IMG/VR virus record: IMGVR_UViG_3300029953_000063
Coordinates: 1 to 44,071 of that record
Origin: a virus
Length of the DNA stretch: 44,071 nt
Strand: one strand, 5' to 3'
Shown here: piece by piece, positions 1 through 44,071 of the stretch
Layout: each line of letters starts with the position of its first letter
Position numbering within the stretch: position 1 is the first letter of the stretch
Notes under the pieces: generated by a model
What the model saw: the letters and a program-made list of their open reading frames with translations, nothing else
The model's database searches: none
What the model was told of the DNA's origin: nothing
Translations under genes and position numbers: made by a program

Positions 1-1
1 A

Positions 2-262
2 GCCAGCATTGATTTCATTCAGTATGTTGCCCATGCCTGTGGTTTTCGGGCAATTGCACGCCTGAATGGGGGCAAAGATCACTGGCAACCTAATTGGGCA
101 CTTCATATTCGCTCTGGGGACAATCATAAGAATAGAGCTTGTGTGCGCGAGGGCACTCGGATTGACAGGGTGAAGACCTCGGATGGTCTCAAATATTGTT
201 TTGAGGTTCCGAGCAGTTTTTTTGTCGTCCGACATGCAGGCTCTGTCTTTATAACAGGAAAT
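2..262 (+). other. C-terminal fragment of an intein inserted in the TerL Walker A loop
   Basis: The peptide ends YCFEVPSS.FFVVRHAGSVFITGN followed by Ser, which fits intein blocks F and G: a beta strand, FxV, a short turn, a hydrophobic strand, terminal Asn, then a Ser nucleophile. The penultimate residue is Gly, where His is usual. Upstream, IDFIQYVAHACGFRAIARLN resembles the segment that follows the second LAGLIDADG repeat in inteins with a homing endonuclease ('slGfra' type). A DOD-type endonuclease domain is therefore likely, but it lies outside the window. The insertion point, just before SGKSS, is the ATP-binding loop, a typical conserved intein site. Confidence 0.88.
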
Positions 263-1624
263 TCAGGAAAGTCTTCGGGGTGCGTGGTCGAGATATTGCG
301 GCGCGCGCTGGCGCAGCGTCCTGGACCTGATGGGGTTAGGCGCAGCCGGTGGGCGATCGTGCGCAACACCTATGCCGAATTGCGGATGACAACGGTAAAA
401 ACCGTTCTGCAATGGCTTCCAAAAGACATCTACGGTGATTTTCACGAGACTAACCACACCTACACGATTCGCAATTTCGAGGGCGCAGAAATCGAACTGG
501 TTTTCATTGCCTTGGACAGCGACAAGGATGTGAAAAAGCTTCTGTCCTTGGAATTGACAGGCGCGTGGGTCAATGAAGCGCGCGAGGTGCCCTGGTCCAT
601 CATTGAAGTGCTGCAGGGGCGCCTGGGGCGTTATCCGGCGATGCGTGACGGCGGCCCGAGTTGGACTGGCCTGATTATGGATACCAATCCACCAGACGCA
701 GATTCGGCATGGTATAAGTTCTTCGAGGAAGCCGACCATTCAGATGATATTCGACGCCTTAACGAAGCTGTTCCCGGGCTCAATCTCACCCCAGAAACCT
801 ATGCTGCAATCTTTAAACAACCATCAGGGCTGAGCGACGAGGCTGAAAACCTCGATAATTTGCAGGCAGGCTATTATCAGCGGCTTGCGATTGGGAAAAG
901 CCCGGAATGGGTAAAGATCTATGTCAAGGGAGATTACGGCTTTGTCATGGAGGGACTTCCGGTCTTTCCGGAATTCTCTGATGCGCTTCATTTGGGGGAA
1001 TGTAAGACAGTTCGCGACCTTCCGGTCATACGCGGGTGGGACTACGGACTTACCCCAAGCTGCATTTTCTCGCAGCTTGCGCCGTCTGGTCAGCTTATCA
1101 CGGTCGATGAAATGACCTCAGAAGGCATGGGGATCGCCCGCTTTGCTGAGCATGTGATTGAGCACACCAAGATCGCCTTCCCCAAACGGGATTTCATTGA
1201 TGTGGGTGATCCTGCTGGTGATAGCCGTGTGCAGACGGATGAGCGCACTTGTTTTGAGATACAGCGTGCCATGGGCATCGACATTCAGGCTGCTCCGCAG
1301 ACCCTTTCCATCAGGTTGGAGAGCATGCGGAAGCCGCTGACTGTGCTCCGGGGCGGTCGCCCTGGGTTTGTGTTGCATCCGCGCTGCAAGATCCTTCGCC
1401 GAGCTTTTCTTGGCGGATATCACTACAAGAAAATGGGCAAATTGGACGGAGAGTTTCAGCAGATGCCCAATAAAAATCGCTTCAGTCACCCGATGGATTC
1501 GCAGACTTATATTGCAGCTTATTTATTTGGGGACAGTCTCACAACGCTTCCAAGCCGCGGAGATCACATGGACGATGAGATGATTTTTAACGTCAGAACG
1601 CGGTCAGATATTACTGGCTACTGA
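2..1624 (+). CDS. terL: Terminase large subunit, 3' part, interrupted by an intein (5' end outside window)
   Basis: This is the DNA-packaging motor ATPase/nuclease. The reading frame is open from base 2, so the first ATG at 143 is not a real start; it lies inside the intein. The first 87 codons (2-262) are the C-terminal end of an intein, and the mature C-extein begins at Ser 263 with SGKSS, the second half of the Walker A loop. Downstream, numbered from that Ser, I see GAWVNEARE near residue 100 (Walker B/catalytic Glu). The RNase H-like nuclease motifs are GWDYG near 258, DVGDPAGDS near 312 and SHPMDSQTY near 410. The C-extein is 453 residues. The N-terminal extein, the Walker A Gly and the intein N-terminus are off the left edge. 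It heads the packaging/head operon. Confidence 0.93.
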   Translation, partial: ASIDFIQYVAHACGFRAIARLNGGKDHWQPNWALHIRSGDNHKNRACVREGTRIDRVKTSDGLKYCFEVPSSFFVVRHAGSVFITGNSGKSSGCVVEILRRALAQRPGPDGVRRSRWAIVRNTYAELRMTTVKTVLQWLPKDIYGDFHETNHTYTIRNFEGAEIELVFIALDSDKDVKKLLSLELTGAWVNEAREVPWSIIEVLQGRLGRYPAMRDGGPSWTGLIMDTNPPDADSAWYKFFEEADHSDDIRRLNEAVPGLNLTPETYAAIFKQPSGLSDEAENLDNLQAGYYQRLAIGKSPEWVKIYVKGDYGFVMEGLPVFPEFSDALHLGECKTVRDLPVIRGWDYGLTPSCIFSQLAPSGQLITVDEMTSEGMGIARFAEHVIEHTKIAFPKRDFIDVGDPAGDSRVQTDERTCFEIQRAMGIDIQAAPQTLSIRLESMRKPLTVLRGGRPGFVLHPRCKILRRAFLGGYHYKKMGKLDGEFQQMPNKNRFSHPMDSQTYIAAYLFGDSLTTLPSRGDHMDDEMIFNVRTRSDITGY

Positions 1625-1637
1625 AGGAGAGAGACTT

Positions 1638-2099
1638 TTGGCCGAATCAGCGCTTAGCGGCATGCCGGTTTCAGACCGGATCATCGTTGCAGAAGGACCA
1701 ATGGAACGGCTGATCACCGATCTGGTTCATTGGCAGCCAGGACTTGGCCCGCAGTCCGATAGGCATCTTGCAGACCGCGTCTTGGTGGCCTGCGGATGGC
1801 TCAGGATCAAGCGGGACGGCGAACCCACGCAATGGATTGCAGGATTGGCCCCCGATTTGGTATTTGAGGAGACGCACTACCCCAATCCGTTGCTGCGAAT
1901 TGATGATGCGTTGAGCATTTTCCCACCGTCATGGATGGTCGTGGAAATGAAACTGCTGGCCCAGCCGGTGGTTTGGCTGGTGCGCGCCCGTAATCGCCTG
2001 ACCGGCGCCACGCTTGCGCCGATGAATGGCTGCCTGTCTGTCGCCATCTGCTGCGCTGCGGTGCTGGCCTGGGTAGAGGAGCGGCCAGCCGGTGAGTAG
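1638..2099 (+). CDS. Conserved phage hypothetical protein (ABA-sandwich-like)
   Basis: This is a 153-residue protein. The start is TTG at 1638, placed by the AAGGAGAG ribosome site at 1624-1631; an in-frame ATG at 1662 is the alternative. The C-terminal half has the pattern 'pNPLLRIDDALSIFPP.W' followed by a Trp-containing strand and a final 'LSVAICCAAVLAW' helix. That pattern recalls the small phage proteins grouped as 'phage ABA sandwich' (residues about 75-150). That assignment is by pattern only. No catalytic motif is visible. It follows terL by 13 bp and overlaps the next gene by 8 bp, so it is part of the packaging/head operon. Confidence 0.75.
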   Translation: MAESALSGMPVSDRIIVAEGPMERLITDLVHWQPGLGPQSDRHLADRVLVACGWLRIKRDGEPTQWIAGLAPDLVFEETHYPNPLLRIDDALSIFPPSWMVVEMKLLAQPVVWLVRARNRLTGATLAPMNGCLSVAICCAAVLAWVEERPAGE

Positions 2100-2523
2100 C
2101 GTGCTGGCGGCGGCCATACGCGACCTTGAGGATACGATAGCCATCCAGTCAGAGGGTGCGCCAGACGGCGCGGTAAGGCTGGCCAGCGGAGGTATCGCAG
2201 AGGACGATGACAGCCCGCCTTTCCTCTGCCTCACGCGGGAAATGGCGGTTGATGAGTGGCTGACCGCCATGCACGATTACATCGTGGCTCGGATGGGCGA
2301 GGAAGGCAGCCCATTCGTCAATATGACCCATGAGGATCTGTGCCTGCGATGGGGAGATGAACCGGCGATGTATCGCTATCAGATCACCATGACAGGCGAC
2401 GACAACACGCACAGGGTGGTGCAGGACCGGTTTGCCGTGTTTTGCACGGTATGGATCGGAACCATTGAGGAAAGCGCCAAGCTGAAGCCAGCGCGGCCAG
2501 TTCTGGGGGTATCTGAGAGATGA
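2092..2523 (+). CDS. Hypothetical protein
   Basis: This is a 143-residue acidic protein starting at GTG 2092, which overlaps the stop of the previous gene (GTGAGTAG). I do not recognise a family. The middle (residues 55-125) alternates hydrophobic and charged residues and looks like a folded alpha/beta domain (for example DLCLRWGDEPAMYRYQITM). The N-terminus is acidic and Gly-rich, and no signal peptide or membrane span is present. Its position between terL and portal suggests a packaging- or head-associated accessory role, which is inference. Confidence 0.7.
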   Translation: MSSVLAAAIRDLEDTIAIQSEGAPDGAVRLASGGIAEDDDSPPFLCLTREMAVDEWLTAMHDYIVARMGEEGSPFVNMTHEDLCLRWGDEPAMYRYQITMTGDDNTHRVVQDRFAVFCTVWIGTIEESAKLKPARPVLGVSER

Positions 2524-2753
2524 GCGTTTCATCTTTGCCTATTCCAAGCCGTTGCAGGACTGTGGATCAGGCTTTAGGGGCTGCAAAAAACGAAGGACTT
2601 TCTAACGTCTTGATCCTTTCGGAAACAGAAACTGGGCTTCTCATGATCAATGCGGGAGATGGCGAGCCCCTTACCGCAGCACAGTGCGCTTGGCTTTTGC
2701 TCAAAGCGCAGAGCATTCTTACAAGCCCAGAGCCTTACGAACCCAATTCATGA
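2520..2753 (+). CDS. Small hypothetical protein
   Basis: This 77-residue protein starts at ATG 2520, which shares the ATGA junction with the previous stop. The sequence has a helix-strand pattern (VDQALGAAKNEGLSNVLILS, then TGLLMINAGDG) and a C-terminal helix. This shape is common in small phage proteins, but I cannot assign a function. It is translationally coupled to its upstream neighbour. It is the last gene before a 39-bp gap containing a hairpin and the portal gene. Confidence 0.7.
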   Translation: MSVSSLPIPSRCRTVDQALGAAKNEGLSNVLILSETETGLLMINAGDGEPLTAAQCAWLLLKAQSILTSPEPYEPNS

Positions 2754-2758
2754 TAAAG

Positions 2759-2785
2759 CTTTCGCCAGCATGGTCCTAGCGAAAG
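2759..2785 (+). promoter_or_regulatory. Hairpin overlapping the portal ribosome-binding site
   Basis: CTTTCGC (2759-2765) pairs perfectly with GCGAAAG (2779-2785) across a 13-nt loop. The 3' arm overlaps the only good Shine-Dalgarno sequence (AAAGG, 2782-2786) before the portal ATG at 2793. It could tune portal translation or be an RNase processing site. Function is inferred. Confidence 0.45.
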
Positions 2786-2792
2786 GCGACAT

Positions 2793-5030
2793 ATGAGCCA
2801 GACTGTATCTCCAGCGGCGCCCGGTCCTGGCGTCTCTATGCTGGGGGCGCTTGGTGCAGGCGCTCCTCCTTCCGGTCAAGCGCCTGGCTATGGACAGGCT
2901 GCAATACTGCCGCCCTTACCTCCAACACATGACGCGAACACCGAGATCTTGGACGGTGAGTCCCGTGGCGGTCCTGACATGGGGCAGGCGGAAAACCTGA
3001 AACGCTGGATTGAGTCGGTCAATATTGCCGATGAACTGCCGGAGGAAGAGGTTGCAACCTATGGTATGCGCGTCAGTCAGGACTTTGAGATAGACCATAC
3101 GAGTTGCGCAGACTGGCTCGAGAAATACCGCCGCTGGATGGACCGGGCGCTGCAGGTGACTGAGCCCAAGACTTATCCTTGGGTGAATGCTTCCAACGTC
3201 ATTTTCCCGTTGATGTCCACAGCGTCAGTGCAGTTTGCCGCCCGCGCTTACCCGGCGATCGTCGTTAATAAGGACGTGGTCAAGGGAGTGGTGGAGGGGT
3301 CTGAGGACAACGATGGCCTGCGGGAACGCGCCGAGCGCATCGGCTCCTATATGTCCTGGCAGTGCCTGGAAGAGATGCCCGAATGGGAGGGCGAGACTGA
3401 CAAGCTTCTGCACATCCTGCCCATCGTCGGGTCTGCGTTCCGCAAATCCTATTTCGATCCGGCCTTGCGGCGGAATGTTTCCCGACTGGTGACCTCTGAC
3501 AAGGTGATCGTCAATTACAAGGCGATTTCGTTCTACCGGGCGCCTCGCGTGACTGAGATCATCGAATATTACCCGCATGAGATTGAAGAGAAAGTGCGGG
3601 CGGGTGTGTTCACGGACTATCCTTATGCCACCATGTCTGGCCGGATGGATGGCGATCTGGATGCGCCCATTGAGTTTCTAGAGCAGCACAGACGCCTAGA
3701 CCTTGATGGGGATGGTTATGCCGAGCCCTATATCGTCACAGTCCTCAAAGACACGTCCACGGTCGCCAGGATCGTCGCTAACTACGACATGGACGGGGTG
3801 ATCTTCGCCAAGTCGGCGGATGGCACGCCTGACCGCATCCGCTCAATTGATCATGTGGCCTATTACACTCCCTATGAGTTCCTGCCGAACCCTGATGGCG
3901 GCGTGTATGGCATCGGCTTTGGCCATCTCCTCTATCCGATCAATGCGGCGATCGACACCAGCCTGAACCAATTGCTGGATGCCGGACACCTTGCCAATAC
4001 CGGCGGCGGCTTCATCGGCAAGGGTGTCAGTCTGTCATCTGGGTCCATGCGGTTCGCGCCAGGCGAATACAAGCAGGTCAATTCCAGTGGCCCGGCACTG
4101 AAAGACAACATCGTTCCACTGCCTTTTGCAGGTCCAAACCAAGTCCTGTTCGCGCTGCTGCAATTCCTCGTGGAGGCAGGTAAGGATGTGGCCTCCATCA
4201 AAGACATTCTGATGGGCCAGCAACCACAGGCCAACGTGGCTGCAACCACTGTTCTGGCCCTGATTGAGCAGGGCATGCAGGTCTTTTCGGCGATCTACAA
4301 GCGCGTTCACCGGTCGCTGCATGCCGAATACCAGAAGCTTTACAGGCTCAATCGGCTTTACATGGATGCCGAGGCCAAGTTCCGCAAAGGCGATATGTGG
4401 GGCAAGGTCAAACGGGAGGATTTCACTCCCGATTCGGGGTGTGAGCCTGTTTCTGACCCCACGATGATCAGCAACATGCAGAAGCTGGCCAAAGCCAACT
4501 TCCTTTTGCAGTTCAAAGATGACCCGCAGATCAACCAATTGGCCCTGCGCAAGCGGGTCTTCAGCTATGCCGGCGTCGATAAGATGGACGAGCTGCTGAA
4601 CGAGCAACCGCCGCAGCCAGATCCGCAGATCGTCCTGGGTCAGGCCCAACTTGCGCTGCAAAAGCAGATCGCCTCTGAGCAGTTGGAGACGAAGCAGGTT
4701 GCCGATGCCGAGGAAGCCCGCAGAAAGCGGGAGCGGGATGCGGTCATGAACGTGCTTACCTTGTCGCAGGCTTATAACCAACTCGCCCAGGCTGAAAAGG
4801 CGGCCGGCGACAATGACCGGGAATGGCTCACACACCAGTTGGAGTTTATGCGGAGTGAAATCGATAGATGGGGAGCTGGCCAAACGTCTGCGGGAGGCGG
4901 GACATCCGATGGTGGATCGGCCGGAAATCCGCCGTCAGCTCCTGCTGCTGGCGGAAACGGACCCAATCCAATTCAACCTATGGCGCAACCACCCGGTAAC
5001 GGAGCTGTTTCTCCGCTACCTGCATCATAG
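2793..5030 (+). CDS. Portal protein
   Basis: This 745-residue protein would form the dodecameric head vertex through which DNA is packaged and to which the tail joins. The size and layout fit large podoviral portals. An N-terminal Pro/Gly-rich arm (1-60) precedes an alpha/beta wing with EKYRRWMDRALQVTEPKTYPWVNASNVIFP (split here by residues 108-137), which is typical of this family. A stem/crown segment follows (LLYPINAAIDTSLNQLLDAG near 370-390), then a long helical region with YKRVHRSLHAEYQKLYRLN near 505, a coiled coil near 620-660 and a low-complexity Gly/Ser/Pro/Ala tail (about 690-745). That tail is encoded over a second gene in another frame. The start is ATG 2793 with AAAGG upstream. 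Confidence 0.9.
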   Translation: MSQTVSPAAPGPGVSMLGALGAGAPPSGQAPGYGQAAILPPLPPTHDANTEILDGESRGGPDMGQAENLKRWIESVNIADELPEEEVATYGMRVSQDFEIDHTSCADWLEKYRRWMDRALQVTEPKTYPWVNASNVIFPLMSTASVQFAARAYPAIVVNKDVVKGVVEGSEDNDGLRERAERIGSYMSWQCLEEMPEWEGETDKLLHILPIVGSAFRKSYFDPALRRNVSRLVTSDKVIVNYKAISFYRAPRVTEIIEYYPHEIEEKVRAGVFTDYPYATMSGRMDGDLDAPIEFLEQHRRLDLDGDGYAEPYIVTVLKDTSTVARIVANYDMDGVIFAKSADGTPDRIRSIDHVAYYTPYEFLPNPDGGVYGIGFGHLLYPINAAIDTSLNQLLDAGHLANTGGGFIGKGVSLSSGSMRFAPGEYKQVNSSGPALKDNIVPLPFAGPNQVLFALLQFLVEAGKDVASIKDILMGQQPQANVAATTVLALIEQGMQVFSAIYKRVHRSLHAEYQKLYRLNRLYMDAEAKFRKGDMWGKVKREDFTPDSGCEPVSDPTMISNMQKLAKANFLLQFKDDPQINQLALRKRVFSYAGVDKMDELLNEQPPQPDPQIVLGQAQLALQKQIASEQLETKQVADAEEARRKRERDAVMNVLTLSQAYNQLAQAEKAAGDNDREWLTHQLEFMRSEIDRWGAGQTSAGGGTSDGGSAGNPPSAPAAGGNGPNPIQPMAQPPGNGAVSPLPAS

Positions 5031-5232
5031 CCGCATTGAGGCACTGCTCAACCTCATGGCCCAATGGGAAAGCGGGGGATTGGTGCTATCAGAAGAACAC
5101 GCGCTGCGCGGGCGCTTGCAGGCTCTGCACGATGCTGCAGAGACCCAATTGACGGACATCCGCGGCCATTACGAAGGGGTCTACCCACCTGGGATGCCCT
5201 GGCCTGAAGACAGGAAAAAGGACGGAGACTGA
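4855..5232 (+). CDS. Small helical protein overprinted on the portal 3' end
   Basis: This +1-frame gene overlaps the last ~176 bp of the portal gene. The likely start is GTG 4855 (GGAG at 4841); ATG 4909 with GGAGG at 4893-4897 is equally credible, and ATG 4813 is possible but poorly placed. The protein is strongly helical and amphipathic: RPEIRRQLLLLAETDP, then TELFLRYLHHSRIEALLNLM, then a third helix. It looks like a folded domain, whereas the portal frame here is low complexity. Function is unknown. Similar short helical proteins follow portals in some podoviruses. It ends in a 1-bp stop/start overlap with the co-chaperonin gene. Confidence 0.75.
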   Translation: MKSIDGELAKRLREAGHPMVDRPEIRRQLLLLAETDPIQFNLWRNHPVTELFLRYLHHSRIEALLNLMAQWESGGLVLSEEHALRGRLQALHDAAETQLTDIRGHYEGVYPPGMPWPEDRKKDGD

Positions 5233-5714
5233 TGGAACAGAGACTATTGAAGACCGGAACGGCCGAATACACGATGGTCGAATGGAACGGACGGAACGAA
5301 TCGGGTTTCGAGCCGTTTTCAAACCGGGTTCTGATCCTCGTGGATCAGGTTGCAGCCCAAACCAAAGGCGGCATCATCATCGTCAATGAAATTCAGGAGA
5401 AGCAGAACGCGGCCTCTGAAAGCGGCGTCATCGTTGCCATGGGCACCGAGGCGTTTCAGCGTGATGATGATGGGCGGCCATGGGTCGGCGCAAAGCCGGA
5501 GGTCGGCAAGCACGTGTTTTTCGAGCGCTACGCCGGCCAAGTGCTGCATGGGGCAGATGCCCGCATGTATCGGCTGATGGACGCGCGATGCATCGGGGCT
5601 ATGGCGATTGCTTTGCCCGATGATTTCGAGCCCCCCGAAGTGCAGTTTGTCAAAAGTGCCCCCAGGGATCTGCTGGGTGCGGTGGCCAAAAACGTTGCAG
5701 GGAGTGCGTCATGA
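5232..5714 (+). CDS. GroES-like (Cpn10) co-chaperonin
   Basis: This 160-residue protein has the order of the Cpn10 beta-barrel. FEPFSNRVLILVDQ (residues 27-40) is strand 1. QTKGGIIIVNEIQEKQN is the K-GGI-I-P-like strand plus mobile-loop region. SGVIVAMG is followed by a loop, then GKHVFFERYAGQ and a final strand RLMDARCIGAMAI. The N-terminal 25 and C-terminal 40 residues are extensions to the usual ~95-residue GroES. Its likely role is to cap host GroEL, or adapt it, for folding capsid subunits, as T4 gp31 does. Its place between portal and scaffold/capsid genes supports that. The start is ATG 5232, coupled by TGATG. Confidence 0.82.
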   Translation: MEQRLLKTGTAEYTMVEWNGRNESGFEPFSNRVLILVDQVAAQTKGGIIIVNEIQEKQNAASESGVIVAMGTEAFQRDDDGRPWVGAKPEVGKHVFFERYAGQVLHGADARMYRLMDARCIGAMAIALPDDFEPPEVQFVKSAPRDLLGAVAKNVAGSAS

Positions 5715-6631
5715 GCGGATCGCGCCAACGGGTTGATGACGATCTGACGGAAAACGGCGAAGGCGCCGGTCAGACTGATGTCGAAGCCCGTGCCCGCCGG
5801 GCCGGATGGCGTCCTCGGGAGGAATACCGTGGCGATCCCGAGCGCTGGGTTGATGCGGATCAATTCCTTGAGGTCGCCGAACATGACCTGCCGATCGCAA
5901 AGGAGCGGAACAAGCGGCTTGACCAAAAGCTCACGCGCCAGGAGCGCATGTTGGAGCAGCAGGCTCAGGCCATCCATGAGCTGCGTGCCATGGCTTCCAA
6001 AAACGAAGAACGGGCTTATGAGCGGGCTCGGCAGGAGCTTCTGGTTGCCCAAGCTCAGGCAGTTGAGACGGCCGATACCGCGACATACCAGCGGGCCACA
6101 GCCCAGCTTGCCGAGTTGGAGAAGGAAAAGCCCAAGCCTGCCCCCACAGTGGCTCCGGGTCTGCCGCCGTCTGAAGACGTGCAGGATGTGCAGAATTGGG
6201 TCAAAAGCCAAGACTGGTGGCAGAAGGATCAGCAGCTCACGAACCTCGTCACCGGCATGCATGCTCAGGTCATGATGGCTCACCCCGAACTATCCCAGAT
6301 GGATGGCCTTCGGCGGGTGCAGCGCATGTTGGCCGAGGACTACCCGGATAAGTTCGGCCAAACCCAGAAGCGTCCGCAGACGCAGCCTTCGGCTGATCAG
6401 GATGGTGACGATCGCCAGCCGAATGCGCGCCGTGATGCCCCGGCTGCGGTTGGGGGCAGTGAATTGGGCGGCGCCGCGCCCAGGGGGCGTCGGGCATCCC
6501 CCAAGACCATTGCAGACCTTCCGCGCGATGAGCAGGCCGAGGCCCGCAAGGCATACCTCAAGTTCAAGTCCATGCCTGGCCTCAAGGACTTCACCGAGGA
6601 AGAATACGTCAAAAACTATCTGGAAGGCTGA
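5711..6631 (+). CDS. Putative scaffolding protein
   Basis: This 306-residue protein is highly charged and mostly helical. 'ARRAGWRPREEYRGDPERWV' (about 29-48) followed by DADQFLEVAE is the characteristic opening of phage head scaffolds/assembly proteins. A long coiled coil follows (60-145, ERNKRLDQKLTRQERMLEQQ and RARQELLVAQAQAVETADTA). After it come a Pro-rich linker, a middle domain, a disordered Arg/Gly segment and a C-terminal helix rich in Lys/Glu. It overlaps the co-chaperonin gene by 4 bp and precedes the capsid genes, the usual scaffold position. No protease is visible nearby. Confidence 0.75.
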   Translation: MSGSRQRVDDDLTENGEGAGQTDVEARARRAGWRPREEYRGDPERWVDADQFLEVAEHDLPIAKERNKRLDQKLTRQERMLEQQAQAIHELRAMASKNEERAYERARQELLVAQAQAVETADTATYQRATAQLAELEKEKPKPAPTVAPGLPPSEDVQDVQNWVKSQDWWQKDQQLTNLVTGMHAQVMMAHPELSQMDGLRRVQRMLAEDYPDKFGQTQKRPQTQPSADQDGDDRQPNARRDAPAAVGGSELGGAAPRGRRASPKTIADLPRDEQAEARKAYLKFKSMPGLKDFTEEEYVKNYLEG

Positions 6632-6649
6632 ACAAAGGAGGCTTGACCA

Positions 6650-6856
6650 ATGGCTAAGCTGACGACGAAAGCCCGCAAAGAGATCCCGGCCAAAGATTTT
6701 GCAGGCCCTGACCGGTCTTATCCCATCGAAGACCGCTCTCATGCACGCAATGCCCTTGCGCGGGCGTCGGGGAAGCCCGTTGAGGCGAAGGTCAAGGCTG
6801 CGGTCAAGCGCAAGTTCCCTGACATCAAGGTCAGCGGCAAAAAGGGGTCAAAGTAA
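6650..6856 (+). CDS. Small basic conserved phage protein
   Basis: This 68-residue, Lys/Arg-rich protein begins MAKLTTKARKEIPAKDFA and continues with 'YPIEDRSHARNALARASG' and 'VKAAVKRKFP'. I recognise this as a widespread small family in phages and bacteria with the pattern 'KLTTKeRkaLP..DFA.....YPIeD..HArnALaR'. Its biochemical function is unknown to me. AAAGGAGG at 6634 precedes it. It lies between scaffold and capsid genes and overlaps the next start by one base (TAATG). Confidence 0.8.
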   Translation: MAKLTTKARKEIPAKDFAGPDRSYPIEDRSHARNALARASGKPVEAKVKAAVKRKFPDIKVSGKKGSK

Positions 6857-7131
6857 TGACCGCAGAAGTGGCCGCAACGGTCGCCCCCTTCACTGAAGCC
6901 GTGAATACCTTTGCTGCCGGGTTCACGGTGGCGAACGGGGCTTATGCTGGCATCACTGTGCCGGTGCAGCAGCGCGTTTACCAGATCGGGGATACATCCG
7001 ATTACGTCCAGATCCTGGCCGCTGCGGGCAAGTTCAAAGCCTCAAATCTCTATTGGATCACGCCCATAACGCAGACCCGTGATGGCCATGCGTTCTGCGA
7101 GTTCCAAATCGTTTTGCTACCCACAACATAG
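6856..7131 (+). CDS. Hypothetical protein, head region
   Basis: This 91-residue protein has no motif I recognise. It is rich in Ala/Val/Thr in the first half (TEAVNTFAAGFTVANGAYAGITVPVQQRVYQIGD) and ends with a strand pair (HAFCEFQIVLLP). It may be a small virion beta protein. ATG 6856 is coupled to the upstream stop. Its position among head genes suggests a structural or assembly role. Confidence 0.65.
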   Translation: MTAEVAATVAPFTEAVNTFAAGFTVANGAYAGITVPVQQRVYQIGDTSDYVQILAAAGKFKASNLYWITPITQTRDGHAFCEFQIVLLPTT

Positions 7132-7142
7132 GAAATAACGCG

Positions 7143-7850
7143 ATGTCTGATACCCCTCGCAAGGGTCGGCCTCCTGGCCCCAGAGTAAACCGCTCGCATC
7201 TTCTGTCCCCGTCCGAACCGGGGGAAGGCAACCTAAGCGCCGATGAAGACTTGCAGGATGCGGCGGCCGAAGAAGAGGAAGAGGCGATTGGACAAGCTCC
7301 CGTCGCCCCTCCCGGTTTCCCCGAACAAGACGGTCTTCGGGCTGGCCAAGAGCGCATGCAGCGCATCCGGGCCGAGGAAGAAGAGCGGAAACGGATCGAA
7401 GAAGCGCGCATTGCCAATGCCGGACGCACGCTTCTGCAAGACGATGCAGGGGCTGCAAGGCGGGTAACGCGCGAGACTCGCAAGCCTTTTGGTTCGATGA
7501 GCCAAAAACTGTATTGGCCAAAGCGCGAAGGTTTCTATAGACATTGGTTCAATGACTTGCCCGGTCGGATCGAGCAAGCCTTGCAGGCCGGTTATACGCA
7601 CGTGACTGATCCCAGCACGAAGCAGCCGGTTTCCAGGGTTGTCGGGAAAAATGACCGGGGCGAAGGCTTCCGCGGCTACCTCATGGAAATCCCAGAGGAT
7701 TGGTGGCGTGAAGACATGGCGACAAACGACAGAGTAACGGCTGCCCGAATTGACCCCATCCGGCGCGGGAAGCCAGACGAAATGAAAGGCCAGCAGGGCT
7801 ATACGCCCCAGACAGGCATTTCATGGAAAGATGGCGATACGAGCCGCTAA
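7143..7850 (+). CDS. Conserved phage head-region protein of unknown function
   Basis: This 235-residue protein has a disordered Pro/Glu-rich first third and a charged helix (ERMQRIRAEEEERKRIEEAR, about 76-95). A conserved-looking globular part follows from ~120: KPFGSMSQKLYWPKREG, HWFNDLPGRIEQALQAGY, and FRGYLMEIPEDWWREDM. The block 'R-PFGs-.QKL....R.G...HWfNDlPGRi..A..AGYthV' recurs in podovirus head modules next to capsid genes, from my memory of such genomes. Its role there is unclear. It is followed by an 84-bp gap with an RNA structure. Confidence 0.72.
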   Translation: MSDTPRKGRPPGPRVNRSHLLSPSEPGEGNLSADEDLQDAAAEEEEEAIGQAPVAPPGFPEQDGLRAGQERMQRIRAEEEERKRIEEARIANAGRTLLQDDAGAARRVTRETRKPFGSMSQKLYWPKREGFYRHWFNDLPGRIEQALQAGYTHVTDPSTKQPVSRVVGKNDRGEGFRGYLMEIPEDWWREDMATNDRVTAARIDPIRRGKPDEMKGQQGYTPQTGISWKDGDTSR

Positions 7851-7863
7851 CTAAGGCGCCCTA

Positions 7864-7925
7864 TCCCCGAGTGAGACTGCCGGCGGGAAGCCGGATTGTT
7901 TTCCCTCTGAAACTCATTCGGGGAG
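7864..7925 (+). promoter_or_regulatory. Structured intergenic element with embedded ribosome-binding site
   Basis: A 12-bp outer stem (7864-7875 with 7913-7924; one G-U pair, otherwise perfect) encloses a perfect 5-bp inner hairpin CCGGC/GCCGG (7880-7884 with 7890-7894, GGGAA loop). The 3' outer arm runs into GGGGAG (7920-7925), the Shine-Dalgarno sequence of the decoration gene at 7935. It is not a typical terminator, since no U-run follows. It is more likely a translational control or RNase III processing element. Function is inferred. Confidence 0.55.
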
Positions 7926-7934
7926 TTCGGCCAA

Positions 7935-8537
7935 ATGGCCAATCCAAATGTCGCCCGCGGGCTGATCCCTGTTCGGGGTGCCTACGGCAATTACTTCAAT
8001 GGCATGGGCAATATCTATTATGTCCCTGCCACGGATGCGAACAACATCTTCGTCGGTGATCCGGTCATCGTCACAGGCGGCGCTGATGCGAACGGCATTC
8101 CAGTCGTCACGCTCGCGACTGCTGGCGCTTCCAACTACATCACCGGGGCCATGATGGGCATCGTTCCGGCCGGTGGCCCGATCCTGCCCGAACTGGCCGT
8201 TCTCCGTGATCAGCCGGTCTATCGCCCGGCCAGCGTCGGCGCCTACATCCTCGTTTCCGACGATCCGGGCCAGCTTTACGAGATCCAAGAGGATAGCGTG
8301 GGCGGTGCGCTCGCCGCGACCGCCGTCAGCGGCAACGCCAATCTGGTCGCAGGTGCCGGCAATACGATCAACGGCTATTCGGGCTGGCAGTTGCAGTCTT
8401 CAAGCCTCGCCAACACCGCGACCTTGCAGCTCCGCATCCTGCGCGGCGTCCAGCGGGTGGACAACATCATCGGCGTCAACTTCAAGTGGTATGTGAAGCT
8501 CAATCTATCGAGCATCGCAAACCCAACCGGCGTGTAA
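7935..8537 (+). CDS. Capsid decoration/stabilising protein
   Basis: This 200-residue beta-rich protein ends with a pattern that I associate with podoviral head decoration or 'structural' proteins encoded immediately upstream of the major capsid gene: 'GNANLVAGAGNTINGYSGWQL' (about 136-156) followed by TATLQLRILRGVQRVDN and IGVNFKWYVKLN. The N-terminus reads ANPNVARGLIPVRGAYGNYF. The start is ATG 7935 with GGGGAG 9 bases upstream. It is probably made in large amounts with the capsid protein, given the 15-bp spacing to the next gene. Confidence 0.8.
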   Translation: MANPNVARGLIPVRGAYGNYFNGMGNIYYVPATDANNIFVGDPVIVTGGADANGIPVVTLATAGASNYITGAMMGIVPAGGPILPELAVLRDQPVYRPASVGAYILVSDDPGQLYEIQEDSVGGALAATAVSGNANLVAGAGNTINGYSGWQLQSSSLANTATLQLRILRGVQRVDNIIGVNFKWYVKLNLSSIANPTGV

Positions 8538-8552
8538 GGGAGGGTCACAGCA

Positions 8553-9461
8553 ATGGCGACAATTACCACTGGCACCCATCCGAAAGCCCTCTGGCCTGGC
8601 GTCAAGGCATGGTGGGGACGCTCCTATGATGAGCATGTGCCCGAATACCCGGACCTCTACGAATCGGACACGTCCGACAAGGCGTATGAAGAAGAGGTCG
8701 AAATCACCGGTTTCGGTCTGGCTCCGGCGAAAGCCGAAGGTTCCGCGATCGTCTATGACAGCGAGACCCAGGGCACCGTGCAGCGCTACACGCACGTCGC
8801 CTATGCCCTCGGCTATATCGTCACCTACGAAGAGCTGCGGGACGATCTCTACGAATACGTGTCCAAGCGCCGTGCGCAGGCCCTGGCCTTCTCGATGCGG
8901 CAGACCAAGGAGAACGTGGGCGCGCTCCTTTACAACCGCGCGTTCAACAGCGCCTATCCGGCCGGCGACGGTCAGGCGGTCATCTCGGCCAACCACCCTA
9001 GCCTGAACGGTCCTCAGTCCAATTTGCTGGCGACGGCGGCCGATCTGTCGGAAGCTTCGATCGAAGATCTCGCGATCCAGATCATGCAGACGACAAACAA
9101 CCGCGGCCTGAAGGTCTCCAACATCCCGCAATCGCTGCACGTCGCCCCAGCCAACTGGTTTGAGGCTCAGCGCATCGTCGGCTCGATCCTGCAGAACGAC
9201 ACGGCGAACAACGCCATCAACGTGATCAAGCAGCAGGGCTTGTTCCCCAAGGGCGTCAAGGTGAACCACTATTTCACCTCGCCAACCGCATGGTTCATCC
9301 GCACCAATATCCCTCGCGGAACCATGTATCTGGAACGCGAAAAAATTAGTTTCGATCAGGATTCTGACTTTGATACAAAGAACGCCAAAGCTGCTTGCTA
9401 TGAGCGCTATAGCTTTGGAATCAGTGACTTCCGCGGCTTATTTGGCACACCTGGGGTATGA
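8553..9461 (+). CDS. Major capsid protein
   Basis: This is a 302-residue HK97-fold-type shell protein. The N-terminus is ATITTGTHPKALWPGVKAWW, and 'EVEITGFGLAPAKAEGSAIVYDS' follows (split at residues 48-70). The E-loop/spine helix region has YELRDDLYEYVSKRRAQALAFSMRQTKE-type sequence (about 90-125), and the loop PLLYNRAFNSAYP becomes ALLYNRAFNSAYP here. A C-terminal beta region reads FPKGVKVNHYFTSPTAWFIRTN. The order resembles the Mu gpT-like/major head subunit group. A very strong ribosome site (AAGGGAGGG, 8537-8545) and a dedicated terminator 43 bp downstream fit high expression. Confidence 0.88.
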   Translation: MATITTGTHPKALWPGVKAWWGRSYDEHVPEYPDLYESDTSDKAYEEEVEITGFGLAPAKAEGSAIVYDSETQGTVQRYTHVAYALGYIVTYEELRDDLYEYVSKRRAQALAFSMRQTKENVGALLYNRAFNSAYPAGDGQAVISANHPSLNGPQSNLLATAADLSEASIEDLAIQIMQTTNNRGLKVSNIPQSLHVAPANWFEAQRIVGSILQNDTANNAINVIKQQGLFPKGVKVNHYFTSPTAWFIRTNIPRGTMYLEREKISFDQDSDFDTKNAKAACYERYSFGISDFRGLFGTPGV

Positions 9462-9503
9462 GTTTTCAATGACTTAGCAGATTTTCTGCGGTCAATTCTG
9501 AAA

Positions 9504-9531
9504 GGGGGTCACTTCGGTGGCCCCCTTTTTT
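9504..9531 (+). terminator. Strong rho-independent terminator after the capsid gene
   Basis: GGGGGTCAC (9504-9512), a TTCG tetraloop and GTGGCCCCC (9517-9525) form a 9-bp stem with one G-U pair. Six Ts follow. It closes the head operon. Confidence 0.93.
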
Positions 9532-9590
9532 GCTTTGCTTTGATCTAAAACTGTGCAAATAACTAATTGCGCTCTTTAGGATCAAAATGA

Positions 9591-10334
9591 ATGAAATGTT
9601 CAGAATGCGATAAAAAGGCCATATCGCGAGGCTTATGTTCCACCCACTATCACCGGATGCGCCGCAATGGCACGGTGGTCAGGCAAAATGTTCCTCGTTC
9701 ATCTGAATGTTCGGTGGAGGGGTGCCACAAGGAAATCCTCGCGCGGGGTTTTTGTGCCCGACATTATGCGTCGGATTACCAGCACCCGCTAAAGTCTATC
9801 TGGAAACTTCTCAGATCACGCGCGATAGGGGCATACCCACCGGAATGGGAAAAATTTGACGCTTTTTTAGCAGATGTGGGGGAAAGGCCGCACCCAAAGT
9901 CGCAATTGCGGCGACTAAACCCTCTGGAAGCCTATTCCAAAGAAAACGTCAGATGGACAGTTCCCTATAATCGACCTGGCTATATGACCAAGGAAGAGAG
10001 GTCGCGTTACAGCAAAAACCATCATCGGTTAAAAAAGTTTGGTTTGACCGAAGAAGAATTCCACCAGATGCTTCATGACCAAGGAAACAAATGCGCCATT
10101 TGTCTCAAAGATTTTGGGGGGCTGGATGAAGAAACGGGAAACATCAGAATCCCACATATCGACCATTGCCATGGGAGCAAGATCGTCAGGGAACTTCTTT
10201 GCCTAAAATGCAATGGCGGGATCGGGTTCTTTGGGGAAGATCCGGCTAGAATGTGCAGAGCGGCAGCTTATGTTGAAAAACATGCCAAGCGCATAAAGAC
10301 GCTGACATCGCAGGACGAAAAGAGCGCTCCTTAA
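9591..10334 (+). CDS. Free-standing HNH homing endonuclease, endonuclease VII type, with N-terminal zinc modules
   Basis: This is a 247-residue protein. Two short Zn-binding repeats open it: C3/C6/C16/H19 (ISRGLCSTHYHRMRRNG) and C40/C45/C55/H58 (ILARGFCARHY). A middle segment 'GERPHPKSQLRRLNPLEAYS' then ENVRW resembles the DNA-binding insert that accompanies HNH homing enzymes (sLdRid...ys.eNvRW). The C-terminal recombination endonuclease VII-like HNH domain has C168/C171, D191-H-C-H194 and C204/C207-N208. Such genes cut related phages at the neighbouring locus and spread by repair. It sits alone after the capsid terminator and before an inverted gene island, which is classic homing placement. 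The start is ATG 9591, after AGGA at 9578. Confidence 0.9.
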   Translation: MKCSECDKKAISRGLCSTHYHRMRRNGTVVRQNVPRSSECSVEGCHKEILARGFCARHYASDYQHPLKSIWKLLRSRAIGAYPPEWEKFDAFLADVGERPHPKSQLRRLNPLEAYSKENVRWTVPYNRPGYMTKEERSRYSKNHHRLKKFGLTEEEFHQMLHDQGNKCAICLKDFGGLDEETGNIRIPHIDHCHGSKIVRELLCLKCNGGIGFFGEDPARMCRAAAYVEKHAKRIKTLTSQDEKSAP

Positions 10335-10347
10335 TGGAGCGCTTTCT
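10323..10347. terminator. Bidirectional terminator between convergent genes
   Basis: AGCGCTCC (10323-10330), loop TTAAT and GGAGCGCT (10336-10343) are followed by TTTCTCC on the plus strand and CTTTTC on the minus strand. The hairpin overlaps both stop codons, of the HNH gene (+) and of the minus-strand gene ending at 10331. Confidence 0.7.
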
Positions 10348-10594
10348 CCATGATGGGGTCCATGATCGCATCTAAACGCTCGGCCATGTCCTCATCAATA
10401 AGGACGTTCATGAACTCGCTAGGCGGCACATAGCCGTGCATAGCTATTTCGCCAAGGACTTCACCCCCTGGGTTGCAGCCTTCCTGATGAGATTTATGGA
10501 CGGCTGAAAGGAAATCCTCTACCTTCACAATGCAAATCCCGATGCATGGCATTGCCTTTGCTTTGTCGAAAAACGTCAAAATCCAAATGTCCAT
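10331..10594 (-). CDS. Hypothetical small protein, accessory island
   Basis: This 87-residue protein starts MDIWILTFFDKAKAMPCIGICIVKV. It has a strand-rich N-terminus and a C-terminal helical part (IDEDMAERLDAIMDPIMEKAL). I recognise no family. On the minus strand, AAAGGAAAAAACTC before the ATG at 10594 is a good ribosome site. It is the last gene of a four-gene minus-strand run between the capsid and tail modules, opposite to the surrounding structural genes. That suggests an independently expressed accessory (moron-like) unit. Confidence 0.65.
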   Translation of the reverse strand: MDIWILTFFDKAKAMPCIGICIVKVEDFLSAVHKSHQEGCNPGGEVLGEIAMHGYVPPSEFMNVLIDEDMAERLDAIMDPIMEKALH

Positions 10595-10616
10595 GAGTTT
10601 TTTCCTTTGGGGTGGA

Positions 10617-10646
10617 AGGGCGCTCCGTTATGGGGCGCCTTTTTCG
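10617..10646 (+). terminator. Plus-oriented terminator inside the minus-strand island
   Basis: GGCGCTCC, loop GTTAT and GGGGCGCC (one G-U pair) are followed by TTTTTCG on the plus strand. It lies in the 52-bp gap between two minus-strand genes. It would stop read-through from the head module or HNH gene, but not minus-strand transcription. Confidence 0.65.
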
Positions 10647-10886
10647 TTACCGATAGACAATGTGATCTGCGATGTTGGTCATCGCGTGGGCCATGCTCTG
10701 GTTATATTCATCCAAGGCTTGGCCCTGCATGTTTTGGGCGCTTTCTGGGTAATAGGGTGCTGCTTGTGCATAATCAGCCAGATCCACGACATAATAGGTC
10801 TCTGGGCGCCTGCGGATCATCACCCAATGTTCCCGAGGCCCTGTGCGCTCCCAGGTGATCCCTGCGGGCTCTGTGATGATCTTCAT
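10647..10886 (-). CDS. Hypothetical small protein, accessory island
   Basis: This 79-residue protein reads MKIITEPAGITWERTGPREHW, with a hydrophobic/aromatic N-terminal half (WVMIRRRPETYYVVDLADYAQ) and a helical C-terminus (MAHAMTNIADHIVYR). There is no recognised motif and no signal or membrane segment. The start at 10886 shares an ATGA junction with the stop of the upstream minus-strand gene, which supports translational coupling and reality of both. Confidence 0.62.
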   Translation of the reverse strand: MKIITEPAGITWERTGPREHWVMIRRRPETYYVVDLADYAQAAPYYPESAQNMQGQALDEYNQSMAHAMTNIADHIVYR

Positions 10887-11104
10887 GGTGTGCGGGTTTT
10901 CCTTCGGTCTAGTTGATAGCCATCAGTTCCACAGACCTCTACCCAATGGATTTGGGCGAGCGACAGGTGTGTTGCGGTCCAGCTTGGGGTTGAACCTTCT
11001 GCATAGGCGATCCGCTCAAGCTTATTCGCTTTTTCCTGCGCAATGCGCTGATGTAGCGTCAGGTCGCGATGAGTCAGAAGTTTGAACATGGAGCGCCCAA
11101 TCAT
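10883..11104 (-). CDS. Hypothetical small protein, accessory island
   Basis: This 73-residue basic protein starts at ATG 11104, overlapping the upstream stop (ATGA), with an alternative in-frame ATG five codons later. Residues 6-40 form a likely helix rich in Arg/Lys/Gln (LTLHQRIAQEKANKLERIAY), followed by a short strand region. Function is unknown. It sits second in the minus-strand operon. Confidence 0.58.
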   Translation of the reverse strand: MIGRSMFKLLTHRDLTLHQRIAQEKANKLERIAYAEGSTPSWTATHLSLAQIHWVEVCGTDGYQLDRRKTRTP

Positions 11105-11385
11105 TCTTTGGGCTGCATAAACAATGCACGAAAAGCGCCGATGATGCCGGCAAACAGCGTCGTTATGATCACGACCACAGTGCCAAAAACAAAAATCGGG
11201 GGCGCTGTCGTGCCTGCATACTCGTCCATTTGGGTCTCGCAGATCCAGAGAAGAAACCCGATATACAGAGCGTAGCAGACGGCTTCGCCCAGAACGGACG
11301 CTGCTGCGGTAAGCCGACTTTCGGGTTTGGGGGCATCTTCGTCATTTGTCGCAATGACGGTTCCATAGGTGTATTTTTGGCTCAT
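11101..11385 (-). CDS. Small two-span membrane protein, accessory island
   Basis: I choose ATG 11385 (MSQKYTYGTVIAT) because AGGA lies 9-12 bases upstream, and the longer frame to 11451 crosses a repeated regulatory-looking motif. The 94-residue product has two hydrophobic segments, VLGEAVCYALYIGFLLWI (about 32-49) and PPIFVFGTVVVIITTLFAGI (about 63-82), then a short basic tail. It is an inner-membrane protein of unknown role. Superinfection-exclusion or holin-like roles are possible but unsupported. It is the first gene of the minus-strand run. Confidence 0.7.
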   Translation of the reverse strand: MSQKYTYGTVIATNDEDAPKPESRLTAAASVLGEAVCYALYIGFLLWICETQMDEYAGTTAPPIFVFGTVVVIITTLFAGIIGAFRALFMQPKE

Positions 11386-11420
11386 TTGCTTGGGTCCTGC
11401 GGTGGTTGGTGATGCAGAAA

Positions 11421-11447
11421 CTAAGCGCAATTTGCGCTCTATGCAAG
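11421..11447. repeat. Dyad-symmetric motif, copy A of a dispersed repeat
   Basis: AGCGCAA-T-TTGCGCT is a 15-bp perfect dyad, inside CTAAGCGCAA....CGCTCT.ATGCAAG. It lies 36-62 bases upstream of the minus-strand gene starting at 11385. A near-identical copy lies at 38614-38643 upstream of another minus-strand gene. It may be a promoter or operator element. Confidence 0.5.
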
Positions 11448-11454
11448 CCACAAA

Positions 11455-11500
11455 TTACAGAAAAGAAACGCGGGGACCATGAGCCTCATGCGCCCCCGCG
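11455..11500 (-). terminator. Terminator downstream of the tRNA genes
   Basis: On the minus strand, CGCGGGG (complement of 11494-11500) pairs with CCCCGCG (complement of 11469-11475). An inner CATGAG/CTCATG stem extends the hairpin, and a TTTCTTTTCTG tract follows. It separates the tRNA unit from the minus-strand protein genes. Confidence 0.75.
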
Positions 11501-11571
11501 CTGATCGGATGTCCTTTTTGGCTCGCCGTCCTTTCCGGGAAGTTTGAAAGTCCGTTGAACACCATCCGATA

Positions 11572-11649
11572 TGGTCGGGGAGGCAGGATTTGAACCTGCG
11601 GCTTTTTGGTCCCAAACCAAGCGCTCTGGCCAGACTGAGCTACGCCCCG
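11572..11649 (-). tRNA. tRNA-Pro (anticodon TGG)
   Basis: The reverse complement starts CGGGGCG TAGCTCAG and has a D-loop typical of tRNA. The anticodon loop TTTGGGA sits on the stem CTTGG/CCAAA, with an end C-A mismatch. The T-arm is GCAGG TTCAAAT CCTGC. The 3' end CTCCCCG-A-CCA includes an encoded CCA. The acceptor stem has one C-T mismatch at the sixth pair. Confidence 0.92.
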
Positions 11650-11653
11650 GAAA

Positions 11654-11730
11654 TGGTTGCGGGGAACGGATTTGAACCGTTGACCGATCGGGTATGAACC
11701 GATTGCTCTACCAGGCTGAGCTACCGCCGC
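11654..11730 (-). tRNA. tRNA-Met (anticodon CAT)
   Basis: The reverse complement reads GCGGCGG TAGCTCAG. The anticodon stem ATCGG/CCGAT holds loop TTCATAC (CAT). The T-arm is AACGG TTCAAAT CCGTT, and CCA is encoded. The acceptor stem has a C-C mismatch at the fifth pair. The first pair is G-C, as in elongator tRNA-Met rather than initiator. A tRNA-Ile read through lysidine cannot be excluded. It is four bases upstream of the tRNA-Pro gene, probably co-transcribed. Confidence 0.9.
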
Positions 11731-11859
11731 GGCCAAATCCATAGCGAATAAGCTTGACATGCGCTAGGGTCTGTTTGTTCGCGATTAGCCAGGCCCCGCC
11801 GGTAGCGCGCTCCCCCACAATTTGCGCGGTGTATGCCGCAGTTTTTGAGGAGATCGACT

Positions 11860-12789
11860 ATGGGTAAGCCAACGGCCCTTCAAGGCCCGCTTGTCGTCTA
11901 TGGGCTGCGCAATGCGCCCGGTAATCTCGCCAGCGATCCTGATGCGAGCCTTTCGCTGTTTTTCGGCGGCACGGGCCTTTTCGACAGCCGCGCCGGTTAC
12001 AGCATCACGCGCCGCGGTGCACTTGGGTTCGCTTCGCCGAGCCCGATTGAGGCACTTGCCGTCATCCCATCGACCATCAGCGCTACCGCGATCGCAGCCG
12101 CTCAGGTGCCCGTCGCAGGCACTGCTCTGACGCTCGCCGCCGCGACGGCCAACGGCGTGACGGTGATCACGGCAGCCAACCAAGCGCCTCTGCCCGTGTC
12201 TCAGAACGTGCCGCCCATCGGCGCGCTGTTCATTGACGGTCTGCCGGCGTTCCTGCCGATCGGCTTGGATGGACAGATTGCCATCTGGGACGTGACCTCC
12301 ATCAGCCAGCGTGCTGTTCAGATCACGTCCGTGGGCAATGACAGCACGGCGACCTTCACCATCCGCGGTTGCGACTATACCGGCGCCCCGGTGACCTGCA
12401 CCGTGACCGGCGCCAATGCCGGTGTGGCGACCAGTTCCAAGACGTTCAAGGCGGTCTACAGCATCACCCCTGCCGGCACGCTTTCCGGTTCCAATGTGAG
12501 CGTCGGTCAGGCGGATGTGTTTCAGTTCCCGCTGCTGGCGGCAGGTTGGGAAAACGTCCAAGTGTTCTGGAACGGCCTGCAGGTCACGGCGGCCAGCACC
12601 GGATTCACGGCGCCCGATCTGACAACCCCGGCAACGGCCCTGACCGGCGATACCCGCGGCAAATATGCGGTCCAGAGCGCGTCCAACGGGACCAAGAAGC
12701 TGGTCATGTTCGTCACGCCCAGCCCGGCCGCAATCGCGTCCAGCCCTGGCAGCCTGAATACGGCGCTCTTCGGAGTGACCCCTTTCTAA
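11860..12789 (+). CDS. Virion structural protein
   Basis: I choose ATG 11860 (MGKPTALQGPLVVYG), with GAGGAG 7-12 bases upstream, over ATG 11833, which lacks a ribosome site. The 309-residue protein is rich in Ala/Thr/Val/Gly and predicted mostly beta. It has repeated strand patterns (FTIRGCDYTGAPVTCTVTGA) and a C-terminal strand region (YAVQSASNGTKKLVMFVTP). I do not recognise a named family. Position, composition and GC-rich structural-gene style indicate a head-tail or head-decoration virion protein. It restarts the plus-strand structural operon after the inverted island. Confidence 0.75.
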   Translation: MGKPTALQGPLVVYGLRNAPGNLASDPDASLSLFFGGTGLFDSRAGYSITRRGALGFASPSPIEALAVIPSTISATAIAAAQVPVAGTALTLAAATANGVTVITAANQAPLPVSQNVPPIGALFIDGLPAFLPIGLDGQIAIWDVTSISQRAVQITSVGNDSTATFTIRGCDYTGAPVTCTVTGANAGVATSSKTFKAVYSITPAGTLSGSNVSVGQADVFQFPLLAAGWENVQVFWNGLQVTAASTGFTAPDLTTPATALTGDTRGKYAVQSASNGTKKLVMFVTPSPAAIASSPGSLNTALFGVTPF

Positions 12790-12802
12790 TAGGAGACGTG
12801 GC

Positions 12803-13192
12803 ATGGTTGATTCTGTAACCAGCCAAATCCTCGTCTCTGGCCCAAGGAATCTCGTCCTCAAGCTGACGAATTATTCTGACGGGACTGGTGAAACCGGAGT
12901 GGTGAAGGTCAATGCTGCGGCCTTCACACCACCCCTGGGAACGCACCTGACGGTGATTGGCATAGACTTTTCAGTTCAAGGAATGGTCGCGCGCCTGCAA
13001 TGGGATGCGACTATTCCGGTGGATATGCAGCTTCTGGCTGGATATGGCTCGTTCGATTTCCGGCGATTTGCTGGTTTGACCTGTCCGAATGTTGCCGGTG
13101 TCACCGGGAATATCCTGATGACTACGGCCGGTCAGGTGGCTGGATCAAGCTACGATATTGTGCTTCGGATGAGAAAAAATGTCTCTCCATGA
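12803..13192 (+). CDS. Virion-associated hypothetical protein
   Basis: This 129-residue beta-rich protein (SQILVSGPRNLVLKLTNYSDG at 6-26, split here; GTHLTVIGIDFSVQGMVARL near 50) is preceded by AGGAG. The sequence pattern of strand-rich 'W....p..m..L.G.g.fdfr' resembles small conserved proteins found just upstream of tail genes in podoviruses. I cannot name the family. Spacing in the operon and overall composition point to a minor structural component. Confidence 0.7.
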   Translation: MVDSVTSQILVSGPRNLVLKLTNYSDGTGETGVVKVNAAAFTPPLGTHLTVIGIDFSVQGMVARLQWDATIPVDMQLLAGYGSFDFRRFAGLTCPNVAGVTGNILMTTAGQVAGSSYDIVLRMRKNVSP

Positions 13193-13211
13193 GAAGGCAT
13201 AGATCCAATCC

Positions 13212-13898
13212 ATGGGACGCAGGAATTTCTATAAACCGGGGTCTTACTACGTAATCGACGACAGATCGGGGTTTGCCGTTCCGATCGAACGTGCCCGGAT
13301 GGAATGGAATGGTCTTTTAGTTCGCGAACAATCCTGGGAGCCTCGTCAGCCCCAGGATTTCGTCCGAGGAACAGTCGATCAACAATCGGTGCCGATTGCC
13401 CGTCCACGGACGCCACCGCAGTTTGTGCCCACGGGCATAAGTCCTGTCGTCGATATCTTCAACACTGCGATTGGCGGCGATTTCACCACAGATTTCAATT
13501 CGGATTTCGACATTGGATCGCTGGTGACCTGCATTCAGGTTCAGAACCAATCTGGATGGCTGACGGGCGACATTATCTGGATCATGCAAAATAATGGTGT
13601 TTTCTTCCGAGCAACCATCGTGGCTATCGGACCCGTGACGACAGGCTCCGGGTCACAGAGCGCATCCCCTTACGTGACGGTGATGCCGCAGGTTATCCAA
13701 GAGGTTGCCGCTCAAAATCCCGTCGTCAATATGGCCCTGCAAGCGCGGATAGCTGCGAACTTGTATCCGGGGATGATCGGTAATTTCACTATCGGACGGG
13801 ATTCTATCGGCGTGAATTCCCTGTCTGAGTTTGGTCCGCAGCTCGAAGATTATGACACGATCGCAGTCCTAGATCAGGTGGAGGATTTCTCTAGATGA
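13212..13898 (+). CDS. Conserved phage structural protein
   Basis: This 228-residue protein has an N-terminal block reading GRRNFYKPGSYYVIDDRSGF, then ARMEWNGLLV, then SWEPRQPQDFVRG. It is a recurring signature in podovirus and prophage tail regions: 'KpgsYyviDdRSGFkv....rkeWnGl.V....wE.RhPQDfvr'. The middle (about 90-180) is beta-rich (QSGWLTGDIIWIMQNNGVFF), consistent with a virion protein. Its precise role is unknown. It overlaps the tailspike gene by 4 bp (ATGA), so expression is probably coupled. Confidence 0.75.
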   Translation: MGRRNFYKPGSYYVIDDRSGFAVPIERARMEWNGLLVREQSWEPRQPQDFVRGTVDQQSVPIARPRTPPQFVPTGISPVVDIFNTAIGGDFTTDFNSDFDIGSLVTCIQVQNQSGWLTGDIIWIMQNNGVFFRATIVAIGPVTTGSGSQSASPYVTVMPQVIQEVAAQNPVVNMALQARIAANLYPGMIGNFTIGRDSIGVNSLSEFGPQLEDYDTIAVLDQVEDFSR

Positions 13899-16009
13899 GC
13901 GGCAACGGCAATTTACCGCCTGATCAATGGCCCCCTGGATACACGCCAAACGCTGCGGAGTGGGATGCTGCGTTTTCTGGCTTGGTCCGCAATGTTGGAA
14001 CGGCCACAACGGCAGGAGAATTGGCCGAATTTGCAGACAGCACAGGTCTCAACCTTGTGGGGGTTCCAAACACGCTGCTGACTGCCGTTCAGAGCGTATC
14101 AACCATCGCCGCTCTGCGTGCCTTGACGACTGTCACAGGCGCCGAAAGCATTGCCTACGTTGAAGGCTATGCGGCGAATGGAGACGGCGGTGAGGGGGTT
14201 TTCACAGTCAATTCCTCGGATACGACATCGGCAGATAACGGCGGCACTATCATTGTCGATGGGTCGGCCCGGCGCTGGTATCGCAGCCTGCATGCCTGTT
14301 CTGTTTCAGCCCATCACTTTGGCGCAACGGTCAATGCAGGGGTGGATTGCTCTGCCTCGGTCAATGCAGCGATCAACTTTGTGGCTCTGACTGGTGGCCT
14401 CGTTACCCTTGAAGCTGGGACTTATACCGTTTCCAGCACCATCATCATGAAGACCAAAGTGGGCCTGCAAGGTAAAGGTCATCAGAAAACATTCATCGTT
14501 GGCGCTGCTGGAACCACCATGGATCTGGTGCAGACCTATCAGTTCCCCGCGCTGACCGGCACCAACACGGTTGGCGGCCCCTATGGCTGGTCCATCAAGG
14601 GCATCAGCTTCAATGGCCTAAAAGCATCCCGATCCGCCGGCCGGTGCGTTGCGATCTATGGCTATGACTATGTGATTGATGATTGCGAATTCTTCAACGC
14701 TCATGGGGATGGCGTCTATTCGGAGTGGGCGACCTCGGGCAGCGTTCCTGTGGCCTCGGGTGGCAACGGGATGGAAGCCCTGATGGAGAACGTCAAGTTC
14801 TTCCAAAACGGCGGAAACGGCCTGACGTTCAATGGCCCGCATGATTCGGGCATCATCAATGCCCTGTCGTTCCTGAACACAGGATACGGGATCGCAGCAA
14901 ATCAAACGGCCAATTATTCCGGCGGCTGCAACCTCATTACTGTTCATGCATATGCCAACGGCAATCACGGCATTTACGTGAATACTGGCGTCAACATGGG
15001 TCAGGTCCAAAGCGAAAGTAATCTTGGCGCCGCTGGTGGCTTCTATATTGACACAGCGGGTTTTGTCGTTGGGTCCGATATCACCGCTTATTCAAACGGT
15101 GGGTTTGGGATGCAGGTCAATGGCGGCTTGTCTTCTATGTCTAACCTCTTTTTTCACGCCAATGGCACCAATGGCTTGGTGGTCAACGGGGGCGCCAATA
15201 CGTTCTCAAACGTCTTGTCCAGCAACAATGGACAGGACGGGGTAATCCTCACCTCCACTGGCACATCCAATATTATCTCCGGGTTGCTTTGCCAGTCCAA
15301 TGGCAGTTTTGGCGTGGCTTGCTCGGGATCGGATAACGCCATCACGGGCATTTTGGCTGAGTTCAACACGGGCGGCGGCGTGACGATCGCCAATGGGGTC
15401 GGTTTCGTCCGGATGTCTGGTGAGGTCAACAACAACGGGGCTGGCGCGGTTCAGGTGCCTCTGGGCACCATGGGTGCTGGCTGCATGATTGATCTGGCCG
15501 TGTTTACGGTCGCAGGCCAGACGGCGTGGACTGGGAATATCGGCAATAATTTCGTCCGCATCGCTGTGGCCGGTGCTGGCGCTGGCAGTCCGATTGATAG
15601 CGGTCCCGGTGTAACCGATGGGTCTAGCGCGAACGGCGGCCAGATCGGGGAAGTTGCGACAGTTCAGGGGTTTGGTGTGGCTCTGACCTCTGGAACCTCA
15701 GCGACCATAACCTCAATGGGCCTAACCCCAGGTGACTGGGATGTCACAGGTGTGGGGTTGGTCACGCCAAGTGGCGGAGCGACGATCTCTAACTTTGCGT
15801 CCAGCACATCAACGGCGAGTAGTGTCCTGGGCGCTTTCCCCTATGCCGCCATCATGAGCGCCAGCACGACGGGCCAGATGTCTGCGGCGCTGCCGACACG
15901 GCGCGTAAGCGTTTCGGCGTTCACGACGATCTATCTTGTGACCCAAGCTAGCTTCAGCGGGGGCACCGTCAATGGCGCTGGGTATCTCTATGCGAGGCGC
16001 GTGAGATGA
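13895..16009 (+). CDS. Tailspike with pectate-lyase-like beta-helix
   Basis: This is a 704-residue receptor-binding/depolymerase candidate. Residues 1-60 form a head-binding-like N-terminus (PPDQWPPGYTPNAAEWDAAF). A linker follows with 'GYAANGDGGEGVFTVNSSDT' and 'GSARRWYRS', typical of tailspikes whose spike domain starts with a 'FGA..dg..D.saavnaAi' block; here it is HHFGATVNAGVDCSASVNAA (about 147-166). A long right-handed beta-helix with Asn-Gly-rich turns covers about 170-560. The C-terminal domain (about 590-704) contains TPGDWDVTG and a beta sandwich. Its likely target is host surface polysaccharide. Catalytic acids cannot be placed by eye. Confidence 0.85.
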   Translation: MSGNGNLPPDQWPPGYTPNAAEWDAAFSGLVRNVGTATTAGELAEFADSTGLNLVGVPNTLLTAVQSVSTIAALRALTTVTGAESIAYVEGYAANGDGGEGVFTVNSSDTTSADNGGTIIVDGSARRWYRSLHACSVSAHHFGATVNAGVDCSASVNAAINFVALTGGLVTLEAGTYTVSSTIIMKTKVGLQGKGHQKTFIVGAAGTTMDLVQTYQFPALTGTNTVGGPYGWSIKGISFNGLKASRSAGRCVAIYGYDYVIDDCEFFNAHGDGVYSEWATSGSVPVASGGNGMEALMENVKFFQNGGNGLTFNGPHDSGIINALSFLNTGYGIAANQTANYSGGCNLITVHAYANGNHGIYVNTGVNMGQVQSESNLGAAGGFYIDTAGFVVGSDITAYSNGGFGMQVNGGLSSMSNLFFHANGTNGLVVNGGANTFSNVLSSNNGQDGVILTSTGTSNIISGLLCQSNGSFGVACSGSDNAITGILAEFNTGGGVTIANGVGFVRMSGEVNNNGAGAVQVPLGTMGAGCMIDLAVFTVAGQTAWTGNIGNNFVRIAVAGAGAGSPIDSGPGVTDGSSANGGQIGEVATVQGFGVALTSGTSATITSMGLTPGDWDVTGVGLVTPSGGATISNFASSTSTASSVLGAFPYAAIMSASTTGQMSAALPTRRVSVSAFTTIYLVTQASFSGGTVNGAGYLYARRVR

Positions 16010-16052
16010 TCACGGGCGCCGTCATTTTCCAAACCACATAGGAGGCTGCGGG

Positions 16053-17027
16053 ATGGCTGCGCCCACTATTTCCACGGCTTCCAGCTTCAACATGACGCGG
16101 GACAAGATTTGCCAGCGGGCATTGCGTCTTCTGCAAGCGATTGAGGCCGGGGAAACGCCTGGTGCCGATCTGATGGCGACCGCCGTTGAAGCCCTAAACG
16201 CTTGGACCAAAGAGCAGCAGGCGACGGGCCTGCATCTGTGGACGGAAACTGAGGGTGTCGTCATCCCTGTGCCCGGTCAGAATTCCTATGCCCTTGGCAC
16301 CGGAACGCCAGATATGGCCGTCAACGGACCTCTGTATGGGGTTCTGTCGGCCGGGAACGCAGCGGGGAGCACGGTAATCAATCTGGTGGCCCCTCCAGGC
16401 ACCGTGGATGGCGATACACTGGCTATCTTGTCTGCGGCCGGGCAGTTCACGCTTTCAACCATTACCGCCATTGGCGCATCCACCGTGACGATTGCTGCGC
16501 CGGGGCTTTTGGTGGCCGCTAACCAAAATGCCCCCGTCCTGACATGGCATTCGACGGCGACGATGAGCCGACCCCTGCGTGTTTTGTCGCTGCGCCGATA
16601 CAATCTGCAGAGCAAGATCAACGTTCCGCTCATGCCGCTTGCCCGGCTGGATTTCCGCGGCCTGCCGAACCAGCAGCAGCCGGGCGTCATCAATTCGTGG
16701 TTCTATGACCCCCAGCTTACCTTTGGCCGTCTGTGGCTCTGGCTCTCACCTCAGAACCCCATCGGGGATGTCTGCAATATCACCTATATGCGGCCACTGA
16801 ATGATTGGACCAACCCCAGCAATATCGGGGATTTTCCGCAAGAATGGCTGTCCTGCATCGCCTATAATCTTGCGGTCGAGATGCTGCCAGAATTTGGTGT
16901 TCCGACCACGCAAGCGCAATTACTGATCCAGATGGCGGCCCAAAAGCTTGATATCTGCCAGGGCTTCGATAAGGAGCCCGAAAGCGTTTTCTTTGGCTAT
17001 GCGTCTGAGCCGGGGTTCTTCCGCTAA
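16053..17027 (+). CDS. P22 gp4-like head-to-tail adaptor
   Basis: This 324-residue protein opens RDKICQRALRLLQAIEAGETP and ALNAWTKEQQATGLHLWTET. That opening is characteristic of the phage tail accessory factor that docks under the portal ring: 'i...AL.li.a..age.p...d...al..Ln.m...w...gl.lw'. An inserted beta domain occupies about 90-165 (GSTVINLVAPPGTVDGDTLA, TLSTITAIGASTVTIAAPG). The C-terminal half returns to the family (PLMPLARLDFRGLPNQQQPG and FPQEWLSCIAYNLAVEMLPE). AGGAGG precedes ATG 16053. It precedes a gp10-like gene, as in P22. Confidence 0.85.
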   Translation: MAAPTISTASSFNMTRDKICQRALRLLQAIEAGETPGADLMATAVEALNAWTKEQQATGLHLWTETEGVVIPVPGQNSYALGTGTPDMAVNGPLYGVLSAGNAAGSTVINLVAPPGTVDGDTLAILSAAGQFTLSTITAIGASTVTIAAPGLLVAANQNAPVLTWHSTATMSRPLRVLSLRRYNLQSKINVPLMPLARLDFRGLPNQQQPGVINSWFYDPQLTFGRLWLWLSPQNPIGDVCNITYMRPLNDWTNPSNIGDFPQEWLSCIAYNLAVEMLPEFGVPTTQAQLLIQMAAQKLDICQGFDKEPESVFFGYASEPGFFR

Positions 17028-18706
17028 TGGGCATGCAGCAAATTCCGTTTGTGCCGATGCAGGGAAAATCCCGGTCAAGCACGCTTGATGCTCAGGTTTG
17101 CATCAACTTCTTTGCCGAACAGGCGCCGAGCAAGGATGCGGAAAGCGAGGTCATGGCGGTCGGGGTGCCTGGCCTGAAGGTCTTTTCAAGCCTTTCCACT
17201 GGCCCTATACGCGCCTTCCATATCGTCAATGACCTGCTTTACGTCGTGAGCGGACCCGGACTGTTCAGCCTCAGCAAAACTGGGGTTGTGTCTGATTGTG
17301 GGACTGGGATTGCCGGTTCCAGCGTGGTCAATGTGGCGGATAATGGCCAACAAATCCTCATCGTCAACGGTCAGGAGGGCTACCTCTACCAGATCAGCAC
17401 AAACACCCTGACCCAGATCGGCCCAAATACGGTCATTGACGTGCAGATTTCGTCGGAGGCTGTGCCTGGTGACGAAGCTCTTAATATCACGGTAACCACG
17501 ACAAATCAGACTGTCGAAAATATCACTATTCCATCAGACATTACTGGCCCTGGCATTCCACCAGGGACGTCGATACTTTCAGTTTCAGGAAATATCCTGA
17601 ATATTTCAGCGCCAATTACCCAGGATTTGCCAGTTGGAACGGCTTTGGTTGTAACAGTGATTGGTACGAACGCCTTTTACCCGGCAAAGACGGTGACATT
17701 TATTGACGGATATTTTGTCCTAGAGCGCACTGGCACGGCGGAGTTTTTCTATAGCGGTCTCTACAATGGTGCGACCTATAACGGGCTGGACTATGCGACC
17801 AAGGAAAGCAATTCGGACTTTTTGCAGGGCGTCATCAATCTCCATCAGCTTCTGATCCTGATCGGCGAGCGCACGTCTGAGCTTTGGTATGATTCGGGAA
17901 CCACGGATGCGCCGTTTTCACCCTACACCAGTTCAGCGATCCAGCGCGGGACCGCAGCGCCTTACAGCATCGTCCTTGAGGACAATGCGATTTTCTTTCT
18001 GGGCGATGACCTGATTTTCTACCGGTTTCAGACCTATTTGCCCGTGCGCATAAGCACGCATGTTGAGGAATCGGTCTGGGCTTCCTACGGCAGCTATGCC
18101 GATGCATTCGCCTTTGTGACGATCTGGCAGGGGCACAAGTTCATCAATCTCACATTCCCGTCGGCGCCCGGCGATCAGCCACGGACATGGGTCTTCGATA
18201 TCGCCACATCCCTCTGGCATGTGCGGGATAGCGTGGATCAAGACAATGTCAGCATGGCCAGATGGCGTGGAAATGCAGGGATTATGTATTTCGGTCAGAC
18301 CCTTATCGGGGACTGCGTCAACGGAAATGTGGGCGTTTGGGACTACGACACGTTCACCGAATACGGAAATACGATCGTCGGGCAGGTTAGTTCGCCGCCT
18401 ATCCATAAAAACCGGCGCCGGATCTTCATGCGGGCTCTGGAAGTCTACATGGAAAGCGGGACGGGGCTCCAGGAGGGCGAAGGGTCTGACCCGCAGATCT
18501 ATCTGGATTACAGCGATGATGGCGGCAAGACGTGGTCTGCGCGGAAATTGCCGCAATCCTTTGGCCCACAAGGGCAATACAAGAAGCGTTGCCGGTGGCT
18601 GCGCCTAGGCCAAGCACGCACGCGGACCCTTCGATTGACGATCACAGATCCGGTCAGGCGCAACATCATTGGCGCCTACCTTGATGTCCAAGCAGGAGAA
18701 TCATAA
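17027..18706 (+). CDS. P22 gp10-like tail accessory (DNA stabilisation) protein
   Basis: This 559-residue protein has an N-terminus reading MQQIPFVPMQGKSRSSTLDA and INFFAEQAP, matching the P22 gp10 family opening ('P.....sRs...daq.cvN.yPE'), then 'GVPGLKVFSSLSTGPIRAFH'. Repeated beta blades follow (YVVSGPGLFSLS, ILIVNGQEGYLYQ). An insert of about 75 residues (about 140-220, LNISAPITQDLPVGT) looks like a beta-sandwich domain absent from compact homologues. The C-terminus has DYSDDGGKTWSARKLPQSFG and RCRWLRLGQARTRTLRLTIT, a family hallmark. It forms part of the tail hub closing the portal. Confidence 0.88.
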   Translation: MGMQQIPFVPMQGKSRSSTLDAQVCINFFAEQAPSKDAESEVMAVGVPGLKVFSSLSTGPIRAFHIVNDLLYVVSGPGLFSLSKTGVVSDCGTGIAGSSVVNVADNGQQILIVNGQEGYLYQISTNTLTQIGPNTVIDVQISSEAVPGDEALNITVTTTNQTVENITIPSDITGPGIPPGTSILSVSGNILNISAPITQDLPVGTALVVTVIGTNAFYPAKTVTFIDGYFVLERTGTAEFFYSGLYNGATYNGLDYATKESNSDFLQGVINLHQLLILIGERTSELWYDSGTTDAPFSPYTSSAIQRGTAAPYSIVLEDNAIFFLGDDLIFYRFQTYLPVRISTHVEESVWASYGSYADAFAFVTIWQGHKFINLTFPSAPGDQPRTWVFDIATSLWHVRDSVDQDNVSMARWRGNAGIMYFGQTLIGDCVNGNVGVWDYDTFTEYGNTIVGQVSSPPIHKNRRRIFMRALEVYMESGTGLQEGEGSDPQIYLDYSDDGGKTWSARKLPQSFGPQGQYKKRCRWLRLGQARTRTLRLTITDPVRRNIIGAYLDVQAGES

Positions 18707-18709
18707 TCC

Positions 18710-18979
18710 ATGGCCACAAACACGGGACTGACCCTCCCGCCGCTGCAAAGCATCCAGTTCATCGACCCATCCTCCGGTCAATTGACCCCGATGGGCCTCA
18801 CTGCTTTGCAGAAGATCGTAACGGCCATCCAAGCGCTTCAGGATGGCACCGTTCTGCCGGCGTATTTCCCCACGCCCACAAGCACGAGCTGCGCCAATGA
18901 TGGAGCGGCAGAGGCTATTGGTGTGAAGGTCGGCCAGCTTTACCGCAATGGCTCAGTCATTCAGGAGCGCATCATCTGA
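18710..18979 (+). CDS. Small tail-region protein
   Basis: This 89-residue protein reads LPPLQSIQFIDPSSGQLTPM, then a helix (GLTALQKIVTAIQAL) and a C-terminal 'GVKVGQLYRNGSVIQERI'. This pattern is typical of short proteins following gp10-like genes in podoviruses; in some phages it appears at the ends of fibre proteins. Function is unknown. The ribosome site AGGAG lies upstream of ATG 18710, and the stop overlaps the next start by one base. Confidence 0.72.
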   Translation: MATNTGLTLPPLQSIQFIDPSSGQLTPMGLTALQKIVTAIQALQDGTVLPAYFPTPTSTSCANDGAAEAIGVKVGQLYRNGSVIQERII

Positions 18980-19530
18980 TGTCCGAGTTTCTTAAACTCG
19001 CTTCTGGCTTGGATGTGTCGTCTTTGGCCTTGGAAATTCATCGCCAACCCGAACTCTGGGATCAAAACCCCACGCGCCGCACGTTCGAGAACACTCCACA
19101 TGCCGACATGACGGACATATGGATCAGGTTCAGAGCTGAGGAAGAATTGCGCAGTCTGGAAGACCACAAGACCGAGCATCGCTGTGTTTTTTGGCCTGCG
19201 TGGTATGCCCTGCCGTCGTTACGTCCCCTCGTCTTTGGTATGATGACGAAGGTGCAGGCTACCGAACTTGGATCAGTGCTTGTGACCCGCTTGCCGCAGG
19301 GGGGCACGATCAAGACCCATACCGATGCAGGGGCATGGGCGCCGGAATTCTTCAACATGAAGCTGCACCTGATCCTGTCGGGGCAAGCGATCGTCACGTG
19401 CCTTGAGGAAAGCCAAGTTTTTGGGAAGGGTGACCTCTTCACCTTCGACAATCTCAAACTGCATTCGGTCGAGAACCATTGGCCGGAAGACCGAATAGCG
19501 CTGATCGTCTCCATGAGGGTTGAGGCATGA
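18979..19530 (+). CDS. Aspartyl/asparaginyl beta-hydroxylase-like 2OG-Fe(II) oxygenase
   Basis: This is a 183-residue double-stranded beta-helix enzyme. The iron triad is visible: H114 and D116 in IKTHTDAGAW, and H162 in LKLHSVENHW. R172 (PEDRIALIVSMR) lies ten residues after the distal His, where 2-oxoglutarate is usually bound. The N-terminal 'HADMTDIWIRF' (about 41-51) is also typical of the phage branch of this family. It would hydroxylate an amino-acid side chain or a small substrate; the target is unknown. It lies inside the tail operon, coupled to neighbours by 1-bp and 4-bp overlaps, and is followed by a Zn-binding protein and a cupin. Confidence 0.88.
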   Translation: MSEFLKLASGLDVSSLALEIHRQPELWDQNPTRRTFENTPHADMTDIWIRFRAEEELRSLEDHKTEHRCVFWPAWYALPSLRPLVFGMMTKVQATELGSVLVTRLPQGGTIKTHTDAGAWAPEFFNMKLHLILSGQAIVTCLEESQVFGKGDLFTFDNLKLHSVENHWPEDRIALIVSMRVEA

Positions 19531-19856
19531 GCGTTGTTCGTAATCTCTCTGGGGGGGGTATCGCATTCTGGTGTCCAGGCTGTGAAGATACCCATCAGGT
19601 CAATTCTCAGCCGGAAAGGTCGCGATGGGCATATAACGGTAACCCTGCAAAGCCGACATTTTCACCTTCTATCTTGGTAACCTATCAGGACTTGAGCGGG
19701 GACGGTCAGCATGAGAGGTGCCATTCCTTCGTCACGGATGGTCGCATTCAGTTCCTAAGCGATTGCACGCATAAACTTGTCGGCCAAACCGTTGATCTGC
19801 CGCAATGGCCATACGCGCCAGGCACTTATGGTGGCATAGAGGAACCAGAAGCATGA
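19527..19856 (+). CDS. Zinc-binding conserved phage protein (CPGC...CHSFV...DCTH)
   Basis: This 109-residue protein has conserved metal-ligand-like pairs: C16-P-G-C19, then WAYNGNPAKPTFSPSI (about 34-49), C65-H66 in CHSFVTDGRIQFLSDC, and C80/H82, ending GQTVDLPQWP. I recognise this as a common small phage protein, sometimes mislabelled 'ammonia monooxygenase'. No function is established to my knowledge. It overlaps the oxygenase gene by ATGA and the cupin gene by ATGA, so the three are translated as a block. Confidence 0.8.
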   Translation: MSVVRNLSGGGIAFWCPGCEDTHQVNSQPERSRWAYNGNPAKPTFSPSILVTYQDLSGDGQHERCHSFVTDGRIQFLSDCTHKLVGQTVDLPQWPYAPGTYGGIEEPEA

Positions 19857-20239
19857 ATCGGCCCTGCGATACTTGCGGTGGGGCCTTGGATGGCCGCTGC
19901 TATGTTCGGTCGGGAAATCAGCCTGAGACCATGGAATTTGTGGTCGATGGCATGTGGATCAACCAAGTGACTTTAAAGGGCAAAGACTTGGCCCTTCCTC
20001 AGCATAGCCACAAATTTGAGCACCTCAGCGCGATTACGCGAGGAAGCGTTAGGGTTATCTGCGAAGGAATGCCTGATCGAGAATTCACTGCAACAGATGT
20101 CCCAGCTATGGTCAGAATTCCTGCAAACGCTAAACATCTGTTCATTACCCTCAGTGATGAGGTAACTATCCTTTGCCTACACAGAATTGACCGCACTGGC
20201 GCTGTGGAGATTGCTGAAGAGCATCACATTGTGGAGTAA
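19853..20239 (+). CDS. Cupin-domain protein
   Basis: The start is ATG 19853 (ATGA overlap); the longer reading to 19805 would run back over the preceding gene. The 128-residue product opens with MNRPCDTCGG, a possible metal-binding knuckle. A single cupin barrel follows, with H51-x-H53...E56 in PQHSHKFEHLSAITRGSVRV and a second-motif His (H95, IPANAKHLF). This metal-binding fold includes dioxygenases, isomerases and plain binding proteins. The catalytic role is undefined. Third member of the oxygenase cassette. Confidence 0.8.
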   Translation: MNRPCDTCGGALDGRCYVRSGNQPETMEFVVDGMWINQVTLKGKDLALPQHSHKFEHLSAITRGSVRVICEGMPDREFTATDVPAMVRIPANAKHLFITLSDEVTILCLHRIDRTGAVEIAEEHHIVE

Positions 20240-20244
20240 ATCCA

Positions 20245-21255
20245 GTGCCGTTCGCCGCTGTAGGAGCCGCTGCTGCCGCCGTAACTGCCGGAACGCAGAT
20301 TTATGGTGCAGTTTCGGCGGGGAATAACTCGTCAGGATCTGCACTAGAGGCAGCCAAGATTCAAGCCCAAGCGGAGCAGAACGCTGAGGATATTGCGTCT
20401 CAAAACGCAGATCAAACGTCGCTGATTACTCAGCAAAATCAGCAGGCCAGCACCGCAGCGGCAAACCAATACTACAACACCGCCTCGTCTAACCTTACGC
20501 CTGCCATTTCGACTGGCAATTCTGCGCTCTATTCGCTGGCTAACCTGTATGGTTTGAACGGCACAAGCGGCACGGCGGCGGCCAATCAGACAACGGCAGG
20601 GCAGGCACTACAGCAGCTTCAGGGGCTTTCTGGCATCGGGGGCGCAAGTTCAGCATCTGCCTTCAACAATGCCTATTCGGCGTTTCAGAACAGCCCCACA
20701 TACCAGTTTGCAGCTCAGCAGGGATCGCAGGCTTTGGATCGCTCGGCCGCATCCACAGGAACGCTTCTTTCCGGCGGACAGATCAAAGCTGCTGAAAGCT
20801 ATGGCTCAGGTTTGGCCAGCCAGGGGCTGTCTCAATACACATCGAACCTGCAAAACCTTTACAGCGGGCAGGTTTCTGGGTTGCAGAACCTGGGTTCGAC
20901 GGGCGAAAGCGCGGCATCAACACTCGGCAGTCTTGGCTCTCAAGCGGCTGGGACAATCGCTGGTGTGAATAACAGCGCATCCAGCACGATTGGATCTGCC
21001 CTTTCCAGCGCTTCCAGCGCGGAAACGAATGCCGCTCAGAATTCCGGGACCGCTCAGGCATCCGGTGTCCTTGGATCGTCTCAAGCCCAAAACACAGAAT
21101 TGGCTAATTCATTGGCCTCTTTGACCGGCAACAACAGCAGCTACTCTAACAGCAATGCGTTGGGGTCAATCCTTGGGGGCGTTTCCAGCTTGTTTGGAAG
21201 CAGCGGAAGCAGTGGCCTAGCGTCTACCGGAAATACGGGTTGGGTAACCACATGA
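20245..21255 (+). CDS. Ejection/internal virion protein 1 (P22 gp7-like)
   Basis: This 336-residue protein starts at GTG 20245. It opens with a hydrophobic Ala/Gly helix (VGAAAAAVTAGTQIYGAVSA), then Gln/Ala-rich helices. The block 'FQNSPTYQFAAQQGSQALDR' (about 147-166) followed by SAASTGTLLSGGQIKAAESY is the hallmark of small DNA-ejection proteins in podoviruses ('nsPgYqF...qG..AldrsaaArG.llSGg..ka...YG..la'). The Ser/Gly/Asn-rich C-terminus is low complexity. It is expected inside the capsid and to be released at infection to help form the DNA conduit. Confidence 0.82.
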   Translation: MPFAAVGAAAAAVTAGTQIYGAVSAGNNSSGSALEAAKIQAQAEQNAEDIASQNADQTSLITQQNQQASTAAANQYYNTASSNLTPAISTGNSALYSLANLYGLNGTSGTAAANQTTAGQALQQLQGLSGIGGASSASAFNNAYSAFQNSPTYQFAAQQGSQALDRSAASTGTLLSGGQIKAAESYGSGLASQGLSQYTSNLQNLYSGQVSGLQNLGSTGESAASTLGSLGSQAAGTIAGVNNSASSTIGSALSSASSAETNAAQNSGTAQASGVLGSSQAQNTELANSLASLTGNNSSYSNSNALGSILGGVSSLFGSSGSSGLASTGNTGWVTT

Positions 21256-23603
21256 GCGATTTCACGATTGAGCAAAGCCAGCCGCAATACAATCCGTGGA
21301 CGCCGCTTGAGGCGATGGGGTCAATTGCCCAGCAGAATAATGCGGTTCAGCAGGGGCAGATTCAGAACCAAGGCAGCTTGCTGAACCTGCAACTTCAGAA
21401 GGCTCGGCTTCAGCCAATTCTATCAGCGTTGCAAGGTTACCAGTCCCAACTGCCCCCGCAGCAACCTGGGAACGGGTCTGCACTTGCAACGGCAAGCGCC
21501 CCAATTACGCCAGTGGGATCGGCTCCATTGGGTGCAGCAGGCGCTTCTGGGGCTGCTGCTCCAGGTGGCCCTGGCGGTGGACCGGGCATGGCGCCCGGCG
21601 GAAGCGCTTTGGCTGCCATGGGCGGTTCAGGTGCTGGTGGTTCTGCTCCTATGGGCGCATCGGGGGGCAGTCCCTCTACGGACGGTCTACCGCCCGGCCC
21701 AGGCGATCTCGCAGCCAGTCAGGTTGGGTTTCCCATGCCTGTCCTGCAATACGCATCGGCAGCGACCTCGCAAGATCCCTCGGGTGCATTGGCCAAAATT
21801 GCAGAGACGCGCCGTCAGTTGCTCTATACCGGGGCAGCCTCGGCCAATAGCCCAGAGGCATGGAATTCGTTTGTGATGAGCGCCTACCAGAATGGGTGGG
21901 CGACCGCTGGGCAGACGCAGCAGCTTCTCAACCATTTTGAGTTGCAGCCTCGGGTTTTGCAGGCCATGGCAAGCCCGGACGAGAACCTGAAATATACCGG
22001 CGAGATTTCCGGTCAGGGTCTTGCTGTGGATGCCAATGGCAATCCAGTTCCGGGGGCTGCGCAAATCGCTGCGAGGGGTGATCTGGCTCAGGCTGACGCG
22101 GCCGGCAAGAATGCCGGTAACCTTCCGCTGGCGGGAACGATCGCGCAAGCGACGGCTGCTGGCACGCAGGCTGGTGAATTGCCCTATGTGGGTCCGCGCG
22201 CTGCTGCGGCGGCCGGGGCAACGCTGCCCTATGATGTTACCAAAGCGCAGGCAGCCCCGTATTCGCTGCAACCCGGTGAAACGCGCATCAATCCAGCAAT
22301 TCCAGGCATGCCCGATGGGTCTCTACCGCCCGGCGCCCCCGGCTCCGCGCCATCGGGGCCGAACCCCAATAACCCTGGGAACCTCAAAAACCCTGGCGGC
22401 GTTGGTTTCCAGACCTTTGAAAGCCCCGTGGCGGGGCTTTTGGCCATGTCGGACCAGTTGCAGCGCTATGGGCAGCGCGGGATCAATACGGTGGGCAGCA
22501 TCGTGTCCACCTACGCACCATCGTCTGAGAACAACACGGCGGCTTATGCGGCATCTGTCGCCAAATCGCTTGGCGTCGATCCGAATGCCCCGTTGAACTT
22601 GAATGACCCCAACATCCGGGCGCGCTTGGCTACAGCCATGCTGCAACAGGAAGGGAACTCGAAAGGTTTGGCCGCAGCCCTTGGCGGCGGCCCCGCACAA
22701 GCTGCTCCCGCACCGCAAGCGCAGTCTCTGGCTGTTCCTGCTCAAATCACCCCTGGTAGCGCAGACCAACTTCCTGGCGCAGCTCCTGCAGTTGGCCCTG
22801 TGGGGGCGGCAGTCGCTTCGCCAGCTGCTGCGCCCGCAATTGCGGCACCTGTGACGCCCGCTCCCGCAGATCAAAATGCGGCGGCGCCAAGTGTTATCCC
22901 GCTCCCCGGTGGGGGAACATCCGTGCAGGCGCCAGCTCAGCCGCTGATTGATGTCGAGCAGGCAAAAGCGAACATCGGAGCTATGACCACCTACCGGCAG
23001 GGACTGCTCACCAACGCACAGGCGTCCGTGCAGCAGAATGCTGTTCTTGATCAGATGCAGCAGGAAGCTGGGGGCTTTACGCAGGGTGAATTCGCCGATG
23101 TGAAAGGCGCTGCCGGGTCTTACTTGGACGGGTTCGCAAAGACTTTTGGCGTCCCAGAATCGCAATCGTTCAGCCAAGGGGTGGGTGATTGGCAGGCTTT
23201 CAACAAGAACGCCGGCAATCTTGCCCGGTCGGCGGCCCATGAGTTGGGATCGCGCACGGGCGTTCAGGAACTGGCTATGATCCAGCGGACGCTGCCCAGC
23301 GACGAAACGTCCTCTCAGGGCTTTTCGATGGTTAAAAACCAATTGCAGGGCATCAATGATTTTGCCATCGCGAAGTCTGCGGCATCTGCCAATTTCACGG
23401 GCAATCCGAACCAGTTTGAGGCAAATTGGAACGCCAATGTTTCGCCATCGGCGTTCATCATCAATCGGATGAGCCCGGCAGACTTTCAAGCGATGGCCGA
23501 GAAGCTAAAACAGACCCCCGAAGGGCTGCAAACCCTGAAGCAGATGCGCGATGAATACGCCTATGCGCAAAATCAGGGGCTGTTCAAAATGGTGCAACCC
23601 TAA
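21252..23603 (+). CDS. Ejection/internal virion protein 2 with a possible muralytic domain
   Basis: I choose ATG 21252 (MSDFTIEQSQ; ATGA overlap). The 783-residue protein has an N-terminal helix and a Pro/Gly/Ala-rich linker (about 70-145). A central domain at about 370-470 reads NPNNPGNLKNPGGVGFQTF, then SPVAGLLAMSDQLQRYGQRG, then NTVGSIVSTYAPSSENNTA. That 'NPGN......f.sp..G..Am...L.rYg..G..Tv..ii..yAP..en' pattern occurs in phage virion-associated lysozyme-like domains and may open the cell wall. A second Ala/Pro linker and a C-terminal helical domain follow (FIINRMSPADFQAMAEKLKQ). The stop shares a base with the next gene. Confidence 0.75.
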   Translation: MSDFTIEQSQPQYNPWTPLEAMGSIAQQNNAVQQGQIQNQGSLLNLQLQKARLQPILSALQGYQSQLPPQQPGNGSALATASAPITPVGSAPLGAAGASGAAAPGGPGGGPGMAPGGSALAAMGGSGAGGSAPMGASGGSPSTDGLPPGPGDLAASQVGFPMPVLQYASAATSQDPSGALAKIAETRRQLLYTGAASANSPEAWNSFVMSAYQNGWATAGQTQQLLNHFELQPRVLQAMASPDENLKYTGEISGQGLAVDANGNPVPGAAQIAARGDLAQADAAGKNAGNLPLAGTIAQATAAGTQAGELPYVGPRAAAAAGATLPYDVTKAQAAPYSLQPGETRINPAIPGMPDGSLPPGAPGSAPSGPNPNNPGNLKNPGGVGFQTFESPVAGLLAMSDQLQRYGQRGINTVGSIVSTYAPSSENNTAAYAASVAKSLGVDPNAPLNLNDPNIRARLATAMLQQEGNSKGLAAALGGGPAQAAPAPQAQSLAVPAQITPGSADQLPGAAPAVGPVGAAVASPAAAPAIAAPVTPAPADQNAAAPSVIPLPGGGTSVQAPAQPLIDVEQAKANIGAMTTYRQGLLTNAQASVQQNAVLDQMQQEAGGFTQGEFADVKGAAGSYLDGFAKTFGVPESQSFSQGVGDWQAFNKNAGNLARSAAHELGSRTGVQELAMIQRTLPSDETSSQGFSMVKNQLQGINDFAIAKSAASANFTGNPNQFEANWNANVSPSAFIINRMSPADFQAMAEKLKQTPEGLQTLKQMRDEYAYAQNQGLFKMVQP

Positions 23604-26600
23604 TGGCTGATCTGGCTGACTTTGACAGCGTGCTGGCTCCGGTTGCGCCTACCGCAAGTTCTACGCCTGCACCCGTGACGACGTCTGTGCCTTCTGCTGC
23701 GGCGCCTGCTGCTTCACCAGTAGGAAATGGCTCAGCGCAGTATCCATGGGTAGCGCCTCATCCGGTCCCTGATGGTTCTGGGGGCCTGACGAACCTATCC
23801 GATGCGGACTATGCCAAGTTCATGGCGGGCGCTCCTCCTTCCTCTGGATCGGTGACGCCTCCTCCTGCTCCAAATGCACCCATGCCATCTGCGCCCGGTG
23901 GGGGCCAAGCTACACCCACAACCCAAGTAACTCCGGCTTCTGCAGTAACTTCTCAGCAAGATCCTAAGCTTGCAGCGATTGATAGCGCCATAGCGACGGC
24001 ACCCAAAGAGGTTCAAAGCGCTTCTCCGGGGGCGCCCTCGTCTGACAAAGAACCCGCCAAAGTGACTGGTCCCCTCGCAAATTTGGCGGCCGGCGCGAAT
24101 GAGGCGGTGGCGGGCACGCTTGGGTTGCCGGTCGATTTGATGACGGGCGCGCTAAACCTCGGCGCCAAGGGGGTCAATGCCGTTGCGGGAACGAATATCC
24201 CGGCGATCCAAAACCCTGTTGGTGGCTCCAATTGGTGGCAGGGCGCCATGGGGCTGCTCGGGGCCAATCCTCAGAACGTCCAGGCCAATGGTCTTGGTGA
24301 CAACATGGCGCGCGGGATCGGCGCCGGCGTGGCGGGCGCGGTTCTTCCTGGCGGGTTGGCGGGGCAGGCTGGCCGCGTAGCTGACGCTGTTGGTCAGGCG
24401 GCTCCTGTCATGCGTGGTGCGGCTGATGCGATTGCGGCTCCGAGTGCGTTGGCGAATGCGGCGGCGGGCGCTGGTGCTGGCGTTGGCGGCGCAGTGGCTC
24501 AATATGTGGTTCCGCAGCAATATTCTGCGCTGGCTGGCACGGTCGGCAATCTCATTGGCGGCGGTGCTGTGGCGGCCGGCGAGGCTGCGACCAATGGCCT
24601 TGTGAATGCGGGCAGAAACGGGGCTCAATCTCTCCTTGGGCCAATCAGTTCCAATAGCGGTTTGGCCCAGAGGGCAGCTCGTTTGGCTGGTGTGGATATC
24701 AGTCCGCAAACTCTGACGACTCCGGATGGCCAAACGGTTACAGCTTCTCCCGGCCAAATCGCGCGGGCGCAAAGTCAGTTGGCGGGTGCGGCGGATATGT
24801 CGCCCGGTGATCTCGCCGCGTCCATCCCGCCGCCTGATGAGGCAAATCCGATCCCAGGTGTTCAAGGAACGCTTGGACAGGTTTCTGACAATGCCGGGGT
24901 CATGGGGCTTGAGCGCACGCTTCGCACGCAAGGCCCGATTAAGAGCCGGGTTGGAATGGCGGCGGATGAGGCTCGCAACAATCAGGCTCGCTTGGATCTA
25001 ATTCGGGGCATCGCAAGCCCGGATGCTCAGGCCGAAACAGCCGGCAACTACTTTCAGAAAGTCCAGCAGGGCATCGACCGTGCGGGCGATCTCGCGGTGT
25101 CTGCGAAGCAGCAACAGGCGGCTCAGGTGGCCGGGCAAGCTGGCGGTGCGGAAACGGTGGCCGGCGCCGGTGGCCGCATTCGTGGCACTGTGGATGCGCA
25201 GCATAAGCCGTCAGTCTTGGAAGTCATGGCGGCGGAGGATCGAGCTAGGCAATTGGCTGATGCCGGCAATAAGGCGGTCGGCGGTCTTGGGTCTGGATCG
25301 GAAGGGCAAACCGGTTTGCAACGCGCCGGAACAGCGGCTCGTGATCCTGTGGCGAATGTCATTAAGAACGAAAAGGAAGCAATCAGCCGGCTTTATAAGG
25401 TAGTCGAGGAGCATCATCGGGCGACGGTTGATGTCGGTCCTCTGAAGGATGTCGCCAAGAAGATCAGCAAGGAAATCGATCCGCAGAGCGGAGAGAGTTT
25501 GCCTGCGAGTGTTGAGCGTCGTCTTGATGCAATTCGGTCGGCGCCGGATCAGATGCGGTTTAAGGCATTGCAGGACATGCGCCGCTTCGTGGGGGAGGAT
25601 ATCCGCAAGGCGCGTTTCGCCGGCAACATGAGCGAGGCCCGCCAGCTTGGGGACATCAAGGCTGCCATAGATCAATCGGTGAATGAAGCAGTCAAAAGCA
25701 TCGTTCGCGAGGAAGCCCCTGATGTTGTCTCGGGAAAGCTGGCTCGGCCTGACAGTCTCCTCGGAAAGCTCGCGCAGCATGCAGCGGATGAAAAAGCCGC
25801 AGTGTTCACGCCGGTCGGGCGTCGGATTGAGACCAAGCCTGAAGTTGTCGAGGCGGGCAGTCTGCAAACCTCCCACAATGATGATCTATCCGTAAATCCA
25901 AGCTATCCGCAGGAGCTGCAGCCTCGTGATCGTGGCCGCATGGCCAGCGCAGCCCAGGTTGATCGCATGTCGCGGACCTTGCAGCCTGATCGGCTTGGGT
26001 TGTCTGGTGGAGCGAACGAGGGGGCGCCGATCGCTGGCCCTGATGGTGTGGTGGAAAGCGGAAACGGTCGTATCCTGGCCATCCGTCGTGCCTATGCCCA
26101 GAACACGCCAGCCGGACGCGCCTATCGTCAGTGGGTGGCCGGGCATGGTGTTGATGTCTCGGGGATGCGTGAGCCGGTTCTTGTCCGGACGCGCACGACT
26201 GATCTCAGTCCGCAAGATCGTGTCCAGTTCACACGTGAGGCCAATGAGGGGACCGGTTTGACGCTCGGCGCGGCGGAGCGTGCCCAGACCGATGCTCAAT
26301 CCATCTCAAACGGGACATTGGCCAAATATGAGACCGGGGATGTGAACGCGGCGCAGAACCGGAATTTTGTCACGTCGATGATCAAGGATATCGGCAACGG
26401 CGATCATGGGCAGTTTGGGACGGCGGATGGTCGGTTGTCCCTCCAAGGTGCTGAGCGCATCCGGAATGCTCTCCTTCAGCGAGCCTATGGGGATCTGCAT
26501 CTGGTCGCGGAAATCGCTGAGACCGGCGATCCTGACATCAAAGCATTCGGCGCGGCGCTGACGGACGCGGCTGGTCAGATGGCTCGGCTGCGGTCTGAGA

Positions 26601-28654
26601 TTGATAGTGGTGCGGTCGATCCTCGTGTTGACCTTGGCCCTCGCCTGGCGGAAGCCGCGCGGCTGGTGCAGATGGCCCGGCGCCTCAAGATGCCGCTGCG
26701 GGATGTCGTGGGCCAGCAGGATGCGCTTTCGCCTCTCTCGGCTGAGGCTGAACATATTTTAAGGTTCGCTTACGGGGAGAACCTGTCAGGAAGGTTCTCG
26801 CGCAACCGATTCGGTGAATACCTCAAGGCATATGCCGAAGAGGCTGAGCAACAACAGACTGCCCCGCGGCTCTTTGGAGAGAACGCGAGCCAGTCCGAAC
26901 TATTGAGGACGGCAGGTGGCAGAACACGAAGCATCCCGGCGAGTGACACAAGCGGCGCCGGACCCGATTTTCCTGAAGGTTCACGGCAAAGCAGTGGAGA
27001 AGGTGGGCCGCAAGGTCGCGGATCTCAGTCTGGTCCGGCAGGGTCGGGTGATGCACGAGGACGCCAAGGCACAGTTGTCGAGCCTGAAGGCGAACCGCTA
27101 ACCCGCGAGGCTGCTCAGTCTCTTAAAGATGCTATCGCCCGTCGCGCGGCGCTTGCTGAGCGGACGCAGGGCGCCCCGGACCGCATCATGGCTGCCGGGA
27201 AGGGTGGCGCGCTTTACGCGGTCAGCGATAGCAACGTTGGGCGTGAGTTCTTCGGCAAGGGTGCGGAAGGTGCTCAGAGTCTCATTCGGGTTCTTGGGTC
27301 GCGCGAGGAAGCGGAAAGCGCGATTGCCGATTATGCCGCGCATGACCTTCGATCGACCAAGGGAATGGTCAATCCGGATGGCTCTCTAAACCCTGTAAAG
27401 TTCAAGGGATGGTTGGATAGCCATCGGGAAGAGCTGACGGTTTTCCCCGGACTCGCCAAGCGGTTTGGTAACGCGCAAGCGGCGGCTCAGGATTTGGCGG
27501 ATCTGTCAGCTCGGCGTCAGGCGATCGAGGCGCTTAATCCGTTGGCCAAGGAAACCACTGATGCCGGTGTGGTCCAGAAGTATTTCCAGCCTGGCGGCCG
27601 GGGAACTGAAGCGGCGCAGTCATTTGCCCGCGATACCGGGGGCAGTCGTGAGGCCGTCCAGTCTCTATCCGATGGCATCGCCGCGCAGTTCCGCGACAAA
27701 GTTATGCCGGATGGTGTGGTGAAGTCGCAGGCATACCGCAATTTCATGACCCTGCATCGTCCGTTCTTTGATGCCGCGCCTCCTGAAATCCGCGCTAGAT
27801 TTGAGACGGCGGGGAAGGCTCAAGAGGCTGTCGAAAATGCGCAGCGTGATCTTGTGGCGCAGCGTGAGGCTTACGAAAACAGCGCGGCGCGGTTCTATCT
27901 GGATCGCCGCGGCGAGGTGAAGGACCCCGCCGTTGCGGTTCGCAACCTGCTGAATTCGAACAATCCGGATCGGAATGCGGCGGCGCTTATGCGGTTGGCT
28001 CGGGCGGATAAATCCGGCGCGGCGGCGGCCGGCATCCAGCGGAATGCGGTTGATTATGTTCTTGGTGTTATCCGATCGACCACGGAAGCGGGGACGACGC
28101 AGGAAAAGCAGATTGCCAAGGAAGCACTAGACAAACTCGTGAACAAGACAAAGACTGGCCGTGCCCTGGAAAGCCTGATTGGCAAGGATGGCATGGACTG
28201 GCTGCGCAAGGTCACGGTGGACCTGGATCGTGAGGCGCGCAGCTATAACGCCATCAAGGTGCCTGCGACGTCCCAGTCGGCAGCTGATACCCATGGTGTG
28301 GCTGCTCATGGTCATGGCGGCTCGCATGATCCATCGATGGCTGCTCAGGTGGTCGGGATGGAAATGCTCGGAGAGGGTGCGTCCCATGTGGCGTCGGTCG
28401 TGTTCCCTCATTTCGCGCTGGCTCGCATAGGGGCGAAGGTGGCCTCGGCCTTTGGCGCCGTCATGCTCAATTCCGCGCGCACGGCTGGGTTGGAAAGGGT
28501 GGATGAACTGCTGCTGGCCGCCGTGCGCAATCCCGAGATTGGCCGCCTCATGCTCCTGCATCCGACGCCGGCCGCGCGCGTCGGTGTGATGCGCAAGCTC
28601 TCTGGGTTGATCGCAAACCTGTCTGTCTCTGGCTACACCACGCAAAGGAAATAG
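23603..28654 (+). CDS. Giant ejection protein with DdrB/ParB-like polyvalent domain
   Basis: This is a 1683-residue protein. Residues 1-150 are Pro/Ala-rich and disordered. About 155-345 is Gly/Ala-rich and hydrophobic with membrane-active character (AGVAGAVLPGGLAGQAG, LAGTVGNLIGGGAVAAGEAA). A helical region follows. At about 750-910 lies a block with SHNDDLSVNPSYPQELQPRD, VESGNGRILAIRRAYAQ and REPVLVRTRTTDLSPQDRVQ, then REANEGTGLTLGAAERAQTD. I recognise it as the ddrB-ParB domain of phage 'polyvalent' proteins, which are injected with DNA and counter host defences. The rest is helical, ending in a hydrophobic segment and MLLHPTPAARVGVMRKL. It is the third ejection-gene position, as in P22 gp16 or T7 gp16. 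Confidence 0.82.
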   Translation: MADLADFDSVLAPVAPTASSTPAPVTTSVPSAAAPAASPVGNGSAQYPWVAPHPVPDGSGGLTNLSDADYAKFMAGAPPSSGSVTPPPAPNAPMPSAPGGGQATPTTQVTPASAVTSQQDPKLAAIDSAIATAPKEVQSASPGAPSSDKEPAKVTGPLANLAAGANEAVAGTLGLPVDLMTGALNLGAKGVNAVAGTNIPAIQNPVGGSNWWQGAMGLLGANPQNVQANGLGDNMARGIGAGVAGAVLPGGLAGQAGRVADAVGQAAPVMRGAADAIAAPSALANAAAGAGAGVGGAVAQYVVPQQYSALAGTVGNLIGGGAVAAGEAATNGLVNAGRNGAQSLLGPISSNSGLAQRAARLAGVDISPQTLTTPDGQTVTASPGQIARAQSQLAGAADMSPGDLAASIPPPDEANPIPGVQGTLGQVSDNAGVMGLERTLRTQGPIKSRVGMAADEARNNQARLDLIRGIASPDAQAETAGNYFQKVQQGIDRAGDLAVSAKQQQAAQVAGQAGGAETVAGAGGRIRGTVDAQHKPSVLEVMAAEDRARQLADAGNKAVGGLGSGSEGQTGLQRAGTAARDPVANVIKNEKEAISRLYKVVEEHHRATVDVGPLKDVAKKISKEIDPQSGESLPASVERRLDAIRSAPDQMRFKALQDMRRFVGEDIRKARFAGNMSEARQLGDIKAAIDQSVNEAVKSIVREEAPDVVSGKLARPDSLLGKLAQHAADEKAAVFTPVGRRIETKPEVVEAGSLQTSHNDDLSVNPSYPQELQPRDRGRMASAAQVDRMSRTLQPDRLGLSGGANEGAPIAGPDGVVESGNGRILAIRRAYAQNTPAGRAYRQWVAGHGVDVSGMREPVLVRTRTTDLSPQDRVQFTREANEGTGLTLGAAERAQTDAQSISNGTLAKYETGDVNAAQNRNFVTSMIKDIGNGDHGQFGTADGRLSLQGAERIRNALLQRAYGDLHLVAEIAETGDPDIKAFGAALTDAAGQMARLRSEIDSGAVDPRVDLGPRLAEAARLVQMARRLKMPLRDVVGQQDALSPLSAEAEHILRFAYGENLSGRFSRNRFGEYLKAYAEEAEQQQTAPRLFGENASQSELLRTAGGRTRSIPASDTSGAGPDFPEGSRQSSGEGGPQGRGSQSGPAGSGDARGRQGTVVEPEGEPLTREAAQSLKDAIARRAALAERTQGAPDRIMAAGKGGALYAVSDSNVGREFFGKGAEGAQSLIRVLGSREEAESAIADYAAHDLRSTKGMVNPDGSLNPVKFKGWLDSHREELTVFPGLAKRFGNAQAAAQDLADLSARRQAIEALNPLAKETTDAGVVQKYFQPGGRGTEAAQSFARDTGGSREAVQSLSDGIAAQFRDKVMPDGVVKSQAYRNFMTLHRPFFDAAPPEIRARFETAGKAQEAVENAQRDLVAQREAYENSAARFYLDRRGEVKDPAVAVRNLLNSNNPDRNAAALMRLARADKSGAAAAGIQRNAVDYVLGVIRSTTEAGTTQEKQIAKEALDKLVNKTKTGRALESLIGKDGMDWLRKVTVDLDREARSYNAIKVPATSQSAADTHGVAAHGHGGSHDPSMAAQVVGMEMLGEGASHVASVVFPHFALARIGAKVASAFGAVMLNSARTAGLERVDELLLAAVRNPEIGRLMLLHPTPAARVGVMRKLSGLIANLSVSGYTTQRK

Positions 28655-28657
28655 GTC

Positions 28658-30115
28658 ATGGCGACCGGTTCTCTTTTCTTCTCCCCCTATTTCCAGTTCA
28701 CGGATGCGTCTGGCGTTCCCTATGCTGGCGGATCGCTGGCGTTCTATTCCAGTGGCACCAATACGCCGCTGGCGGTCTATGCGGACCAAGAACTGACAAC
28801 GCCCCTGCAGAACCCTGTCCCGCTCAACTCTGCGGGCTGGCCGGAAGACCAGATCTGGCTGCAGACCCAGGAATATCGTGTGGTCCTGTCCGATGTGAAC
28901 GGAGTGCAAATCTGGGCGGCTGACCCGGTGGCAGCTGGCGGTCAGTTTACGGGTTCTGTGGTGGTTTCCGGCACCGGACAAGTAGGATTTACCGCCGTTA
29001 ATTTGTCTGCGAACGGGAATACTTGGGGATGGTATTCCCAAACCGATGGCACCTTCAATGCTATTGACTCAAACAATGGTGCCATCCCCATTTCAATAAA
29101 CAACGGCGGGACTGTTACGTTTTCTGTCACCCCCATTGTGGTGGCGCCGACAACCGTGGGCATCGTTCTGACGAGCACGGCAGTAGCTGGGCAAGAGTGG
29201 GCGCTATATTCAGCCGATGATGGTTCATTTAGTCTTTTCAACTCCACCAATGCCGTCACGCCATTTTATGTTTTGCCTGATGGAAATGTGACTTTCCAAG
29301 AAGCAGTGACCTTTGGTGGGGTTACGACTTTCAACCAAGCATCTGCTTTTGAACAGCCGGTCACGATGGCTGGGCCGTTTTATTCGACGTATTCAGCGGC
29401 ATTCTCGGCCACCACGACATTCACAGCGACTGAAACACATAGTGGCGCAGTGGGCTTTTCTGGAACTGTGACATTTAGCGGGGGATCGGACCCACTCATC
29501 ACAGGGACCGGAACGCCAGGACTAGAGATTACCAATACCTCTGGGAGCGGGCGCTCTTGGACGACTTATGTAAATTCGTCTGGTGTTTGGGTTCTGGCTG
29601 ACCAAACGGCTGGCCTTTCCCGCATGTATCTTGACTCTAATGGCGTCGTCACGATGACAGGAGGGGGCGATACCGGGACTGGTAGCTATGGATATCTCGC
29701 CAATACCGGGGCAGGAACGCAGACTGGCACCTATAGCTATGGGTTGAATGTTACGGGCGGCATCACCTCTACAATCTATTCTGCGACCTCTGATCGGCGC
29801 CTAAAAAGCAAAATAGAAAACATCACCGAAGACGATGCATGGTCCTATGTGATGGCAGCACGTCCTGTCACCTACCGTATGGATGGCATTTCAGGCGCCG
29901 GATTCATCGCTCAGGAAGAGGCCAAAGGGCCTCGCGCGGCATCGGTCGCAACCGTGTCCAACATCAGTTTGGAAGAAACGATTGATGAAGATGGGTTTGT
30001 CTCTCCTGCCGGATTTCAACTCACCAAGAACTATGACCATGACATCGCGTATCTGACGCGGGCAATCCAAAGCCTTAAAGCGGAACTTGAAGCCATTAAG
30101 AAAGGTTCAGTCTAA
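28658..30115 (+). CDS. Tail fibre with C-terminal peptidase S74 intramolecular chaperone
   Basis: This is a 485-residue protein. The N-terminal 90 residues (SLFFSPYFQFTDASGVPYAG, GSLAFYSSGTNTPLAVYADQ) form a fibre attachment domain found in many podoviral fibres. A beta-rich shaft follows with T/V/F-rich repeats. The C-terminus begins SATSDRRLKSKIENI (about 381-395) and continues with helices and NYDHDIAYLTRAIQSLKAEL. This is the endosialidase-type chaperone that trimerises the fibre and cuts itself off at the Ser-Asp step. The gene ends one base into the next start (TAATG), coupling it to the secreted-protein cluster. Confidence 0.88.
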   Translation: MATGSLFFSPYFQFTDASGVPYAGGSLAFYSSGTNTPLAVYADQELTTPLQNPVPLNSAGWPEDQIWLQTQEYRVVLSDVNGVQIWAADPVAAGGQFTGSVVVSGTGQVGFTAVNLSANGNTWGWYSQTDGTFNAIDSNNGAIPISINNGGTVTFSVTPIVVAPTTVGIVLTSTAVAGQEWALYSADDGSFSLFNSTNAVTPFYVLPDGNVTFQEAVTFGGVTTFNQASAFEQPVTMAGPFYSTYSAAFSATTTFTATETHSGAVGFSGTVTFSGGSDPLITGTGTPGLEITNTSGSGRSWTTYVNSSGVWVLADQTAGLSRMYLDSNGVVTMTGGGDTGTGSYGYLANTGAGTQTGTYSYGLNVTGGITSTIYSATSDRRLKSKIENITEDDAWSYVMAARPVTYRMDGISGAGFIAQEEAKGPRAASVATVSNISLEETIDEDGFVSPAGFQLTKNYDHDIAYLTRAIQSLKAELEAIKKGSV

Positions 30116-33100
30116 TGCGCCGTCTATCATATATTTTAGGACTGGTTTTTTTCTTTGTGGCACACGCGGCTTTTGCTCAAAGCCCTGGGACCATCAATAT
30201 TTGCGGTCCTTCTCGGTGTCCGGGTAATCCGCAAATAGGTGACACTACGATAAACAACGCGGTTAACCCTGCTCTTGGTCTCAAGATTGACACCAATGGA
30301 GGTGTTGCCACTAATCTAACCATCAATGGCGGCAACGTGCCTTCGGGTCAGGTATTCACTGTTCCCACCGCCCCTGCTGGCACGAACACGACGCAGGCGG
30401 CGAGCACGGCGTTTGTCAATGTCCAAGCCCCTGCCGCCGCCTGGTCCGGCACCGGCTTCGGGTTCAGCGGGGCACCGAGTGCGGCGAGCGTGGGCGCGGC
30501 AGTTTCTACAGTGCCAGCGGCTGGCACAGCAAGCAGGCTTAACTCTGACATTTTCGGTGATTATAAGTCGGCTGAAAACTGGCGATGCACGGCCGGGACG
30601 CCGAATTATATCGCAAAGACCTGCACCGCAGGCGGAACTTATCTTGATGATGGAGCAACTTTGCAAGCAGCATTCAATGCTGCTACCCGTATCCTCATCC
30701 CGAAGAACTACTATCTCCTACCCTCCGATACGATCCCGACCGCGACCAATGACCTCGACATAATGGGGCTTGGGCCGCAGATCAGTGGAATTTATCTGGA
30801 CCCCAGCGTCACAGGCTCGAATTCGGACATTTATACGGTCGGCCAGGAAAGTGTCACTGGCGCGACGCTTGGTTCGCCGGGCACTGGCGGCACCAATGGC
30901 GCCTGCGTATTGACTGGGACATCTGGAGCTTTGGCCTCTGGAGGCGCCTATTTCCAAGTGGCGGGCACTGTGTCCGGCGGCCAGCTGCAGTCGGTCGGCA
31001 GCGTCATTTCGGGGGGCGCCTATATCAGCCCGCCCAAAACCGGGCTCGAATTTGTCACCAGCAATTGCGGCCTTACCAGCGCGCAGCTCAACCTGACATT
31101 GGCGTATTCGATTGCTCATGTGAAGCTGAGCTATATGACCTTTGGCGGCAACTGGGGTGCGCCGGACCCGAACAATCCGGGCCAATTTCTCTATTCCCAG
31201 GTCGGCAACCCGCTGGTGCTTTTGAAGGGTGTGGACAACGTCGAGCTTTCGCACGTCCGTTTTCAGAACTCTCGCGCCTTTACCTTCCAGACGCGGTTCT
31301 CCCGCAACGTCGATATCGGGAATTACGAAGTCCTGAACTCGGTGCGCGATGGTATCGCGGTCTGGGACACGTTTTATGTCAACATTCATGACGGATACCA
31401 GAAAGGCGGCAACGACAGCGCCATCTCGCTTCACGTCGATTCCGATGCCACGCAGCCGCGCACATCTACCCGCGTCAGCAACATCACGCTGGTGGACACG
31501 TCGAGCATTGACACGCTGGGCGCCAAGATCCTGCAGGTCGACAACATCATCTGCTGGCGTAGTCATGGCGCCTGCGTGACGGTCGGCGGCTATGTGCCAG
31601 GCAGCCAAGGCGATACCTCGAACTGGGGCATTTCCCTCCAAAACATCCAATCCTACGACCCGATCCAGGGCAGCTTCTTCTTCCAGACCACGCCTCCAAC
31701 ACCAGCGCCGGCTAATGCCCAGATCCTGATCAACTCCACACCTTGGAGTGCGGGAAGCCTTGGCGCAGTCCCGATGCAAAACGTGGTCGGGTCTGGCACA
31801 ATTGCAGCTGTCCTCGGCACCTATTACAATAATGGCGTGCTCGCAGGGGGCCTTCCTTCTCCACCCTCGCAGCAGATCGACATCGGCGGTGTCGTGATCC
31901 GCCAGACCTTGCCGCCGGTTGCGAATTACTCTGACTGGGGATATGGCAAAGCGTTTGGGGGCACTGTCGGCTGGCTTGACGGCCCAATCACGCAAACCAT
32001 GACCACGTCACACGGTATGGAGTTTCGTGGCCCGATTTGGGACATGCGGGTGCATGATTTCCATATCGCTGATGGAAGCTATGGCCTTCGGTTTACCTGC
32101 ACCACGTCAGGCACGATCTGTGCATCGGGGTGGCCGAACAATCTGTTTCGCCGCGTCGTCATCGAAGACGGAACGATCACGAATTCGCCGGTCGATTGCG
32201 TGCAGTTCTTCGGCCAAGGCACTGTCCCGAGCTCGCAGGATATCGAGTTCAATCACGTCACCTTTGACTGCGATTCCGAGTTCACCGCATCGACCCGCGG
32301 GGCAAACGGCAAGTGGGCCAGCACGTCGCCCTATGCCATAGACTCCCCGTATGTCAGTGGCATGCGGATCGTAAATAGCTCGTTCCGCGACCTCGCTATC
32401 CCGGTCAACGAGACCGGCATCCCAGCCAATACCAACTATTACCTCAATGATACGATTTATGCGTATCCGGCGTTCCCAAGCTTCAGTCCATCCAATGCCG
32501 GGGTCGCGAAATCGTATCCTGATGACCAGCAGTGGCAAACGATCTTTGAGTATTCCGACCCCACGCTGTCCAATTTCCGCACGATTGCGGGCGTGCCGTC
32601 ATCGTCTTCGGCCTCGATGCCCGTCACCGGTTGCTATACCGGCGGCAGTTTCGTCATGGCGCAGAACACATCCTATGGCCCGTCCGGTGAACCCGCCGGC
32701 TGGTCGCGGATCACCACGGGGTGCAACCATAACCCTGTCTCGGCGCTGGCTATTGTGAACGCTGGGACGGGTGGGACGCCTGGCACCTATGCCCTGATTT
32801 TCACGTCCACCAACGGTTCGGGCGCTGCGGGCACCTTCACGGTCGGGGCCGGCGGCACGGTCACCGGGACCTCGCTGACCAATGGCGGCAACAGCTACCA
32901 AGCTAGCCTCCCGCCGACCATCTCGCTTGCCAATGCGCCCGGTTTGACCGGGGCATCAGTCACGGCCTCGGTCGAGGGCGACTGGGCGCAAACCTACGCG
33001 TTCTGGGGCGGCCCTGGTTCGCCGTATAAAGACAATATCGTCCTGAGTTCGAGCAATGGTGGCCTGCCATCTGTCTCGTCCAACAGCGCAAGCAGCAGCA

Positions 33101-33459
33101 TCGTCGTCACCCCGACCGGCACGGGCTCGACAGTGCTCACAGCCGCGCTGAAATCCACCGGCCTAGCGCCAACCATCTCGGCCAATTTTGGAACGTCACC
33201 GACGATCGCTGGCAACAACACACGATCTGTCGTCACGGTTGGCACAGGTGGCGCCACCCAGGGCACCATTCTATTCAATCCGGGTCAGCCTCTGACCGCA
33301 GGATCTACGTCCTGCACGGCGGTAGATAATACAACATCACCCTCCACCAGCGGCAGCCTTTGGGCCCAGGTCAGTGCAAGCGGTCTGTCTGTGACCGTTT
33401 TCGCGATCGGCGGGACCATGCAGGCTGGCGACAAGATCGTCGTCAATTGTGGAGCGTGA
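30115..33459 (+). CDS. Large beta-helix protein with N-terminal signal peptide
   Basis: This is a 1114-residue protein. Residues 1-22 (MRRLSYILGLVFFFVAHAAF then A-Q) form a textbook Sec signal peptide: basic n-region, hydrophobic core, AFA cleavage site. About 60-110 is a fibre-like Thr/Ala segment (APAGTNTTQAASTAFVN). About 150-750 is a pectate-lyase-like right-handed beta-helix, beginning DDGATLQAAFNAATRILIP. Later parts are beta-rich (AIVNAGTGGTPGTYALIF) with fibre-like C-terminal domains. About 16 cysteines remain after cleavage, consistent with disulfides. Either it is an exported polysaccharide-binding/degrading protein, or a tailspike routed to the periplasm. Virion tail proteins normally lack such signals. 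Confidence 0.83.
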   Translation: MRRLSYILGLVFFFVAHAAFAQSPGTINICGPSRCPGNPQIGDTTINNAVNPALGLKIDTNGGVATNLTINGGNVPSGQVFTVPTAPAGTNTTQAASTAFVNVQAPAAAWSGTGFGFSGAPSAASVGAAVSTVPAAGTASRLNSDIFGDYKSAENWRCTAGTPNYIAKTCTAGGTYLDDGATLQAAFNAATRILIPKNYYLLPSDTIPTATNDLDIMGLGPQISGIYLDPSVTGSNSDIYTVGQESVTGATLGSPGTGGTNGACVLTGTSGALASGGAYFQVAGTVSGGQLQSVGSVISGGAYISPPKTGLEFVTSNCGLTSAQLNLTLAYSIAHVKLSYMTFGGNWGAPDPNNPGQFLYSQVGNPLVLLKGVDNVELSHVRFQNSRAFTFQTRFSRNVDIGNYEVLNSVRDGIAVWDTFYVNIHDGYQKGGNDSAISLHVDSDATQPRTSTRVSNITLVDTSSIDTLGAKILQVDNIICWRSHGACVTVGGYVPGSQGDTSNWGISLQNIQSYDPIQGSFFFQTTPPTPAPANAQILINSTPWSAGSLGAVPMQNVVGSGTIAAVLGTYYNNGVLAGGLPSPPSQQIDIGGVVIRQTLPPVANYSDWGYGKAFGGTVGWLDGPITQTMTTSHGMEFRGPIWDMRVHDFHIADGSYGLRFTCTTSGTICASGWPNNLFRRVVIEDGTITNSPVDCVQFFGQGTVPSSQDIEFNHVTFDCDSEFTASTRGANGKWASTSPYAIDSPYVSGMRIVNSSFRDLAIPVNETGIPANTNYYLNDTIYAYPAFPSFSPSNAGVAKSYPDDQQWQTIFEYSDPTLSNFRTIAGVPSSSSASMPVTGCYTGGSFVMAQNTSYGPSGEPAGWSRITTGCNHNPVSALAIVNAGTGGTPGTYALIFTSTNGSGAAGTFTVGAGGTVTGTSLTNGGNSYQASLPPTISLANAPGLTGASVTASVEGDWAQTYAFWGGPGSPYKDNIVLSSSNGGLPSVSSNSASSSIVVTPTGTGSTVLTAALKSTGLAPTISANFGTSPTIAGNNTRSVVTVGTGGATQGTILFNPGQPLTAGSTSCTAVDNTTSPSTSGSLWAQVSASGLSVTVFAIGGTMQAGDKIVVNCGA

Positions 33460-33529
33460 ACGCCATGACCCCTGACCGAGAAGGAGCCGGGATGCGGGAC
33501 GAAAACTTGAAACCAGAGGAGATTGAAAC

Positions 33530-34066
33530 ATGCGTTTGAGTGGTCTTGCTCTGTTCAGCCTGTTGCTATCTACGGTGAGTGCCTACGCGCAAATTGCGCC
33601 AGGCCCTCCGCCTACATCAACTTATTGCTCGAATTCATCGGGTTCTGGATGGGTTCCGTGTCCTCCGCCCATAGGGAACACATCCACTCCTGATGTGACC
33701 TCTCCGCAGCCTCCTGCGACAGCCACGGCATCATCTGGTCCGCTCATGTGTCAGCAGGGCACCGCAAGCGCTACGCTGGTTTGCAAGGCGTCTGCGGGCA
33801 ATCTGTATGGGGTTCAAGCCACCGTGCAGGCGAGCACGGTGGCGTTTTGGGTGCTCGTCTTCAATGCGACGGCAGCACCGGTTGACGGCGCGGTAACCCC
33901 ATCCAAGTGTTTTTATGTGCCGGCCAATTCCACAGGGACATTGTCGTTTCCGGTCTTTGGTCCATATTTCTCGGCTGGGATTACGTTTTCTGCGAGTTCC
34001 ACTGGCTGCTTCACCAAAACGGCCGTGACGGCTAATTTCCCATTTCTGTCGGGAGACTATCGGTGA
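33530..34066 (+). CDS. Secreted beta-rich protein with signal peptide
   Basis: This is a 178-residue protein. Residues 1-20 (MRLSGLALFSLLLSTVSAYA) form a Sec signal with an AYA-type cleavage site before QIAPG. The mature part has a Pro/Ser/Thr-rich segment, then an Ig-like or jelly-roll beta domain (YGVQATVQASTVAFWVLVFN). It has six cysteines (near 30, 41, 70, 83, 123 and 154), an even number consistent with disulfides. AGAGGAG precedes ATG 33530. It follows the 1114-residue exported protein by 70 bp and overlaps the next gene by 4 bp. Function is unknown. Confidence 0.8.
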   Translation: MRLSGLALFSLLLSTVSAYAQIAPGPPPTSTYCSNSSGSGWVPCPPPIGNTSTPDVTSPQPPATATASSGPLMCQQGTASATLVCKASAGNLYGVQATVQASTVAFWVLVFNATAAPVDGAVTPSKCFYVPANSTGTLSFPVFGPYFSAGITFSASSTGCFTKTAVTANFPFLSGDYR

Positions 34067-34452
34067 AACGGGCGCTATCGGTTGCATGCCTTTTGCTTGC
34101 CACTGGCTTGGTAGTTGCCCGCGGGCAAGGGTATTCGAGCACAGGCGTGACATTGGTCCAAGCAACCAATGTCACCACAGCCTCTGACGGAACATGGGCT
34201 GTGACGTGGAAAACCCCCTTTAACACGTCACAACCATTTGTTGCGGCGCATTATATCGGGGTGGCTACCGCTCAGCCGGTCCAGTGTATGCTTACGTCAT
34301 CGACCTCCACCAGCGCTTCAGGGAAATGCTACGCCGGTCAAAGCACGCTGCTAAGCCTATCTATTGTGACCACGGGCATAACTGTCCTTCCCTTTGCTGT
34401 TTCATCTGGTGGTATAGCGGTTCAAGTTCTTGGCCGAGACACGACGCAGTAA
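34063..34452 (+). CDS. Small secreted beta-rich protein with signal peptide
   Basis: This is a 129-residue protein with a GTG start at 34063 overlapping the previous stop (GTGA). Residues 1-22 (MKRALSVACLLLATGLVVAR, then GQ) form a signal-like segment, though the cleavage site is less canonical. The mature part is a compact beta domain (TWAVTWKTPFNTSQPFVAAH, ITVLPFAVSSGGIAVQVLGR) with two cysteines flanking a Ser/Thr loop. The strand pattern resembles the small beta-sandwich tip domains at the ends of phage fibres. It is the third consecutive exported product of the cluster. Confidence 0.77.
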   Translation: MKRALSVACLLLATGLVVARGQGYSSTGVTLVQATNVTTASDGTWAVTWKTPFNTSQPFVAAHYIGVATAQPVQCMLTSSTSTSASGKCYAGQSTLLSLSIVTTGITVLPFAVSSGGIAVQVLGRDTTQ

Positions 34453-34474
34453 TCATCCATTTGGAGTTGTTGTT

Positions 34475-34897
34475 ATGTTTTCTATGGTTCGCCCCAGGTA
34501 TGCCGTTCAAGGGCTTTTGGGATACCTCCGAGAAGGGCGGAATATAGGCCATGTCGTTACTCTGGGGGTCATGACGGGCATTGCTTGTGTGGTTCTCTTC
34601 TCCGGTGGCACTTTCTACACAAGCATTTCATACAATTGGTTTTTTGCGCATTGGCCCTACACCGAAAGAGGTTGGGGCCTTTTGTTTGCCGCCTTCTCTT
34701 TGCTCGGCTCCCTGACGTTCTTTACCAAGAACCGTTACGTTCATTTGGCATCTGCGACGGCCATGGGAGTCGGGCACCTTCTGATCGCCCAGGGCATGTG
34801 GATCTCAAACCATCTCAGCACAGCCCCGATCACATATTCGTTCGTGGCATTCCTTAGCATTTGGGTGTTTTGGCGGGTCATCGAAGAGGAAGGGTGA
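34475..34897 (+). CDS. Four-span membrane protein A
   Basis: I choose ATG 34475 (MFSMVRPRYAVQ), with GGAG at 34461, over ATG 34430, which lies inside the previous gene. The product is 140 residues with four hydrophobic segments: VVTLGVMTGIACVVLFSG (about 27-44), GWGLLFAAFSLLGSLTFF (67-84), HLASATAMGVGHLLIAQGMW (90-109) and YSFVAFLSIWVFW (120-132). Function is unknown. It lies at the start of the membrane/lysis module and may be holin-related or a host-envelope modifier. It is immediately followed by a second protein of the same topology. Confidence 0.75.
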   Translation: MFSMVRPRYAVQGLLGYLREGRNIGHVVTLGVMTGIACVVLFSGGTFYTSISYNWFFAHWPYTERGWGLLFAAFSLLGSLTFFTKNRYVHLASATAMGVGHLLIAQGMWISNHLSTAPITYSFVAFLSIWVFWRVIEEEG

Positions 34898-34901
34898 CCT
34901 C

Positions 34902-35267
34902 GTGAAATTTCCGTCCTGCCGGTCCAAAAGACTACTTGCAGATTATGTCTTGGCTCTGCTGCTTTTCTGCTGGTCAGTGCATGTGATGATTTTCCCCGCA
35001 GGGATGGACCGAATTGCCGCTTATCGGTGGATGACGATTAACCCCCAAGTAATTGCTGGAATTGGTATTTTTGTTGCTGGGTGCCAGTTTTTTTCTGCTG
35101 TTTTCATGGTTGCATGGGCTAGAAGATTAGGGGCAATTGCGGCGGGATCAATCATGTTTAACTTTGCCGTTAAAGTCTTCGAAGTCCAGCCCGAGGCGCA
35201 TATCAGTTCGTTTTATGGCGGCTTGGCGTTGAGCAACTTGATCTTGTTTTTCTGGCCGTGGATGTGA
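34902..35267 (+). CDS. Four-span membrane protein B
   Basis: This 121-residue protein has a GTG start at 34902 (GAAGG upstream). The hydrophobic segments are YVLALLLFCWSVHVMIFP (about 15-32), VIAGIGIFVAGCQFFSAVFM (50-69), LGAIAAGSIMFNFAVKVF (76-93) and GGLALSNLILFFWPW (106-120). The N-terminus is basic. No family is recognised. Similar size and topology to the preceding gene suggest a two-component membrane unit, but sequence similarity between them is not evident by eye. Confidence 0.73.
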   Translation: MKFPSCRSKRLLADYVLALLLFCWSVHVMIFPAGMDRIAAYRWMTINPQVIAGIGIFVAGCQFFSAVFMVAWARRLGAIAAGSIMFNFAVKVFEVQPEAHISSFYGGLALSNLILFFWPWM

Positions 35268-35273
35268 CCCGAT

Positions 35274-35681
35274 ATGGCTGATTCTCCGCAGGGATGGTGG
35301 GAAGAGTTCCGCCAATGGTTTTCCGGTGCCGGGCTCGCTTTTGGGGTCGGCATTTTTTATGGCCTGCGGTGGGCGTTCAAGGACTGGTGGAGCAACCGGA
35401 GCGATTCGGCCAAGGAAGAGAAGCGCCAGAGGGAGCGTGACCGGCGGTCAGAAGACCGGCAGGACAAAGACCTCACCACGGCGTGGGCTCGGATTGACGA
35501 TCTGGAAGACGGCAGGCGTGAAATTGAGCGTGACCGGGACCGCGGCTGGGATTTGGCCCGAGGGTGGTTTGATGTGGCCCATCAGGAACGGCATGCCCGC
35601 AACAACCTACTGATGGCTGCCGGGGGCCGTGCTCTTGATCCTCTGCCTGGCTTTGAAGAACTGGAAGGACGGCGCCAATGA
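35274..35681 (+). CDS. Putative inner-membrane spanin (Rz-like)
   Basis: This is a 135-residue protein. A single N-terminal membrane span (FSGAGLAFGVGIFYGLRWAF, about 16-35) is followed by a long, highly charged coiled coil (SDSAKEEKRQRERDRRSEDR through REIERDRDRGWD, about 43-100). That topology matches i-spanins, which link inner and outer membranes at lysis. Its position directly before the endolysin (4-bp overlap) supports this. The C-terminal 30 residues are more globular than usual. Alternatively it is a membrane-anchored structural accessory. Confidence 0.62.
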   Translation: MADSPQGWWEEFRQWFSGAGLAFGVGIFYGLRWAFKDWWSNRSDSAKEEKRQRERDRRSEDRQDKDLTTAWARIDDLEDGRREIERDRDRGWDLARGWFDVAHQERHARNNLLMAAGGRALDPLPGFEELEGRRQ

Positions 35682-36163
35682 GTTTTGCTCAGGCTTTTGC
35701 GTTAACGGTTTCCCCCGCTGTTGAGGGGGGATATTCCAATAATCCTGCTGATCCGGGGGGCGCCACGAAATACGGAATATCCCAAGCAGGTTATCCCTCC
35801 CTCAACATTGCGGCCCTCACGCTTTCCGATGCCCAGACGATCTACCAGCGTGATTATTGGGCCGCATGTCAGTGTGACGCTCTTCCTCCCGCTGTCGCCG
35901 GGCTCGTCTTCGATGCCGCCGTGAATCAAGGGCCAGCGTGGGCACGCAAGGCGCTTCAATCGGCCGTGGGGGTGACAACTGATGGGGTGATCGGCCCAAA
36001 GACCTTGGCGGCCGTAAAATCAGCCGATCCCGCCACGCTTCATGCTACCATCGGATGGTTGCGTGAGACCGCCTATCGTCAGGCGGCTGACTTTCCGACT
36101 TTTGGGCACGGTTGGATTATCCGGCTATGCCGCGTTATCGCCGCGTCTGCGGCATTCACATGA
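35678..36163 (+). CDS. Endolysin, glycoside hydrolase 108 lysozyme
   Basis: This 161-residue protein has 'EGGYSNNPADPGGATKYGIS' at about 16-35, carrying the family's catalytic Glu (E16). It continues with YQRDYWAACQCDALPPAVAG and a Phe-Asp-Ala-Ala-Val-Asn-Gln-Gly segment. The C-terminal half matches the peptidoglycan-binding part (GVTTDGVIGPKTLAAVKSAD). No signal or SAR segment is visible at the N-terminus, so it should need a holin for release. It cleaves the cell-wall glycan at lysis. ATG 35678 overlaps the Rz-like gene. Confidence 0.92.
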   Translation: MSFAQAFALTVSPAVEGGYSNNPADPGGATKYGISQAGYPSLNIAALTLSDAQTIYQRDYWAACQCDALPPAVAGLVFDAAVNQGPAWARKALQSAVGVTTDGVIGPKTLAAVKSADPATLHATIGWLRETAYRQAADFPTFGHGWIIRLCRVIAASAAFT

Positions 36164-36171
36164 GGGACATC

Positions 36172-36552
36172 ATGACTGATCTCAATCGACGGAATTTCGG
36201 CACTGCAATCTTGGCTGCGGGAGCTTCCACGGCCTTAGCCGGTTGCTCGGGGCTTGCTTCCACCATCACCACTGAAGCCGGCAAAATCAGCGCGACCATC
36301 GTGACTGACGTGGGCACGCTCACCAATCAATATGCGATCGTCAAAGGCATTGGTCAGGTTGCCTTGGCCGCCCTCAGCGTTGCAGATCCGGCCGCTGCCA
36401 CGATCATCAGCGATGGCATTTCCCTTATCGACGGGTGGATTGCCGCCGGCAGTGCGACGGTTTCTGCCAATGCTGCGACCATAGTCACCACTACCCAGGC
36501 CATTCTGGCCGCTGCGGCGCCCGCTATTACCGCCGTTAAGAACGCTGCATAA
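36172..36552 (+). CDS. Lipoprotein with twin-arginine signal, lysis cassette (o-spanin candidate)
   Basis: I choose ATG 36172 over ATG 36112, which lies within the endolysin gene. The 126-residue product reads MTDLNRRNFGTAILAAGAST, then ALAGC. An RRNFG twin-arginine-like motif, a hydrophobic core and a lipobox LAG|C would anchor the mature protein to a membrane through Cys25. The mature part is an Ala/Thr/Ile-rich helical-looking chain (VSANAATIVTTTQAILAAAA). The family is unknown. Position after the Rz-like gene and endolysin suggests an outer-membrane spanin, but it is longer and less Pro-rich than Rz1. Confidence 0.75.
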   Translation: MTDLNRRNFGTAILAAGASTALAGCSGLASTITTEAGKISATIVTDVGTLTNQYAIVKGIGQVALAALSVADPAAATIISDGISLIDGWIAAGSATVSANAATIVTTTQAILAAAAPAITAVKNAA

Positions 36553-36564
36553 GGGACAATCCCC

Positions 36565-37173
36565 ATGGACACGCATACCCTTCTCGTCATCGCCGTCTTG
36601 ATGATTGCTGGCGCCATTGTTGGCGCTGGCGTGAAGTGGCTGACGGCTTGGCGCGCAACCCCAGAGGCTGCCAAATACCCGGCTCTGAACTATCTCGCGG
36701 GCCTTGCTATCAGGGTCGGGAACGATGCTCTGGCCCTGATGGCTGCCAACCCCACTCTCAAACCCGCTGATGCTCTGGCATGGGCACAGAACGAGTTCAA
36801 AGCGACAGCGCCGGATGCGATCACCACTCTCGGCAAAGACGCAACTGATGCCGGGGTGAACGCCATGGTGCGCCGTGGTTTGCTGACGGCGGCCAATGCT
36901 GCGACGGTCTCGACAGCTTCGACCGCTATCATCAATGATCTCGCTCCCAGCGCCATTACGGCCAAGATTTCGCCGCCGCAGATTGCCGCCGTTGCGGCAG
37001 CGCTTCCGGCGGCCGTTCCTGCCCTCGAAGATGTCGCCGCCAGCGTGATGGCGATGCTGCCGGATTGGGTCAAATCCCCCAACCCTCCTGCTGTTGCCCG
37101 AGCGACAGTCGTTCCCATCTTGGATGCACCAAAGCCTGCGCCGGCAACTCCGCCGACGCCTTTAGGAACGTAA
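36565..37173 (+). CDS. Holin-like single-span protein
   Basis: This is a 202-residue protein. The N-terminal span LLVIAVLMIAGAIVGAGVKWL (split around residues 6-26) has a short periplasmic start and a basic flank, followed by helices (YPALNYLAGLAIRVGNDALA, ANEFKA-type segments). A long Ala/Pro-rich tail is consistent with phage holins of the single-span 'LLH'-like type. The match is by topology and location next to endolysin and lipoprotein genes. A different membrane-anchored role is possible. AAGGGAC precedes ATG 36565. Confidence 0.6.
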   Translation: MDTHTLLVIAVLMIAGAIVGAGVKWLTAWRATPEAAKYPALNYLAGLAIRVGNDALALMAANPTLKPADALAWAQNEFKATAPDAITTLGKDATDAGVNAMVRRGLLTAANAATVSTASTAIINDLAPSAITAKISPPQIAAVAAALPAAVPALEDVAASVMAMLPDWVKSPNPPAVARATVVPILDAPKPAPATPPTPLGT

Positions 37174-37176
37174 AAC

Positions 37177-37347
37177 ATGACGCTTTTGCTCATCATAATC
37201 CTGGCCATCCTCCTTCTGGGAGGTGGTGGATATATGGGATTCGGGGGAGGCTATGCCCGATACGGAAATTACGGGGCTGGTGGCCTCGGATTTCTGGTTC
37301 TCATCGTGGTGATAATTTTGCTGGTCGGCGGCGGTTTACGCTACTGA
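37177..37347 (+). CDS. Small double-span membrane peptide (DUF3309-like)
   Basis: This is a 56-residue gene just 3 bp after the previous stop. The first span is LLLIIILAILLLGGGG (about 3-18). A Gly/Tyr-rich loop follows (YMGFGGGYARYGNYGAGGLG), then a second span (FLVLIVVIILLVGGGL) and an RY end. The span-GlyTyr loop-span layout closely resembles DUF3309 proteins, small membrane peptides common in alphaproteobacteria and of unknown function. Its position at the end of the lysis module allows a holin or antiholin role. The upstream ribosome site (TTTAGGAACG) is within the preceding gene. Confidence 0.7.
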   Translation: MTLLLIIILAILLLGGGGYMGFGGGYARYGNYGAGGLGFLVLIVVIILLVGGGLRY

Positions 37348-37357
37348 GCAGACCAAG

Positions 37358-37387
37358 CCCAGACGGCTTACAGTAAAGCCGTCTGGG
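37358..37387. terminator. Perfect 12-bp hairpin between convergent modules
   Basis: CCCAGACGGCTT (37358-37369) pairs perfectly with AAGCCGTCTGGG (37376-37387) over a 6-nt loop. It lies 11 bp after the late plus-strand operon and overlaps the 3' end of the minus-strand gene ending at 37368. No U-tract follows on either strand, so it may be a factor-assisted terminator or an mRNA-stabilising end. Confidence 0.6.
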
Positions 37388-37592
37388 TCGCCTCCTGCCG
37401 GTCAATGGCAGGCTTGGCAAAGGGCGGAGCAAGTCTGCCCCCATATCGCCCCCGCAGGGCCTTCTGTGCATCTTTTGGCAACTGATCCTCAAGAGCCCGC
37501 GCTGCCCGGTGTAGCAAGGGCTTCCATCTCGGCTCATGGCGCGCCAGAAGGCGAAGCTCGTCAGTGATATCTTGAATGCGCTGCGTGTCCAT
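37368..37592 (-). CDS. Small hypothetical protein, end of minus-strand region
   Basis: This 74-residue helical, charged protein reads MDTQRIQDITDELRLLARHE and continues with LLHRAARALEDQLPKDAQKA. I recognise no family. A ribosome site (AGAGG) ends 5 bases before the ATG at 37592, and a possible promoter lies just upstream. It is separated from the rest of the early genes by 272 bp, so it may be its own transcription unit. Confidence 0.55.
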   Translation of the reverse strand: MDTQRIQDITDELRLLARHEPRWKPLLHRAARALEDQLPKDAQKALRGRYGGRLAPPFAKPAIDRQEATQTALL

Positions 37593-37864
37593 GGCTGCCT
37601 CTGTGGCGGCTGCAATGGATATATAGTTGCGCGTTACGACAAATGAAAGAGAATTGGCCCATGACGGTTCTTAGCCTTGATTATTTAAGAGGACTGGCTT
37701 TGCCCATGACATCCAAATTTTAGACTCGTGCATTTGGCCTTTGGATGTTTAGGGAGAATCATCTTGTCAAGTCGTGGGCCGGCGCCTTGTCTCGTGTCCT
37801 CGCCAAAGTGCAAAAACTGACCCGTAGCGCTGCCAGAGGGGCCAGCCATGTTGGGAGTATCTAA
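37593..37864. promoter_or_regulatory. Non-coding gap with possible minus-strand promoter and a hairpin
   Basis: I see no convincing gene here. On the minus strand, TTCATT (complement of 37642-37647), a 16-bp spacer and TATATA (37620-37625) could be a promoter for the gene at 37592. An inverted repeat CATCCAAA/TTTGGATG (37710-37717, 37740-37747; 22-nt loop) may end or process the early transcript ending at 37865. Both are tentative. Confidence 0.3.
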
Positions 37865-38503
37865 TCAGAAATCGTATCGCGGCACAACAGGCTTGGCGCC
37901 CTTTTTGAGGTCAGCCTCCTCGGTCTTTCGAATGCCGCGAAAGATCGCGTTTCTGGCTTCAAGGTGATAGTCCAAAACGTCTTGATGGCTGCCAGAATAT
38001 GGGATGGCGAAGGGACGTTTCGCGAAATGGAGGTATGCCTCCATCAGTTTGGGCATCTTGTAAACGCTGGGATTGCGTGTCGGCAGTTTGCAGTAGTTGG
38101 TTGAGCGTTTCATGAGGCAAAAAGTGGATAGGATCGGCAATTCAATGTCGCATGCAGTGGCTGCAACGGCGGCTGTCTTTAGATGATGCTCTACCGAGTA
38201 GGCCGCCACCCGGTCAGCGCGGCGTGCCATGTCCGCAAACTTATCCATGACGATGTGGAGCGGAACGCCATGATCCAGCATCATCCGCAAGCCGATTCCG
38301 TCGAAATTGAACTGCTCTTCGCTGATCGTCTTCCCTTCATCCAGGGTGACAATCGCCGTCATGCGGTCGGTTTCTTTCAGACTGTCATCGTCAATTAGGT
38401 TTGCGACTAGTCCGAGCAGGTCGGGCTGGCTTGGATCGCTGTGCGACAGGCTGAAGTCGTGGCGTTGATTTTGCAGCGTGTGGAAGACAAGTATCGTGGT
38501 CAC
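37865..38503 (-). CDS. DnaQ-like 3'-5' exonuclease-fold protein, catalytically degenerate
   Basis: The start is GTG 38503: AAGGAGA lies 7 bases upstream and the product begins VTTILVFHTLQNQ. The 212-residue protein follows the order of phage DNA polymerase III epsilon-like exonucleases. ILVF-strand is followed by PSQPDLLGLVANLIDDD, then the lid region and CLMKRSTNYCKLPTRNP, then MPKLMEAYLHFAKRPF and a final motif SHQDVLDYHLEARNAIF. Where the family has D-T-E, this protein has H-T-L. Where it has AHN..FD, this has AYSVEHH. Only the final His and Asp resemble Exo III. It therefore probably cannot hydrolyse DNA, but may still bind DNA or a polymerase. Confidence 0.75.
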   Translation of the reverse strand: MTTILVFHTLQNQRHDFSLSHSDPSQPDLLGLVANLIDDDSLKETDRMTAIVTLDEGKTISEEQFNFDGIGLRMMLDHGVPLHIVMDKFADMARRADRVAAYSVEHHLKTAAVAATACDIELPILSTFCLMKRSTNYCKLPTRNPSVYKMPKLMEAYLHFAKRPFAIPYSGSHQDVLDYHLEARNAIFRGIRKTEEADLKKGAKPVVPRYDF

Positions 38504-38789
38504 GAGATGGTCTCCTTGGGTCTGATGGGTGATAGTGGTCTCGGGCACGGTAGTTTTTAGGGTCGTTGTAAGGCGGTCCCCATTCCTGCATGATCAGGAT
38601 ATGATACCTGGAACTAAGCGCAAAATACGCTCTAAAATGCAAGTCTTCATATCGATCAAACAGCGCTCCGATAGCCTTTAAAGAGCGCGTATTAATTTTT
38701 TCGACCTCATTTGAGGTTTTGGCCGCAGCGCAATCCGCCTCTAGCTGGGATGTAAACTGTTCGGCTGCGGATCGGCGATCGTCATTCAT
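38391..38789 (-). CDS. Hypothetical protein overlapping the DnaQ-like gene
   Basis: This 132-residue frame starts at ATG 38789, 8 bp inside the methyltransferase gene's end. The first ~75 residues look like a real charged helical protein (AAEQFTSQLEADCAAAKTSN, EVEKINTRSLKAIGALFDRY). The last ~45 are Pro/Arg/Ser-rich and lie over the ribosome site and start of the DnaQ-like gene. They may be a read-out of another gene's sequence or a disordered tail. The frame also contains copy B of the dispersed repeat (38614-38643). Confidence 0.5.
   Translation of the reverse strand: MNDDRRSAAEQFTSQLEADCAAAKTSNEVEKINTRSLKAIGALFDRYEDLHFRAYFALSSRYHILIMQEWGPPYNDPKNYRARDHYHPSDPRRPSRDHDTCLPHAAKSTPRLQPVAQRSKPARPARTSRKPN
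38614..38643. repeat. Copy B of the dispersed CTAAGCGCAA...CGCTCT...ATGCAAG motif
   Basis: Aligned with 11421-11447, 24 of 27 positions match, with three extra A's before ATGCAAG. On the minus strand it lies about 110 bases upstream of the DnaQ-like start. A weaker inverted relative lies at 38678-38697 and another at about 9563-9582. Confidence 0.5.
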
Positions 38790-39525
38790 GGGGTTTGAAG
38801 GTTGCAGCGATATGCCGTGAAAGCGGGGTGGGTATTTTGGCGATCATGGCGGAAGCGGACTTTCGTTTTAGCGACTTTGAGCCATGATTTCTTGGGCCTT
38901 GGCCTTGGCGGTATCCATGGAACCAAGAGCCGCCAAGTTTGATGTGCTCATCAGGGTTTGTTAAATGGGGCGTGTGGGAGTGACCATCTCTCTTATTTGC
39001 ATGCCCTATCGATTTCATGATTTTCGTGTCCGGCATTAAAGCCGGGATATCGCCCCAAAGATGGAAGCTACCAAAATTCCACCGTGATCTTCCTACCCAT
39101 GGGATAGCCCCGCGCACGTTTTCAACCACCAAAGGGATATGGTGCCCTGCCGCTTCACATGCCTCGCGCTGGATGCGGAAACATGCGTCAAATAGACGGT
39201 TCAGATCGGCTAGAGCTTGGCCTGTCTCATCTGCCCTGATCTCTGCCGCTTTGGCTTTGGCCAGTGTCCAAGGCATCGCCATGTAGCTGTAGGCTTGGCA
39301 TGGAGGAGATGCGACGATGATAGCCGCATCCTTAAACTGCGATCCATGCAGGGTGAGCACGTCCTGAATGACAAGCGATCCAGGGTAGCAATGCTCACCG
39401 TAAACATGCTGCTCAATATCGAAACCTATCGCGTCATAACCCTCGGCTAGGAAACCTTTGGCCCATCCCCCTAAACCTGCAAAGAGGTCGATAACCAAGG
39501 GTTTGCGCGCATTAGCCTTCATCAT
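38782..39525 (-). CDS. C5 cytosine DNA methyltransferase
   Basis: This is a 247-residue protein. AdoMet-binding motif I is VIDLFAGLGGWAKGF (about 11-25). Motif IV is SPPCQAYSYM with catalytic Cys76, and motif VI is VENVRG (E135-N136-V137). Late motifs read SASAMIAKIPTPLSRHIA (about 225-242). The target-recognition region between is short, giving a compact enzyme like other orphan phage Dcm-type proteins. It would methylate cytosine in phage DNA, protecting it from host restriction. No cognate endonuclease is nearby. It overlaps the YqaJ-like gene by 14 bp in the early minus-strand operon. Confidence 0.9.
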   Translation of the reverse strand: MMKANARKPLVIDLFAGLGGWAKGFLAEGYDAIGFDIEQHVYGEHCYPGSLVIQDVLTLHGSQFKDAAIIVASPPCQAYSYMAMPWTLAKAKAAEIRADETGQALADLNRLFDACFRIQREACEAAGHHIPLVVENVRGAIPWVGRSRWNFGSFHLWGDIPALMPDTKIMKSIGHANKRDGHSHTPHLTNPDEHIKLGGSWFHGYRQGQGPRNHGSKSLKRKSASAMIAKIPTPLSRHIAATFKPHE

Positions 39526-40471
39526 GACCCTCTAGGCTGGTGGAGTTTCTGAGTTTGACGTTTACCCGGCGCTGTTTTTCGGACACGCTCTGGTCAATAA
39601 ACCAATGCCGCGTATAGGCGTGCAGATTCTTGTCCATGTGCTTCACCAGCCGATTACGGGCCAAGTCATAGTCCTGCTGTGCCTGCCGGCGGTTCACGGA
39701 TGCCGTATCGAAGGCTAAGGCAAGTTCATCGGCCTCTTCGTCGGCCTCATAGTTGGCCATGCCAGGCTGGTAGATCTTCGGCGGGTATTCCGCACGAAGG
39801 CACAACCTAGTGCTCTCCGTGTGGTCCACGGGCGGTTCAACGTCGCCTAGCACGCTGTCGCGCCAGAACTTGGCAATCTCCTCTCTCAGGCGATCTCCGT
39901 TGTCCTGTGGGGCTCTGAGCGGATATGCATAGTATTCCGTCTCACCATTGGCGCAGCCGATCATGCCCCATTCGTAGCCAGTAGCCGCACATTCCTGCGC
40001 TACTTGGATTCGGACGTAATCGGGGGCTGATGTTTTGGTCCAATGCCGCAGGAACTGAAAGGGGATCACGGACTTGATCTGCAGGACGCCGGGACCATCA
40101 ACCTTTTTGCCAAGCTGCCGCCGGATTTCGGCCGTGGGCTCTTCAATAATGTAATCCAGCGATGCCCTCATAAGTGGCTCATGATCGTCTATGACGTAGT
40201 GGCCCTTTTTGATCTTGAGCCCATGTTCCACCGCGATGATCTCGGCAATGCTGGGCTCTCGTATCAAGCCGCGTGCAGCGAATTTGGGGTCTCCGCTAAA
40301 CACCGAATTTGCGTCAATCTCGCCACGCTTCACCTTTCTCAGGGTGTATTGCGACATTGCATAGCCCGGCCGTTCCATCGGAAAAAGCGCGCTGACCTCG
40401 CTGGCACCAATGCCTTTGAGGCGCAAATCGTGCCATTTCTTAGAGCCCATTTGGACCTTAACTAGAGGCAT
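39512..40471 (-). CDS. YqaJ-like viral recombinase (5'-3' exonuclease)
   Basis: The start is ATG 40471 (MPLVKVQMGSKKWHD), overlapping the upstream stop by 14 bp; the longer frame to 40534 runs into that gene. The 319-residue protein has the YqaJ/lambda-exonuclease order. GIGASEVSALF is the entry motif (about 20-30). ARGLIREPSIAEIIAVEHG carries a catalytic-region Glu. LMRASLDYIIEE carries the Asp, GVLQIKSV holds the active-site Lys, and RIQVAQECAATG follows. The usual E-x-K is Q-x-K here. It would resect double-stranded ends for phage recombination alongside the SbcC-like ATPase. The C-terminal ~100 residues are helical. Confidence 0.87.
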   Translation of the reverse strand: MPLVKVQMGSKKWHDLRLKGIGASEVSALFPMERPGYAMSQYTLRKVKRGEIDANSVFSGDPKFAARGLIREPSIAEIIAVEHGLKIKKGHYVIDDHEPLMRASLDYIIEEPTAEIRRQLGKKVDGPGVLQIKSVIPFQFLRHWTKTSAPDYVRIQVAQECAATGYEWGMIGCANGETEYYAYPLRAPQDNGDRLREEIAKFWRDSVLGDVEPPVDHTESTRLCLRAEYPPKIYQPGMANYEADEEADELALAFDTASVNRRQAQQDYDLARNRLVKHMDKNLHAYTRHWFIDQSVSEKQRRVNVKLRNSTSLEGHDEG

Positions 40472-40721
40472 CAGTTTCGTCCTTTTGGCGCGCGCGCATT
40501 GCTGCGTAGTGAGCTGCCTCGGCTTTGTTCGCAATTATTTGCAGACGATAAAGAATCTCACGGCCTTCTATCGCAGCATCAACGATATCAATAACGCCCA
40601 TCAAACTGAAAATACGCAACATAATCGCGCGGATCATAAGTCCTAACGCGGCGCCAAGAAGTTTGATCCCTTGCCAATTGGTCAGAAGATCGGGGTCTTC
40701 TTTGAAGTTATGAAGGGGCAT
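40458..40721 (-). CDS. Small hypothetical protein with possible membrane segment
   Basis: This is an 87-residue protein. The centre (LLGAALGLMIRAIMLRIFSLMG, about 21-42) is hydrophobic but interrupted by Arg, so it may be an amphipathic helix or a poor membrane span. The C-terminal half is a charged helix (EILYRLQIIANKAEAAHYAA). No family is recognised. It overlaps both neighbours by 14 bp, which argues that it is translated as part of the operon. Confidence 0.62.
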   Translation of the reverse strand: MPLHNFKEDPDLLTNWQGIKLLGAALGLMIRAIMLRIFSLMGVIDIVDAAIEGREILYRLQIIANKAEAAHYAAMRARQKDETDASS

Positions 40722-41028
40722 GTTCAGTGCCTTCCGAGGAATTATGGATGGAGAATCCCGCTTTCATCACAAATGGATGCTGAAACCGATCTTGGGCAGC
40801 AACCTGCGTCATCCATCCGCACATGGCTTGAATGACTTCACACGGGCAAGCTGGATGGGTTCGGATCAGTTCTTCAAGCGCAAGCTGTGCAAGGCCCGTC
40901 ATGACCGATACCCGATCTGTAAGAGTAACTTCCCGGTTGAGGAAATCTTTCACATAAGCAAAAGCATCTTCCGACAAGTTTTTAAGCTGGGATTTGGACG
41001 ACGCTTGCAGATTAAAAATATCGGTCAT
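40708..41028 (-). CDS. Hypothetical early protein
   Basis: This 106-residue, mainly helical protein begins MTDIFNLQASSKSQLKNLSE and continues DAFAYVKDFLNREVTLTDRV. The C-terminus contains several Cys (PACPCEVIQAMCGWM). I do not recognise it. It lies 11 bp after the SbcC-like gene on the same strand, so a DNA-metabolism role is possible by association only. Confidence 0.65.
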   Translation of the reverse strand: MTDIFNLQASSKSQLKNLSEDAFAYVKDFLNREVTLTDRVSVMTGLAQLALEELIRTHPACPCEVIQAMCGWMTQVAAQDRFQHPFVMKAGFSIHNSSEGTEHAPS

Positions 41029-41039
41029 GAGTGCAGTCC

Positions 41040-42368
41040 TTACTTGCGGGTTTTCTTGGCGGGTTTGGCCGGTTCCTGATCAGTCTCAGCCGCTACCGGT
41101 TCTCCATCAATGCTGGCGACGGTGCCTTCTACCATGCAGACCCCAACGCGGCCCGTTTCGTCCACACGCTCCACGATTACCTGATAGTCCCGGTCCAGAG
41201 CCATTTCGGCGACGATCTGCATAGCTTTGCTGTCCAGCATGCTCCCTTCATGGACCAGGATGGTGCGAAGCGCCGGGTTCTCGGCCATGGCGATACCCAC
41301 CGCAGCCCGTAGCTTTTCAGCGTAGCTTCCCTGCTCGAACGGAACGCCTGCCAGCATGACGGTGTTGTTGGCCAAGGTCAGCCCCGGATAGGGCATCTTG
41401 GTGTCCTCAATGGCCTTGTTGATGCGCTTGGTGCGCTCCTCCATCTTGGCGGTCAGGGCTGCCGACGCTTTTTCCTGCTCCTCAGCCATGCCTTCAAACT
41501 CGCGGCGCCGCTGGTAAGCGTCCACGTTCTTGTTGGTCTCATTGGCGCGGGTGAGGTCGCGGCGCAGCTCGGCAGTGTCGATCTCGGCGGCAATCACGTA
41601 GGCAGCCACGTCTTGTTTTTTTCGCGCGATAAATTCGCGAGCTTTGGCAATCCGCTCTTCCCATTCTTTTATTTCTCCCTCGGCACGGGTAATCGCAGCT
41701 TCGTCGCTGGCTTTCCCGGCAAGCATGCGCTCGCGGTCAGCATTTGCTGATCCAGCCTTTTCCAGATCCTTGGACAGCCGTTCGATGCTGATCTTCTGCT
41801 TGGGGGTGCCATCCGGCACAAAGACCTGCTCGGCCGCCGCCCGGAGCCGCTTGGCCTCGCGGTTGACATCGGTGCGTTGCTCGAAGTCGCCGCGGTAAAG
41901 CCGCTCCTCCAACTCGAAATCAATCCTCTCCACAAACTTGCGGAGGGAGGCGTATTTCTCCTTTTCGGGCAGCCGCAGAAAGGCCACGGGGTCAAAGGAA
42001 AAGCTGCCCAGCAGTTCGTTCAGGATCTGCTGGGGCTGGCTGTAGCGTGCGCCATCGGCGCTCTCCACGGTCAGGGTGCTTTCCTGCTTTTCCTCTTTGC
42101 CCTGGGTAATGTTGCGGGTGATGATCAAGTCGCCAAGCTGGCCGCGGATACGGGCCTGTTTGGCGCCATGGTGGATGGCATCCGGGGGTAGCGCACTCTT
42201 GCCGGCGAGCAGGCATTCGATCGCATCCAGCACACTGCTCTTGCCATGGCCGTTGGCGCCTGTGATCTGGGTCACGCCGGCCTGATCTCCGAGCGGGATG
42301 AATGCAGCCTCGATACGCTTGAAGCCTTCGATGCCGAGGGAAATCAGGTAGCGGGGTTTCTGGTCCAT
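41040..42368 (-). CDS. SbcC/RecF-like AAA ATPase
   Basis: This is a 442-residue SMC-type ATPase. The N-terminal strand YLISLGIEGFKRIEAAFI is followed by Walker A GANGHGKSSVLDAIECLLAG (about 38-57). The coiled-coil middle spans about 160-320 (ERLSKDLEKAGSANADRERM, GEIKEWEERIAKAREFIARK). The C-terminal half-domain has ALRTILVHEGSMLDSKAMQI (about 370-390), which takes the place of Walker B/D-loop, and a Pro/Lys-rich tail. It is much shorter than cellular SbcC, as in other phages. It is expected to work with the YqaJ-like nuclease downstream in processing DNA ends. Confidence 0.88.
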   Translation of the reverse strand: MDQKPRYLISLGIEGFKRIEAAFIPLGDQAGVTQITGANGHGKSSVLDAIECLLAGKSALPPDAIHHGAKQARIRGQLGDLIITRNITQGKEEKQESTLTVESADGARYSQPQQILNELLGSFSFDPVAFLRLPEKEKYASLRKFVERIDFELEERLYRGDFEQRTDVNREAKRLRAAAEQVFVPDGTPKQKISIERLSKDLEKAGSANADRERMLAGKASDEAAITRAEGEIKEWEERIAKAREFIARKKQDVAAYVIAAEIDTAELRRDLTRANETNKNVDAYQRRREFEGMAEEQEKASAALTAKMEERTKRINKAIEDTKMPYPGLTLANNTVMLAGVPFEQGSYAEKLRAAVGIAMAENPALRTILVHEGSMLDSKAMQIVAEMALDRDYQVIVERVDETGRVGVCMVEGTVASIDGEPVAAETDQEPAKPAKKTRK

Positions 42369-42420
42369 GATGGTCTCTCTCTGAATAGGATTTGCATAAA
42401 GTCGGGTGGATTTGCAGAAA

Positions 42421-42609
42421 TCAGCCGTTTTTGTATCCGGTCGATAAGGTCACATCCCAATCTGAAATTTCTCCCGGAGATGTGTCTACGATGGTGTCAG
42501 AAAGGGTCTGCACCTTTAGTTTGGTTTCTTCCAGGTTATGTGCGCGGACGCGAAATTCGCAGCCTTTACAGGTGGCTTCGCCTGTAAAAATGAATGTGTA
42601 AAGCTGCAT
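42421..42609 (-). CDS. Small hypothetical protein
   Basis: I choose ATG 42609 (MQLYTFIFTGEATCKGCEFR), with AGGAAAC 6-12 bases upstream; the longer frame to 42741 runs over the neighbouring gene. The 62-residue product looks like a small beta-alpha-beta domain (YTFIFTGEATCKGCEFRVRA, then LEETKLKVQTLSD). It has a CxxC pair that could bind metal or a disulfide. No family is assigned. Confidence 0.68.
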   Translation of the reverse strand: MQLYTFIFTGEATCKGCEFRVRAHNLEETKLKVQTLSDTIVDTSPGEISDWDVTLSTGYKNG

Positions 42610-42652
42610 TGGAAATGTTTCCTGTGGTTTGTCAGACGTGCGAAAGTTGGAG

Positions 42653-42886
42653 TTAATCGGTGGGCTTGATAACAAAACGAGCGGGCTGAAACTCAACCTC
42701 AACGCCATAAGCGGCATGAAGGGCGTTCTTGAGGCCTTCAAGGTAATCGTCCTCGCTCTTTGTCGAGGGGGTTCCGATCTCGTCCATAAGCCTGATCACC
42801 TTACTGATGACGCGGTTTTTCTCGGTCTCTAGGGCAGCGGTTACAGCAGCCTCAATTATGCGGTCTTCATGGAGTGAATCGCTCAT
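42653..42886 (-). CDS. Small hypothetical early protein
   Basis: This 77-residue acidic helical protein reads MSDSLHEDRIIEAAVTAALE, followed by KNRVISKVIRLMDEIG and YLEGLKNALHAAYGVEVEFQ. The family is unknown. The start at 42886 shares ATGA with the upstream stop, so the first two early genes are translationally coupled. Confidence 0.68.
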   Translation of the reverse strand: MSDSLHEDRIIEAAVTAALETEKNRVISKVIRLMDEIGTPSTKSEDDYLEGLKNALHAAYGVEVEFQPARFVIKPTD

Positions 42887-43224
42887 TTGCTGTGTGCCTC
42901 AGCCCGCAGCGAAACGAGTGTCCGGCTAAACCGGAAGGCCGAAAGCTCTGCCGTGGGGGCTTTCAGAGCGTTTGCGGCTTCCACCCGCCCGAGCAGATGC
43001 AAATCGGCATGCGTCTGGTCCAGAATGCTCAGAAGCTCATCCAGCGTTTCCTGCATGATTTCATGGGTGCGCCGCAGGATCATGCAATCAGCTTGGCTCA
43101 GTTCGGGCTTGTGCGGCAATTTGGAAACGGGATGGGACACAAAACCATCCCCATGCAGTTCATCTTCAACGTGATCCGGTGCAGGGCCGACCGGCTTGCG
43201 GAAAATCTGGCGAAGAATGTTCAT
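42883..43224 (-). CDS. First gene of the minus-strand early operon, hypothetical
   Basis: I choose ATG 43224 (MNILRQIFRKPVGPAPDHVE), with GAGAGGA upstream, over the frame from 43251, which would start inside the operator region. The 113-residue product has a basic N-terminus and a helical core (ADCMILRRTHEIMQETLDEL, LSILDQTHADLHLLGRVEAA). No family is recognised. As the promoter-proximal early gene it may take over or block a host function; that is inference. Confidence 0.68.
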   Translation of the reverse strand: MNILRQIFRKPVGPAPDHVEDELHGDGFVSHPVSKLPHKPELSQADCMILRRTHEIMQETLDELLSILDQTHADLHLLGRVEAANALKAPTAELSAFRFSRTLVSLRAEAHSK

Positions 43225-43243
43225 TTGTCTGGTCCTCTCGGTT

Positions 43244-43338
43244 GGCTGCAAAATCAGGCTGCAAGAGATTTGTAAACAAACTCCGACATGGCTGCAAGAG
43301 GCATTGCCGGAATGACCGACATTATCTATCTTGCAGCC
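43244..43338. promoter_or_regulatory. Divergent promoter/operator region with four GGCTGCAA boxes
   Basis: GGCTGCAA occurs at 43244-43251, 43257-43264 and 43290-43297 (the last two as GGCTGCAAGAG), and inverted as TTGCAGCC at 43331-43338. On the minus strand, TTGCAG (complement of 43292-43297), a 17-bp spacer and TACAAA (complement of 43269-43274) form a good promoter for the early operon. One box overlaps its -35. CTATCTT/AAGATAG also flanks the inverted box. The divergent helix-turn-helix protein is the obvious candidate to bind here. Confidence 0.68.
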
Positions 43339-43359
43339 ACCTAAGATAGGGTGACACGA

Positions 43360-43584
43360 ATGAAGCTAGATGAATGGATGCAACTCAAAGGGCTGTCGGT
43401 TGCAGACTTTGCGATGCAGGCTGGCATTTCGCGGCAAGGCGCCTATAGCTGGATGAGCGGTGAGATCAGTTCTAGGGCCATGGCCCGCGTGCAGGCCCTG
43501 ACCGATGGGGCTGTCCTGCCGCTAGATTTTTTCCCTGAACAGGGGCGTCTTGTGAAGGATGCCCAATCCGAGAAGGAAAGCTAA
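43360..43584 (+). CDS. Cro/repressor-like helix-turn-helix protein
   Basis: This 74-residue protein runs from ATG 43360 (MKLDEWMQLKGLSVADFAMQ); GTG 43351 would add three residues. The helix-turn-helix VADFAMQAGISRQGAYSWMS (about 14-33) is of XRE/YdaS-like type. ARVQALTDGAVLPLDFFPE is typical of small phage Cro-like regulators. It probably binds the GGCTGCAA boxes just upstream to switch the early operon. With no integrase seen, it need not imply lysogeny. Its stop overlaps the next start (TAATG). Confidence 0.83.
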   Translation: MKLDEWMQLKGLSVADFAMQAGISRQGAYSWMSGEISSRAMARVQALTDGAVLPLDFFPEQGRLVKDAQSEKES

Positions 43585-44071
43585 TGGCCAAAACTGATGA
43601 CGAAACCACGCAGGGCGGCATTAAGCCCGACAAGTGGCTGAAACACCAAGCCGTCTACTCCGAATCGCAAATCAAATTGCAGGAAGCCACGTCCGAGAAC
43701 CAAGTTCGGCTGAAGGCAGCCAAGGCAGACGGTATCCATATCGACGCCCTCAAGACGGTGTCGAAGCTGAACCGCAAAGACCCAGCGGAAGCCGCCGTGT
43801 TCCTGCGGGCGGTGCTGGAAGGTGCCCTAATCCAAGGTTGCGCGTTCATGCACCAGGCCGACATGCTCAACGGCGGATCGATCGCCGATATGTTCAAGAT
43901 CGACAAGCCGAGCGCCAAGGCGGTGGAGCAGTTCAAGGAGTCGGAAGCTTTGCAGATTGGCTACGATGAGGGCCTGAACGGCGGCTCCATCGAAAACCTG
44001 CAAAAGCAATTCGACGCGGGCAGCGCTGGTCTGACGGCGGCTGTGCGGGGCTTCAAGCGCGGTCGGGATTT
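43584..44071 (+). CDS. Early protein of unknown function, 3' end outside window
   Basis: The frame is open from ATG 43584 (GAAAGGAAAG upstream) to the window end, at least 162 residues: MAKTDDETTQGGIKPDKWLK and so on. Residues about 25-60 are a coiled-coil-like helix (SQIKLQEATSENQVRLKAAK) followed by DGIHIDALKTVSKLNRKDPA. This recalls small alphaproteobacterial phage early proteins with 'AK..Gi...alk.v.kl...dp.ea', some of which bear a distant GapR-like pattern. A repeated GG(S)I motif (NGGSIADMF, NGGSIENLQ) lies in the second half. Function is unknown. It is co-transcribed with the regulator. Confidence 0.75.
   Translation, partial: MAKTDDETTQGGIKPDKWLKHQAVYSESQIKLQEATSENQVRLKAAKADGIHIDALKTVSKLNRKDPAEAAVFLRAVLEGALIQGCAFMHQADMLNGGSIADMFKIDKPSAKAVEQFKESEALQIGYDEGLNGGSIENLQKQFDAGSAGLTAAVRGFKRGRD

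Follow-up and report, generated by a model that had tools for sequence, protein, structure and literature searches.

Tail spikes and fibres are regarded as virion parts made in the cytoplasm. What, then, is the function of phage proteins that combine domains of this kind with the signals for export? The question is raised by a locus in a 44,071-nucleotide stretch of the virus record IMGVR_UViG_3300029953_000063 (hereafter, the window). It begins with an S74-chaperoned tail fibre of 485 residues (28658..30115, + strand; PF13884, E 1.3e-7; phrog_1980 tail fibre), which also matches other tail-fibre PHROGs and has neither cysteines nor a signal peptide. Three genes on the same strand come next: P2 (1114 residues; 30115..33459), P3 (178 residues; 33530..34066) and P4 (129 residues, GTG start; 34063..34452). 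The start of P2 shares one base with the stop codon of the upstream fibre (TAATG), and P3 and P4 overlap by four bases (GTGA). A first-pass annotation had placed the trio directly after, and coupled to, the S74 fibre gene, as borne out by our check of the reading frames, the TAATG overlap and the PF13884 match. P2 comprises a signal peptide, a short cysteine-pair module, a fibre linker, a beta-helix and C-terminal beta domains; P3 a signal peptide, a linker and a jelly-roll domain; and P4 a signal peptide and a beta domain with a cysteine pair. Downstream lies a block (34475..36163, +) of two small membrane-type proteins, a coiled-coil protein and, last, a GH108 endolysin (35678-36163, +). The trio is positioned between the fibre genes and the lysis region. 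Farther upstream, a signal-less tail fibre/EPS-depolymerase-like protein of 704 residues (13895..16009, +; phrog_11393, 19929 and 4250) is presumably the virion spike of the same genome.

All three proteins carry predicted Sec signal peptides. We called these with a rule written for this analysis, rather than with SignalP, that looks for a charged n-region, a hydrophobic core and an AxA-like cleavage site at the N-terminus and has a background rate of 2%. The N-termini are MRRLSYILGLVFFFVAHAAFA in P2 (30115..30177, +; rule-based score 6.27), MRLSGLALFSLLLSTVSAYA in P3 and MKRALSVACLLLATGLVVARG in P4, each with cleavage predicted before Q. Only these three of the 52 called genes in the window passed the rule at their listed starts, which agrees with the earlier claim of three consecutive exported products. 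Among 2075 internal 45-mers, 0, 0 and 1 scored as high as P2, P3 and P4, respectively. The mature proteins contain 16, 6 and 2 cysteines, confirming the even numbers first reported, and P4 has a third cysteine within its leader. P2, P3 and P4 all lack a lipobox and have no cysteine at the cleavage site; the mature proteins start with Q.

The hydrophobic N-termini could also be retained membrane anchors, or arise by chance, in proteins that act in the cytoplasm or in the virion. Reliance on a home-made rule leaves some room for this reading. So do some relatives of P4 that keep their cysteines although their leaders are very short and uncharged (MIAALLLAQ, MIGLALALQ), and the Agrobacterium phage Milano, whose virion disulfides were described in a study that does not mention signal peptides (PMC10811340). 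We consider it very improbable in view of the low background of the rule, the bias toward even cysteine numbers in exported neighbours of P3, the signal peptides of all 61 scored P3 relatives with a cysteine pair, and the covariation of signal peptide and cysteines in that family.

The P3 family provides a natural experiment on export. Searches recovered P3 relatives at 33 and then 80 viral loci, and its conserved jelly-roll domain (residues 70-178, with invariant Cys127 and Cys160) occurs in more than 70 uncultured phages. Conservation in other phages, proposed as a check at the outset, was found. Of 75 members with an intact start for scoring, 61 are signal-positive and 14 signal-negative. 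Every signal-bearing member has a cysteine pair (58 canonical and 3 relocated, in L138, L150 and L163); conversely, all 61 members with the pair have signal peptides despite family divergence to about 30-50% identity. The canonical pair is absent from all 14 signal-less members, in which GCFTKT becomes GPFTKT. Five members initially appeared to be signal-positive and cysteine-less: the three with relocated pairs, L130, which proved to have a false start, and L125, which was excluded from the counts for its overlapping frames. On the best tree each trait changes five times, and well-supported branches force only one change. The sequences thus point to a strong association of signal peptide and cysteine pair, with the number of independent switches not proven. 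This covariation supports export of the trio.

The structure predicted for P3 (AF2, domain pLDDT mostly above 90) matches trimeric jelly-roll domains with Z scores of about 6-7, including the KHP40 cement protein (6.9, among many equal matches), the HFTV1 turret and C1q/TNF. The modelled likeness is at the level of a generic fold, and these comparators differ from P3 in being virion or animal proteins that share no sequence similarity with it. The best BFVD match was from Ralstonia phage RSK1, and a PDB sequence search gave no credible match. Neither P3 nor P4, in signal-bearing or signal-less form, matched any of 50,697 phage records; similarity-based annotation has therefore missed P3. Relatives of P4 lie directly 3' of P3 in other phages, and those without a signal peptide (L142, L146 and L112) lack the cysteine pair. 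In BFVD, the P4 model (AF2, pLDDT 78) matches models of H-type lectins and of gp53-like fibre tips (E 1e-3 to 1e-2, TM about 0.5); P4 looks like an H-type lectin or fibre tip. The models thus favour the original description of the small proteins as fibre-tip-like beta domains.

In tblastn searches, residues 345-869 of P2 matched annotated tailspikes (E 2e-14 and 1e-6) of two phages, Klebsiella K40PH129C1 and Synechococcus S-SRP01, and residues from about 300 to 873 align across the whole beta-helix of both spikes at 25-26% identity. Although no Pfam model matched P2 itself, the related spikes have Beta_helix/Pect-lyase matches (PF13229/PF12708). The initial proposal of a pectate-lyase-like beta-helix is supported through this homology, and the assignment of P2 as a right-handed beta-helix spike domain, predicted kin of T7-type tailspikes, holds up. 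Both spikes carry the virion anchor PF03906 (1.5e-18 in S-SRP01 and 1.1e-12 in K40PH129C1) and lack a signal peptide. P2 shows the reverse: a Pfam search found no PF03906, and in the predicted protein the anchor is replaced by a signal peptide. The cysteines of P2 are also its own, none aligning to a cysteine in three signal-less spike relatives. A profile search with the spike domain added two further relatives, both signal-less. The N-terminal module searched alone recovered only its own contig, and full-length P2 recovered only itself among viral contigs. A phrog_460 match (residues 858-950, E 2e-4) was judged a low-complexity beta match. The S74 fibre and the 704-residue fibre were considered as obvious paralogues and rejected, as neither has significant similarity to P2.

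The genes surrounding P3 relatives extend the pattern. Consecutive signal-peptide genes, in runs of two to five, occur in 27 of the 61 P3 loci. Such genes are frequent immediately downstream of P3 (25/47 at position +1 and 13/47 at +2) and rare upstream (4/190 at positions -8 to -3). Exported neighbours are strongly biased toward even cysteine numbers (even:odd 49:5), compared to signal-less genes of the same loci (199:230; Fisher 1.4e-10). PHROG matches among 49 exported neighbours include tail-fibre, collar-fibre, tailspike, virion-structural, pectin-lyase and head-decoration families. Eight exported proteins with differing C-termini share a module after the cleavage site (QSGxVTPGHxxxWxTxGVIxDxG).

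These neighbourhoods bear on the main rival explanation, in which the trio would be fibre or decoration proteins that mature in the periplasm, forming disulfides as they fold, and join virions at lysis. The short modules behind the signal peptides would then be attachment points, and the module common to the eight exported proteins is as expected. Exported N-terminal modules with variable C-termini would indeed also suit virion-attached fibres, which counts against our preferred reading of detached modules. Signal-less relatives of P3 and P4 are found within the block of structural genes, those of L140 and L112 between terminase and portal, and exported versions are also found close to portal and capsid genes. 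The head-decoration and collar-fibre matches point in the same direction, as does the fibre linker of P2 (PTAPAGTNTTQAASTAFV, about residues 84-101), which otherwise occurs in signal-less fibres. Yet dilution would work against any assembly that follows lysis, P2 no longer has the known T7-type virion anchor, and the genome already encodes signal-less fibres, an observation that counts for detached modules. We know of no tailed phage that builds fibres via the periplasm. We regard this rival as possible but rather unlikely. Its general form is also doubtful: that widespread uncultured phages build a virion part outside the cytoplasm, with Sec-exported, periplasm-oxidised spike, knob and decoration proteins joining DNA-filled particles only at lysis, and that signal-less, cysteine-less versions and versions with a signal peptide and a cysteine pair represent two assembly routes.

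Alternatively, the trio could be exported adhesins or enzymes that serve a lysogen, phage tail domains having been turned into surface tools. One member of the family sits in Sphingomonas melonis AS2.3, within a prophage-like region (L088) that contains portal, P3, P4 and capsid genes, and three of seven related phage records encode a serine recombinase. Lambda Lom and similar genes offer a precedent for an exported protein encoded inside a tail-fibre locus, but Lom itself is an outer-membrane barrel of the Ail type that the lysogen expresses. However, the 62.6-kb genome of the window has no match to tyrosine or serine recombinases (PF00589, PF00239), making lysogenic conversion less likely. 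Furthermore, the P3 domain is confined to 3 of the 299 S. melonis family genomes, and the genes are embedded among late structural and lysis genes. Service to a lysogen is, in our judgement, quite unlikely.

Exported phage proteins encoded beside receptor-binding genes are known. T5 Llp is an exported, periplasmic, disulfide-bonded superinfection-exclusion lipoprotein, and its gene adjoins that of the receptor-binding protein, on the downstream side (PMC9586334); Rtp45 is similar to Llp, exported and disulfide-bonded (PMC12685063). The initial statement that no system with this layout had been described was thus too strong. The trio resembles Llp, Rtp45 and Cor of T1/phi80 in being phage-encoded and Sec-exported, shares disulfide potential with Llp and Rtp45, and lies directly downstream of, and overlapping, a fibre gene whose product may be the receptor-binding protein. 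Unlike these very small lipoproteins, which are unrelated to virion proteins, the trio has no lipobox, is much larger, comes three in a row and has spike-, knob- and lectin-like domains. Lys44 of Oenococcus phage fOg44, a secreted endolysin (PMC6116005), and SAR endolysins are likewise late phage proteins that a signal peptide directs to Sec, but they are peptidoglycan-acting lysis enzymes. What stands of the claim is that exported proteins built of virion domains have no precedent that we could find: the literature searched, with most subscription papers outside it, held no description of exported fibre or spike arrays.

Taken together, the data suggest that these viruses probably export spike-like proteins to the host envelope. 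We tentatively favour, with somewhat less than even confidence, the reading that the trio are exported, detached spike and adhesin modules acting on a phage receptor or polysaccharide. The signal peptides, covarying cysteine pairs, spike and fibre ancestry, lack of a T7-type anchor in P2 and recurrence of the arrangement are the sequence features that suggest it. P2, P3 and P4 would be virion-type modules separated from the virion and supplied with Sec signal peptides. They would be made late, pass through Sec and acquire disulfides while folding in the periplasm; their site of action would be the envelope and, once the cell has lysed, its surroundings. P3 and P4 may bind, and P2 bind or cleave, the surface polysaccharide or receptor used by such phages, leaving infected cells and debris unable to capture incoming or progeny virions. 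Our best guess for the role is receptor binding or cleavage in the envelope or outside the cell, for superinfection exclusion and progeny protection. The roles first proposed, namely an exported depolymerase, receptor masking or a surface adhesin, are candidates only. Two further points weigh against this reading of detached modules. The absence of a lipobox or other outer-membrane anchor makes reaching an outside receptor before lysis its weak point, and the dissimilarity of P2 to the fibres of its own genome leaves a common receptor unsupported.

What appears to be new is a class of exported proteins made of virion spike, fibre and decoration domains, with the same domain in versions with and without a signal peptide. 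In the P3 family, an exported, disulfide-ready form exists alongside a signal-less, cysteine-poor one. If such proteins are receptor blockers or depolymerases, they would constitute a large unrecognised reservoir of phage-made proteins acting in the envelope. If, instead, they join the virion at lysis, they would change our understanding of phage assembly.

The window carries a podovirus-like phage, with genes for a terminase (143), portal (2793), major head protein (8553), signal-less fibre (13895–16009), head closure (17027), DNA ejection (20245), a transglycosylase/tape protein (21240), a 1683-aa protein (23603), a Peptidase_S74 (S74) tail fibre (28658–30115, + strand) and a GH108 endolysin (35678). 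A circularly permuted IMG/VR contig of 62,609 bp overlaps the window; the 157-bp overlap indicates that the genome is probably complete, with a length of about 62.45 kb. The structural region also contains two tRNA genes (Pro-TGG and Met-CAT; 11572–11731, − strand).

Three genes follow the S74 fibre on the + strand: P2 (30115–33459, 1114 aa), P3 (33530–34066, 178 aa) and P4 (34063–34452, 129 aa). P2 starts inside the stop codon of the S74 fibre, and P4 inside that of P3. Of the 52 genes in the window, only these 3 have listed N-termini accepted by our signal-peptide caller, a simple rule written for this analysis with a background of about 2%. Among 2075 internal 45-mers, 0, 0 and 1 scored as high as P2, P3 and P4, respectively. 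The mature proteins contain 16, 6 and 2 cysteines. Adjoining the endolysin, the gene at 36172–36552 (+ strand) encodes a possible exported lipoprotein, judging from the twin-arginine motif and lipobox in a protein beginning MTDLNRRNFGTAILAAGASTALAGC.

The C-terminal domain of P3, confidently modeled by AF2 as an all-beta jelly roll, resembles trimeric knob/decoration proteins in a generic way; its BFVD relative in Ralstonia phage RSK1 is closer. A pattern search recovered it at 33 viral loci and a profile at 106 (80 kept), mostly metagenomic and with genes called greedily by length; there was no match among 50,697 phage records. It also occurs in a few Sphingomonas/Acetobacteraceae genomes. 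A role of the trio in lysogenic conversion is less likely: searches of the 62,609-bp record for tyrosine and serine recombinases gave no hit, although some related records carry serine recombinases, and in the S. melonis family the domain is rare (299 genomes). At one locus (L106, 2716–10285), the domain forms the C-terminal end of a signal-bearing 2515-aa protein.

Signal peptide and cysteines covary among the 75 distinct scored P3 members. The domain contains a cysteine pair in all 61 signal-bearing members (58 at the canonical Cys127/Cys160 of P3, 3 relocated). The canonical pair is present in 0/14 signal-less members, where proline typically replaces the second cysteine (GPFTKT instead of GCFTKT); two other cysteines occur in L149. 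The raw Fisher p of 6e-10 overstates the certainty owing to phylogenetic dependence: on the best tree each trait needs 5 changes, and well-supported branches force only one. The simplest reading of these sequences is a functional signal peptide, which would place signal-bearing proteins, and not the others, in an oxidizing compartment.

P4, whose modeled core may be similar to H-type lectin and gp53-like fibre tips, has relatives directly after P3 in other phages, and these agree with the P3 pattern. The pair is absent beside signal-less P3 (L112, L142 and L146) and present in most relatives beside exported P3. As exceptions to the signal rule, five relatives (L026 6285, L032 6285, L035, L151 and L160) keep the pair although their sole leader is very short, hydrophobic and without charge (MIAALLLAQ, MIGLALALQ). 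Exported neighbours of P3 in general also conform, with even and odd cysteine counts at 49:5, versus 199:230 among genes without a signal peptide at these loci. Signal-peptide genes are frequent just downstream of exported P3 (25/47, then 13/47) compared to far upstream (4/190), forming runs of at least two in 27/61 loci and at least three in 8/61. Domain matches of these neighbours include tail fibre, tail spike, collar fibre, head decoration and virion structural proteins, as well as pectin lyase, C1q and glycine-rich families.

The C-terminal domain of the signal-less window fibre (13895–16009) recurs in exported proteins (listed: L013 6246 and L129 10291), with no cysteines in two signal-less members and two in two signal-bearing ones. 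Large signal-less proteins after the P3–P4 pair (L026 6825, L032 6795, L034 6944, L035 2261 and L088 10885) appear SGNH hydrolase-like by eye and are possible surface esterases. A signal-bearing DUF1996 protein (PF09362, E 8e-34) lies near a phage P3–P4 pair at L137 (12254–13501).

Residues 345–869 of P2 match tailspikes of a Klebsiella Drulisvirus and a Synechococcus podovirus (25–26% identity across the entire beta-helix). Both tailspikes start with the T7 virion anchor PF03906, whereas P2 lacks it; by sequence, P2 is a predicted spike without a T7-type anchor. Its N-terminus instead has the signal peptide, a short cysteine-containing module and a fibre linker, PTAPAGTNTTQAASTAFV, found elsewhere in phages in fibres without signal peptides. 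The one exception, a fibre-linker protein with a signal peptide (L077 3829, MKKFILFFTLLFAGITANAQ), comes from a Bacteroidota-like viral contig that does not belong to the P3 group. None of the 16 P2 cysteines aligns opposite a cysteine in three signal-less spikes.

The sequences support export of all three proteins and their descent from virion adhesin or spike parts. The main rival explanation is that they are virion fibres maturing in the periplasm, consistent with the location of signal-less P3–P4 pairs among structural genes and with common N-terminal modules that resemble attachment points, such as the short post-cleavage-site module of eight exported P3 neighbours with different C-termini. 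We favour action in the envelope or outside the cell; T5 Llp, an exported protein encoded beside the receptor-binding protein, provides a precedent (PMC9586334). The three proteins would be expressed late, together with the lysis genes, form disulfides and act on the host surface, where they may block or cleave receptors.
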